A stretch of DNA of 64,000 nt from positions 2,370,501-2,434,500 of the forward strand of contig JAHQIY010000001.1 in the NCBI GenBank assembly GCA_019054805.1, given 5' to 3'. The translations under genes and the position numbers were made by a program. This document shows positions 1 through 64,000 of this stretch, piece by piece. Position 1 is the first letter of the stretch. Every line of letters begins with the position of its first letter. The notes below the pieces were generated by a model that saw only the letters and a program-made list of their open reading frames with translations, made no database searches and was not told the DNA's origin. Source of the stretch: Brachionus manjavacas. Lineage: Eukaryota > Rotifera > Eurotatoria > Ploima > Brachionidae.

Positions 1-33
1 CTAGAAGAACTACACTTTTTAAATGCTTAGTTA

Positions 34-905
34 CAGTGCTGCTACGATACCTTGAATTCACCATATTTTACGTAAATTATGGTAAATTCACGATATTTTA
101 CCATATTTACCGTAAAATATGGTAATCTAAAAAAGAGTATTTTTCGTAAAATAACGATAATTATCGTAAAATACCGACAATTATTGTAAAATTCAGTGAA
201 AAAAAAAATTTCCAAAATTTCTCTAAAAAAAACCGATTTTCATGAAAAAAACTTTTTTTTGAATTTTTGAAAAAGGAAAAAAAAAAATTTGATTGAATTG
301 TGTGACAAAAATTGACGTAAAATTCCGTAAATTTTTGTAAAAAAAAGGCAAAAAATAGTAAAATTTCAACAAAAAAGAAAAAAATGACTTTTTTTTGGCT
401 TAGTCACTTCTTCAGAGCTATCTTTTAAAATAAAGAAAAGATTCAGAATTACTTTAAGTAGTAGTGTAATCCGAAAATATAGATATAAGCTAGGTAATTT
501 ATTTTCATCTAAAAATATCTTTTATTTTAAAAAATAAATATTATTTTTTAAAGGATATCGTTATCGTCAGCTTAAAAGCAAAAAAAGCTAGAAATTAAAA
601 TTTTTTTGTAAATAATGTTTAAATATTAATTTTCATAATTTGTTTAAAAAAAATTAAATGAAATAATCAAAAATCCATTTTTTTCTTTTTTGTTGAAATT
701 TTACTATTTTTTACCTCTTTTTTACAAAATTTTTTTTTTCACTGAATTTTACAATAATTATCGGTATTTTACGATAATTATCGTTATTTTACGAAAAAAT
801 ACCCTTTTTTAGATTACCATATTTTACGGTAAATATGGTAAAATATTGTGAATTTACCATAATTTACGAAAAATATGGTGAATTCAAGGTATCGTAGCAG
901 CACGG
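34..905. mobile_element. Non-autonomous TIR element (Tc1/mariner/pogo-type ends), copy 1
   Basis: Terminal inverted repeats of about 165 bp start CAGTGCTGCTACGATACC and end with the reverse complement (one mismatch at the tip). The element is flanked by TA on both sides (32-33 and 906-907), the target duplication of Tc1/mariner and pogo elements. It has no coding capacity. The TIRs are themselves built from short palindromes of the TTTACCATA / TATGGTAA and CGATAATTATCG type. Confidence 0.85.
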
Positions 906-1151
906 TATTTTTTTAAAAATTTTTTTTATTTTTTATGTATGAATTGAAAAAATCAAAAATGAGATGAATTTTAATCAACAGACCAAAGAATTTTAATAAA
1001 TTGCAATTAAAAAATTAATTTTTGTTGAAATTCAAATTAAAACTTCTCAAATAAAACTGTTTAAGAAACAAACAATTTTTATGGCAAAATGCCGAATAAT
1101 TTTTAATGAACAAAAAATTAAATTTTTTTTTTTTTTTAAATAAATTCTTAC

Positions 1152-2785
1152 CATTGAACAGAGCTTCTTTTTTATTTTCATCCAAAATGTAATTGTATCG
1201 GTGAAAATTGTCAGTTTTTTCCAAATGGCTTAACTTTTTGGCTAAATCTATAAAAGAACTTTTGTCATCTCGCGTATTTTTCAGATTCCTTAAAGCCTTT
1301 TCATTTTCGGATAGTAAAATTTTTTCAAATGAATCAATGTCAAGTTTTATATTTTTTTGAGCACAAAATTCCTGAATAAAGTCTATGGACACTTCTTCAC
1401 CAGTTCCATCTCCTTTAAACAATTTCCAAATTTGATCACCGGACAGTTCCGACGGAACACCGAGTTTTTTTATGAAACGCTCTGCAATTTGACAAGAATT
1501 TTTAACTTTTGCCTTATACTTTTGATGCGTATCAATCACTATCTGCTTTATATAGTCACTACGCATGGCCAATTCTGGATACGCTGTCTTCAATGAATTT
1601 ACCACTGTCATGACCAACTCGCATAAAAATTGAGATTCATTTTCAATATTGAAAACTTCTTTGGAAATTTTCAGACTTTTTAGGATTAAAAATTTCAAAA
1701 ACCCCCCCAGTCCATTCCGACTGGGAACCAGCCCGTCATTTATTGACACAGTTATTGATCTGGCAAAGTCACTCAAAGTTCTGTATGAGCATAAAATTGG
1801 ATCATTAGCACCTAATTGAGCATAGTGCGGTACATTTTGGCTTCGGGTGTAAATTTTCTCAAATAAAGGTATGAATAAATCAGTATCATAATTACTATGT
1901 AAATTATTGAGCACTGTAGTCAAACGTTCTAGGCCCATGCCGGTGTCAACTACTTGTAATGGAAGAGGGGAAAAATTTTTAGGTCCAGTTCTATTATAAT
2001 TCATAAAAACCAAATTCCACAGTTCAATGACTCTCTCTTGTCCTGCATTGACTAGTTGCCTGGCCTGAGTGAACTGCTCGGGTCTTGACAGCTGATTGAC
2101 CATTCGGTCGTAGTGAATTTCGGTGCATGGTCCGCAAGGACCTACAGTGTCCATTTCCCAAAAGTTTGCTTTTGAATCAAATGGCAAAATTTGCCTCTCT
2201 GGTATTCCCAGTTTCAGCCAGACGTTTTTTGATTTCAAGTCGGGTGCCAGACCAAGGTTGGCATCACCTGAAAAATAGGTAAAATACAATCCGTCTATAT
2301 TCAGTTTATATTTGTTGACCAAAAGTTCTAGGGCTAGGTGACAGGCTTGTTCGTTGCCATAAGAACCGAATGACCAGTTGCCGAGCATTTCAAAAAGTAT
2401 GGTGATACGTGTCTCTGCCAATGTCTTCCAGATCGTTGTGTTTGCCTCCAATACGGATGCATTTTTGGGAATTGGCTACACCTATGTATTTATCTGTCTC
2501 GATTATGTCAGCTGGATCGGTCTCGCCCAGAATAATTGACTTAAATTGGTTCATTCCGGCATTTGTGAAGTATGTACCAGAGCCTTTTTTTGGCAATACC
2601 GAACTTGATTTTATGAATTTATGTCTGTTCTCATGGCAAAAGAAGTCTATGAATGTTTGACGAACTTTTTCACTAGGCCAATCAAGGTTTTTCGCTGACA
2701 CATATCTTCTGGCACTGATCGATTGCTCACTGTTTAGAATTCTGACTCTTTTTAATACATTAGGTCTGATTTTTTGTCGTAACAT
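1152..2785 (-). pseudogene. AARS2: AARS2 exon 1, duplicate copy, frameshifted
   Basis: This encodes the N-terminal half of a mitochondrial alanyl-tRNA synthetase. It opens with a basic, Ser/Arg-rich stretch typical of a mitochondrial targeting peptide (ATG at 2785). Class II catalytic motifs follow: TNAGMNQFK, KCIRIGGKHNDLEDIG, GPCGPCTEIHYD, WNLVFMNYNR and VDTGMGLERL. The frame breaks at about 2391-2396, where a run of five A replaces the seven A seen in copy B, inside the HHTFFEMLGNWSFG motif. A GTAAG donor follows at 1151. Length is 1634 nt against an intact 1636. Exon 2 for this copy, if it exists, lies left of the window. It may be a true pseudogene or an intact exon with a sequencing error. 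Confidence 0.8.
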
Positions 2786-3789
2786 TTTAAAAAATAGCAA
2801 TTTTTTTTATTTGTAATAATAATTTAATGTAAAAAAGTTGATCACGTGACTTTTGTAAACTTAATTAAGTTGAAAATTAAAAAAAATTCCTAAAAATAAT
2901 GCCAGGCTAGATTCTTAATTTTATTTTTCATGTTTCAAGGTTAATCAACCCACTAGTCAAAGAGACCGATTTAACACCTCATTTTTTTAATTTATTAAAA
3001 AATAAATTTTGAAAAAGTTTTGAATTTCATAGTTATTTGACAAGATTTAACAACAAGATATTCAAGTTAAATAATTCAAATTAACAGGGCTAAATTTATT
3101 GAAACAATATAATATGCATATTTAAATTTTTTTTTTGAATAATCTTATATATTTAACAATGCTGATTAAGAATATTTGGAAATTTTTTTCAATTTACTTG
3201 ACTTTTTCATGCTAGATAATTAATCAAAGTTTAGCTGGCAAACTTTCCTTTTTTGTCTAAAAAAGAGCCGTGAATGCTTTTTTTTTCCCTGGAAAAAGTA
3301 TTAAATTTAATTAGGAGTCCGAAAATTTGCTTAATTTTTTTAATTTAACCATAATAAATTAAACCAAAAAAAGCAAGTTTACATTTAAGAGTCTTAGTCT
3401 TAGGAGTGAAAAAACCTCAACTCAAAAAATTCCTAAAATAATTATTTTTTAGAAATGTATAAGACCGGAAACATCTGCTTCACGTACAAAGACCCCAAGT
3501 AAACTTAATTATCAGGGAATTTGCACGTACCCGTATCCGAAAAACTTAATTTTCGTGATTTTGAGAAACAAATAAACTTCATTATTCATCGCCTTCATAA
3601 TGAGAATACAAAAAAAAAACCAGAATTTCAATTCATTCATTCGGAAAATAAAAATATATTTTTAGTGAATTTCAAAAGATTTTTTATTAATAATAATAAT
3701 TTGTTTAATTAAGGATTTATTTATTTAAAGCATTATTTTCTTTTTTATTGTAGTAATTTATAATAAAAATTAAAAAAAAAAACATCATC

Positions 3790-4231
3790 CGACAAATTAA
3801 TAACGGGACCTATACTATTGAATTTTTCAAAAATAAGATTTTTGGGGGAATTTCCTGAGATAGCTGATGCCGCTATGAGCAGCAACTCTTTCAGGTAATC
3901 CTTTAATGATAATTTAGTTTTTTTTATATTATATTTTTATTATTATAAAAAATAGACAAAAATTAAAAGTTAATATAAAATAAAAAAAAACAGCATACTT
4001 TCAAATAAAATAATTATAAAAAGAAGTTACAATTCATTGTCGAATGGAGTATCAATGATCACAGTAATGTCTTTAAACTTTGTTTCCCAATTTATTATTA
4101 ATATGTTAACAGAATCACATTCACTTTTTTCAAATAACGCTAAGATTTTGACGCTTATGTCCATTTGAGTTTTATTTGTAGTAGCCTCCAAATCAAAAAT
4201 TCTTTGGCAGGATCTTCTGAAGGTTTCAATA
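3790..4231 (-). pseudogene. Hypothetical two-exon coding fragment, copy A
   Basis: Same fragment as 16055-16505, in duplication copy A. The upstream exon runs from acceptor AAG at 4232 to a TAA at 4027. The downstream piece begins after an AAG acceptor near 3900. Not a family I recognise. See the copy B entry for details. Confidence 0.35.
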
Positions 4232-4232
4232 C

Positions 4233-4592
4233 TTAATAAAAAAATTATTCAATTTGAAACAAAAATGACCAAAATAAATTTATCTAAAGAAAAGGCCCTA
4301 AGAATTCGCATGTACGCGTTTTTTAACGAAAATAGATCACTTGGAAAGATATTCACTGTGAGACATTTTATCGCAAAAAAATTTCCAAAAAGTACTGTCT
4401 ACCGAATTTTAAAACGAAGTGAATATTTTTCACCAGAAAGGAAACAAGGATCTGGGCAAACACCGAAAAAAAATGACCAAAGTACAGTTCAATAAGCTAA
4501 AAAAAGCTTTTGATCACAAAGGCAACATCAGTCTGCGTCAAGCAGCCAAAAAGTTTGATATAAGCCAGCAAATGGTCTCAAAATTGTTGAAG
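4233..4592 (+). mobile_element. Tc1/mariner-like transposon, truncated at both ends (copy 1)
   Basis: Encodes the N-terminal DNA-binding part of a Tc1-like transposase: MTKINLSKEKALRIRM..., then after a frameshift a second helix-turn-helix (LRQAAKKFDISQQMVSKLL). It stops abruptly at 4592, the edge of the segmental duplication. The left TIR is absent. Confidence 0.8.
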
Positions 4593-4613
4593 ATCACAAA
4601 GGCAACATCAGTC
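4592..4613. repeat. Templated 22-bp insertion at duplication breakpoint
   Basis: The 22 bp GATCACAAAGGCAACATCAG + TC at 4592-4613 repeat 4512-4533 exactly, 80 bp away, and sit precisely where copy A stops matching copy B. Confidence 0.9.
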
Positions 4614-4841
4614 AGCTGGACAGCGATTTGTGTGGGATTCTCGTGACGTCGAAGAAGAGGCCCGTATCGGCACAGACAAAGGTCTTCAAGCACTATCGGA
4701 ATCGCAAGATTGGTTGCGGATAGTACTTTTAGGTCAGCTCCACTTTTATTCATCAAATCCAGAAAGGTTGCTAGTTATCAATTGGTAGCCGTTGGTGACT
4801 GCCGAAATTAATTTAGTAAAAAAAAATTAGCTTTATTCAAA
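4614..4841. other. Unrecognised sequence right of the breakpoint
   Basis: It is less AT-rich than its surroundings and open on both strands: about 55 codons on the plus strand (4616-4786) and a longer minus-strand frame. I cannot assign either. It is probably a remnant of a mobile or host gene. Confidence 0.3.
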
Positions 4842-5040
4842 TATAATTTATTTAATAAATTAGTCAAAAACATAAATCCCCTTTTCATTTTCTCTCAATT
4901 AGCTCAGCTTCTTATTAGAAAGCAACTTCTTATTGTGCACGCGGGCCGTTGGTGACTTGCTTATATGAGATGTTGGTAATTTAATGTAATGTTTGTTTCG
5001 CTAAATAACATCTTACCAGGGTATTTTTTTTTTTTAATTT
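4842..5040. repeat. Direct repeat, left unit
   Basis: Matches 5737-5906, sharing TTATTTAATAAATTAGTCAA and the stretch around GCTCAGCTTCTTATTAGAAA. The pair brackets a LINE 3' fragment. Confidence 0.75.
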
Positions 5041-5045
5041 TGAAT

Positions 5046-5125
5046 TCCCTTGTGGATACAAATTTCAACATTAATATATCGACGAAGAAAAAAGGTCCGT
5101 AAAGAACCTTTAATTGAAATTAGTG
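5046..5125. repeat. Dispersed repeat fragment, unit 1
   Basis: About 80 bp starting CCTTGTGGATACAAATTT, repeated at 8305-8385. The plus frame reads KKVRKEP in both, so it may be a transposase N-terminal fragment. A 28-base poly(A) follows at about 5178-5205. Confidence 0.6.
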
Positions 5126-5176
5126 TTGGGATCCGTACTATTTGGCGGACGGTTACTAAATTTTTTATTATTTATG

Positions 5177-5208
<32 letters not shown>

Positions 5209-5224
5209 AAACCATTTTTAAAAC

Positions 5225-5740
5225 AAATCAAAACCATATGTTGAAAAACGTGAAGCACTCAAACGGCCAACTCTTGAAGATATACGCTCATGAGGTGATC
5301 TTATCCAGCTTCACAAGATCCAACACCGTCTTGATCGAGTTGAGCTAATAAATGGCTGTCAACCTCTTGCTTCAAATGCTCTAGACTGTCCAGCAGGTCG
5401 TACCAGACGTGGAAAATTAAAATTGGAAAGGGAGCCTATAAAAAACTGTTACGCCAGGTATCATTTTTTTACCTATCGAACTGCCGGGTATTGGAATTTA
5501 CTTGATGATGCAACAAGAAAAATAACCGATACAAAAACATTTAAAAAAGAATAGATAAATTGCTCAATTTAAACTGATAGTTATCTATATTATCATTATT
5601 TATACAAATCCAAAAAGAAAATCAATCTATAAACCCGTCAAACAACAGCGCCACAGGCTGTCATAGCAGAGCGTTTACTAACACTACTGCTTGGGATACA
5701 ACCATCCCTACAGCTCATATTCTACTACTACTACTACTAA
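5225..5740 (+). mobile_element. LINE 3' fragment (reverse-transcriptase C terminus and tail)
   Basis: The plus frame reads LKRPTLEDIRS, GDLIQLHKI and then RYHFFTYRTAGYWNLLDD. This is the conserved C-terminal region of many non-LTR retrotransposon ORF2 proteins (usual form FFSNRVVNLWNSLP). One in-frame stop sits before GDLI. The segment ends in a TAC/CTA microsatellite tail at about 5724-5740, as non-LTR elements often do. 5'-truncated and dead. Confidence 0.75.
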
Positions 5741-5906
5741 TATTATTTATTTAATAAATTAGTCAAAAACAGATATCCTCTTTTAAATTAGCTCAGCTTC
5801 TTATTAGAAAGCAACTTCTTATTGTGTACGCGGGTCGTTGCTTACTTGCTTATAAGAGATTTATTTTGCTACATAACGTCTTCTCCTGGGTTTTATTTTT
5901 GAAATT
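5737..5906. repeat. Direct repeat, right unit
   Basis: Partner of 4842-5040 with scattered substitutions and small indels. It begins in the tail of the LINE fragment. Confidence 0.75.
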
Positions 5907-6504
5907 TTGATACAACCCGATATAACGAACTAATAAAAAAAACCGAGTAATACTTTTCTTAAGAAAAAAACCTTTATAAAATGAATTTAAAAAAAATGAA
6001 AACCGTTAATAAAAACCTTGATAATAAAAAAATAGTAAATAAATGCTTGACAATTACTTATTATTGTTTATCTAAAAATTTTTATTGATAAAAATGAATG
6101 AAAAACAAGCTTGCAAGCATTTTAGAACATTACGAAAATAACTTACCCGGTCCAGAAAAAGCGTTTAAAATGGTAAAGTTACGACGATGTTGATCAGGCG
6201 GTGTAGTATTGGTTCGATCAAGCTCAAAAATACAATAATATCAAAATTAGTAGCATCAAAATTCAATTACAAGCATTGAAATTTGCAACAAGGTCATCGT
6301 GACTTTAAGGCAAGTAACGGGTGGCTTTGTAATTTAAAACAGAGGAATGGTATTACAACGAAAACTGTCAATGGTGAAGCTGAACTTGTAGATCAAACGA
6401 GCGTTCAAAACTGGATTAATAACGTTCTTCCAGATTTAATCAAAGATTATTCGATCGATGACATTTTTAACTGCGACAAAACTGCTCTCTTTCATAGAGC
6501 TATT

Positions 6505-6659
6505 TTTCGATATCATCTAGATTTGGTCTTTATTAGTGAAAATAAACTAAATGAACTAGACATAAGACAAAATTTATTAATTAAAAGAGCACTGGGAATT
6601 AAGAAATTTTCCAGATTTAGAGCTCTGTTAGAAAGCTTACACTTAGAGATGGTTGAACA
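6505..6659 (+). mobile_element. LINE fragment inserted in the pogo-like element
   Basis: The frame reads IFRYHLDLVF, then ELDIRQNLLIKRALGIKKFS. This resembles the region just after the reverse transcriptase of CR1/L2-type LINEs. The same region occurs degraded on the minus strand at 34335-34530 (LNIRQSILIKYLL), so both come from one lineage. Confidence 0.6.
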
Positions 6660-7298
6660 ACTTTACAACATTTACTTTACCAAAATTTACGTAAATTTCG
6701 GTAAATTTTTGTAGAAATAGGCGAAAAATGGTAAAAAATCAACAAAAGCTGCTGTTCGTAAAAATTGAAAGAAATGGTGACTGGTCAAATTATTAAATTC
6801 TGATTATATATCTTTTTTTTGTACAGCTCTATGTAAATGTTTTTTGATAGTTTCTGGATTTAATAAAATAATTTAATATGCTCGTACTTAAATATTTAAA
6901 TATTAATTTTCATAGTTTGTTTAAAAAAAATTGAATGTAATAATAAAAAATCCATTTTTCTTTTGCTGTTGATATTTTACCATTTTTGGCCTATTTCTAC
7001 AAAAATTTACCGAAATTTACGTAAATTTTGGTAAAAAAATTCAATCAAATTTTAATTTTTTTCCTTTTTTAAAAAATCAAAAAAAAATTTTTTTCATGAA
7101 AATCGGTTTTTCGAAAATTTTGGTATTTTTTTATCACTGAATTTAACAATAATTATCGGTAATTTACGATAATTATCGTTATTTTACGAAAAATACCCTT
7201 TTTTAGATTAACATATTTACGGTAAATATGGTAAAATATCGTGAATTTACCATAATTTACGTAAAATATGGTGAATTGAAAGTATCGTAGCAGCACTG
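6660..7298. mobile_element. TIR element related to 34-905, left end lost (copy 3)
   Basis: The right TIR ends AGTATCGTAGCAGCACTG at 7298, followed by TA. The inner part of the inverted repeat is present on both sides (ACGTAAATTTCGGTAAATTT near 6689 and its complement near 7010), but the outer left TIR is missing. The left edge joins the LINE fragment directly. Confidence 0.75.
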
Positions 7299-7302
7299 TA
7301 TA

Positions 7303-8231
7303 AAAAGTTTGATCAGAAAATACCTCCTTTTGAAAACAACTAAATAATGTGGAGAAAAAAACTCATATTGATGTAATGGACAATAGTTTGAAGACTTCTT
7401 TAGCATAATCGATCATTTATTTATCGAAAAAAAATCGTGTTCAAGTTGATTCAATTAAATTTATTGTGGTCAGATCAAATTAAATATGGAATTAAACTTA
7501 GCTTACTTTAAACTTTATGATTCATTAAATTATCTTTTAAAGATAGATTTTTATAAATAATTGTGTTTCTCTTATATATTTTTCTACTAACTCTTTTCGT
7601 ATAGTATCGAATTAAATTTCTTAACTTGATAATTATTCAATCTAAAATATTCATTTAAGAGTAAGTATTGTACTCTTTTCTTTTTTTTCTTTTTTTTTTA
7701 TATTTTTTATATAAATACTTAAATTTGACCATGGGACTTAGACTCAAGCTTAAATAAATAAAAATGAATAAATAAATAGAGCTTTTTAAGAAATTGCATC
7801 CTTTGAAAAGAAACTCGATTTCGATAATTCGCCTATGTGTCAATCGATATAAACTTGGCTGCGCGCGGAATGCTCTCAGAGACAGAAATCGTCGATACAA
7901 TAGCAACAAACAATCCAGTAGAGCAAGACAGTGATACATCGAAGAGCAACATGATGCAAATAAACAAGTGATAAACTCAAAAGAACCGATGCCAATCAAT
8001 AGAATAAATGAACTGAAATAATTTTTTTTAACCAAAAAAGATGATAATTTTAATGTAATTAATTTATTTTTTAATATTGAAAATTTTATAATTGAAAGTA
8101 GCTTTACCAAACAACCATCTATTACCTATATTTTTCAAAAAAATTAACTTTTTGTTTTTTTCGCATTTTTATTTTAGTTTTTTTTAATCAATAAAATTTG
8201 GTTTAAAATTTTTTTTTTTCCTTATCATTTT
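7303..8231. other. Interior of broken transposon mosaic, no intact gene
   Basis: Mostly low-complexity AT-rich sequence. A minus-strand open frame at 7655-8110 is Leu/Ser/Phe-rich and overlaps the better plus-strand remnant at 7870-7960, so I do not call it a gene. Confidence 0.5.
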
Positions 8232-8304
8232 ATACGGCAATTTCGATATAACGAATTATTTAATTTTCCGCCCAAGTATTTCGTTAAACCGAGGATTGAC
8301 TGTA

Positions 8305-8385
8305 TTTCCTTGTGGATACAAATTTTAAAATAAATATATCGATGAAGAAAAAAGGTCCGTAAGGAACCTTTATTTTCAATCAATG
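8305..8385. repeat. Dispersed repeat fragment, unit 2
   Basis: Partner of 5046-5125. It begins immediately after the TA flanking the right end of the pogo/Tigger-like element, so it may be the original insertion target. Confidence 0.6.
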
Positions 8386-9037
8386 TCTGGAATATGTTCT
8401 TTCTGATTCATCGAGAACTATTTATTGCTTAGAAGCTTGTCATCACGTTTTCAACAAGAGAGTAGCAATTTCTCATCCTCAAAAACCAGTTTTTGTTCAG
8501 CACTTAGTTGAAGTATAATGAGATCTTAATCACATTGATAATTGCGGTCAAAATACTAAACGAAATACAACGATTTCGATACCATTCAATATCTTAAAAG
8601 CATAGGCAACTATTTCGATTTTATTCATAATTATAAACTGTCTTTTAAAGAAAATTAATATTTTCATACAAATTTAATTATTTTTACTATTAATTTTTTT
8701 TATATTGACCAAGAAAATTTTTATCATACTATAACTTTTTTATTAATAAGTAATTATTAAATTAAATTTCAAAAACTAATTATTTGATTTTAAAATGTCG
8801 GAAGTGACTTAGAAAGAAGCAATTGGAATATTATTTTTAATATTAATATTTGAAGAAATGACCCGTTCAAGCCTATTGTTTTTTTAGCCATATCCCGTTA
8901 TTACTTCAAATTCTTCTAAATAAAAAGTCAAATTTCAAAATTTATTCATCCATTAAAATAAAAAAATTCACCAAATTCTGAAAACAACTGATAAAATTAA
9001 AACTAAAATTAACTGTAAGTTTAATCACTAAATTAAC
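8386..9037. other. Intergenic, nothing recognised
   Basis: AT-rich stretch downstream of AARS2. No coding or RNA signal seen. Confidence 0.6.
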
Positions 9038-10446
9038 TCAAAATGAAAAATATTTAAATTTATTTTTTTGAATTATGTTACATTTTACTATCCGGAAGTG
9101 GTCACTTTGTTCCAAAATTCGTGCATCTGAATTTTTGTTCATTATCTTTTCAAGCTCAGTGTTGAAAAAATTTTTCACATCAGACCTCTCTTTCAACGAG
9201 TCTCTCGAATAAAATATATAAATATTTCTGTATTTATTGTAAATGATTAAATAAGGATGCAATTGAGATGATATTTTGCTAATGACTGATAAGATTTGCT
9301 CATGATGCAACACGGAGTCAAAAGCTATGAATTTAAAGCTTAGCTTTATCTTTGGATCAATAGAGGCTATTAAAATTGAGTCTAAAGACTGGCGTGATCC
9401 TTCACCAAGCTCGTCTAAAAGGAAATTTTTCAAGCTATTTTGCAAAACATTTTTTGACGGCCTATGCCTGTTTGCTTCGGCTTTGACTCGGTGCATTGTC
9501 AAGTAAGATGTCTGACCTTTCTTGAATATAGCCTCGATTTGAATGGACCTGTCGGCAATCTCATTTAGACAAGCGTGGACCTCAGCATTGGAGATTGGGC
9601 CCTCATTTTTATTTTTGCTCAGCTCAATCATTTCTGCCAGCAAATCTAATACCTGCTGATTTGATTTTTCTATTTGCTCTGCAAACTTTGACGTACAGCC
9701 CTCGATTTCATAAGAAGAATCGCCTACTACACTGAAACCAGTAATGCAAAGCTTCTCTAGTCTAGATGTATTGTCAACATGTGATCCACAGCATAGTTCT
9801 CCTGAGCCATCCTCATCGCCAACACCAACAGTGACCATTCTTAATTTTCTCGGATACAAAACATCATTTAGCTTTCGGACTGGAAAATCAAAATTTCTGT
9901 CTTCGATCGACAGATTTTCCTCTATTTTAACAGGTATTGACTTGGCAATTAATTTATTAAGCTGTGATTCTAATTTTTCGATATCGTCTACCTTTGGCTT
10001 GGGCAGAATTTCATTAAATTTAAACTCAAATTTGAAGAAGTTGTCCTTAACTGTTGAGCTTGTTTGAAGTATTGAGTGTTCGTTTTGGTATAATTTTCTG
10101 ATTGAATGGTTCAAGAGATGGACTCCGGTATGGTTGAGAGTGGTAAAGTAGCGCAATTTGCCGTCTATTTCACAGTTAACCTCATCGTTTATTTTAAATG
10201 TTGAATTTGATTTTCCTATATGAAATGATAGGCCTTTTAGATTGAGAACTTTTTTTATGTCTATAAAACAATCGGAATTAGTGCTTAGTTTTCCAATGTC
10301 GGATTGCTGGCCTCCGCTTTCGTGATAAAAATTGGTCCGGTCCAAAACAACCACGCAATCTTGGTCTGGTTCAATTTCGTTTCTTAAGTCGAAACTTCCG
10401 TTCTGGTTTTGAACAGCTATGGCCAAAATTTTGGCTTCAAATTTTC
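9038..10446 (-). CDS. AARS2: Alanyl-tRNA synthetase, mitochondrial, exon 2 (editing half)
   Basis: Final exon of AARS2, open for 469 codons and ending in TGA at 9038. It carries the editing domain that hydrolyses Ser-tRNA-Ala and Gly-tRNA-Ala: FYHESGGQQSDIG, the metal-binding HTGVHLLNHS, and CCGSHV in place of the usual CGGTH. A helical and C-Ala region follows. The acceptor TTTTGTAG lies just before 10446. Joined to the phase-1 donor at 13431 it restores KFEAKILAI, a stretch conserved in the family. The predicted protein is about 1014 residues, near the usual AARS2 size. The intron (10447-13431) is unusually long for this window and holds a TIR element. Confidence 0.9.
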
Positions 10447-11149
10447 CTACAAAATAAACAAAAATTTTACCAATTTTTTATTTAAAGTAAATTTCGTATA
10501 AAAACGATATTAGGATTTTCCAAAAAGTTATATCAGGATCAAAGGGTAAAAAAATTTAATATTAAAAGACAAATTATTCCAATTTGTTTTCTCTTTTATT
10601 TAAAATCATTTTTTAAAATAAATCGTCTAAAAAATGTAATACTTTAATAGTTTTTCATAAAATTTTAGAATATGTTCAGCCTTAACTCAAAAAGATAAAT
10701 AAAAATTAAGAAAAATTTTTACTCAAAAATTCTCAAACTTTTAAAAAAGTTTTTATTTTTTTGTTAATCTCATTCTATGATTATTTAATCTAAATTTAAA
10801 AATCGTGTAGTAACTATGTAAAAGAGAAAATTCATTTTAATATTTTAATTTCTTAAAAATAATTGTAAATTTAAAAAAAAGGGAAAAAAACAGTAGAAAA
10901 CTTTTTTCTTTTTGCTTTCTATTTTATTTTATTTTAAATGTTGCCGAATCTGGCGTAATTTAATGAATAAGTAATAATAATAATTATCATGATTGATTTA
11001 GTTTACATTAAAATTGAATTAAATTTACCAAAGAATTCTCAAATTAAATAAATTTAAGTCGAAAAGATTTCTCAAATTATTTCATTTAAGTTAATTTTGT
11101 TTTTTTGATTAAAAAAAAATAAATTAGAAGCCCGGGCTTATATTGAAAT

Positions 11150-11530
11150 TATTTATTTAAATTGATGGGGTAATACGGAAAAAAGTTTAATTTTTGACTG
11201 GGCTTTTAAAGAAAATTTCGGTACTTATGAAAAAAATTAATTAAAAAATTAAAAAAATATTAAAAAAAGAAAAATCATGCTCATGGGTGTGTTTTATTTT
11301 TAATAATGCAATCCCATGAGACAATATCATAATTATTATAATTATCCCATGGGGTTATACTGAAAATCTGTTAGTATTATTATAAGAATTTTAATTAATT
11401 TTTTAATACAACCCCGGTGTAATACAGAATTTTTTTTTTTAAACCCATGGGGTTATATCATATATTATGGTGGGGGGGCTATAGCAAATTACACACTATA
11501 ACCCCGGGGTAGTTTGCAAGGTTTTACGGT
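11150..11530. repeat. Cluster of CCCATGGGG / CCCCGGGG palindromes
   Basis: In otherwise very AT-rich DNA, the motif CCCATGGGGTTATA recurs at about 11345 and 11444. Variants include ACAACCCCGGTGTAATAC at 11401-11420 and TATAACCCCGGGGTAG at 11497-11515. Each core is a short palindrome next to a TTATA tract. This looks like a degenerate repeat array of unknown nature. Confidence 0.55.
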
Positions 11531-11762
11531 ATATAAAAATTTTTTTACTCGGATTTTAATTAAATTTATTAAAACTTTTATATTATTGAATTTTTTCTAA
11601 AAAAATAGTATAAAATTAATTGCTAAATTCGAAATATCAATTATTTCAAAGATTTTATCTTTGGATATTAAAACTAACTCTTTTTATAAATTTGTAGTTC
11701 TTCCAAACTCAGGTATTCTATGATAAAATTTAAATATTTTTTAAATTATTAGTATTCTCATT

Positions 11763-11825
11763 AATGATTCATCTATCAATTTCTATCGATTAATGATCGA
11801 TTTTTTGGTGACTGGGTAATTTTTA
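11763..11825. repeat. Short dispersed repeat shared with 35329-35385
   Basis: GATTCATCTATCAATTTCTA followed by TCGATTAATGATCGA has a close match at 35330-35370. It overlaps the 3' end of the 60-codon minus-strand frame at 11776-11958, which is therefore probably part of a repeat and not a gene. Confidence 0.5.
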
Positions 11826-12333
11826 TTATATTTCTATATAAATCAGGTTCAACATCAATTTCAATCTGATAATCAGCTTCCACCTCAATAATATTTTTCT
11901 GATAAAATACCCCAAGGTTATAAGTGTGAGAACGGATAAATTTAGACTTTGATGGCATAGTAATAATTTTTAATGAAAAAGAGTTTAAAATTTAGTTAAA
12001 ATATTCAAAATTTTAAAGAAATCACATGATTTTGAAATTCAAAAATCAAAAAAACTAAAATTAAACTTAAATTTAAAAAAATAAAACCATAAATTTGATA
12101 AGAATGTTGTATTTTGTAGTTTATTTTAAAAAAAATGTGTTTTAAGAGATACCTTGTACAAAACACAATTAAAGAGATGAAAAGTTTTTTTTTTGCCTTT
12201 TTTCAATAGAAAATATACACCATAGTGTAGAAAATTTCATGATCTTTCAGAATATATATAATTCTAAAATTATTTCAATTTTGCATCGAATACCTGGGTC
12301 TAGAAGAACTACACTTTTTTAAATGCTTAGTTA

Positions 12334-13185
12334 CAGTGCTGCTACGATACCTTGAATTCACCATATTTTACGTAAATTATGGTAAATTCACGATATTTTA
12401 CCATATTTACCGTAAAATATGGTAATCTAAAAAAGAGTATTTTTCGTAAAATAACGATAATTATCGTAAAATACCGACAATTATTGTAAAATTCAGTGAA
12501 AAAAAAAATTTCCAAAATTTCTCTAAAAAAAACCGATTTTCATGAAAAAAACTTTTTTTTGAATTTTTGAAAAAGGAAAAAAAAAAATTTGATTGAATTG
12601 TGTGACAAAAATTGACGTAAAATTCCGTAAATTTTTGTAAAAAAAAGGCAAAAAATAGTAAAATTTCAACAAAAAAGAAAAAAATGACTTTTTTTTGGCT
12701 TAGTCACTTCTTCAGAGCTATCTTTTAAAATAAAGAAAAGATTCAGAATTACTTTAAGTAGTAGTGTAATCCGAAAATATAGATATAAGCTAGGTAATTT
12801 ATTTTCATCTAAAAATATCTTTTATTTTAAAAAATAAATATTATTTTTTAAAGGATATCGTTATCGTCAGCTTAAAAGCAAAAAAAGCTAGAAATTAAAA
12901 TTTTTTTGTAAATAATGTTTAAATATTAATTTTCATAATTTGTTTAAAAAAAATTAAATGAAATAATCAAAAATCCATTTTTTTCTTTTTTGTTGAAATT
13001 TTACTATTTTTTACCTCTTTTTTACAAAATTTTTTTTTTCACTGAATTTTACAATAATTATCGTTATTTTACGAAAAAATACCCTTTTTTAGATTACCAT
13101 ATTTTACGGTAAATATGGTAAAATATTGTGAATTTACCATAATTTACGAAAAATATGGTGAATTCAAGGTATCGTAGCAGCACGG
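12334..13185. mobile_element. Non-autonomous TIR element, copy 2 (in AARS2 intron)
   Basis: Same insertion as 34-905, carried in duplication copy B, with the same TA flanks. It is about 20 bp shorter because one repeat unit of the right TIR palindromic array near 13060 is lost. It sits in the AARS2 intron between 10447 and 13431. Confidence 0.85.
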
Positions 13186-13431
13186 TATTTTTTTAAAAAT
13201 TTTTTTTATTTTTTATGTATGAATTGAAAAAAATCAAAAATGAGATGAATTTTAATCAACAGACCAAAGAATTTTAATAAATTGCAATTAAAAAATTAAT
13301 TTTTGTTGAAATTCAAATTAAAACTTCTCAAATAAAACTGTTTAAGAAACAAACAATTTTTATGGCAAAATGCCGAATAATTTTTAATGAACAAAAATTA
13401 AATTTTTTTTTTTTTTTAAATAAATTCTTAC

Positions 13432-15064
13432 CATTGAACAGAGCTTCTTTTTTATTTTCATCCAAAATGTAATTGTATCGGTGAAAATTGTCAGTTTTTT
13501 CCAAATGGCTTAACTTTTTGGCTAAATCTATAAAAGAACTTTTGTCATCTCGCGTATTTTTCAGATTCCTTAAAGCCTTTTCATTTTCGGATAGTAAAAT
13601 TTTTTCAAATGAATCAATGTCAAGTTTTATATTTTTTTGAGCACAAAATTCCTGAATAAAGTCTATGGACACTTCTTCACCAGTTCCATCTCCTTTAAAC
13701 AATTTCCAAATTTGATCACCGGACAGTTCCGACGGAACACCGAGTTTTTTATGAAACGCTCTGCAATTTGACAAGAATTTTTAACTTTTGCCTTATACTT
13801 TTGATGCGTATCAATCACTATCTGCTTTATATAGTCACTACGCATGGCCAATTCTGGATACGCTGTCTTCAATGAATTTACCACTGTCATGACCAACTCG
13901 CATAAAAATTGAGATTCATTTTCAATATTGAAAACTTCTTTGGAAATTTTCAGACTTTTTAGGATTAAAAATTTCAAAAACCCCCCCAGTCCATTCCGAC
14001 TGGGAACCAGCCCGTCATTTATTGACACAGTTATTGATCTGGCAAAGTCACTCAAAGTTCTGTATGAGCATAAAATTGGATCATTAGCACCTAATTGAGC
14101 ATAGTGCGGTACATTTTGGCTTCGGGTGTAAATTTTCTCAAATAAAGGTATGAATAAATCAGTATCATAATTACTATGTAAATTATTGAGCACTGTAGTC
14201 AAACGTTCTAGGCCCATGCCGGTGTCAACTACTTGTAATGGAAGAGGGGAAAATTTTTAGGTCCAGTTCTATTATAATTCATAAAAACCAAATTCCACAG
14301 TTCAATGACTCTCTCTTGTCCTGCATTGACTAGTTGCCTGGCCTGAGTGAACTGCTCGGGTCTTGACAGCTGATTGACCATTCGGTCGTAGTGAATTTCG
14401 GTGCATGGTCCGCAAGGACCTACAGTGTCCATTTCCCAAAAGTTTGCTTTTGAATCAAATGGCAAAATTTGCCTCTCTGGTATTCCCAGTTTCAGCCAGA
14501 CGTTTTTTGATTTCAAGTCGGGTGCCAGACCAAGGTTGGCATCACCTGAAAAATAGGTAAAATACAATCCGTCTATATTCAGTTTATATTTGTTGACCAA
14601 AAGTTCTAGGGCTAGGTGACAGGCTTGTTCGTTGCCATAAGAACCGAATGACCAGTTGCCGAGCATTTCAAAAAAAGTATGGTGATACGTGTCTCTGCCA
14701 ATGTCTTCCAGATCGTTGTGTTTGCCTCCAATACGGATGCATTTTTGGGAATTGGCTACACCTATGTATTTATCTGTCTCGATTATGTCAGCTGGATCGG
14801 TCTCGCCCAGAATAATTGACTTAAATTGGTTCATTCCGGCATTTGTGAAGTATGTACCAGAGCCTTTTTTTGGCAATACCGAACTTGATTTTATGAATTT
14901 ATGTCTGTTCTCATGGCAAAAGAAGTCTATGAATGTTTGACGAACTTTTTCACTAGGCCAATCAAGGTTTTTCGCTGACACATATCTTCTGGCACTGATC
15001 GATTGCTCACTGTTTAGAATTCTGACTCTTTTAATACATTAGGTCTGATTTTTTGTCGTAACAT
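13432..15064 (-). CDS. AARS2: Alanyl-tRNA synthetase, mitochondrial, exon 1 (catalytic half)
   Basis: First exon of the AARS2 gene. It would supply the mitochondrial targeting peptide, the aminoacylation core and the start of the tRNA-recognition region that charges tRNA-Ala in mitochondria. Motifs are as in the duplicate, with HHTFFEMLGNWSFG intact. Three single-base deletions in homopolymers break the frame: a T run at about 15029-15032, an A run at 14250-14253 and a T run at 13745-13750. At each site copy A has the in-frame length, so comparing the copies gives one open exon of 1636 nt. That length leaves phase 1, which is exactly what exon 2 at 10446 needs: the junction reads Asn-Gly-Lys-Phe-Glu-Ala. 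Donor GTAAG at 13431. Consensus errors are likelier than independent decay. Confidence 0.8.
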
Positions 15065-16054
15065 TTTAAAAAATAGCAATTTTTTTTATTTGTAATAATA
15101 ATTTAATGTAAAAAAGTTGATCACGTGACTTTTGTAAACTTAATTAAGTTGAAAATTAAAAAAAATTCCTAAAAATAATGCCAGGCTAGATTCTTAATTT
15201 TATTTTTCATGTTTCAAGGTTAATCAACCCACTAGTCAAAGAGACCGATTTAACACCTCATTTTTTTAATTTATTAAAAAATAAATTTTGAAAAAGTTTT
15301 GAATTTCATAGTTATTTGACAAGATTTAACAACAAGATATTCAAGTTAAATAATTCAAATTAACAGGGCTAAATTTATTGAAACAATATAATATGCATAT
15401 TTAAATTTTTTTTTTGAATAATCTTATATATTTAACAATGCTGATTAAGAATATTTGGAAATTTTTTTCAATTTACTTGACTTTTTCATGCTAGATAATT
15501 AATCAAAGTTTAGCTGGCAAACTTTCCTTTTTTGTCTAAAAAAGAGCCGTGAATGCTTTTTTTCCCTGGAAAAAGTATTAAATTTAATTAGGAGTCCGAA
15601 AATTTGCTTAATTTTTTTAATTTAACCATAATAAATTAAACCAAAAAAAGCAAGTTTACATTTAAGAGTCTTAGTCTTAGGAGTGAAAAAACCTCAACTC
15701 AAAAAATTCCTAAAATAATTATTTTTTAGAAATGTATAAGACCGGAAACATCTGCTTCACGTACAAAGACCCCAAGTAAACTTAATTATCAGGGAATTTG
15801 CACGTACCCGTATCCGAAAAAACTTAATTTTCGTGATTTTGAGAAACAAATAAACTTCATTATTCATCGCCTTCATAATGAGAATACAAAAAAAAAACCA
15901 GAATTTCAATTCATTCATTCGGAAAATAAAAATATATTTTTAGTGAATTTCAAAAGATTTTTTATTAATAATAATAATTTGTTTAATTAAGGATTTATTT
16001 ATTTAAAGCATTTTTTCATTTTTATTGTAGTAATTTATAATAAGAATAATAAAA

Positions 16055-16505
16055 AAACATCATCCGAAAAATTAATAAAAGGGCCTATACTATTGAATTT
16101 TTCAAAAATAAGATTTTTGGGGGAATTTCCTGAGATAGCTGATGCCGCTATGAGCAGCAACTCTTTCAGGTAATCCTTTAATGATAATTTAGTTTTTTTA
16201 TATTATATTTTTATTATTATAAAAAATAGACAAAAATTAAAAGTTAATATAAAATAAAAAAAAACAGCATACTTTCAAATAAAATAATTATAAAAAGAAG
16301 TTACAATTCATTGTCGAATGGAGTATCAATGATCACAGTAATGTCTTTAAACTTTGTTTCCCAATTTATTATTAATATGTTAACAGAATCACATTCACTT
16401 TTTTCAAATAACGCTAAGATTTTGACGCTTATGTCCATTTGAGTTTTATTTGTAGTAGCCTCCAAATCAAAAATTCTTTGGCAGGATCTTCTGAAGGTTT
16501 CAATA
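16055..16505 (-). pseudogene. Hypothetical two-exon coding fragment, copy B
   Basis: The minus strand is open from an AAG acceptor at about 16506 to a TAA at 16301, encoding some 68 residues of normal-looking composition (begins IETFRRSCQRIFDLEATT). A second open piece follows an AAG acceptor at 16176, beginning DYLKELLLIAASAISG. No start codon is visible: the upstream side is directly abutted by the truncated left end of a Tc1-like element at about 16510. I read it as the 3' part of a gene cut by that element. Family unknown. Confidence 0.35.
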
Positions 16506-16509
16506 CTTA

Positions 16510-17698
16510 ATAAAAAAAAATTATTCAATTTGAAACAAAAATGACCAAAATAAATTTATCTAAAGAAAAGGCCCTAAGAATTCGCATGTACGCGTTTTTT
16601 AACGAAAATAGATCACTTGGAAAGATATTCACTGTGAGACATTTTATCGCAAAAAAATTTCCAAAAAGTACTGTCTACCGAATTTTAAAACGAAGTGAAT
16701 ATTTTTCACCAGAAAGGAAACAAGGATCTGGGCAAACACCGAAAAAAAATGACCAAAGTACAGTTCAATAAGCTAAAAAAAGCTTTTGATCACAAAGGCA
16801 ACATCAGTCTGCGTCAAGCAGCCAAAAAGTTTGATATAAGCCAGCAAATGGTCTCAAAATTGTTGAAGAAGCTTCAAATAACACCTAGAAAAGAGATGAA
16901 AATCCCTGACCGAACCGAAACCCAAAAAAAAGTAACTAGAGTTAAATTTATAAATTTGTATCCAAAAAATCCAAATATTTCCTGATTTTTAGACGATGAA
17001 TCCTATTTCACTCTCAGTCATGGTAAAATCAATGGAAATGATATATTTTACTCAAATAACATTGCTACAACACCACCAAGTACAAAATATACCCCTGTTA
17101 AGAAATTTGAGCAGAAATTCCTTGTTTTGTTGCTCATTTCTGAGAGGATTTTTTTGGCGCCAATCATACGAAAAAGTGGACTTGCAGTCAACCAAACTGT
17201 CTATATGGACTTTATAAAGCGTGGAGTCATTCCGTTTATTAAAAAGCATCATTCAGACGGCAACTATAAGTTCTGGCCTGACTTGGTGAGTTCTCATTAT
17301 GCCAATACAGTGATCAACTACTTGATTGACCTAAATATCAAGTTTGTGCAAAAAAGCGAAAAACCTGCAAATCTGCCAGAAGTATGACCAATTGAAGATT
17401 TTTGGTATATTTTAAAGAGAAAGTGTATGAGAATGGCTGGAAGAAAAAAACTTAAATAAACTAAGGAATAAAATACGACTTGTACAAGAAATATGGACCA
17501 AAATCTCGTACAGAACCTTTTGGCCTCTACATCCAAACGACTCAATAATATTCGAAAAAATGGACTTATTGAATAAAGATAAAAGCATAAAAAAAACTTA
17601 AAAAAAATGCTATAATTTCTCAAAGATTCGTTTTATTTTGATAAATAATAAAGGAGTAATGACTATTTAAAGTTCGTTTCGATTTTTTGTTGTCATTT
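16510..17698 (+). mobile_element. Tc1/mariner-like transposon pseudogene (copy 2)
   Basis: The transposase reads through several frameshifts and stops. The N-terminal helix-turn-helix region is at 16541-16985. The catalytic part holds FLDDESYF (first Asp), FWPDLVSSHYA (second Asp) and PIEDFW (Glu). Counting the intervening stop as one residue, about 37 residues separate the second Asp from the Glu, as in DD37E-type Tc1/mariner elements. A right TIR of about 35 bp lies at 17662-17698 and matches the ends of the copy at 35448-36505. The left TIR is missing; homology begins next to a host exon. Inactive. Confidence 0.8.
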
Positions 17699-17704
17699 CT
17701 TCTG

Positions 17705-18745
17705 AGCCTTAAAGATATTTAGGAATTGGTATTGATTCGAATAAATCGATTAACATCCTTTATCATTTGGACCTTCTCTAATATTTGACTGGATTCTTGT
17801 GATGGTAATTGCTTGTTATCCTATAGCAAACTTGTTCGTAGGGATATGGGATTATTTGCTTGAAGTTTCTTGATTTTATGTGTATGTTTAACTATGTCAA
17901 TCTGAGTTCCTTTGTTATTTGTTTATTTTTAGTAGTTTACATATACTAGTAGCAAGTTCGGATAGAAGTTTTGATGGACCAGGGTATCTACTTATTATCT
18001 CATTTATAAAAAAATGTGTCAAATCATAACAAGATATGAGCGCATTTTAAAACCTGTTTCAAAGCTCATAGCAAGCTAAATCTTGAAAAAAAGAAAAATC
18101 GATTGATGTATATTTATTTTATTTCAGTTAATATTTAGGCAATTAGAAAATTGATAATGAGAAGATAAATTTATAAATCAGCCGGAGATAAACCGCCTAA
18201 CATCTTGGTAGCAGCGATAAGTAATAATGTCCACAGTGAGTTTCTTTTCATTACCAATTTCAGCCATGGAATATTGCGTAAGTTTTTCCGTTCAGGGAAT
18301 TGTTCAAATGATAGAAGCTGAAAACCACTTAGAAAGTAAAGAAAATAAAGATATTATCTAAATGATATCTAAAGATTGATTGAGATAACTATTTGTATAA
18401 GAAAGCTATATTTTCTGGCTTCATTAGTTTTGGTTTGCATCCAACACTATTTAGAGATTAAAAACTCTTTTCAATCTTTTTCATCTAATTTTCCACGAAA
18501 TCATTTATTGATTTTTGATTTCTTATAGGTAGGCCAAGATAATTCAAACTTTGTAATTTTGGAATCGTAGAACCATTTAATTTATAATCTGTTTTAAAAC
18601 TTGTACTCTTTTTTTCGAATATAGTTGATGCCGATTTACAGGCATTAAATTCGATTTTCCAGTTCTTGACATATTCTTCGCAAAATTTTAATGTGTTTTT
18701 CCGATTGTGATAATAAGACTATATCATCTAAGGCTAAGCAATTGA
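17705..18745 (-). mobile_element. LINE remnant (reverse transcriptase and C terminus)
   Basis: Minus-strand frames read DDIVLLSQSEKHIKIL (degenerate form of the catalytic YADD motif), NWKIEFNACKSASTIFEKK, LNYLGLPIRNQKSINDF and, further on, HFFINEIISRYPGPSKLL and SSQILEKVQMIKDVNRFI. The order is right for the second half of a CR1/L2-like ORF2. Several frameshifts and stops; dead. It adjoins the Tc1-like element ending at 17698. Confidence 0.65.
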
Positions 18746-19378
18746 CGAGAGAGATAGAAAAAAGACTCAAATCCTAAAAAAAAAGGTTTTGTGAATTCCA
18801 TTCAAACAAAGCTAATTTTAAACTTTTAGAAAAAAAGTTATTTCTGTTCTTTTTATCATTGTGTACTGAATTTCACACAACCAAAAAATTAATTAAGAGA
18901 ATAATTTAATTATAATAAAAATTAAACCAAATAAAAAAATTTTGAAAAGTAACATTTTTTGAATTTATCTCACAGGAAAAATACATTTTCACAAATTTTT
19001 TTTGGCTAAAACTTAAATTAAAAAAATTAAATTTTAATAAAATTTAATAAAATTTTATTAAATATTAAAGCCTTTTAATAAAATTTTTTTTAATTTTGTC
19101 CTTAAGAAAAGTTCATTTTCAACTAATTTTTTTGTTAATTGAAAAAAATAACAAAATGGAAACAGCTTTTTGTTAATTGAATGGAAACAGCTTTCAGCTT
19201 TAATTTTAGCTTGAAGAAGATAATTCAAAAAATCAAAAAAAATTCTAAAATTTTAGTTGTTGAAGCTCCAAAGTTTTATGGCTTTTTCTTTAATTCGATT
19301 GCATTAATTTAAAACAAATTTAAAATTATTTATTCAAGGACAGATGGACAAAAAAAATACTAATAAATTTAATAACTA
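18746..19378. other. Intergenic, nothing recognised
   Basis: AT-rich region downstream of the GPCR. No gene seen. Confidence 0.6.
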
Positions 19379-21623
19379 TTAGATAATTAATGATTGATTG
19401 TTGTTTTTATCTTTATTCATAGATATGTATTTGCATTCTAAGACTTGAGATGAATGCTGAAACTTTTGGCGCCTTTTTTGTAATTTTTTAACAAATTTCA
19501 ACTTAAAAAAACTTGATTTGAGCAGTGTGCTAACTTCAGCATTTAAAAAGCAGTAGATTATGGACACAACAAAGCCCTGATCGAAAAAAAAAAATAATTT
19601 TATTTTTTGGTTTGAAATTTTTATTTACCTGTAAACTTTCTACTAATCGGTTTATAAAATTATGAACTTGTGATCCGGGAGTTGAGTCGCACATGACAAA
19701 CGGGCTTAGAATTAAATGCAGGCCAAACAACGGCACAAGAATCAAAGTTGCCCGGACCGCTTTTTTGTACTGGTTCGGTTCGTTTGTGTTAGAAGCAGTT
19801 AATTTTTTGTAAAGTACTCTAATTATTCTAATCAGGAAGAAAAAATTGAGCTTCAAAATTTTTTATTAAATTTTAAAAATAAACAATTTTTTAAATTACT
19901 ATAATTGTCAAAACATTGGGAACATTAATGACATAAGTCAAAACTGTGTTCTTAGTCCAACAACTGTTGTTATTGAACATGAAAGTTAAAAAAGCGTATA
20001 TTGAACATAAAATCAAGGGAATACCTTTTTTTAAAATAAACTCATTTCCCAATATTTGATTAAATTTACCCCATCCGATGAAATAAAAAGTGTATATAGT
20101 CGACTCTTCTTTGAAAACAGAAATAAGTAGCTTGAATAAGTAGAGACTTTCACTGAACATCCAAAAATAATTAGTGCTTCGAGTATACTGCAAAAGTAGG
20201 TTGAACAAAATGCAACCAGACTGTGATTAAAAATTTATTTAATTTAATTTAAAAAAAAGTCTAAATTTACATGATTTGTTTCTATATACTTTTCTACATT
20301 GTGTAAATTTTGTTTCATTACAATCGATTCCCATAAAATTTGAATAATTGAGTGAAAAACTAAAGAGACAAAAAAATTCTTGTGCAACAGGATTCGATTG
20401 ACTCTGAGCTGCCTAAATTAAAAATTAGTAATTGTTAAAAATTTTAAAAGCAATTACTTAAATGAAAAAAAAATGCATAAACCGATTAAAAGAAATATCA
20501 AGCTAATTGATTGACAAATTATGTTCACGTTTATCAGATGCTCCTTTAGCTATAGCAAAAGTCAGGTTCAATCGATAAAAAGGTAAATAACTTACATCTA
20601 AAAATGATTGAACGCACCCGGTATAATTTGCCCACTCGCCATAACTGTTTTCAAACCAACTACCATCTGATTCACATTTAAAATAAGCATTTTCTAATTT
20701 TTAAAATAAAATTAAAATTTTTCTTTAATAAAATTTAATAGATTTTAGATTTTTTTATTTTGTTAATCCACATAAAGTGGCCAATATTTGCGCAGTGATA
20801 TCATAAAAAATTTAAAAACATTTTTACAAAATAATAAATATTTAAACTCCTTAAAAAGGTGTCAAAATTTTTTATAATTTATGACTGAAGATCTGGTGAT
20901 AAACTTTTGATTTTGAAGCCTAAATTCCACTGATTCCACTTATGATACCACTGATTTTACTACCGTTGGTTGCATTTTGAACATGAGTGCAAAAATTGAA
21001 AAAAATCCTTTTCAATAGAAGTTTTTGCCTTTTTTCGAATTTTTTTCCTGGATAAATGAGAGTCTTAAGCGAAAGGAAATGGAAGTGATTTCTAGCTTTA
21101 TTAAGCTTAAAGTTTACAAAAAAAATTTATCTAATTTTTTAATTTTTAGCAAAAAAGGACCATTTTTAAAAATATTCTAATTTAATAATTTAAATTTACC
21201 AAATACAGTGTTGCATGTGTCTCCTAAGATATAGTTTGGACATTTTACTTTGCTAATTTGACCAGCTAGAGTGTCTTTGTGGCAAGACCACCCGTCCCAA
21301 ATAGAGGAGCAGTGGTCTGAGGTGTTTGTATAGCTATTGACCATTACTTGGGAGCAACACCGCTCTGCGCTATCACAACAAGCTCTCCATCTGTCAAATT
21401 CACCTAGTTGCATTGATACTTTGATGCCTAAAATATCATTTGGATCAGTCGGGTCAAAACCAAGATCATTTGAAACCAAATAGCCCCCGATAGTAACATT
21501 AAAATGAAGCATTGTGTCTGGAAAAACATAAACAAGAAGATTGTAGCAGTTGGCACAGCTTAATCGATTGAAAACTTTTGGCGAAAATGAGCCAAAGCGA
21601 CTAAGACGACACTGGTTCAGCAT
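19379..21623 (-). CDS. Secretin-class (B1) GPCR, calcitonin/DH31-receptor-like, 8 exons
   Basis: Exons: 21200-21623, 20596-20693, 20458-20549, 20271-20412, 20070-20220, 19900-20024, 19629-19850 and 19379-19576. All have GT-AG introns and phases agree, giving 483 residues. The N terminus is a hormone-receptor domain: RWRACCDSAERCC, IWDGWSCHKDTLAG, CPNYI and GEWANYTGC. Seven helices follow with class B hallmarks: LHKNFFVSLVF (TM2), NYFWMFSESLYL (TM3), FYFIGWG-IPLIL (TM4), KKAVRATLILVPLFGL (TM5/ICL3) and GFVVSIIYCFLNAEV (TM7). LHKN and KAVRATLILVPL resemble calcitonin/DH31 receptors, so a peptide hormone signalling through Gs is likely. One intron (20025-20069) is only 45 nt and open in frame. 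No signal peptide follows the chosen Met, so an upstream exon may be missing. Confidence 0.88.
20727..20999. repeat. Direct repeat in GPCR intron, unit 1
   Basis: About 270 bp nearly identical to 22968-23240 (shared CACATAAAGTGGCCAATATT and GAAGCCTAAATT). It lies in the first GPCR intron. Confidence 0.85.
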
Positions 21624-22445
21624 TTGGCTGATTCAATGACTAGATTTCAGCTTAAAAATGGGAAAGCAAAATTAAAATTTTGTTCTAAAGTCGTTTTTAT
21701 TCTCAAATTAATGAAATGAATTTTTATTTTTTGAAAATTTTATTTTGATATTCGAATTCTGAAAATCGATTACTAATATGAGAATCTTTGAAATAAAAAG
21801 ATAATCTATCGCAGAAAGCTTCTTAAAATTTAAAAAAAAAATATTAATTTATTGATTAGTAGTTGGTTGTTTAGAAGGATTGGAAAATAAATGATAAAAG
21901 AACTTGATTTAAAATAATGGTTTAAATTTTCTAATTATTTTTTTTCTTTTGAATCCAATAAAATAAGTAGGATTTAGATAAGAACAAACAATTCCAAAAA
22001 TCTTAAGAATTAAAAAATTATTCACTCATGCTCCCAAACAAGTGAAGCATAATTTTTTTTTATATCATAAATTTAGTTACCTAAGAACTTCAATATTCTC
22101 ATAATCAATAAAATTCCATCGAAGTTTTTTAATTTTAGTCTTAAAAATCATACAAATATACAATTGAAAAGTGTCTTATTTATAATCATTATCTAAAGAA
22201 AGATTTTTTGTTATTTTTATATGTGATCCCGTTCTAAAGATTTCTTTAAAATTTTTTTTTTAAATTTGTAAGAAATTTAATTTTTTTGAATTAATAAATT
22301 AGAAATTGCAAAATTTATTTTTTTGAAAAACTAAAAATCCTTTTTTTTTTGAAACTTAAAAAATTCCCTTAAGCGTAATTGATTAAAAAATAATGAATTT
22401 TTTAAGAATAGACACTTTTATTAGATTGTTTTAAGTGCACTACTC
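21624..22445. other. Upstream flank of the GPCR, nothing recognised
   Basis: AT-rich. It may hold a missing 5' exon of the GPCR, but no signal-peptide exon could be identified. Confidence 0.5.
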
Positions 22446-22915
22446 GAACAAAAATTTTACGGTTCTGGTCTTTTTCAAAAAATATACAAATACATTAGAA
22501 TATAAAAAGAAGCTTTTTTAATAAAACATTTCGTTTTTTTGTAGTTTTTTCTGAAATCTGTTTACGTAAACTTCAAAAAAAAGCGTAATATTTTAAAAAA
22601 TTTTTCAAGAAATATGAAAAATGTCTAAATTCTTGAAAACACCTATCTATCATTATCATGATTTTTAAGCTAACCTAAAAACAATTTTAAAATCTGCTTA
22701 AAAGAAATACGAGATATCTTTGAAAATCTAATTAATGTAGAAAGGGACATTTATTTAATAAAAAAATAAATGTTTTAAATAAATTTTAATAAAATTTTTT
22801 TAGAAAATTTTTAACACTGGATATCTAAAATTGATATTTAAATAAAATTTAAACTTTTCAAAAACTTTGGCTGAAAAGAGAACTCGTTGCCACGAAGTCT
22901 TGCTTAAATAATTTT
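22446..22915. repeat. Direct repeat, long unit
   Basis: Two blocks (22446-22600 and 22793-22915) recur at 23249-23405 and 23408-23530. The intervening ~190 bp are absent in the second unit. Confidence 0.8.
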
Positions 22916-22967
22916 CTAATAAACAGTTGATCTAATTGAAGATCAATTTTTTTGCAATGGAAATTTA

Positions 22968-23240
22968 AAATAAAATTTAATAGATTTTAGATTTTTTTAT
23001 TTTGTTAATCCACATAAAGTGGCCAATATTTGCGCAGTGATATCATAAAAAATTTAAAAACATTTTAACAAAATAATAAATATTTTAACTCTTTAAAAAG
23101 GTGTCAAAATTTTTTTAAATTTATGACTGTAGATCTGGTGATAAACTTTTGATTTTGAAGCCTAAATTACACTGATTCCACTTATGATACCACTGATTTT
23201 TCTACAGTTGGTTGCATTTTGAACATGAGTGCAAAAATTA
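22968..23240. repeat. Direct repeat upstream of GPCR, unit 2
   Basis: Partner of 20727-20999, same orientation, with a handful of substitutions. It lies between the two units of another local repeat (22446-22915 and 23249-23530). Confidence 0.85.
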
Positions 23241-23248
23241 ATCACTCC

Positions 23249-23530
23249 ATCAAAAAATTTTACGATTCTGGTCTTTTTCAAAAAATATACAAATACATTA
23301 GAATATAAAAAGAAGCTTTTTTAATAAAACATTTCGTTTTTTTTGTATTTTTTTCTAAAATCTGAAATCTGTTTGAAATCTGTTTACGTAAACTACAAAA
23401 AAAGCGTATTAAAAATTTTTAAGAAAATTTTTAACACTGGATATCTAAAATAGATATTTAAAAAAATTTAAACTTTTGAAAAACTTTTGCTGAAAAGAGA
23501 AATCTTTGCCGCGAAGTCTTGCTTTTAATA
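23249..23530. repeat. Direct repeat, short unit
   Basis: Shorter partner of 22446-22915. It shares GGTCTTTTTCAAAAAATATA at its left and AACACTGGATATCTAAAAT at its right. Confidence 0.8.
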
Positions 23531-23723
23531 TTTTTAATAAATCCTCTAATGCTACGCCACATAGATTTTATGCAATTGCGTAAAATTTTAATTGTTCTAT
23601 CATATTTTAAAGTCCTTGGAGACTAACAGAAAAAATGAAAATGGAGTACTTAATTGAAGTTTAAATTCAACTTAAATCCTTAATGCTTTTATCTATTTAA
23701 ATACAAATGCAAATACTTTTTTA

Positions 23724-24578
23724 GGGTCTAGTGGAAAATGTGAACAATTGTTCACAAAAAAATTTGACAATGAGTATCAAGTCCAAAATGTGAACATTTT
23801 GTCACATATTTGGTGACCAAAATAGATAAATAAAAAAATAAAAAAACTTTTCGAGTCCAGTTTTTATTTTTTGTGAACATTAATTTTAGAATAAAAGTTT
23901 AATTTTAAATGCAAATAAAAAATAAAAGATAAATACCAATTCATATTTTGATTAGTTTTTATGTTTTTTTGTCATATGCAACTTTACACCCTTGATGTTT
24001 TTCATTAATTCTCCACATAAATCACACGCTACAGGGTTTGCATGTTCGCTCAGTGCTGTTTTTACTACATTCAAAGTTTCTTGAGAAGTAGTAATTTCAG
24101 TCATTGCTTTTTCTCCTGCGTTTAGATTTAACACGCTTAATTTCTTATCTATTGTAATAAAATTCTCATTAAAACTCAACTCGGCATCACTATCTTGATT
24201 ATTTATTGGTGTATCATCGGATTTCGATTTAACTAAAGTTACGGATTCTAAATCAATTTTTTCATCCATAATTTTAACTCTTCAACTAAATAATTTTTTT
24301 TTGAATCTTGAATAGAATGATGAAATTTAAATTGTAATTTTTAGCTTAATCATAATGTTAAAGAATAAGAGTTAAAATAGGATTATAAAATAGTGTTTTT
24401 AAATTATTTTAATTTTTATTTTTTTAATCTAAAATTTGGTGAACATTTTTTTTTGTGACCAGCTTTTGGTCACCAAATATGTGACCAGAGATTATGTGAA
24501 CAAAATGTTCACATTTTGGACTTGATACTCATTGTCACGTTTTTTTGTGAACAATTGTTCACATTTTTCACTAGACCC
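23724..24578. mobile_element. TIR transposable element encoding a zinc-finger protein (element 1)
   Basis: An 855-bp element bounded by near-identical inverted repeats of about 85 bp starting GGGTCTAGTG. It is flanked by a perfect 8-bp target duplication CTTTTTTA (23716-23723 and 24579-24586). Each TIR contains the perfect 18-bp palindrome TGTGAACAATTGTTCACA, then further inverted GTGAAC/GTTCAC and GGTGACC/GGTCACC half-sites. An 8-bp duplication fits hAT, Merlin or MULE-like elements; the superfamily is not determined. The only coding content is the zinc-finger frame at 23952-24269. Confidence 0.85.
23952..24269 (-). CDS. Small single-C2H2-zinc-finger protein of TIR element 1
   Basis: An ATG-started frame of 105 residues inside the element. 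The first ~75 residues are acidic and Ser/Thr-rich, without a recognised fold. The C terminus is one C2H2 finger, CDLCGELMKNIKGVKLHMTK then KH (C-x2-C-x12-H-x4-H), ending just after the last His. The same architecture, with a different N terminus, occurs in the related element at 33514. No transposase domain is visible. It may bind the palindromic half-sites in the TIRs; that is a guess. It could also be a captured or relic N-terminal exon of a longer transposase. Confidence 0.6.
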   Translation of the reverse strand: MDEKIDLESVTLVKSKSDDTPINNQDSDAELSFNENFITIDKKLSVLNLNAGEKAMTEITTSQETLNVVKTALSEHANPVACDLCGELMKNIKGVKLHMTKKHKN

Positions 24579-24586
24579 CTTTTTTA

Positions 24587-27584
24587 CTTATTTTCTAGTT
24601 TAATACTTAATTAAACTAGAAATTAATTTTTTTTAATTTCCTATTATTTACATTTTTTTAAGAATTTACGTCGTCCAAATTGCTGTGAGTCCTAATTTCA
24701 AATATTTTAAAACTAATTTTCTATAGAATAATCTGAATAAGATCTAGAAGAGTTGACGAGTGAAATTTGGTTCAAGAGTAATCTTTAATTAAATAATAAA
24801 TGAAATCAATGAGCGAAGTAATTCAAGACCGATCTTTGAGAAAAAAAGAAGATTAAGCTTAGTTTTTGTAATTTCGCAATTAAAGAGAATTTAGATAGTA
24901 TTGTTTAATTTAAACATTTTTTAGTCTTTCTAAACCTAATTTCACACAAAAACTTATTTTTCAATAAAAAATTTTGAAACGAATAAGTTTTATTCTTTCA
25001 TTTGTTTAAGAAATTTCAAATCATCTCCTAAATGCCCGAATTGATAATCTAGTTTAATTTTAAAATAGTTTAATAAGTTGAAATAAAGTATTTTATTTAG
25101 TTAAATTTAAGCCTTGTAATAGGAGACCGATTAAAACTTCTTTTATTTAACTCAAATAATTTTTTTTTACATATTATTTAAATATTTCTGATCTCCAAAA
25201 AAATCCTTAATTTAATTATTCGAGGTATGTATTTAAAGTTAATTTTTTAACAATTGAGTAAATGACTGGATTCAATTAAAATGGGGATGCCAAAGGATCA
25301 AAAGCTGCTAATTAATTTTAAAATAAAATTTATAAAAAAACTAATTTTAACAAACTTCAATAATGAACCAATCTCATATTTCATTAAAAAAACTTTGATT
25401 AAAGAATCAATTTGGATTAATAAAAAAAATTTTTATCATCAATCTTTTTCTTTTTAATTTGATTTTTCTCATTTCAAATTAAAGATTTAGTTAAATGAAA
25501 ATCAATAATTGATTAAACAAGAACCATCAAAATAAAGTAAGACTAAATTCAAATTCCATTTTTTTCTTTATTATTGTTCAAGTTTTTATTAATAAATATT
25601 TGAAATGTTCGATTGTCATCATATTGAGAATCAGTTGATTGATGTGAAAATACAGATATTTTAGACTTAGCCCTGAGGAAATGAAAATAGCATAAAAAGA
25701 ATTAGTCTGATGTTTTAATTAAAAAGTTAATACTCGTGAAAACAAAAATATACTAAATCAAAGAAGAAAGCAAAAAGTTAATCCCTCGAAAGAAATAATA
25801 ATATTAAAGTAGAAAAAAATCCACTTTGACTAGTGCCAATTAAACCCTTACATCGTTAATCTTCCTTTTAAATAATCTATAAATAAAATTGAATGATATT
25901 GTATAATTAAAATCAAGTCCTTAAAGCATTTCAATCATATTAGAGGAATGATTTTAGCTAATTTAAAATAATTAAGACAATTTAAAAATAAGATTTATTG
26001 TTAATTTCAAATGAGAATAATAAATTACTTGATGTTACATAGGGAATAGTTAATTTTTTTTCAATAAACAGAAATTTATTTTTAAGTCTGGTGACACAAA
26101 TCCAAACAAACAAAATTAATTTAATTTCAATAGTAGAGTTAATCAAGTCCTAATCGAATTATTAATGTTTTTTTTTTCATATGTACCGAGCTTCAAATTT
26201 AAAGAAATAAAAAAAAAGATTAGAATTATAAAAATTTTATTTAAAAATAAAATAAAGTAAAGAAGAAAATAAAAAAAAATAATTGAAATAAATATTTAGA
26301 AGGAAGCAATTACACAATAGTGCCAGATTTCGAAATCTCTTGACTCAAAATCTTCTTTATATTTAGTGATACGCACTCAATGCACACTCAATCACGCAAT
26401 TTTTTTCGCGTGACAAAATTTAAAAAAATTAATTTTTTCAATGTAAATAAAAAAAAATTTTAAGCATCCTAAAATATTTTTTTAGTTTTAATCACCATGT
26501 TTTGCAGCAATAGATTATTGAATTTGGATAATAAAAAATTAATATATAATATATATTTTATTTGATAATTGACTTAAAATTTTAATATAACTTTTTCATA
26601 TTTAATATATAAAATAGAGTAATTTAAAAAATATTTTTGGGATTTTTTTAATTTAAAAAAAATTTAATTAAATTTGTCTTTTTCTATTTAGAAAGGGCAA
26701 AAAAGAAAATTTGATTAAATTGAAAAATTAATTATTGTACCGATGGCAAAAAAATTTAAATTTTATTTTTGTATTTGTTTTTTAGTATTTTAATGCCAAC
26801 AATTTTTGTTTGTATTAAATTTGGAGAATTTCAACATTGTCCAATATAGTATAAAATAGGACTTGGGAAGTCTGACTGGATAGAGTAGAAAAGCCTACCA
26901 GGAAACCCAGAAATATTACACGTTAATTTTTTTAGACATTTATGAAATAATATTTCTACTTTTTTTTAAATCAAAGCTTAAATTTCTTGAGCCATTTGAT
27001 CGTTTTTTGTGACTCGAATTCAGATTGTTCCTTGATTTTTTTGGTCTTTTTGTTTATTAAATTTTGATTTTTTAAGAGCATTTAGGATAAATAAATTAAA
27101 TTCATCAAACGTAGTGTTGATTCAATTTAAATTTGGTGAGGCTTATCTCTTCAGATTTAAGGTTCGCGCATGTCAAAACAACAGCACTATCTGAATTTGA
27201 CTCAATCGACTACAAATTCTTATTTTGCATTTATGGAAATCTTGAAATGCCAATTTTTTAGTGGGGTTAAATTTATTATTTTTTGGCTACTCCCTCTCAA
27301 AGATTAGCACCAAAATTATTAGTAGTATACTTTTAGTTCTAAAAATATAATAATTTTGTAAACATATTTCATTATTATTATACAGATTCTTAATGCTCTT
27401 TTTCTAAGCTATAAAATGATGTATTCATTTATTTAAAAAAAAATAAATTTTGATCATTAAAATTGATCGGAGACGAAAATTTTTAGAATTTTTTCATTAT
27501 TTTTGTATCCCGTTCTTGGTTTACCACCTAATTCAGGTTTTTTTCGCTAAATCAGAATCAGGACAAAATTCTTAATACTAATTG
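24587..27584. other. 3-kb AT-rich gene desert
   Basis: No open frame with credible coding character, no RNA gene and no clear repeat pair seen by eye. Confidence 0.5.
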
Positions 27585-28085
27585 ACTATGTCAAGAAGAA
27601 AACAACTTTTAGTGCAAGGGGTATTCAATGGGGTTTTACAGCAAAACTTGAAGATTTAGACTTTGCGGATGATCTGGTGCTGATATCTAATACAGAAGCA
27701 CAAATGCATATGGAGACGCAAGATTTGGCGAACAACGCTAAACCAACTGGACTCGAAATAAATGGGGCAAAAACGAGTTATGTGCATAAACACCAAATTG
27801 GATACCCCGATGGTCAGAGCTATTAAGTAAGTGTATTAAGAATAAAAGACTGCGATGGCTTGGGCATGTACTTAGAATGAAAGAAATACGGATACCGAAA
27901 AGAGCCCCTTAAAGGACACCTCAAAGGTGAAGTTAGGTAGAACAATCAGCAGTAACATGGAGGTCAACAATCACGAAAGAGCTCATAGAAATGGGAATGA
28001 CATGGAAAGAAGTAAGGGTAAAGGCAAATAATCGACTTGAGTGGAAATCAAAAGTAATGACCCTTTGCTCCACAAGGAGTGAATA
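27585..28085 (+). mobile_element. LINE remnant (reverse transcriptase plus C terminus)
   Basis: The plus frame reads LDFADDLVLISNTEAQMHME (reverse-transcriptase catalytic FADD), then GLEINGAKTSYV. After an internal deletion it continues RLRWLGHVLRMKEIRIPKRA, then TTWRSTITKELIEMGMTWKE and RLEWKSKVMTLCSTRSE. This block order is characteristic of LINE ORF2 C termini that end in RPKTTWR...LCSTR. A stop and frameshifts make it dead. It is a different lineage from the fragments at 6505, 17705 and 34335. Confidence 0.8.
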
Positions 28086-28466
28086 AGGAAAAAAAATACA
28101 TGTATTTTTGGAAGACAATCAAATTTTTTAAATAATTTATAAAATTAAATTACTATTTAATGATTTCGGAATATAATTTTTTAAGTCAAAAGTCGATTAG
28201 TAGAAATTAGTGATAAAATCAGAAATTAGAGTTACTAAAAAATACCACGGCGAAAACATTGGTTTTTGCATTCTTCCAAAAAATAAATTTTTATATTTAA
28301 AATATTTATGATTCACAAATCAGGCAAAATTTTTTTTCTTAAACAAATTATTAAAGTGGATAAAAGCGAATTTGGTCTATTATATGGCAAAAAAATGAGG
28401 CAAAAATTATCTTTGTTAAATGCTGCTGATTTAAAAAAAAAATTAAAAATTTTTGATTAATTTATT
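28086..28466. other. Intergenic, nothing recognised
   Basis: AT-rich 3' flank of the fibrinogen-related gene. Confidence 0.6.
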
Positions 28467-30332
28467 TCATAAAATTAAATACATTTTAGTCACATAGCTT
28501 TTAACTGTAAAATAAGAAATAGTTTGTATGAACGAAGTTCCAAACGAGTCCATATCGTCCTCACAGCCGAAGCAGTAAAAATTATCAATTGAAGTATTGC
28601 GCGGTTCAGTAGGTCTGTGCCAAAATCCGGCCGAATATTTTATCGCTTGGAATCTTTGGTTACCGAAATCAAATGTAGAAAAATCAGCATAGTCATGGTA
28701 CTGAAAAAACGCATTCACACCCGACTTCAAATTTCCAATCGAGAGTCTAAAATTGTTCTCTCCAGAGCTCACTTTGAACAGACCATATTCTTCAACAATA
28801 AACTTGCCATCAAAGTAAACCTCAACCCTTAAAGTGTAGCTGTATTTCTGAGTTGCTTTGTGCAATGTGTCCAGTCCAATCCAAAAATTTTCGCCACCAT
28901 CCGAAAAACCGGACACATACTCCCTGATAGAGCGGTCAAAAAATCCTCTTTTGGCAAATGCTCTAGACGCTATCAAAATCTTGGTTTCTGTTCGCACCAA
29001 AAAGTTCAGACTAAAGCCTGGCGTTGTCTTGAACTGGAGCAATTTATCCACTTCGTAGTCCATGGGCAAAAATAAGTTAGTAAACGGACTAACAGTGTTA
29101 ATGTTGTCCAAATACATGCTGACCAATTTTGATGGCACATAGCTTGATCTGGGAACAAACTCTTCGAGAAATTTTGTAAAGCAAAATTTCTCTAGCAGAC
29201 TCGGTAGTAGAACACTACCGCTCTTGAATTTAAGGGAAGTTTCTATTTGGGTTTTGCGGTTGAAAAATGTGGTGTGCCATTCCATCACTGGTTCCCTTTT
29301 GGACGGACATGTGGTGTAAATTTCGACATTGTTCAAACTGAAGAGTAAATAAATTCCATTTGGAGCCAGGACATAGACAGGCTCGTTGGTAATAGTTATA
29401 GCCATGCCGTTTCCTGCCAACAGCTTAAAGTATCCATTGAAGTAGATTAGGGAATATTCCATGCCGTTGTTGCTGAATGAGAATAAAAGCACGCTACTTT
29501 GTTCATCAAGACTGGTCTCCAAATAAAGCACAATTGACGGCTGCACGCTGGTCGGTATTTTGCAGTAGTTGTCGCGCATGGCACTCTCCATTCTGTCATA
29601 TAAAATAGCTCCATTAAATATTTGGACATCCTGCATTAAGTTAAACACATAGAAATCATACTGAATTTTTTGATTATTCAGACTTGGACAATCCAAGTAG
29701 ATTCCCAAAGCACCATAGTTATTGAAGGTAAAAAATAAATAATCAAAGCGCAATGTACCAAGTCTTAAAATTTCAAAATTAGAAGACATGTTGTATTTTA
29801 TGATTTCGAATACAATTGAATTGATGGTCAAGTAGTACCAGACAATAAGGCTTTCGCCATTAGACAATTTAGAGCTAAATATACTTATTCTGTAGTTGGG
29901 ATAATCGGTTTTTTTCCAAGCTATAGTCAGCGATTTGTTGAAGTAGTAGGACTTTGCTTCATCATACTGGTCATCATATGGATGATAAAATTTAACTGGT
30001 GTGCTGTATCTGTTGGTAAAGTAGTTACTACCGATTTCTTCATAGTAGGGTCTGGATGATTTTTGTTCATAATGTGGGGCCTGTGTGCCCGGGTAGGGAG
30101 AGACTAGCTTTTTTTTTTCCTCAGACAAACTTGGACTCGGACTGGCCAGCATGGTTTTGGTTGTCTTTTTGGTCGGATTTTCCGTCTCGACTTTAGTAGC
30201 CTTTATGATCTTCATCAATTCGTTAGTGGATAGTTCATTTTTAGAATTAGAATCTTTTGGCGTTGACTTGGCACCACAGCAAATGCTGACAATAGCACCA
30301 CAAAAAATCAATCTAATAAAGCTGTAATTCAT
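28467..30332 (-). CDS. Secreted fibrinogen-related domain protein
   Basis: A single uninterrupted 621-codon frame. I start it at the Met at 30332, not 48 nt upstream, because this Met begins a clear signal peptide (MNYSFIRLIFCGAIVSICCG) and the upstream part overlaps a TATA box. Layout: signal peptide, ~100 residues of Ser/Thr/Lys/Pro-rich linker, two ~150-residue beta-rich segments that look like degenerate concanavalin/LamG-type repeats (each with a late Cys), then a C-terminal fibrinogen-like domain. That domain shows SGFSDGGENFWIGLDTLH, YTLRVEVYFDGKFIVEEYGL and ADFSTFDFGNQRF; canonical members have GEFWLGLDxLHxLT and FSTxDxDN. Probably extracellular ligand- or glycan-binding. Lack of introns is unusual beside its neighbours. 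Confidence 0.8.
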   Translation of the reverse strand: MNYSFIRLIFCGAIVSICCGAKSTPKDSNSKNELSTNELMKIIKATKVETENPTKKTTKTMLASPSPSLSEEKKKLVSPYPGTQAPHYEQKSSRPYYEEIGSNYFTNRYSTPVKFYHPYDDQYDEAKSYYFNKSLTIAWKKTDYPNYRISIFSSKLSNGESLIVWYYLTINSIVFEIIKYNMSSNFEILRLGTLRFDYLFFTFNNYGALGIYLDCPSLNNQKIQYDFYVFNLMQDVQIFNGAILYDRMESAMRDNYCKIPTSVQPSIVLYLETSLDEQSSVLLFSFSNNGMEYSLIYFNGYFKLLAGNGMAITITNEPVYVLAPNGIYLLFSLNNVEIYTTCPSKREPVMEWHTTFFNRKTQIETSLKFKSGSVLLPSLLEKFCFTKFLEEFVPRSSYVPSKLVSMYLDNINTVSPFTNLFLPMDYEVDKLLQFKTTPGFSLNFLVRTETKILIASRAFAKRGFFDRSIREYVSGFSDGGENFWIGLDTLHKATQKYSYTLRVEVYFDGKFIVEEYGLFKVSSGENNFRLSIGNLKSGVNAFFQYHDYADFSTFDFGNQRFQAIKYSAGFWHRPTEPRNTSIDNFYCFGCEDDMDSFGTSFIQTISYFTVKSYVTKMYLIL

Positions 30333-30370
30333 TTTGAATGGAATTTTCAGAACACTGAATCTAAGAGCGC

Positions 30371-30377
30371 TTTTATA
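30371..30377 (-). promoter_or_regulatory. Probable TATA box of the fibrinogen-related gene
   Basis: TATAAAA on the minus strand 39 nt upstream of the chosen ATG, with TCAGT (initiator-like) at 30354-30358 between them. The TATA-to-initiator spacing is slightly short, so moderate confidence. Confidence 0.4.
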
Positions 30378-30414
30378 CATGCTTTTAGGTTATTGTATAC
30401 CGGTTTTCACAAGA

Positions 30415-30585
30415 AACACTTGATATTATACCAAGTCATTATGAGCGATTTCTGCGATATGTCAACGTAAAAGTTCGATTTATCAAAATTAAGGGTATAG
30501 ATAACCTGGACAATAAAAATTAAATAATATTTTTTTGCATTTATTTTTAAAATGAGACTGAGTTAAATTAAACATTTTGATTGTT
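30415..30585. repeat. Duplicated 3' end of the small membrane-protein gene (relic)
   Basis: Matches 31433-31600, which spans the stop codon and 3' flank of the gene at 31581 (shared TTATGAGCGATTTCTG and ACTGAGTTAAATTAAACATT). The relic keeps the last codons NQN-V-stop with a 9-nt in-frame deletion. The rest of the duplicated gene is gone. The relic lies directly upstream of the fibrinogen-related gene. Confidence 0.7.
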
Positions 30586-30879
30586 ATGATTGTCCCTATT
30601 TATTTCAATAAAATACCATAAAGACGATGAAAAGTAAAATTAGAATTTAAAAAGGATTTTAATATAAATATATAGTAAAATATACAAAAATTTTAATAAG
30701 AATTGTTTTTTTTCTCTTAATTCTAGCTTTAGTTTTATTTGATATAAATTCTTTTTTTACAAAAAAAATTAAATAAAATAAATTAACAGTGTTGATTTGA
30801 TTATATGAAAAAACGTTGGCAAATTTTATCTTAAAAATAAATTTTTTTAACTTGATTTTTTTTGATTTTGCAATTTTTT

Positions 30880-31400
30880 TATTTTATTTTACGTAAATTT
30901 GCGTAAAAATGACAAATTTTGAACAACAAATGAAACAAAATAGAATTTTAAAAGAAAAAAAGCTTATTTTAATATTTAAAAATTCTCAAAATCTTGTTTT
31001 ATTGTAGAAAAAATTAAAGTAAAGTAATATGTTTAAGAAATAAAATTAGCATCAATATTATACTAATTGTTTGTCCATCCACCATCTCTTGCAAATACAA
31101 TTTTTAATACTTATTTTATAAAATTTGTTAGTTTTAACTGAATTTTCGGGGCTAGTAAATATTACGAATAATACCTTAAATTACGAATAAAACTTTTTTA
31201 ATTTTCTCTTTTTTTTCCTCATTAAACGAAAACTTGCCATTATTCACGTAAATTTTTGTAAAATCAGTTAAAAAATTGTAAGGCCTCTTTTTTTAAAGAA
31301 AAAAATCTATTTCTAGAAAAAAGTTAAAAATTAAAAATCGAATCGAATCCTAATATTTTACCATTTTCTACGTAAATTTGCGTAAAAAATGGTAAAATCT
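30880..31400. other. Intergenic with TIR-element debris
   Basis: TACGTAAATTTGCGTAAAAA occurs at about 30890 and 31370. The second is inside a TTTTACCATTTT...AAAATGGTAAAA inverted repeat. These resemble the inner TIR of the element at 34-905. No gene. Confidence 0.4.
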
Positions 31401-31580
31401 GATGATTAAATAATCATTGTATCAAAATCGAACCTATTGATATCAAACCAAATTATTATGAGCGATTTCTGTGATGTGTCAACATTAAAGTCCAATTTAT
31501 CAAAATATATGGTAGAGACAACCTGGACAATGAAACATCAGAAATTTAAACTTTTATTTTCAAAATTGAACTGAGTTAAA

Positions 31581-32060
31581 TTAAACATTTATTTCATTTT
31601 GATTAACTGGCGAGTAATCTGTTTTGATCTTTGTGGATTTTTCTTGTTTTATAACATTAGACATCTGGTTGCTTTTGGCCAAAATGATTACAATACTAAT
31701 AAGAGTGCCAGTGCCGAAGAAAACAATTAATGAAACCACGCTCCAGAATGAATGGTCTATAGTTGACGCTTTGAATCGGGACCTCAATTTTTCTTTCTGT
31801 TCTTTTTTGAATTTTTTCAAATATTCGTCAAATTTTTCTTTCATAAATTTGTTCAATGGGTCATCGGAATTTTCGTTTTGGAACCATTCGGGAACTTTTT
31901 CGGTCGTTGTGCTTACTTTTTTACGCTGTTCCTCTTCGAGACGAGTTTTTTTCAGCTGTATCTCCTTGATCTGTTCTGGACTGAGGCTCTCATCGTAAAA
32001 ATAGTCCTGACCATTGATTAACACGAACAAATTTAGTAAAAAAAAAACTTCAAATTTCAT
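31581..32060 (-). CDS. Small type-I membrane protein, family member 1
   Basis: 159 residues from the Met at 32060, chosen because it opens a signal peptide (MKFEVFFLLNLFVLING) that the longer upstream frame would bury. The ectodomain begins with the Tyr/Asp-rich QDYFYDESL, then a Lys/Glu-rich, probably helical stretch of about 80 residues. One membrane span (SVVSLIVFFGTGTLISIVII) and a ~30-residue tail ending YSPVNQNEINV follow. No known family. Overall plan, Tyr/Asp start and YxxV motif near the C terminus match the proteins at 38615 and 40547. Confidence 0.75.
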   Translation of the reverse strand: MKFEVFFLLNLFVLINGQDYFYDESLSPEQIKEIQLKKTRLEEEQRKKVSTTTEKVPEWFQNENSDDPLNKFMKEKFDEYLKKFKKEQKEKLRSRFKASTIDHSFWSVVSLIVFFGTGTLISIVIILAKSNQMSNVIKQEKSTKIKTDYSPVNQNEINV

Positions 32061-32332
32061 TTTTACTAAGCATTTAAACAAATTTGATTTGAAATTTTTG
32101 GTGAATAATTTATTTGGTTCCAAATATTTTTGATGATATCTTTCAATCGATATATTATGTGAGTTAATTGAAAGAAAAATTTTATTATGAAAAAATAAAT
32201 AAATTTTTATTATAATAAATTTTGAAATACTTGAATAGTACGAATGCAATTTTTTTAGTTTAGTTGTATTTACCTTGTAAAAGCAGCGTTTATTCAAAAT
32301 CAACATACTTTTTAATAGAGTTTGAAGTAAGT

Positions 32333-32405
32333 GACTTCGTGGCGCAATTGGTAGCGCGTCTGACTCCAGATCAGAAGGTTGCGTGTTCGAGTCACGTCGG
32401 GGTCA
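32333..32405 (+). tRNA. tRNA-Trp (anticodon CCA)
   Basis: 73 nt without intron. The acceptor stem GACTTCG pairs with CGGGGTC with G-U pairs. Also present are a D-arm GCGC-AATTGGTA-GCGC, an anticodon stem TCTGA/TCAGA enclosing CTCCAGA (anticodon CCA), and a T-arm with TTCGAGT. The B box GTTCGAGTC is intact. A T-run after 32408 could end Pol III transcription. Confidence 0.95.
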
Positions 32406-33239
32406 AAATTTTTTGGTTGAAATAAAAAAAACTTTTTCAAAATAAATGTTTGAAAATCAAAAATAATTTTTTTATAGCCTAAATGATTTTTTACAAAATC
32501 TTCTTATTTATTTTTGAAACAGAAAAAATTAGGATTTTTGAAAATTGGAACAAAATTACACTGTGAAAAGCAGCTAGATTTTTTTATTTTGTACAATTCA
32601 ATTAGAGCTATCTATGTAAAATGAAAAATAAATTAGAAAAAATCAGATTTGGAAAGTATTTCTCAGATAATTGTTGGGGAAGACTCATAATTTTGCATTT
32701 AAAGTCTGTCTTTTTTTTTAATGGAATTGATTTTTGTTAAATCAAATATTAGCCATACTAGTGCTATTCGAAAAATAATATCTAAATTATTCCAAGTAGC
32801 AAGTAGCCAGAGAAAGAATGTTGAATCAATGATGATCGAATTTCCTTAAGAAATATATGCAGTTGTTGGTAATTTAAAAAAAAAATTTCATTTTTAATTT
32901 AATTAAAAATTTTAAAAAAAGTATCGTTAATAGTTCAATGAATCCGTGCCACGGATGATTTAGTCGGATTAAATCAACTTTCAGGTAAATGCTTGCGGAA
33001 GTCCGAAAAAAATTTAAAAAACCTTTAAATCTAAGTTTTGAAAATTTGTGAGAAATGTCAGAACCTGACTAAATGATGTATTTAGCTATATTAATTTTCG
33101 ATAATTGGTTTTGATGAAAAGATTTTAGATGTTATTTTTCTATTAACTTACTGAAATATACGATATAATATTTTTGTGTGAATATTGGCTTAAATTATTT
33201 AAAAGTATTACGAAAATTTCACTATTTTATTTCAATCAG
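32406..33239. other. Intergenic, nothing recognised
   Basis: AT-rich sequence between tRNA-Trp and the coding relic at 33240. Confidence 0.6.
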
Positions 33240-33513
33240 AAATGCAAGACGATTAAAGCTTATTTGAAACTGTTTGATATGAAGAACCAGAGGCTGATTT
33301 TTTAGATTTACTTTAAAATAAAGATTTAAATGAACCTGATGATGTATTTAACCCTTCTGAATTCGAATTAGATGAAATTATACTAAGAGAAAGCTCTCAA
33401 GAAAATGAGAACGAAAGGCCACTCGAAGAAATCTTAAGAAAAGCTAATTCTTTATTAGGCATTAGAGAAACTATTCGCACAAACCAGAATCGTAAAGCTG
33501 AAATTATGCGGAT
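33240..33513 (+). pseudogene. Coding relic cut by TIR element 2
   Basis: One frame is open from about 33315 to 33520 and reads NEPDDVFNPSEFELDEII, then ENERPLEEILRKANSLLGIR and QNRKAEIMRIG. Composition and codon use look genuinely coding. Upstream it continues with a few stops (YEEPEADFLDLL). It ends where the TIR element begins at 33514. No family recognised; probably a fragment of an acidic protein or transposon ORF. Confidence 0.4.
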
Positions 33514-33812
33514 TGGGGTCTAGTGGTTTATGAGAAGGTTTGTTCACTTATTAGGTGAACAATTCCTGTTCTCAGGTTTGGTGAACAATCTGTTCACGTA
33601 ATATTTTGTTCACCAATATGTGAACTGAAATAATTATTAAAAAAAAAAAATTTTGGTGACCAGAACGTACATTTGGTGAACAATTTTGAAATTAGGTGAA
33701 CTATCCTAGACTGAATGTGAACAATTCACGAAGAAAAAAAATTTTATTTTCGAATTCGATTTAAAAAAATATATATTTTAAAGTATCGTTGTGATATTTT
33801 TAATAAAAAAAT

Positions 33813-34070
33813 TTAGTTTTGTTTATGTGTTTTACTCATATGGCTTTTTAAACCTCTATCACCTTCAAAAAAACGACCACAAATTTTACATTCTATTGAA
33901 TTACATTTGCCACTGAAAAATTTTGTAATCTTTACTCTAGACACCTCGTTACAAGGTTTCGATTTGACTACATTTTCATATAGATTTGCTTTTAATTTTA
34001 TATTTTTAACTCCTAAATCAATGTTATCAATCGAATCTCGATTTTTTGATTCGACACAGTCATTTTCCAA
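33813..34070 (-). CDS. Single-C2H2-zinc-finger frame of element 2 (possibly decayed)
   Basis: About 85 residues ending in one C2H2 finger: CKICGRFFEGDRGLKSHMSK then TH (C-x2-C-x12-H-x4-H). Spacing and C-terminal placement match the protein in element 1, while the N-terminal sequences differ. There is no ATG upstream in frame; the frame opens after a TGA at about 34108. The start is therefore unknown, either an upstream exon or loss of the start. Confidence 0.45.
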   Translation of the reverse strand: MENDCVESKNRDSIDNIDLGVKNIKLKANLYENVVKSKPCNEVSRVKITKFFSGKCNSIECKICGRFFEGDRGLKSHMSKTHKQN

Positions 34071-34081
34071 ATCATCAATAT

Positions 34082-34125
34082 CACCATGACATCTTGTATT
34101 TTGTGTAATTCAAGATGTCATGGTG
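34082..34125. repeat. Perfect 15-bp hairpin
   Basis: CACCATGACATCTTG at 34082-34096 and its exact complement at 34111-34125, with a 14-nt loop. It lies just 5' of the element 2 zinc-finger frame. Confidence 0.85.
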
Positions 34126-34334
34126 CTAATGGAAATTGTAAAAATAAATTAAAAAATTTAAAAAAATTGTAATTTTCATTCTTACTTTATTCAGTTAGTT
34201 ACTTGACTTATTTAGTTTATTTCTAATTTTTTTTTCAGTAAATTAATCAAACATATTTTTAACTAGTAATTTTAAATGTTTATTAATATTAGATTTTTAA
34301 ATATTTCATTTGTAATACTATTTATTCTGATATT

Positions 34335-34930
34335 CTGATTTGGTTGTAGATAAAAATTTTATTTTTCATGTAAATTTGTTCAATACTTTAATTTTAAGGC
34401 AGTTGAAAAGTGTCGTTGTTCTTGGATATTTACTTAGTCCAATTGATCATTTAATAAGTATGCTTTGCCTTATATTGAGACCATTTAGAGTCTTTGATGT
34501 TAAATTAAAAAACTCTTACCCATATCTAAATATTGATTGACAATATTGCTTGTAAATAAACGCTATCTTTTTAGGATTAAGTCCATATGGCTTACACCTT
34601 AGTGTATAAAGAGAGTAAAAACTCTTCTAAACTTTTTTAAATTTAGTTTAAACAAAATTTGCTATTTACTCGTGACCACCTAGTGGGAACCCTAAGTAAA
34701 GGAAGTTTTTATTAGATTGAATTTTCTCTCCATTCATTTTTAAATTGTCATCTAATAAGTTATGTCCAAACAAGTAAAGTTTGACTTTTTCGGATTGAAT
34801 TCTATCTTTCAATCGATTGCATAAATTCTACTTAGACAAGCCTATTCATCTGGCTGCTCGATGGACTCATAAAGAGATTATCATCACAATGGAAACATTT
34901 ATATTAGCCCCAATTTGTAAATCTTTACAT
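34335..34930 (-). mobile_element. LINE remnant related to 6505 and 17705
   Basis: The minus strand reads KVKLYLFGHNLLDDNLKMNG, then NKNFLYLGFPLGG, SFYSLYT, KPYGLNPK and finally LNIRQSILIKYLL. This is the order from the end of reverse transcriptase into the C-terminal domain. Stops and frameshifts throughout. Confidence 0.65.
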
Positions 34931-35447
34931 TCTTCTATTAGATTATTTATGAAAAAATTAAATAGATATGCTGAGAGAACAATACTCGACTAAAAAAGTA
35001 ATTGATAAAACTAAAGAAATAAATGCCAACACAATCATAGCAATATTTACGTTATTCATATTCTGGATTATTTTTCCATCATTAGTCCACGACCGTTCTT
35101 GACTATAAATAGTTAAAGAAACTAAATCTTAATAGAGATTTTATTATTAATAGAGATGGCAGTCTTAATTTGACAATGCTTGCAGTCAAAGCCAGCATCG
35201 ATTATTTTCAATGAAAATTTTTTAATACATCATAATTTATTTAATTATTAAATAATACTTTTAAATTTTTCAAATAATTCCAAAGATAATAATAAGCATA
35301 CATTTATTAAAAAAAGGTTTTTTTTTTAATTCATCTATCAATTTTTATCGATTAATCATAGTTTTCTTTGTGACCGAAAAGTTGTTTAATGCTCAGAGCT
35401 GTATCGACCGAGCGGTAATAATAGCGAAACTCTGGTTTCTTAATGGG
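34931..35447. other. Intergenic with short dispersed repeat
   Basis: Contains the match to 11763-11825 at 35330-35370. Otherwise no recognised feature. Confidence 0.5.
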
Positions 35448-36505
35448 TTACAGCAAAAAATCGAGACTAACTTTAAAAAGTCATAACTTTTTTATTATTT
35501 ATCAAAATAAAACGAATTTTTTGAGAGAATATAGCATTTTTTTCAATTTTTTTATGCTTTTATCTTTTTTCAATAAGTCCATTTTTTTGAATATTATTGA
35601 GTCGTTTGGATGTAGAGGCCAAAAGGTCCTGTACGAGATTTTGGTCAATCAAGTAGTTGACCACTGTATTGGCATAATGAGAGCTCGCCAAGTCAGGCCA
35701 GAACTTATAGTTGCCGTCTGAATGATGCTTTTTAATTACGCTTTATAAAGTCTAATTAGACAGTTTGGTTGACTGCAGGTCCACTTTTTCGTATGATTGG
35801 CGCCGAAATACCCCTCTCAGAAATGACCAACCAAACAAGGAATTTCTGCTCAAATTTCTTAACAGGGGTATATTTTGTACTTGCTGGTGTTGCAGCAATG
35901 TTACTTGAGTAAAATTTATCATTTCAGAAAATATTTGGATTTTTTGAATACAAATTTATAAATTTAACTCTAGTTACTTTTTTTTGGGTTTCGGTTCGGT
36001 CAGGGATTTTCATCTCTTTTCTAGGTGTTATTTGAAGCTTCTTCAACAATTTTGCGACCATTTGCTGGCTTATATCAAACTTTTTGGCTGCTTGACGCTG
36101 ACTGATGTTGCCTTTGTGATCAAAAGCTTTTTTTAGCTTATTGAATTGTATTTTAGTCATTTTTTTCCGGTGTTTACCCAGATACTTGTTTCTTTTCTGG
36201 TAAAAAATATTCACTACGTTTTAAAATTCGGTAAACAGTACTTTTTGAAAATTTTTTTGCGATAAAATGCCTCACTGTGAATATCTTTCCAAGTGATCTA
36301 CTTTCGTTAAGAAAAGCGTACACTCGAATACTTAGGGCCTCTTCTTTAAATGAATTTATTTGGTTATTTTTAATTCAAAATGAATATTTTTTTTTTCGTA
36401 TTTAAAATTAAATTTACTATAAGAATATTGAAAGAGATTTAAAAAAAAATTAAAATAGCATTGCAAATGATACTTAAAGTTCGTCTCGGTTTTAAGTTGT
36501 CACTC
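35448..36505 (-). mobile_element. Tc1/mariner-like transposon, internally deleted (copy 3)
   Basis: Same family as 16510-17698, opposite strand, with both TIRs (about 33 bp) at 35448-35482 and 36472-36505. The transposase N-terminal half is frameshifted. FWPDLASSHYA is present, but about 165 bp covering the final Glu are deleted between two copies of the tetranucleotide GACC. Defective; would depend on a transposase in trans. Confidence 0.8.
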
Positions 36506-38614
36506 GTTAGTAAAATACATTAAAGAGGGAGTATGCAAGTTTTATTAAATACTCCCTTTTGACCAGAATCATTTGACTGATTACAAGTCTTGTCATCAAT
36601 GGGACGCAATTCATCCTTTCACTGGATTTCCATTCAACCCTTTAAAAAATAATAATTTTTTTTCCAAATTTTAACAAACCCTTTTTTTAGTTACATATAT
36701 GCGTATTTGTGACAAAATTCGAGATAAGAGCTTATACTTATGTCCACATTGTACAAAAAACCCATCACATAACACCCTAAAAATTCAGTACTTTGTTTGT
36801 CTAAAAAAAATAAAAATATGAAAATTCAAATTTATTCAATTTTTTCTAACCAGAATCAAAAATTTTGTAAAATTCATCCAAGATCTATTTTGAAAATAAG
36901 TTCTAGACTTTTTCAAAAAGAAAAAATTGAATAAATTTAATTCAATTTGTAAACAATGGATGTATCATATTTTCAAATTAAATAAGAAATTTTTCAAAAA
37001 TAAATGAAGAATTCGTCCGATTAAATGAAGCTATCATCCAAATGAATGACCGACTATTTGAAAGTAATTTTCCCAAAGATTTTATTGAATTCAAAAAGTA
37101 AATTACATAAAGCAGAATACATTAGTAAAAATAAAGAAAATATTCCATAAAAATATCTGATTTAGCATTGCTTTTTTGCTTTTGTTTGTATTATTTCAAA
37201 TTTATCATTGTCTTTATTTAATTGATGGTTTTAAAAAATGAAAATTATCCACTTTTCTTCACTAAAAAAATAGCTCCTTTAGACAAATTTAAAAATTTAT
37301 ATTTTTTTCATTCAAAAATGAGCTATAATTGTAATGAATTTTCAAAATGAATTTAAAAATATTTATACTCTTAAAGGTACTTGATTAAAATTTTTACAAT
37401 GATTATAAATTTTCTTAATGAAAGTTTTTTTTAGAAAATAGTTTTTTAGAAATAATAAAAATAAGCTCTGATTAGGGAAATTAACAAATGAATGTAATTT
37501 TCAAGCCAAATTAAAATTTTTTTTACTAAAAACAATTATTTTATTTAAACAAATTATTTAGGCTAAGCTTTGGCTGGTTGAAATGCAACCTAAATCCTTC
37601 CTTTCAGCCACATGATTTAATTTAGAATAAAAATTATTTAATAGCAATAGGAAAAAAAAAAGAAAAATAGATTTATTAGAAAAATAAAAATAATTTTCGA
37701 AAATTATTACTAATTTTTTGGCTAATATATTAATAATGTAAAAATTTTGATCGAGTATTTATTTGTAAATAAGTACGAAAATACAATTACGAGTATGAAT
37801 ACGACATCCATACTCGTACTCATCCTTTTTTCGATTATCATTGTATGATAGACTGTCATATTAGCGACCTTTATTAATCGCTCAAAATTTATTATATTAT
37901 AATTAAAAAAATTTAGTCTTTTGAATCAAACCACATTTATCTAAATGCTTTTTTAAAAATATGCTAATTTTTGAAGTGTTCGGGCGTTTTACCAAGGTGA
38001 GTTAAGAAATATTTTAAAAAAATTCCAAAATTGTTCATGATAAATAAAATAATAAAATTCAATCAATAAATTATATTATATTGAATATATTTAATTTTAT
38101 TTTTACTATAAAAGACATTTTCAAAATGGATAAATTTGATGAAATTTTTAAAAGATAAAAATAATTTTCAAGATCACTTTTGAAAATAAAAATCAGAACT
38201 AACTCTATATTCTATTTTCCACCATTTAGGTCTATTATAAGCATTTAGGCCTAATAACAGGTGCTTTAACTCATAAAAAGTCAACAAATTAAATAATTAA
38301 AAAAATTTTTATAAAACAGAAATAATTTTTTTTAAACTAAATTTTAACAAAAAATTCAAATTTTTTTTTTATTAAGAACACTGATAAAAAAAAATCATTG
38401 AGGTCATTTAACTTCCTTTTTTTAGAAAGAAAAATTTTACAAAATAAGTTTTAAAATTTATTCTTAATTAACTGATAATTACTAAAAAAAAATGTATTCA
38501 TAAAAAATATTAAAAATCGATTCTACTTGCAAATATGTTTAAAAAAAAAACTAAAATTTTTTTTGTATATGAATTGGTAGTCTTGCATGATGTAAAAACT
38601 GTTGAATTTTGAAA
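36506..38614. other. Intergenic, nothing recognised
   Basis: 2.1 kb of AT-rich DNA. Only a small hairpin at 37778-37806 (ACGAGTATG / CATACTCGT) was noticed. Confidence 0.55.
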
Positions 38615-39331
38615 TCAAACCTTTGGCGTTTCGCTAGTAGCTACTTGACGGTAGATTACATTTTTGTTTGATGTAGAATTTTGTTTTTTAGCAGCAATTC
38701 TCCTGAAAATCACTGCAAGAGCAACAACTAAAACAAGAGCGGCAATGGTTGCCACTGGTACGAATATGTAAAGCAAATTGAAGCTCTTTTTTTCCCGTGG
38801 TAGCTCGTCTACTACTTCAGCTTGCTTGTCAATCACTTTTTCCAATAAGGTTTCTTTGGAAGAAATATCATCCTCTGGTGTATATTCATAAAAATCATTC
38901 ATAAATTCCTCATAGTTGTAATCAATATACTCAACTTCAATATTACTTTTAGACTCGTTAACTTTTTTGTCATTAATTGGAGTTGATAATTGATCAAAAA
39001 ATTCCTTTACAATTTTTTCATTTGTGTCCTGTGAAGTGGTCTCTGACATTAAGTTAATTTGGACCTCGGTAGCAAGCTGGTCAGGTACTTTTTGGCTCTG
39101 AGTATGGGTTGGTATTATATTTTCGGAAACAGATGCTTGGGGTTGATCGTAAAAATCTTTGTTTCCAAAATAATCAATTGGTTCTTCTCCAAGATTTATT
39201 GGTCCGTCTACTAGTGTATTATTTGAATCAAGATTATCTTGGTAATAATTATCTTGGTAAAAGTACTGTGATTTAACTAGCGAAATGCTAATCAGAAAAA
39301 ATAGGCTCTTGATAAAATAACTTAATTTCAT
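38615..39331 (-). CDS. Small type-I membrane protein, family member 2
   Basis: 238 residues. Signal peptide MKLSYFIKSLFFLISISLVK ending SQ, then the Tyr/Asp-rich start YFYQDNYYQDN. The long acidic ectodomain has a second Tyr/Glu/Asp cluster (VEYIDYNYEEFMNDFYEYTP), an obvious candidate for tyrosine sulfation. One membrane span (FVPVATIAALVLVVALAVIF), a basic stop-transfer RRIAAKK and a tail ending YRQVATSETPKV follow. Single exon. No known family. Confidence 0.75.
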   Translation of the reverse strand: MKLSYFIKSLFFLISISLVKSQYFYQDNYYQDNLDSNNTLVDGPINLGEEPIDYFGNKDFYDQPQASVSENIIPTHTQSQKVPDQLATEVQINLMSETTSQDTNEKIVKEFFDQLSTPINDKKVNESKSNIEVEYIDYNYEEFMNDFYEYTPEDDISSKETLLEKVIDKQAEVVDELPREKKSFNLLYIFVPVATIAALVLVVALAVIFRRIAAKKQNSTSNKNVIYRQVATSETPKV

Positions 39332-40546
39332 TCTAAACTTTATATTAAATTTTTTTTAATCAAAAATAGCTTATTTATTTTGTTTTTAGATGAGTAATTG
39401 TTATAATTTCAAAATTTTCGAATTGTTTCGAAATTAAATTTTCCATGAACAGAGGGTTGACATCTCTATTAGAAAAATAATTGAAAAGAAACAGAATATT
39501 TTGTAATTAAAAATTTTGAATGAATACTAAACAAATAAAGAACACAACAAAATTTAAAGGTAGACAGAGTGTTTTGTTTGGAGACAAAAAACACGTCATT
39601 CTTGAGCAGGAATTGCTTTCAAACCAAAAGCTAATCACATCAAACTTGACAAAAATAAAAGCCTAAGCAAAATTTTTTGAAATTGGTTTCATGTTTTTTC
39701 TTAAATAAATATTTAAATTTGATCTTATCTTTCTAATCTTAATAAAAAAATTAATTATTCAGCCAAAAATGTGATTCTGACTGAAATAATTTAAAATGTA
39801 TCGTTACGCAGTATTTTGAAAGCCAATTTTTGCTTTAAAAAAAAGCTTCAGTTTTAAATAATTTAAAAATTATGACAAAAAATATCGTAACATTTAAAAA
39901 TTATATAATTAAAAATATAGTAAATTTAGTTTAAAAACTCTTGAGAAAACCTGAGATTTAGTTTGACACAAATAGTTGATTAATACTGTCATCATAGCAA
40001 CTATTACCATCATTAATTTGAGACTTTTAAAATAATATTCTAGACTCCTACATTAGCTGTGGGCTTAACAAACAGTACTTATGATTGTCTAAAAAAAATT
40101 TTATTGTAAATTATGCTAAAATACGCCGCTTGAATTTTTTTGAATTTTTTTGTTATTATTTAGGAAACAAGATGGAAAAAAATGCAGCTTTAGCTCTGGT
40201 TGTAAAAAATTTGGTAAAAAAACTGAAACTCTTGATAAAATTAAACTTTTTATTTTAATAATTTATCTTAGCGCATGTTTCTGTACGAGGCAAGGTCTAG
40301 ATTAAAATAAATGTTGAAACTTGATTTTTTTAAATTTGCATTTTTCAAAAAAAATCTAAAAGCCCACTTGACATTTTTTCAGAATATCTTCAATTAACTT
40401 TATCTCAAACCATTATATAATCTTTATTTGCAAAAACTATTTATCTTAGTTTTTAGATAAAAAAAAACAACATTTTTTAATTAAAATATTTTATTAACAA
40501 AATATTAACATTCACAATCTAAAGGAAAAGTTTTTATTAAAAGCAT
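39332..40546. other. Intergenic, nothing recognised
   Basis: AT-rich spacer between two small membrane-protein genes. Confidence 0.6.
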
Positions 40547-41020
40547 TCATTCGGTTTGATTAACACTTATGTACTGATTTTTGTCTATTATGGTGGATTC
40601 GTGACTATTTGTCTTCTTTTTGGCTTTCAGTCTCACCACCAGGAATACACCGACACCGATCGAGACAAATAAAAAGACTACTACTATTAGTGCCACAACG
40701 ATTACTGTCTTGTTTTTCATGATCAATGAAGCTGACTCACTTTCCAAGTTTGCTTTTGTTTTGTTAGCTGTAAGATTGAATTCAATTTTTTTGAAAATTA
40801 AATCAGTTGTTTTGGTTGTAGTGGTTGAAGGCTGGGTACTTGTTTCAGCATTGGGACTAGCATCCGCGTAGTATTCGGATCCGTAGTCCGAATAGTAAGA
40901 AAAATCGTAGTAGTAGTCATCGCTGGGAGGCTGTGGGATTTCAAAATTGTAATTTAACTCGTTCGATAGGGCAAAATAAACCAAAAAACAAAAAATGACT
41001 AGGCTTTTCCTAAGACCCAT
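40547..41020 (-). CDS. Small type-I membrane protein, family member 3
   Basis: 157 residues. Signal peptide MGLRKSLVIFCFLVYFALS, Tyr/Asp-rich start (PPSDDYYYDFSYYSDYGSEY), then a Thr/Ser-rich stretch likely to be O-glycosylated and two N-glycosylation sequons (NLT, NKT). One membrane span (VIVVALIVVVFLFVSIGVGV), basic RLKAKKK and a tail ending YISVNQTE. The VNQ-x-E ending resembles member 1. Single exon, same strand as the other two. Function unknown; a surface receptor or adhesion role is only a guess. Confidence 0.75.
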   Translation of the reverse strand: MGLRKSLVIFCFLVYFALSNELNYNFEIPQPPSDDYYYDFSYYSDYGSEYYADASPNAETSTQPSTTTTKTTDLIFKKIEFNLTANKTKANLESESASLIMKNKTVIVVALIVVVFLFVSIGVGVFLVVRLKAKKKTNSHESTIIDKNQYISVNQTE

Positions 41021-42241
41021 TTAGGCTGTTTTTCATCTAAATAACATAAAGTCTATCATATGATTTAGAGTTTTTTTAATAAAATTCGAAAACAAAGCCT
41101 ACGCATTATTAAACAAGATTTTTTTTGTTGAAAATTTTCTAAAATACCTTTTTATTTGTTATTTGATTGATTGGTATTTTAGTGGAATTTAAAGGGTTTT
41201 CTCTTGTTTCTTGAAAATTTGATGCAAACAAGAAATTGAGCCAAGGTCCCAGTGATTTTAAGGAAATTAAATTTTGAAAATCAATTTTTTAAAAGCTTTT
41301 TAGAACTAATTAAATTCAAGGTCTTTTAGAAAGATTGCAAAAATTGGATTTAAACAAGCTTAAATACGGGTCCTAATTGCCCAAAGTAGCAGTCTTTTAC
41401 AAACCATAATTAAAAGAACAATTTAAATTAAACAATAATGGTCTTAATTATAGGGTTTATCTAAAGATAGCTGTAAATTCTTTTTTCATTTTTTTGTTTG
41501 ATTTATAAAAGAATAAAATTTATCTAAACGAACTAAACAAATATTTCAACTGAAATACCTTAAAGGTTTTCGCTTGAAAATTAAAGAAAAAATTAAGTAG
41601 AAGTAAAGCCTACTCTTTTTTTTTGATTCTAACTTTGAGAATTTTAATTTTAGAAAATAGCCTGAAACTTGAGAGTACGCTAAATTAAACCTTATTTTTC
41701 AAGGTTCAATAATCAATTGGGCTTTGTGCATCGTTCCCTCTATGATAAGATAAATTCATCAGGCACCTCAGTTTAATTTACTATCGCTTAATTTAATTCA
41801 AATAGGTTTTTTTTTTATCTATTTCGCTTTAAATCAAAAGTTAATTAAACTAGAAATTTTTAGCCTCCCGTGCCGCAATTGAGTGATAAAGATGCAGAGC
41901 TTGTTTTTTTGAAAAGAACAAAATTCCAATTTAAAAGCTTTATAAATGGTTTTTAAGAAGCCTTTCTTTAGCTGTACAGTTTACTTTAGGTAATCATCCA
42001 AATGTCAATCAATGAATGTTTACCGAAAAAAAATCGAAAAAAAAAAACCAGCTTCAAATATTTATATTTATTACATGAAAACTAACATTTTTTGTTGCTG
42101 AGTCTAAAATTGAGTAACGAAACAAGATTATAAAATTTAAATTATTTTTTAAAAAAATTGTCATTTTTTATGATTAAAAAAATTCAATACGATTGGCAAA
42201 ATATCAAAATTCAAAAGAGTAAATTAAATACGGAAATTAAT
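41021..42241. other. Intergenic, nothing recognised
   Basis: AT-rich spacer. No coding signal on either strand. Confidence 0.6.
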
Positions 42242-42949
42242 TTATGGTGTTTTAATTTTTATAAATGTACCATTACATTTAGATGCATGCTCGCCTTTAA
42301 ATTAAAATATTGATTATCTTTCTAATTAGCTGTTAAATTTACCTCTTTGATTATCAGTCGGAGGTATGTTGTAAAAGCGAATTCTTTTCTCTTCGCATTT
42401 GGTGCATTGCCAAACATGAGCCAGCTCTAGAGTTTCGGCATACTCGTGTTCAATCTAGACCAAAAAAAAAATTTCCTTCTTCTAAAATCAGTCAAAATTA
42501 CTGGAATGTCCAGCTTTAGGATGCAGTTGAGCTTGTTCAAAATTTTTCGAAAGCTTAAAGTGTGCCCGGGATCCTTAAAAACTAGAGTTAGGGCTATTTT
42601 TGAGAGAAAAAAATGTGCCAAACTATGCTCCAACTTATCTTCTTATTTAAAATAATTAAATTAGATAGAGAGAATATTGAATAAAAATATTTTGATAAGT
42701 TAAAACAGCTTTTGGCATCAGTTAATTTACAAAATCTCCGATTGCTAGTCCGAGGAATGCGTGGATCATTTCATGCTTGGATTTAAAAATTAATTAAAGC
42801 TAATCCAAATAGATTAACTCGCATATATTACCAAAAGTATTTGAATGAGATCGACGCGGCTCAGTTTGTTAAGCAAATTAGTGGCCAGACGAATGACAAC
42901 ACCCGTCGACTGGTTCAAACTCTTGTCCAAAATGGTCGAAGCAGCGGTC
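42242..42949 (-). CDS. SPRTN: SprT-family metalloprotease (Spartan-like), 3' exons
   Basis: Five exons: 42832-42949, 42731-42775, 42502-42573, 42343-42454 and 42242-42294. They are joined by 48-157 nt introns with consistent phases (2, 0, 0, 0, 1). Together they read VVIRLATNLLNKLSRVDLIQ-ILL, the zinc-protease site HEMIHAFL, DPGHTLSF (third zinc His, GHGPEF in vertebrates), HVWQCTKCEEKRIRFYN and finally EHASKCNGTFIKIKTP, then stop. This matches Spartan in order and spacing: it degrades proteins crosslinked to DNA. The C-terminal p97/PCNA/ubiquitin-binding tail of vertebrate Spartan is absent, as the frame ends right after the SprT domain. The N-terminal exon, preceding phase 2 at 42949, was not found. 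Confidence 0.85.
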
Positions 42950-45900
42950 CTAAGTAGAAAAAAAAACTTTACAAAAATTGAATTTTAATGATTTTTTCTA
43001 TTTTCTTATCTATTTAAACTCACATTTATTAAATAAGCATATTTTCTATTAACTTAAAAGCTCTTTATTTTACATCAAATCAATTTATCAATTACTTTAT
43101 TGATGCTGATTGAAAAAAAGTCGATTTTTTCGTAAACAAATTGTTGTTGAGTACCTAAGATCGCATGTAAAAGTACTTAAGAAATAAAAGTGTGAAAATC
43201 TAACCCAATTTTTTAAGACTAATCTAGTACTAGAATTATTTGGTCAAATTTTTAAGAATGAAAAATTTTAATAGAGTATCTTGAAAATGGTGCCAAGCGT
43301 TTTTATAAAAGAAATTTTTTTTCAGATCATATTTAGTGAACCTTGGACAGATTAAAAAATGTCCTATTATAAAAAATTGGGCTTAATTTAGCATTGAAAT
43401 TTTAGAGTTTAATGGAAAATCAGCAAAAATTTGATTTGAATTTTATCAATCATCAGCTCAAGCTAAAAAAAGCCGTAAGCTAAAATTTAGTTAAGGTAAA
43501 GTTTGAGATAGAACAAATATTTGAAAGCAGTTTTATTATCTGTTTATGAAATAAATAAATTGATGATAATTATTTAAATTATATTCTAGTTCACATTTTA
43601 TTATTCGATTAAAATTTTATTGTTTGAATTTAAATTTTCTATGGTAATAAAAAGAGTCATAATTCCGCCAGACTTATTAATCTAAAAATAAACATTGTCT
43701 TCTCAAGAAAATTTCACCTAAATTGAGCACACTTTATTAGTTTATAATTAGTTTAATTATTTGGTTCATCAGTGAGGAAAAATCGGTAATTTTTGACCCA
43801 TTTTATTCTAAATTAAGATTAGATTTTAAATTAATCGCTCAATTTAAAATAAATCATAAGAATTTTAAATGATCAGCTTTAAATTTTTTTAGGCTTTAAA
43901 AATAAAATCTTTTTTTTTTATTACGAAGACTTATTTATGCTAAATAATTTTATTTTTACTTTTAAATTAAAACAAGTTAAGTCGACAAGGGTCTACTAAT
44001 TCATCTTAAATCTGCGAAACATGATTTTATTTTATTTTTTTAATTGCATGTGGTTAAATTTTAAGTCTTTTTTGTTAGCTTAAAATTATTCTTAAATTCT
44101 AAAGCTAGATTTTTTTCAGGAGTTTGATCTTTAATTTAATTATTTTAAATCAAATAATTTTGAATCAATATTTATTTTTAATAAAGAAGCTAAATTGTGC
44201 GTTAAATGAACTATTTTTGATTTTACATTCAATTATATTCTTCCACTATTCTTAATCTAATTTTTATTTAAAAAATTGTAATTTTTGAAACTAAAACATA
44301 ATTATGTCTTCCAGAATTACTAATATCCATTATTTATATTGAAATCAAAAATTTTGAAAAATATAAATAGAATTTATATTTAGAAAACATTAAAGAATTC
44401 TACCATACTCTTATTACACCCTTAGCATAAATTAATTGAATGTGATTTTTTTAGATAAAGTCAATTGAATAATTATCTTTAAATTTTTTAAATTTTTAAT
44501 TTAAAATCAAATTTATATTGTAAAACTCCTAGCGTTGAAGATCCAACATACGCAAAAAAATCGACGAGAAATTTAGATTAATTGGGAAATAAAAAAATAA
44601 GCATAAATAAATGGGAATAAATAAGATAATTTAATGAAAATAGAATAAAGGAAATATTAGTAATAATTTAAAAAGGGACTATTAAAATCGATATCAAAAA
44701 ATTTAAATAAAATACCTCAATTTTTTCTCTTTTTCGAGAAGCCAAAAATTAGTTCTGTGAGGGCAGCAGCAAAATGTCAAAAGCATTTTGACAATTATTT
44801 TAAAGCCTCCTTGCAAAATATTATCTAAATGCACTATTGCTAAAAAAATATAGAGTTGATTTAGGGAATGTCTAAAAGCTTGACAATTCTTTATACATCT
44901 TAGTATTATTTTTTAAATTTTATTTAAAATTTAAGACAAAACACCATACTTTGTTGATAATTGAATAAATTTTAAATGATGAAATTTAAAATTTCTATCT
45001 TAAAAAGCAAATAAATGCCATGAATGGTGAAAAAATTTACCAGCTTTAATTAATAAAAAAACAATAAGATTGATTGAATCCGACCGAGGTTATTAGACTG
45101 GAATTATTATGCCTGACTACAGTTTAAATGGTTATATCATAGATTACTTTCCAAAGGCTTCAATTCCAAGAATGATTTTTATCACTCGAAAGCAATGTCT
45201 AAAGCAGGTTTTTTTTATTTTTGTTTTGGTGGATGTATAATGGAATACTTCCATTTAAAAATTAGACTTTCTTTTCACATTTATCTTATTTCGCTCGAAA
45301 AAAATTAAGATCAAACCAGAGAAGTCAGCCCAATTTTGCCCCATTGAATTATGGAATGGAAAAAATAAAAGCCTTGGTTTTAAAATAACATGAAACCTAT
45401 TAATTACAAAAAATTCAATGAATCATTAAAATTTATTCAATTAACTAATTAAATATAACTTTAAAATTCCTTATTTTTTTAGTCCTCTATTCTTACAAAA
45501 TCACTCCCCTTCATTTACTTCCTCGATTTGTTTAATCAACCAAAGTTTTACATCAAATTAAGACCTAGGAATAAAATACGATTTATATAATCGATCATTT
45601 TTAATTTATGAAATATAAAATAAAAAAACACTTGCGTACCTTTATGCAGATTTTAACCAAAGATTTGACATCAAATGCATAAAGTTCAAAAATAAATCTC
45701 TATTATTTTGTAGATTATTTTTCGCTAAAGATTTGAAATTGCTTATAATTAATAAAATAAAACTTTAACAAGAAAAGCAAAAAACCATGATGAATGATTA
45801 AATTCAATATTTTAAAAAATGCTCAAAATTTAAATTTTCTAGGATAAACAGAAATTAAACTATAAGCAAAACATCTTGATTATTAATTCATAAATGTTGA

Positions 45901-46635
45901 GTTTAATAAATTTTCTAGCCAAATTGATTGAAATTTTAAACTAAAAAAAAGAATTTTAAAATATGAATTACTAATCAATATAAAAAAATTAATCATAGTT
46001 AGAAGGGTCTAAAAAATTAAAATTTTAACTAAAAAAATAATTATCTCTTAGAACAAAATAAATATAGATTGAATCTTTTTGATTTTTTATTTTGGAAAAA
46101 ATTTGAATCTCTAAGATAATTAAATTTCAAATTTTGGTGCTCATAATCAAAATATTGCTGAAAATTAAAAAAATTTTTCTGAATTAAACTCAGTAAAAAA
46201 AACTTTTCAAAAAATAATGAAAAATTATCTTGGTCAACATGAACTAAAAAGCAACAATTGCAAAAATCGTAATTAAAAATTTATTAACATTGAAAAGTTA
46301 AATTTTTCTAAAAATTCTCTCAGTTGCTTTAGCTAATCTGATTTTAAAAAGTTTAATTTTCACAAAAAAAATTCAACTTTTACCAAAGAACGTAATTAAA
46401 AAATATTAAATTTTCTTTACACCATATATTTTGCTTTTTCATTTTATGATTTAACATTTTTAAATTTAATTTTAGATTAATTTATAAAAAAAGAAATATA
46501 AAATTCTTTTACATTAATTTTGAGAAAAATTTTTTTTATCCCAAATCTGAACCTGAATGAAAATGAAATAAAACGCATTGATTTCGATTAAATTTTCCTA
46601 ATTCTTGCCTTTAAATTGAAACAATAAATAAACAC
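42950..46635. other. 3.7-kb AT-rich stretch
   Basis: Should contain the missing 5' exon(s) of the SprT gene and possibly 3' exons of the gene at 46640. Neither could be placed. One plus-strand open patch at 45111-45209 (begins MPDYSLNGYIIDYFPKA) has coding-like composition and is followed by a GT, but nothing around supports it. Confidence 0.4.
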
Positions 46636-46639
46636 TTAC

Positions 46640-48541
46640 GACCTTAGTCGACTCGACCATTCGAGCCGAACATTTTTCACTATCTTGTGAAAAACCGAGT
46701 TTGAAAATAAATCAAAAATGTCTTGGACAAAATCTTCAATTGAACTATTTTCATTTTCTTCAATTACCAGTACAACATTTTTTCTAAAATTTTCTAATTT
46801 TGCCGGTGAGTTGATAATTTCTTTTAAAGATTCATTTATATAGCTAAACACCGCATTTCTTAACAAAATAACATTTTCATCCACATCATTCTTTCTAACC
46901 CTAAAGCCCGCGCTATCAACCTTGCTTTGCTCATCATCACTCTCATTAGTTTGATCAAGGCCAAACAATGGCACCGATCTGCACTCTTTACTTTGGCCAT
47001 TTAAGCTTTCCATCCATCTATCTAATTTTAAATCAGACACCTTATGCGTCTCATTGTTATTATTCAAATCAATGCTGGACCTTTTTGAACCTGTTCTGCG
47101 CCTCCTGCATGGCGCCTCGACCAAATTCTGCAAAGAGCCGCCATTTATAATCAAAGTACTATTTTGGATAACAGATTGTTCAAATTTGTCTGAATAGCAA
47201 TCGCCAAGAAGATCGTACTCTTGATCTACTATGGTAGAGCTTAAAACATCATCTTTGGAATTAATGAAGACATCTTCTGATATAGATTGAACAAGTTTGT
47301 TGGTCACATGCGATAAAACAGCGTAATCGGCCGACATATCACCAGTATCGGCCTGATGGGAACACTTAATTGTTTCATATTGAACATCATTATTTGATTT
47401 ATTCACAGGCTCAATGAGAACCGAGTCGTCCGGATTGTAAGACATAAATTTATAAGTTGTTCTAGTCAAACAGTTTTTTGATTTTCTATTCTCAGATATT
47501 AGGCAATAGTTGTACACAAATGGCCGAGTGCTAAATGGCACTCTTATATCTAGTCCAGTGATAGTGGAGATTTTTTTTAATAAATTTTTCAAACTTTTTT
47601 CCATTTTTAAAATTATCTCATTCTAGAATAAAAATTGAACGAAAAGTTTCCTCCAAAAAAATTATTACTTGTTCTTTAAAGTCATAATTTATCTTATTTA
47701 TTTCTATATTGACAAAAGCCAGAGCCATCTCGAACTAAAAAAAAAAATTGTAAAATTTTAAAAATTATTTATTATTAAAAAATTACAATTAAATTTTTTA
47801 AAATATTAGCCACTGTTTCTTTGCCAAGAATATTTCTATTCAATTTTATAGTCCACATCAATCGTCCATCACAGCTTTCTTCCAAATCGAATTCACTCTG
47901 AAAACTTAGAAAAAAATAAAAATAAATTTTTTTTAGAACCAAGTTCAAAATTACTTTGAGTTGGTGTCAGTCCATCGGCAAACGATACCCTTTAGAGCCT
48001 CATTGAACAAGCGTTTATTCAAATTGGAGAAGTTGTTGAAAATTTTTTTGACCGGATCGCGGGTTAAAATAACATTGAGACACTTTTCTATTTGTCTCTG
48101 GTCAATTTTGTTTAGAAATGAATGAACCGAGTCAAGCAGAGAGAGGTGATCAAAGTCTGAATGGCTCAAGTCTTCGGTTATGGGAAAAGGCTTGTAAACT
48201 GGCGAGTCGGAACATGTGTGCCAAGAGTTAGAGCATGTCGACCGATCACTCACATTCAAAAGTCTAAGATAAAAAGTTAAATTATTAAGCATGTTCTCCT
48301 GGTAGTTGGAATAAGAGCTTGACTGGTTCGAGTCTAGATCAATTTGGTTCTTTTCTCGGTATGTCTTGAACAAGTCATCTGGTAAACCTGAGTCTTGTGC
48401 AACTTGGTCAGCCCGCTTGAACTTGCCGTTTACTGAGCGAAATTTGCAGCGGATTTCGCAGCTACAAATCAGCCGCGGACTGTAATAAAACGCGTATTTT
48501 GTATTCTCTGAGACATCGAATGATTTTTCTATGGTCCAAGT
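46640..48541 (-). CDS. Unrecognised multi-exon gene (internal exons)
   Basis: Four exons fit in phase: 47955-48541, 47787-47904, 47669-47734 and 46640-47622 (584 codons and 2 nt). The first has a Cys-rich start (FYYSPRLICSCEIRCKF) after an acceptor at 48542, so an upstream exon is missing. The second and third form a compact segment, LMWTIKLNRNILGKETVANI then EMALAFVNIEINKINYDF. The last has a long acidic Ser/Asn-rich region with a basic patch (CRRRRTGSKRSS) and a helical end (FVQDIFDLFSNSVFHKIVKN). A stop at 46636 is just past a strong GTAAGT donor (46639), so the transcript probably continues left. No family identified; likely intracellular. Confidence 0.55.
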
Positions 48542-49277
48542 CTAGTTTATTTTTAGATAAATTGATTGAAAATTTTAGCTTAAGGCTTACCATTATCCTA
48601 AATTTTGAATGTTTGAAACAAAATTTTCATTTAAATAACAAATTTTTGAAAGAGACCTTGATTAATTATTTTAAATTTCAAATTTTATTTCAACTTTTGC
48701 TTTATTGGTCTTGCTTTCAAATTTAGCATAAAATCGTCTTTATTCACATCCGTTCATCAAAAATCAAAATTCCAGTACTAACTTTCAGTTTTTTTTATTA
48801 TCAAATAAAAAATATACTAGCTGAAAAATTTATTTTTTATTTCATATACTTTATTTATTTTTGGAAAAATTCAATTAATTAAACCATTTGATTAAAAACA
48901 CCAAAATTGGGTGAAAATGTTACCATAGACAAAATTAGAGTGCATTTTTAAAATTTAAAAACTTGAAAATTTTTGAGCGAGAATTATGCTTTTTGTTTAG
49001 CAAGAGTAAATTAATTAATATTACCCTTAAGATATCTGGTACTTTCTTAGCTTGTTTATTTATTTACTAGTTTAATATTTTATTAAATTTTAAAAGCTTT
49101 TTTTAAATTAATTTAACTTGGTTTCAAAATACGCAAATACTCGATTAAAAGTTTTCTTTTTATACTTAGTCATTAAACAAAAAAAAATCTTAATTTTCTT
49201 ATACAAACTAAAATTTTTTAAATGAAAACCGATTAATTTTGATTAATAAATTTGGTTCTAGAATCCAAACAAATGAT
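48542..49277. other. 5' flank of the unrecognised gene
   Basis: AT-rich. An upstream exon is expected but not identified. Confidence 0.5.
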
Positions 49278-49957
49278 GGGCCACCCATTTTATGTGACCA
49301 ACATCACCTAGCTCAGCTAATGACCAGCACTGGTCTCTATTTGGTGACCAAGATAATCAATGTGATCAACGATTGAATTTTAAAATTAAATTGACCTGCT
49401 AATTCATTTTCGGATCAGGATTAAAAATTAATTGCGGTGTAGATGATCAACCCGATGCAGAAACCTCTGTGTCAGATCGAAGCTGTTGCTCAATAAGGTG
49501 CTAGAAAAGGAGATAAGCGCCTCCCCATTATCCACTAGGATAGAAAAGGGACAATTATTATATTAATAATTAGGTGACCATTGTGATTAATTTAGTGACA
49601 AATAAAATTTTCTAAAAACAAAACAATTAGTCGATTTTATAATATCTTATTCATTCAATTAGTTAAAATTAAAGTCAAATTATTATAAAATCAAATTTGA
49701 GTTATAAATTCAACGCAGATTCAGATTTTTTTTTGCTTTAGCAATATTCAAATTTTCTATTTTGTCATTGACTGAATTAATTCTTACTCAGCATCGGTAC
49801 AATCACTATTTAATTATTTAATTCTGTTTATTTATTAAATAATTTTAAGGTGAACTCTGTTATTCATATTCATTTGATCACCAAATAGTGACCAGTTCTG
49901 GTCACCATCTCAGCCAAATGATGTTCCGTGATCAATTGGTCACAAAAATTGGGATAC
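49278..49957. mobile_element. TIR element with GTGACCA palindromes (element 3)
   Basis: About 80-bp imperfect inverted repeats. The left contains TATGTGACCA, CCAGCACTGG and TATTTGGTGACCA; the right contains their complements (TGGTCACAAAAATTGGG at its outer edge). The motif TGTGA(A/C)CA links it to elements 1 and 2. It has no zinc-finger frame, and the exact ends and target duplication could not be fixed. Confidence 0.55.
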
Positions 49958-50482
49958 ACGAAATTTATATCTTGGTTCAATTAAAAAATCTAAATAAAGA
50001 ATATGGTTGAATCTTAAAAATTTAAAGAATTTTTCAATTTTATCGTGTCATAAATTTTAGAATTTTTACTAACAAAAATCGAAAAAATTTTTGAATAAAA
50101 TTTTAAAATAGATATCATTAATTCTTATTTTTTAAAGATCAATTTGTTTCACAAATTGAATAAAAAAATTGCCACTTTAATTAAGATCAATTAATTGCAA
50201 TTTTATCTAAAATTAAGTTTAAAAGTTAATCAAAAAGCTAATGTCTTCATCTAAGAAGACTGATTTATATTTTATTTATTTGATTATTTATGAGAATTAA
50301 GTATCAAAAAGTCTATTATAACATTTTATTTTAATTATTACTCAACTCTCTATTTAGTTTTTCTAAAGGTAAAGTTAAAGGCTTGCTAAAAGCAATTAAT
50401 TTTCAAATTAAAAAATTAACAAATTTTAAAAATTATTATTTAAATACGTTTTAGCATACAATTTTCACCCAAATATTGGCAA

Positions 50483-50819
50483 ATTGAAGTTCATTATCAA
50501 ATGTCAATTTCAAACCAAAATTTTTAGCTTTTGATTTAAAAAAAAGTATTGTTATCAATTTTTATACAATAAATGACTAAACTTAATTAAATATGATTTG
50601 TTTAATCATTAATCAGAAAGAAATTACATGAATTTTTATCTAATATAAAAACTTAATTAATATTTTGAAATTTTGCAATACAAAATTTGTTATTGTTTCT
50701 ATGTAATATTTTTATAAAAATTAATTAGAAAAAAAAATAAAAAAGCTTATTTCATCATTTTTATTAAAATTTTAATCTATGAGTGTTGATCATGTGATCA
50801 TGATTATGAACTTCAAGTT
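50483..50819. mobile_element. Short-TIR element family B, copy 1 (internally deleted)
   Basis: Begins TTGAAGTTCATTATCAAATG and ends in the inverted form (ATTATGAACTTCAAG). It aligns with 51717-52200 and 62801-63320 over both halves, with a central deletion. No coding capacity. Confidence 0.75.
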
Positions 50820-51716
50820 CTCCAAGTGCTATCATTTCTTAATGATTTTAAGATAAATTTTTAGGTTATCCCTGAAATGTGGAAGCTGGAAATTTTTTAT
50901 TTTAAATTTACTTATTAAAAAAAATTAATTAATTTATTAATTTAAACAAGTATATCTAATTGATGGTAAAATTTTAATTAAAAAAAATTATTTATTCACT
51001 AGTCCGAACAAAACCATTAACCAAGTTGACTAAAATTTTGTTTATACATTTATCTTAGGGCCTTAAATATGTGAAACATATCATAATATCATTTCAAAAT
51101 AAGAAGTTATTAGCCATTTTGCTCGCATATTCTTTAAAATTACAATCCTTGATCACCGAAATCACTTAGAACCCAGTAACATAAATCAATTGATTAGTAT
51201 TTGAAATCGTATCAACACGCATCCGCATTTTAGTATAAAAGAATTCAAGACATATTTCCGTTCTGCATTTTAGAAATAACCAAATTTTTGTCATAAATCA
51301 CATGAAATTTTAATAAATAAATTTGAATAACTAGATTTAAAAAAATCTTAAAAAAAAAGAGGACCTTTTTATGCTTTATGAAATGAATTGTACACCAAAT
51401 CAAATTTACAATTTAAAAAAAATTTTATTTAAAAGGAAGACGTAAGAACTGGACTTTAAAAAGAGAAATAAAAACCTGTATATAAAGGGCATCTTGAGGC
51501 TGATGATCAAAAAAGCATTTATTTATTTATTTTTTACATATTAATTTAGAAAAAATTATTTTCTCAACTCATTGGCAAAACCGATTTGTTAATTTAGATG
51601 TATTTCATTTTTTGTAAAGTTTTTTTTGAAATTTTTTATTTTAAAACTATTGATGAGAAGGATCGATTTTTCTTTTATTACTTATTTTTAATTAATATTT
51701 GGATTTGAAGGCAAAA

Positions 51717-52200
51717 TAAAGTTCATGATCATATGCAAATTTCAAATCAAAATTTTTAGTTTTTGATTTAAATAAAAAGGTAATTTTTATCAATTTTTTA
51801 ATAATAAATGACTAAACTTTATTAAACATTATTTGTTTAATCAATAATTAGATAGAAAATTATATGAATTTTTATCTGAAGTAAATTGTATACTTAAAAA
51901 ATATTTTGAAATTTTACAATACAAAATTTAACTTTGTTTCGCCGTAATATCATTTAAAGCGTTTATTTGAGCCATAATTTGGATACCTAAAAGTCGATTT
52001 TAAATCTTTAAAGTTTTCAAATAAAAATTTTAGTAGAATCAATTAAAGATCAATTAGAGTAAAAAGATTTTTTTTTAATTAAAATAATAAACATCTTATG
52101 TTTAATTTTTAAAAAATTAAAAAAATCTAATTTAATCATTTTCATTAAGATTTTAATCAATTAAATTTTGATTATATGATTATGATTATGAACTTCAAGT
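51717..52200. mobile_element. Short-TIR element family B, copy 2
   Basis: Ends carry AAGTTCATGATCA and its complement. The interior matches 62801-63320 nearly throughout (e.g. GCGTTTATTTGAGCCATAAT). Confidence 0.8.
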
Positions 52201-52556
52201 TTCCGAATTAGAATTTTAGATTTAATTTTGAATACTAGATACAAAAACTTTGGAAAATTAATTCATCAAAAAATCAGTTAATAAATTCGTTCATAAAATC
52301 GATTTTATCAATGGACAGAGATAATGTTTTTGAAATAAATACCAAAAATTTTTAAAACTATATATTTTTTATTATGTTTTGATTTATTCCCTAACCTTTA
52401 TATTCTAAAATGGGATATGATTTTGAAATTCTGAGTGAAAATCTCAAAATTGAATCATAATTGAAATATATCTTAATTTTAGTATTCAATACTCCTAGTT
52501 CATATTAAATTAAAGTCTGTTTAAAGGGAAAGACAAATTTCTAAAAAAAAATTTAT

Positions 52557-54207
52557 TTAATTTTTAATTTTTTTTTTAGGAGATTCAGTAATTTTATCTT
52601 CAGTTTTTTCTCTGTTCAATTTTTCTCGATACATTAGAAGAGCATTTGTTAGTTTATTAAGTTCAGTTGGCTCATTTAAATAAACCATGCCAGCTGCAGT
52701 ATGCTTGCGACAGACTAAAAAGATAATTAATTTTAAAATAAAAAACATTCTTAGTTATTTTAAATAAAGTAATTACACGAGTTGGTCAAAACTTGATGAT
52801 TATTGCGTCGAATAATTTGGTGGCTTTCCTGTTCTGTTATGTCAAATAATTTAACCCTTTTTAAAAATAATTCAAAAAAATTAAATTTTTTTTTATTTAA
52901 ATTACATATTTAATAATTCATAAGGTCCTCTTAAGTTAATTGAATTCGAAGCACCACTGCTTATAATCAAACCTTTGGACTTTGTGTTAAAAGTAAGACA
53001 CCTGCCTGCCATTATGAAATCCCGTCTTTCAGTTGAACTCGAAATCGAAGCCGAATAGCAAAGCTCAAAATGAAGTGACATAGAATTTACAGCCTTGTGA
53101 ATTTTTATTAGAAATGTTTGAAAAGATATTAAAGTTGATGTTCAAGTATCGTACAAAATGATGAAAAATTTAATAATAAATTTTCAATTTTTTTTCTATA
53201 AATTCAAAATTAGATAAATTTACATCAATTGTCTAAGTCAATAATTTCTACTGAATTTGCAGATTTTTTTGTACACTTTGATATATGAATGCAACTGAGA
53301 ATTTTGCATTCACAGAACTAATTTTGAACTTATGGAAAAATATTATTTTTGATTTTTTATCATTTTGCTCTGTTCTTTTGTAATGAATTCGACAAAATCA
53401 ATTCATGTGCTTACATTATTCAAGGGTCTGATCAAATGTTTATCAGTAAGACCACATTCTATACCAGACTTAATGCTAATTATATCCGCATTGAAATTGT
53501 TGTTGCACAAATACTTAAATTAAAATTTATATTAAATAACTTATTTATTTTAGCTAAATTCATAGGATTTTTTTTCAGAATAATAATCTCTCGTAATTGC
53601 TAACAAACAAGCAATTTTTAAATCAATTAAAGCTGTTTAATAATTTCTATCAAAAAAAAAATTCTATGAGTTTTGTCAAATTTTATTAATTTTCTATGAA
53701 TTGACAGATCATCTATTTATTTACCAGCAAAACTTGGCTATCAACAGGTTCTAATGCAATGATGTCATAGGCCATTACTTCTTTGCTTTTCTAATTTTTA
53801 AATTATTTTAAATAAATTTTTTTCTTTTAATATTACCAAATGATGCAGAAAAGTGTTTATATCATTAGGTTTAATTTTTACATTTATCCTCGAGTAAATT
53901 TTTATTTTTCTACAAAAAAGGTCCAGTCTACTTGCAAGTTTTTGTTGAATTTTGTAATTTTTCGGTAGTGGAACAAGCACCAATTGCCTGTTCTCTTTCT
54001 TTTTTTGCTCATTAGTCTTGGGTCCTGCTGCCGGAAACTCATAATCCACCGACAATGCCACTTCATTGTATCCCACTTAAAATCAAAGACTAAGTTTTAT
54101 TTTCCAATTTACACTCACTTACACTTAATAGCATTTTCAACTAATTGATCTATTAGTTTATCAGGCAAATTAGTCACGTTTAAATTTAAATCACCGAAAG
54201 TAGTCAT
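52557..54207 (-). CDS. RPP30: Ribonuclease P/MRP protein subunit p30
   Basis: Seven exons: 54123-54207, 53837-54075, 53725-53790, 53415-53513, 52906-53093, 52777-52856 and 52557-52714. All are GT-AG, in phase, 304 residues. The protein follows the RPP30 fold from end to end: FGDLNLNV, LGYNEVALSVDYE, VMAYDIIALEPVD, NADIISIKS, LHFELCYSASISSSTERR, GLIISSGASNSINLRGPYEL and VKLFDITEQESHQII. It is a TIM-barrel subunit of nuclear RNase P and MRP, which process tRNA and rRNA precursors. The tail is Lys-rich and longer than in vertebrates (268 residues). Its ATG lies 74 nt after the stop of the Rab escort gene. Confidence 0.92.
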
Positions 54208-54263
54208 TTTTTATTTTTAAATTTTATTCAAAATAATTTATTAAATTTCAAAAGAATCTCATC

Positions 54264-54279
54264 ACTAAAAAAAGTTAAC
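54264..54279 (-). promoter_or_regulatory. Possible trans-splice acceptor between Rab escort protein and RPP30
   Basis: After the Rab escort stop (54282) the minus strand reads TTAACTTTTTTTAG, a strong polypyrimidine-AG, 58 nt before the RPP30 ATG. There is no room for a promoter and the upstream gene is complete. It would suit spliced-leader addition to an operon's second gene. Inference only. Confidence 0.4.
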
Positions 54280-54281
54280 AT

Positions 54282-56174
54282 TCAGTCAGATTTTTTTTCT
54301 GACTGTGCCTCTCCATTATCATCTATTATTATGTCTTCCGGGTCAGGAGGTCTAGGCATGAATTCTTGATCGGGACAAATTTCTTTAAATATCCTCTTGG
54401 CTTCGTTGACATGGTGGTCAAAATCAAGACAAACTTTGGCACCTGATACTAAGTGAAGATTGGCCGGTTTCGATTCATTTTCGTTCATTTCCTTAACCAA
54501 ACACTCAGAGTCAATATGTGAAAAAAAATACGAAAATAAAATATTCGCTTTATCACTCTCTGTTTCTGACGCATTTCTAAACAGCAAATTAATAACTTGA
54601 TCAAAATTTTTTTTGTTTGTTTTAGCCTTGTCTTCACAAAACAAATAAACTATGACTTTAAAAATAAAAAATTAATCAAAGACAAATTGTAGCTGACAGA
54701 TAAAGAATACAATATCCCTGAGGACAACAATTTGACGCGTGGGATGTTTCTATCAAATAAATATTGGAACCTGAATCTGAAATCTTAGGCAAAAATAACA
54801 ACGAAATCTAAGAAGTGAATGATTAGACAGAAATATTTTTATTTTTTCTTTAATCTTTTTTTACATGATCTTGCTCATCTTGGTGTTCATAGATGCTTTT
54901 GTCTGTTATCAGAATACACCGGGATATAAATTCAACATTATCAGGATAAAGACTCAACGGTGCGTAGCTTGAATCGATCACTAAATGCTCGCACTCAAAA
55001 TGTTCATCCTTTTCCCGTGTTTTTATCGACTTTATCCTAATAAAAATTTATTTTCGTTTTAATTTAATATTTTTTTCCACTTTTTTAAGATTTTAATTTA
55101 CAAATTAGACTCATCTAAGTTTAATTGATCAATAGTTAAGTCAAGATAATAAATTGTGCCGAACACGGCCGCCATTCGGCAAAAACACTGACTTAACTCT
55201 CCGGCACCGTACATCGGGAACAGAAATGGACTGTCACCAAACCTGCCCACTGAGCTTAGAAATTTTCTCGTCTCCTCTAGGCCCTACACAAAATAAAAAG
55301 ACCAAAATATTGTATAAGTTAAATTTTACTTTTGATGCCGAGTCACTTTGGCTCGGACACATGGCAACAGCGTTCACAAAAATATCACTAATGTTTTTGG
55401 GAAATTTTTTGCTTTTTATTAATTCTTCAAAGCTCAAATTCTGTAATTGTGGATCAGTTAGCTCTTTAAAATAGTCTTCCTTAAGACAAGACTGAACAAA
55501 TTGCATCATGACCCTTTTTTCAAGCATGCCAAGCTTAGTGGATTTGAAGACTTCCGATCGAGAAGTAGGGACCTGGTATAGTAATTAATTATTTGTTGAG
55601 AATTAAAAAAATCAACCTTTTGTAATGAACCATCACTGTCCATGGTTAAAATTTGAGAAACCATCCTAAATTCGCAGTATTTGGCAACATCGGATGAAAT
55701 TAATAGCTCGACCAAGTCACCTCGTGCATACAAAATATTTGGTGATAAGTCAAGGAGAAATTTTCGAGACAAATTTGTCAACTTTTTCTCAATTCTTTAA
55801 ACAATATAAGGTTTAATTGAACAAAAATAGGGTCTAATTACTCTGAATCGAGTGATGTATTCCACATGTATTCGATTTCAGTGAAATATTTTTTCAAGTT
55901 GTTATTACATATGCTTAGGTCATTAGATTCCTTTGAGCTAAGGACTGTTTGGGTCCACTCAATCAGGCCAGAGAGTGAGTGAGAGGCGAATTCTCCGCCG
56001 TAAAATGGATTTCTTGGAAATAAAATTTTTTAATTATTTCAAGTATTTAATTTTTTAATACCGGTCGATATGAAAAACAGTCTTGCCGATTCGAGCCAAA
56101 GCAGCGGATAAAATTGACTCGGTGAGACCAGTCCCGGAAATGATTACATCGTATTTTTGCGGCAAATCACTCAT
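54282..56174 (-). CDS. CHM: Rab escort protein (Rab geranylgeranyltransferase component A)
   Basis: Eight exons: 56062-56174, 55842-56012, 55617-55794, 55330-55572, 55102-55283, 54865-55036, 54711-54807 and 54282-54655. They are in phase and give 509 residues. The N terminus is the GDI/REP nucleotide-fold motif KYDVIISGTGLTESILSAAL, then NPFYGGEFASHSLSGLIEW. GRFGDSPFLFPMYGAGEL and FCRMAAVFGTIYYL mark the Rab-binding platform. The C terminus EAKRIFKEICPDQEFMPRPP then DPEDIII is specific to REP over GDI. It presents newly made Rab GTPases to the geranylgeranyl transferase. Shorter than human REP-1 (653), mainly from missing linker sequence. The smallest intron is 44 nt. Confidence 0.93.
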
Positions 56175-58415
56175 TTTTGTGAATTTTAAAAAGAGAAAAT
56201 TATGTAGGCAAAAAATTATAAGTTATTTTTATTTCAAAATTTTATTCACAATATAATTGTTTTTATATAATTAATTAAAATGCGTCATCTTTTAGTGAAA
56301 TAAATTAGAATTTTAATATATTTTTTCCAGTTTTAAATTTCACTATTATCTGATTTTTTTTTGATTAAAAATTTATTGAAAAATCGAGATAATCAAGAAA
56401 TATTGTCACATTAATATAAAATTACAAAAAAAGTCTCTGAACTTACCATGAATAAAAAGGAATCAAAAATTAATATTTGATACATTTTTAAAAAAGGATA
56501 TTTTTAGTCATAGATATTTTTTTGATTTAGACACTAAATGTTTACACCTCTTGAGAATTTATTTTTTAAATAATCTAATTGATTATTTTAAAAAAATTTT
56601 AGCATTTAATTTTTCAAAACAAAAAGAATCAAAAATAGAAATTTTTTCTTTTTTTAAACAAAAGTAAAATTTCGATCAAAAGATAATTTAAATTTTTTTT
56701 AAAAAAATTTGCTGCTTTCAAAAACCGCTTTAAAGTGGCTTTTATTTAGAGAAACATTTTGGAAAAGACTTTTATTTTGAGAATTTTAAATTAAAAAAAA
56801 TTTTATTTTTATTTATTTTGTAGTCTCTTAAAGCCGTTGTTGTTGAAAATAAATCATATAAACCAACAGGTGGTGCTAGTGTTTTGTAAAAATTTGAACG
56901 GGCTTTACCGATTCACATGAAAAAAAGCATTTTTTGTTCCAAAAACTGGCATTTTAATTTTACAAGTTTAGAAATAAAATTTATACTTAAAAATTTTAAA
57001 ATAATTTTATCCAAATTTTAATCCCTAAAAATATTTAAAATGATTCGGGATCGTCGAATTTCTTTTTCGATCAAGAAATTCCTCAAATGAATTGATTTTT
57101 TTTAATATTGTTTAAAATTATAAAGAAAAAAATGTATCGAATTAACTTGTTACAACTATTATAAATTAAACAATTAATAAATTTTGTAAAAATTTTTGGT
57201 TAAATAAAAGTGACAGAATTCTTAATTAATAAGTGGGGAATTTTATTCATAATGGGTTATTTTTGATATTTAACTTGTATAAAATTAGTTGGTATTTTTT
57301 AGCAAAAAACAATTTACTCAAATAAAATTTTTCTTAGTATTTATGTAATAATTAGAACTAAATGAATGAATGAAGTGGCCACTTGTATCCACATAATTTA
57401 AATTTGCGTCAGAAAAACTTAATCAAAATATTTTTTATATTATTAAGGAGTCAAATATTTATAATATTTGACCACAAAACTTTTAACTTGTAAAAAAATT
57501 TAAACTAAATTATTTTAGATAATAAATTTAAAGACATTAATAATTTATTATAAATTTAACGTCAATTGAACGCCTTTGCTCAACTAATTACGTCATTTAG
57601 TTGGCCTTAGAAATTTTTGTCTAAAATTCCGGAAGTTGGTTCCATTTGTTAGAATTTAAGAATAAAGGCGTCATTTTCCTTTTATCAACTTTAGAATGTC
57701 TTGTCTAGTTGAAACTGGACTTTTTAAGCAATTCTTAAAAAAGTGTTCATATTTGGTATGGATTTTCTCTTTATTAAGCTTTAATATCAACAATATTTTT
57801 TTAATGCATTGTTATTTCTAGTTTTTTAGCATTTTTAGTATTACGGAACCAATTAAGAATTTGATTGACTTTTTCTAGAATATATAAGTCATTAAAGTAT
57901 TAAGTAAAATTAAATTTTTCATTTTCTTTTAATTGAAAAGTTTTGAGCCCAGAAGCCCCAAAACTTTGGTTTATTCGAGTAATACGTATCTAAGGTGATT
58001 AAATTGACAAATATTTTTCAAATTAGTCACTTTTAAAAAATGTTAGAGTAATTTTAGTTGTAATTTACCACAGGGAATGAAAAAAAATAAGAATTAAAAT
58101 TGATAAATTTTAATTAAGAGCTTAATAAACGAGAATACTGTAGGTTGGTTCCGTCATTCTCTCAAGTCACAGCATGCCTCTTAAAACAAAAGTTAGATTT
58201 AAGCTATAAATTAATAAGTTTGAATTTAAATTGAATAAAAATTTATTTGTTTCTAAGTAAATTCATTTTCTTAATGGATATTTTGCCTGAGTATTTTACA
58301 AAATTTTTTACCTACCAAAATATAATCAAATATAAACAAATTTTTAATTTGAATCATTTAGAAACGAGTAATTTCAGTTAATTTTTTTAGAAGTTGTTTT
58401 AAAAAAACTCCGATC
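56175..58415. other. Divergent intergenic region between Rab escort protein and NPF
   Basis: 2.2 kb of AT-rich DNA between two head-to-head genes; promoters of both should lie here. A TTTTTTTAG acceptor-like site 25 nt upstream of the NPF ATG (58381-58391) suggests a 5' UTR intron or leader addition. Confidence 0.5.
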
Positions 58416-58852
58416 ATGAAGTTTGGTTACAGATTTTTATGTAGTTGGTGTCTAATATATGTAATCGCCATTACGGCGAATGCCAAAGCACTAAAGAGCC
58501 GCATCGATTTTGACAATTTTTTAAATCAGATCTTGGATAAAAAAGAGCTTGATTGGAGAGAAAAATTTAATAAGCGCAGTTTTGACCGTGAAGCTCAATC
58601 ACCAGACCAGTACTTGACAGACACTGACAAAAAAATGATCAATCACCTTATATCAAACAATTTAATAGCTAAATTGATGAATATGTACGCAATAAGCTCA
58701 AGATCAAGGTGAATAAGACAAAATTTATTTTAAAATTTTTTTCAAATTTATTTTTCAGATTTGGAAAAAGAAGCGTAACAGAATATCAACACAATAATAA
58801 AAATCAACACAATAATAAAAATCTTAAAGACCGAATTTCTATACAGCTTTGA
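58416..58852 (+). CDS. NPF: Neuropeptide F (NPF/NPY-family) precursor
   Basis: Two exons, 58416-58708 and 58759-58852, with a 50-nt intron; 128 residues. Signal peptide of about 23 residues (FLCSWCLIYVIAITANA), a propeptide ending FNKR, then a predicted 45-residue mature peptide starting SFDREAQSPDQYL and ending MYAISSRSRF. It is followed by Gly-Lys-Arg for amidation and cleavage. The C terminus fits the family pattern YAI-x-x-R-x-R-F-amide. The intron splits the codon of the penultimate Arg (AG|A), the conserved intron of NPY/NPF genes, which makes the call strong. The C-terminal peptide has two Asn/Gln/His-rich repeats (QHNNKN). It would signal through NPY/NPF-type GPCRs, typically in feeding control. 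Confidence 0.9.
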
Positions 58853-58930
58853 TATAATTGTTCAGTGCCAATCGATCTCTTTGCAAAGTCTGATCACGAT
58901 TTTTTCATTTGATTTGATAATTTATTAAAA

Positions 58931-58936
58931 AATAAA
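58931..58936 (+). terminator. NPF: Polyadenylation signal of NPF
   Basis: AATAAA 78 nt after the NPF stop codon. Confidence 0.55.
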
Positions 58937-59226
58937 GTCTTAAATATTTATTTGTTCACAAAAACTTTAATTTTTTTGCCAAAATTTTTAATTTCTATTA
59001 TTTGGTATTTTGATCGAATATATTTATTATCTAGAATAAATCAGTCCATTTTTTTCTAAAAATAAATTTTTTTAAACAAAAAAAATATTCAAATTAATAA
59101 TATCTGAGTTCGATGTGATTGAGTTGGAACAAAATTTTGTTTTATTTTTTGAAATTTTAAGTTTTATCAAATACTGTGAAGCATTCTGAAAGTTAATTCA
59201 AAACTTTCAATTTTATACAAATTGTT

Positions 59227-59460
59227 ATAACTTTAGTTCAAAAATTTGTACTTCAAATGAAACAAAGTAAAACAACCTGTGTTTCACCTACTGCGAAATT
59301 GTGCAAAATCTGTGCAAATTAATTGCGTTTTAGTTCTAATACATTTAATAGGGTACAATTTTTCAGAATTCGCACAGAATTTGCACAATTTCGCAGTAGG
59401 TGAAACACAGGTTGTTTTACTTTGTTTCATTTGAAGTACAAATTTTTGAACAAAAGTTAT
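59227..59460. repeat. 94-bp near-perfect inverted repeat with 46-nt spacer
   Basis: The arms at 59227-59320 and 59367-59460 are complementary at 91 of 94 positions by my count, with no indels (core ACAACCTGTGTTTCACCTAC). A transcript from either strand would fold into one long hairpin. No coding content. It could be a small fold-back transposon or a hairpin RNA locus. Confidence 0.9.
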
Positions 59461-59994
59461 CACAAGTTTTTATTTTTGAATGAAATTTCCCAATTTCACA
59501 CTGTGATCAATTAGATATAATGAAATTTCAAAAAAAAATTTGTAATAGATTGGACAATTTTTGATTTAAGATCAAATTAGTTTTAAACAAAAAATTATTT
59601 GTCTAGATTGTTTAGTAATTTTTTGTGCCTCTAGAATATTAATGTTTATTTCTGCTCGAAGCTCCTTTTTTATTTAAATTACTTTCATTTTTCTGATGCA
59701 ATTCTTTCGAAATAAAAACAAAGTATTTAAATTTTATTAAAATAATAAATTTTCTCTAAAAAAAAATATTTTCTTTATCTCTAAAAGCTTTCCGTCGATA
59801 AAGCTTTCAATAATTAATATTTAAGTTCCTATTTGAATTGCTTTTACTATCGATTCAGATTTGTTTTTTTAAAAGAGAAAAAAGGCTCAAATTAACACAA
59901 TTAATTTTAAATTTTTTTGAACTTGATCAATTTTAACTTGATTCTAGTTGAGGCCAAAAAATTCCCCTTTAAAAATTAAAACCCATTTTTTTTT
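59461..59994. other. Intergenic, nothing recognised
   Basis: AT-rich 3' flank of the Ly6 gene. Confidence 0.6.
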
Positions 59995-60474
59995 CTAATC
60001 TTTTATTAAAAGAAAGGCCAAAAGCGACAAAAAATAAAATTTAAAATTTAAAATGAGGAAATTGGATGAATTGCACACGTTTCTGTTGCAGCAATATTGA
60101 AAAGCCGTTCTGTTGTTGACTCTTGTTCGTTTATTAGAACAGCACCTTTTTAAATTCGGTGCCGAGCATTGTCTATTTATAATTCCATTCGTGTACACAA
60201 GTTTCTAGATTCGAAGATAAAAAAATAAAATTTCAATACAAATTAAAAGCAAAGTATTACTAGACAAAACTTGACTCCTTCATTACAATTGACATATCTG
60301 GTGCTAGCTGGATAAATAGTGTCTGCACAATTATTACCAAAGCATTCAAGACAGCGAATTGAGTAGACCGATTGCACTAAGCAGCCTTAAATTATTCATC
60401 TCTTAAAATATAAACAACACTTTAAACTTTTTACTTAAAATCAAAATTGCGGCCACAACTTTATGCAATTGCAT
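59995..60474 (-). CDS. Ly6/uPAR three-finger protein, probably GPI-anchored
   Basis: Three exons: 60435-60474, 60261-60385 and 59995-60204. They are in phase and give 124 residues. Signal peptide MQLHKVVAAILILSCLVQSV, then IRCLECFGNNC. Cysteines spaced as in three-finger domains follow, then the family signature CCNRNVCNSSN. The C terminus is hydrophobic (FLILNFKFYFLSLLAFLLI), as expected for a GPI-attachment signal. Such proteins act at the cell surface, for example in adhesion or as modulators of receptors and channels; the partner is unknown. The two introns are about 50 nt. Confidence 0.85.
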
Positions 60475-60640
60475 TGATTCGAACATAAAGTGAACATAAA
60501 CCAAGTTATTTGATTAAAATAATACTCTATCAATTTTCTAGATATTTTTACCTATTTTTTTTTATTTTTTGTTGCCAAATATTTAATTATAATTAAATAT
60601 TCATTTGAAAATTTTATTTGCAAAAATTAAATAATAAAAT

Positions 60641-61440
60641 TTAGATAAAATTTTTAGAATGCAATTTTTTTCTTTGGTAAACATCGAGCAACTCATTGAA
60701 GATTTCATTTAGATATGTGTCCATATTGTCCAATTCGAGCTTAAGCTTGCGATAGTCCTTCCATGTGGTGAACTCTGTGTACATGTTATCATAGTCGATG
60801 TTGTTTACGTCATCATTGATAGTGTTTGTATCACTATGGACTCGGGGCAGGGCGCTCGAGGCGGTCCTCATATTAAATGAGCGCTGAGAGATCAAATCAA
60901 TGCCTGAAAGTTTAAAGGACTTGTTGGAATAAATCGATTGCAGGTCCATTTCGTACATTCTGAAGTTGATATTTGTCTGAACTGGACAAAATGTCAATTT
61001 TCTGCTATTTAGACTGATTATTCTTTTGGCAGTCAGGTCAAGCTTGGTTATTATTTCGTTGCATGTGTCCCTCTGGACTATTGATTCTTCTTCGACTGGA
61101 TCGAACTCGTCCAGCTTTTCTACGCCTATTTCATAAATGTTATACTGGTAAAAAATGGTGTCTATGTCGACAGGGTCGAAATTCAAATTGAGCAGGTAAG
61201 ATCTGAATTCTGAGGCTTTTTTGGCATCTTGCAGCTGGTTTATGTGCTGAACACTGTTGTTTTTTGAGTCGACTAGGTAAAAAAATCCTCTGAGAATTGA
61301 CCAAACTTTTTCTAGCTTAAAAAAATCGGCATATTTTTTCAATCGCCTCTTGAAAAAATTGAAATAGTCTAGTTCAGGCTTTGGTTCATAATTTTCAGAA
61401 GCAAAAGAGTACGAATCACTAATTATAGCCAAAAATATAC
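60641..61440 (-). CDS. Unrecognised gene, terminal exon
   Basis: An open exon of 265 codons from an AAG acceptor at 61441-61442 to TAA at 60641. There is no ATG near its start; the first codons are ATA TTT TTG GCT. At least one upstream exon to the right is therefore missing, ending in phase 1. The protein is hydrophilic and rich in aromatic and charged residues. It begins with a probable helical segment (YFNFFKRRLKKYADFFKLEK), and ends in a coiled-coil-like stretch (DYRKLKLELDNMDTYLNEIF). No family recognised. Confidence 0.6.
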
Positions 61441-62800
61441 CTTTAAAAATTTTATTAATTAGTTTTTTACTTGGTTAATTTGCTATTGAGGGAAGAACCT
61501 TTGAGAAAATCTTCTTAAGAAAAAATCTCAGTGAAATAAAAATAGCTTTTTTGAACTTTCTTCTTTTTTTTTAAAAAATTGAAAATTATTAAATATTTAA
61601 TTGAAAATGAGAAAATTTTTTTTTAAGGCTCTATTGTGGCCAAACTATCCATACTAGGCTGGAAAACATAAATTTTGGTAATGCTCAAACATGCATAATA
61701 TCAAAGCTAAACAATTAATAAAATGCTCTTAAGTGAAATAATCAAGAGCATTCTTCATTCTTCAATCTTTTCTTGAATGATTCATGGTAAATAATGAATT
61801 AAAATGAAATTATTATATGAAATACAATTTTAGTAGGACAAGACACATGAATCATAAAATAAAAAAATTTAAGTAATTAATCTATATGGTTAAAGTCACT
61901 CGCGATCAATGTCGTCCTAACTAAATACATTTTTTATATGAAATTTTAATTAAGCTTAATAATATAATCCAAAATAAAACTGTTTTAAGATTAATTTATT
62001 TTATTTATTTATTTATTTCAATAAACGCCTTGTAGGCGATGTAAAAAAAAATAAAATAAAGTAATTTAAATTTATAATTCAAATTTGAATTTATTAAATA
62101 AAAGGCTATTATTAAAATAGAATAAAAAAAAGCTAATAAAAGGCATTATCTGTTATGTGACAAAAGGCTGTTTTTAAATAAAAGAGATATTTAAGAAATG
62201 TTTTTTTTATGTGGTTATAAATCAAAAAATTAGTTTGAGTTTAGAAAAATAGCTTAAGAAAAAGACTCTTTTCAATCATTCATTCACTAAATTTGTAATA
62301 AATTTCTTCCAAAAATTTGAGATATTGTGATTTGGTACGATTTTGTATTTTTTTTTCCAAATTTAAGAAAAATTAGCTGAATGAACTTAAAAAATTTCAA
62401 TTTATAATATAAAATTACATCAACATAAATCTATTTTGGCATCAAAAAGGAAAAAAACTTAATTTAATAAAACAACGACAATGTTTGTTTCAAAAAGAAA
62501 TAAAAATTTTTTTGATCATCTTTAGAAAAACCATTAGGCTTTCTTATCATCTTTTCAATTAATTTTTTGATTATCTATAATTTAGTCAACATTTTTATCA
62601 GGAATATCTTTTCATATTTCTGGTTTGATTCATTAACGTTCTAAATTTGGTGAATCTAGCTAAATTCGCTCATACTTTTGGCAGCAAGAATTTCATGATC
62701 AAAACTAAATTAATTAAATTCTCAAAGAAATTTTGAAATTAACTTTTTTTTTTCCTTAATGAATTAAATTTTTAATATTTTAACTATAAAAATGGGCCAA
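61441..62800. other. 5' flank of the last gene, AT-rich
   Basis: It should contain the upstream exon of the gene at 60641, which was not identified. A LINE-like 3' tail lies at about 61991-62055. Confidence 0.45.
61991..62055 (-). mobile_element. Possible truncated retroelement 3' tail
   Basis: Read on the minus strand, a hairpin CGCCTACAAGGCG is followed by TTTATTGAAA and an (AAAT)n run. This is the usual look of a short non-LTR 3' end. Confidence 0.4.
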
Positions 62801-63320
62801 ATTGAAGTTCATGATCAAATGTAAATTTCAAACCAAAATTTTTAGTTTTTGGTTTAAATAAAAAGATATTTTTTTATCAATTTTTTTAAAATAAATGACT
62901 AAACTTTACTAAACATTATTTGTTTAATCAATTATTAGATAAAAAATTATATGAATTTTTGTCTGAAGTAAATTGAATACTTAATCAATATTTTGAAAAT
63001 TTACAAAACAAAAATTTAACTTTGTTTCGTCGTAATATAATTTAATTGATATTTAAATATCATTTAAAGCGTTTATTTGAGCCATAATTTGGATACCTAA
63101 ATGTCGATTTTAAATTTGTCTTCAAAGTTTTCAAATAAAGATTTTGGAAGAATCAATTAAAGGTCAATTAGAGAAAAAAGATTTGTTTTTTTTTTTAAAT
63201 TAAAATAATAAACATCTTATGTTTAAAATAAAAAAATTAAAAAATTTAATTTTATCATTTTTATTATAATTTTAATCAATTAAATTTTGATCATTTGATT
63301 ATGATTATGAACTTCAAGTT
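62801..63320. mobile_element. Short-TIR element family B, copy 3
   Basis: About 520 bp, the fullest copy: starts ATTGAAGTTCATGATCAAAT and ends GATTATGAACTTCAAGTT. AT-rich and non-coding. Confidence 0.8.
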
Positions 63321-63436
63321 GCCAAAAAATGGTTATTTCAAATTTATTTTTAATTTGTTCTTCTAAAATCCTTATTTGAATATCATAAAGACAAATTTAA
63401 AATCTAAATTATTTCAGGTAAAAATTCTTCCTTTTA

Positions 63437-63754
63437 AAGTTGATGATCAATACAAACTATCATTTCGATACAAAGAGTTTAACTTTAGATATTAGAATTA
63501 ATCTTTGAACAATATTAAAGAAGCTTCAATGTAGCATACTTTACATTCTATGTAGATTTAAAAAATATTTGCTCAATCCGTTGATAAAATCGATTTTTAA
63601 ATTTAAATATATTATCTGATGTTTTTTAAAATTTTTTTTGATATTTTAAAATCAACATTACATGTAAAGCATGTAGCATTAAAATTATCGAAATTGGTTC
63701 AAAGATCAATTTTAAAATCTAAAGATAAAATCTTGAATTGATCATCAACTTCAA
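63437..63754. mobile_element. Element with family-B-like termini
   Basis: AAAGTTGATGATCAATAC at the left is mirrored by GAATTGATCATCAACTTCAA at the right, 318 bp apart. The tips resemble family B but the interior differs. Confidence 0.55.
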
Positions 63755-64000
63755 GATACAAAAAAATTCATATAATTTTATTTCATGCATAAAGAAAATT
63801 AATTAAGTTCAGTTATTTAATATTAAAAAAATTCAAACTTTCACTCTTACATGAACTACAATTTTCTCAAACAATTTTGAATTAGAAAAATTATGTCAAT
63901 ATTTAGAATAACCCGAGTTTCAATAAATTACAAAATTTGAATAATTTTAGCAATTTTTAAAATTTAATAAAATTTTTTTTTTTTCAAGAATAAGTACGAC

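Follow-up and report, generated by a model that had tools for sequence, protein, structure and literature searches.

A one-finger C2H2 protein in an inverted-repeat element of the rotifer Brachionus manjavacas is very probably the remnant of an internally deleted Merlin transposase

What is a protein with a single C2H2 finger doing inside a short terminal-inverted-repeat (TIR) element that has palindromic sites in its ends and no transposase? The question arises in a window of 64,000 nucleotides (the whole stretch of DNA that was analysed) from the 114-Mb, 61-contig genome of Brachionus manjavacas. The initial annotation had described a complete element with an 8-bp target-site duplication (TSD) and ~85-bp TIRs, a palindrome in each TIR with further inverted sites, and an ATG-started 105-codon frame ending in one finger. 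All of this was borne out, the boundaries and sites being as follows:

23724 to 24578, minus strand (coding strand): whole element of 855 bp, non-autonomous and very probably Merlin-derived, recognized by its TSD, TIRs and family of copies
23716 to 23723, unstranded: left TSD CTTTTTTA, read directly (same letters as 24579-24586)
24579 to 24586, unstranded: right TSD CTTTTTTA, read directly
23724 to 23808, unstranded: TIR adjoining the 3' end of the frame (95% inverted match to 24493-24578)
24493 to 24578, unstranded: TIR upstream of the frame (95% inverted match to 23724-23808)
23739 to 23756, unstranded: 18-bp palindrome TGTGAACAATTGTTCACA in the first TIR, its 6-4-6 core at bp 17-32 from the element end
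24546 to 24563, unstranded: 18-bp palindrome TGTGAACAATTGTTCACA in the other TIR, same register
23740 to 23878, unstranded: GTGANC site array of the left end (5 of 13 sites)
24439 to 24562, unstranded: GTGANC site array of the right end (8 of 13 sites)

The termini read from the sequence are GGGTCTAGTG and CACTAGACCC, and the TIRs measure 79 bp without gaps (96% identity) or 85 to 86 bp with a gap (95%). In a survey of the Merlin superfamily, such elements are defined by TSDs of 8 or 9 bp and TIRs of 24 to 462 bp starting with GG (PMC8101967); the 8-bp CTTTTTTA, the GG start of GGGTCTAGTG and the length of ~85 bp match this definition, and the DDE_Tnp_IS1595 domain is absent from the window element itself. 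The exact 18-mer TGTGAACAATTGTTCACA occurs at 37 places in the 114-Mb genome, versus 0 for its reversed control. All 13 GTGANC sites lie in the two 260-bp ends and none in the middle (shuffle mean 0.38, maximum 4, 300 shuffles), for a pattern that was picked only after the data had been looked at. The commonest single 6-mer, GTGAAC, occurs nine times and does not exceed the shuffle maximum for any GC-containing 6-mer (11), so that significance depends on the GTGANC pattern and its recurrence across families.

The frame between these ends can be divided as follows, the assignment to a transposase resting on the comparisons given below:

23952 to 24269, minus strand: 105-codon frame, very probably an in-frame internally deleted Merlin transposase (ATG at 24269, stop at 23952-23954)
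24249 to 24269, minus strand: codons 1-7, aligned with the transposase start (alignment; compare L031 and L024)
23955 to 24248, minus strand: codons 8-105, corresponding to the transposase C-terminal acidic linker and finger (compare L015, L069 and L070)
23961 to 24026, minus strand: single C2H2 finger, residues 82-103 (from the sequence; Pfam zf-C2H2_2 weak, E = 0.033, below cut-off)

The finger residues follow the pattern C-x2-C-x12-H-x4-H, and a predicted structure of the protein alone was uninformative (mean pLDDT 37.6).

The element is repetitive, with at least 131 match pieces in the genome (best 40 of 72 candidates scored) and at least 150 matches to the small protein (best 150 of 257 candidates scored). 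Perfect 8-bp TSDs flank 11 of 12 family copies checked at both ends, and the twelfth (L017), in which the alignment stops 2 bases short, also has one once its end is shifted by 2. To survey the frame, 24 distinct copies covering it wholly or partly were taken from loci L001 to L038 (genome matches given a locus number; repeat fetches of the same places and the other-subfamily loci L023, L027, L028 and L036 were dropped). Three of the 24 have an uninterrupted frame between ATG and stop and retain all four finger residues; in others, such as L003, L012 and L014, the frame is open and the ATG or a finger residue is missing. Variable sites showed no excess at third codon positions (positions 1, 2 and 3: 21, 23 and 24 informative; 31, 22 and 25 singleton). 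Shared variants comprised 57 nonsynonymous (N) and 13 synonymous (S) changes, for a neutral expectation of 0.80 N, and those present in at least three copies 19 N and 7 S, which leans below 1 without being significant (omega ~0.67, P = 0.33). On a tree of the 18 copies with more than 290 of 315 columns (L015, L024 and L031 also left out), internal branches carried 21 N and 5 S (expected N fraction 0.82, P = 0.80), a test on 26 changes that weak selection could escape; terminal branches carried 59 N and 18 S, again leaning below 1 and not significant (omega = 0.74, P = 0.30). Tree-based change density was 103 of 315 inside the frame and 112 of 332 outside, and did not reproduce the deficit seen in one other count (175 frame variants versus 226 predicted from the non-coding rate). 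Within the power of these 24 copies, the small frame is decaying neutrally, with no sign of selection keeping it. The suggestion that a small protein is kept inside otherwise non-coding elements is therefore not supported; loss or neutral decay of the frame in most copies, the outcome that the initial annotation had set against its own proposal, is largely what the examined copies show.

To find longer relatives, the end pattern GGGTCTAGTG was searched genome-wide (67 forward and 61 reverse places, versus 13 and 21 for the reversed control), and relatives were picked among the matches listed, on contigs up to C15. L066 is an element of 2,455 bp with GGGTCTAGTG ends, an 8-bp TSD (AAAAAATG) and 114-bp TIRs; it encodes a DDE_Tnp_IS1595 domain (E = 5.1e-11) and then, farther along that strand in the 3' direction, a run of acidic residues and a finger frame. 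In L070 and its near-copy L076 (TSDs GAAAATAA and AGTAAATT), one unbroken frame of 507 and 470 codons, respectively (stop to stop), runs from the DDE domain (PF12762; E = 3.9e-20 in L070 and 1.4e-19 at the L076 place, C6:1230486) to a C-terminal finger; candidate D-D-E blocks were read by eye in L070 as EIDES, SDSWSSY and TNKIE. Among the finger-bearing copies read, only these two have a continuous frame. The two parts lie in different frames in L066, L069, L072, L077 and L078, where gene structure is uncertain and introns or decay may be the cause. PF12762 scored above cut-off in pieces of L066, L069, L070, L071, L073, L077, L078 and L079, and just below it in L083 (25.9 versus 27). By coordinates only, a transposase and a finger lie close together on the same strand at C15:1864273/1863453, C7:5371851/5372611, C3:3964154/3964691, C3:1220176/1221183 and C3:393370/394311. 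Genome-wide, PF12762 gave 66 matches at E ≤ 0.01, tandem arrays included. These arrays consist of decayed Merlin transposase pieces, at C1:2487026-2508796 (seven matches ~3.35 kb apart) and C7:79893-82016 (four matches exactly 628 bp apart). A separate observation concerns L027 and L028 (C3:1622297-1625608 and C3:1613198-1616506), related Merlin-derived elements that point in opposite directions ~9 kb from each other and have matching flanks, a layout like that of an inverted duplication.

Two other candidates for an autonomous partner were rejected: inward-facing end pairs among the nearest copies listed span ~0.6 to 1.1 kb, except for a ~2.3-kb composite on C3, and a long frame near a finger match on C17 is by eye a Ty3-like polyprotein. 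Pfam-A scans of 17 proteins returned no transposase domain of hAT, MULE or P at E ≤ 1, and a scan with the L070 protein found no relatives in viral contigs. The search for a longer autonomous relative yielded longer Merlin-encoding relatives and, among the places looked at, no full-length copy of the exact window subfamily. The parent is inferred from sister families and from three copies of the window family itself. L024 and L031 retain a transposase N-terminus upstream of the finger tail (matching L069 at 39% over 87 amino acids and 34% over 70, respectively), and in the alignment their opening codons coincide with those of the small frame, such that the window ATG sits over the transposase start (ATG in L031, changed in L024); L015 has a longer acidic linker in a 176-codon frame. 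The N-terminus retained in L024 and L031 identifies the window frame as seven start codons joined to the acidic linker and finger. That the frame might be a piece of a standard transposase had been raised as a contrary outcome, and the longer copies largely bear this out, the transposase being of Merlin type.

A related deletion can be read from two near-identical elements. L067 (1,123 bp, TSD CAGTAGTC) matches L069 (2,399 bp, TSD AAAACTAT) in two blocks, one of 406 bp at 99.0% and one of 721 bp at 99.7%, between which a single ~1.27-kb stretch of L069 is missing, with a 4-bp overlap at the join. It too has a small frame with one finger; the ATG is only a few bases from the join and upstream of the presumed L069 transposase start. 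The small frames of L067 and of the window family most likely arose from independent deletions. Another derivative, L068, carries transposase N-terminal sequence and no finger match, so that retention of the finger is not general among derivatives.

The finger belongs to a wider set of Merlin tails. Across nine finger tails (two of one family), both cysteines and the last histidine are present in all nine and the first histidine in eight, being Tyr in L072. In a DDE-region tree of 17 loci (19 minus L024 and L031, both short of alignment columns), L071, L073 to L075 and L079 to L083 formed one group (local support 1.0) apart from the finger-bearing copies; rooting was by midpoint only, and another root could nest this group among them. 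The L071 tail reads KRGRPP (AT_hook E = 0.33, below cut-off), and basic or AT-hook-like tails were also read in L073 (KKRGRKK), L079 (VGRPKK), L080 and L083. In L074, L075 and L082, near-copies of L073, the tail is frameshifted, and L081 showed no tail of this kind. R3H matches in the C-terminal region of the Merlin transposase were as follows:

L083:905-1720, minus strand: R3H match, E = 1.8e-7, above the Pfam cut-off
L071:852-2324, minus strand: R3H match, 0.0018, below cut-off
L077:662-1384, minus strand: R3H match, 0.014, below cut-off
L079:734-976, minus strand: R3H match, 0.16, below cut-off

The parent clade thus adds a C-terminal finger, or an AT-hook with R3H matches, to Merlin. No title returned by full-text searches dealt with a C2H2 finger in a Merlin transposase, and within that title search the clade is a Merlin variant not found in print.

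Both groups share the placement of a 6-bp site near the element end. The site starts at bp 17 in twelve families (L066, L069, L070, L071, L073, L077, L078, L079, L081, L027, L041 and the window family; in L027 it is bp 16), and an inverted partner usually follows across a gap of 3 to 5 bp; the twelve are mutually related and not independent draws. In ten families with known ends, the inverted 6-4-6 arrangement peaks at bp 17 to 32 (summed 5'-end score 42; null mean 24.9, maximum 29, 300 shuffles), and other gaps with the same centre score similarly. L027, with an end one G shorter and no matching TSD, has half-sites spaced by 4 bp at one end and 5 bp at the other. The arrangement is 6-3-6 at the same place in L071, in L079 and at one end of L081; for L079 and L081, whose TSDs have one mismatch each, the sites come from inspection by eye. 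The partner half is absent at one end of L070, L077, L078 and L081, a second palindrome at bp 24 of L073 outscores that at bp 17 (6 versus 5), and no family ends were found for L083.

The sequence of the site differs between families. GTGANC is in excess in the ends of seven of the eight finger-bearing families (9 to 24 sites versus ≤1.3 expected; 0 to 4 in the middles), and L066 ends carry GATAAC in its place (22 versus 0.25 expected). GTGANC was counted in two families of the other group, L071 and L073, and does not occur in their ends; a single base separates the L081 site ATGACC from GTGACC and the L073 site GTGGAC from GTGAAC. The register is thus common to both groups, whose site sequences tend to differ with no sharp line. 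A common register argues against the finger being needed for the palindrome, and the tendency of the sequence to differ leaves room for the finger to shape sequence preference. We rejected the bp-17 site as proof of finger binding, the site being present also in families with no finger seen. Binding of the palindromic sites by the finger is possible, as a property of the full transposase, and we would suggest tentatively, at somewhat less than even chance, that the C-terminal finger helps to bind the dispersed GTGANC sites. Families that differ in site at a fixed distance lend themselves naturally to asking which domain of the transposase determines end specificity.

Taken together, these comparisons make it very probable that the window element is a non-autonomous internal-deletion derivative of a Merlin element (IS1595-type DDE), and that its frame is a transposase remnant that has decayed neutrally. 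The N-terminal region of the parent transposase would have been rich in cysteine, followed by a DDE domain, a long acidic linker and, at the C-terminus, a single C2H2 finger. One internal deletion would have removed nearly all of the coding region and kept both ends, the start codon and the last ~100 codons in frame, leaving a product of 105 codons that joins the first seven of the transposase to linker and finger. Mobilization of the copies presumably depended on a full-length transposase acting in trans, which recognized the TIRs, probably through the 6-bp sites, whose fixed register is itself observed, and the small frame would then have decayed as neutral sequence. Of the roles offered in the initial annotation, an accessory factor is not supported, and the relic of a split transposase comes close, with one large internal deletion in place of a split.

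Other readings account for parts of this evidence. The in-frame fusion retains a start codon and finger, and dense sites lie in the same element, as would suit a working trans-acting regulator like KP, a product of deleted P elements, its finger binding the arrays and competing with transposase; however, three intact copies of 24, shared branches with no significant synonymous excess and a derivative (L068) that has transposase N-terminal sequence and no finger match make this quite improbable. A more elaborate scheme, in which one Merlin branch reads GTGANC-type TIR arrays with a C2H2 finger, a related branch uses a basic or AT-hook tail and other sites, and deletion derivatives release a finger protein that occupies the arrays and dampens transposition until it decays, also seems to us unlikely. 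Where the DDE and finger parts lie in different frames, as in the five loci named above, the finger protein could be a second, separate gene of the autonomous element, a DNA-binding partner beside the catalytic protein. The single unbroken frame in L070 and L076 speaks against this, as do the alignment of the small frame's first codons with the transposase start and the start of the L067 small frame at a deletion join, and we regard it as highly improbable. Similar lone fingers are also present at other places in the genome, one of them C-terminal in the Ty3-like polyprotein L063 (L063:4567-6201, minus strand, integrase by eye) and of the general type of the Merlin tails, and the finger of the small frame might on that basis have been captured from a gene of the host or of another mobile element. 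The finger tail is, however, common to several diverged Merlin families and so was not captured by the window element, which leaves this reading with hardly any probability; an ancient capture by an ancestor of these families is possible.

On the reading of the small protein as a transposase remnant, it is a worked case of an apparent accessory gene arising from one deletion in a transposase, and several known systems offer comparisons. KP and other deleted P elements encoding repressors are alike in that their transposase frame has lost an internal part and retains a candidate DNA-binding domain. KP itself keeps the transposase N-terminus. A KP-type repressor calls for a frame that is kept in deleted copies, and here 3 of 24 are intact and changes are neutral within the power of the data. 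A review describes, for P, a truncated repressor with the N-terminal THAP domain retained (PMC7776569), in contrast to the window frame, which keeps the C-terminal finger and shows no sign of retention or function. Galileo, of the P superfamily, has long TIRs with repeated short sites, as here, and its authors suggested that multiple THAP-domain sites give the transposase specificity (PMC3688188); it differs in transposase superfamily and DNA-binding domain, and its binding was shown by footprint, the sites described here being candidate binding sites.

With the Merlin superfamily (IS1016/IS1595-related), our full-length relatives share DDE_Tnp_IS1595, GG-starting TIRs and 8-bp TSDs, as defined in the survey (PMC8101967). 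They differ in having an acidic linker with a C-terminal C2H2 finger, or a basic or AT-hook tail, some with an R3H match. The word "C2H2" is absent from the main text of that survey, which does describe Symbiodinium Merlin copies with a C-terminal zinc-binding domain on the transposase; that domain is a ZZ zinc finger in some copies of one family, in contrast to the C2H2 finger of several families here (PMC8101967).

The window holds a second element, which had been said to repeat the plan of the first:

33516 to 34083, minus strand: incomplete second element, Merlin-derived, comprising the left TIR and the finger frame and matching the family copy in L041 (890 bp) at 91% over bases 1-568 of that copy
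33813 to 34109, minus strand: 98-codon open frame of this element, ending in a C2H2 finger (79% identity over 95 residues to the tail of the L072 relative)

The left TIR and finger frame agree with that claim. The element starts at 33516, however, its right part and right TIR are not present in the window, and its frame has no ATG before the finger, the first codons extending past the family match that ends at 34083. The zf-BED profile, a finger type known from hAT, matched this frame weakly (E = 0.018, 15.5 bits versus a cut-off of 20.6); zf-C2H2 matched better (E = 0.0016), also below cut-off. L064 and L065, longer copies of this family considered as transposase carriers, gave no transposase match.

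Elsewhere in the window, the same protein pieces, which we take to be alanyl-tRNA synthetase, occur twice on the minus strand, at 1015-2475 and 13328-15038, suggesting a local gene duplication.
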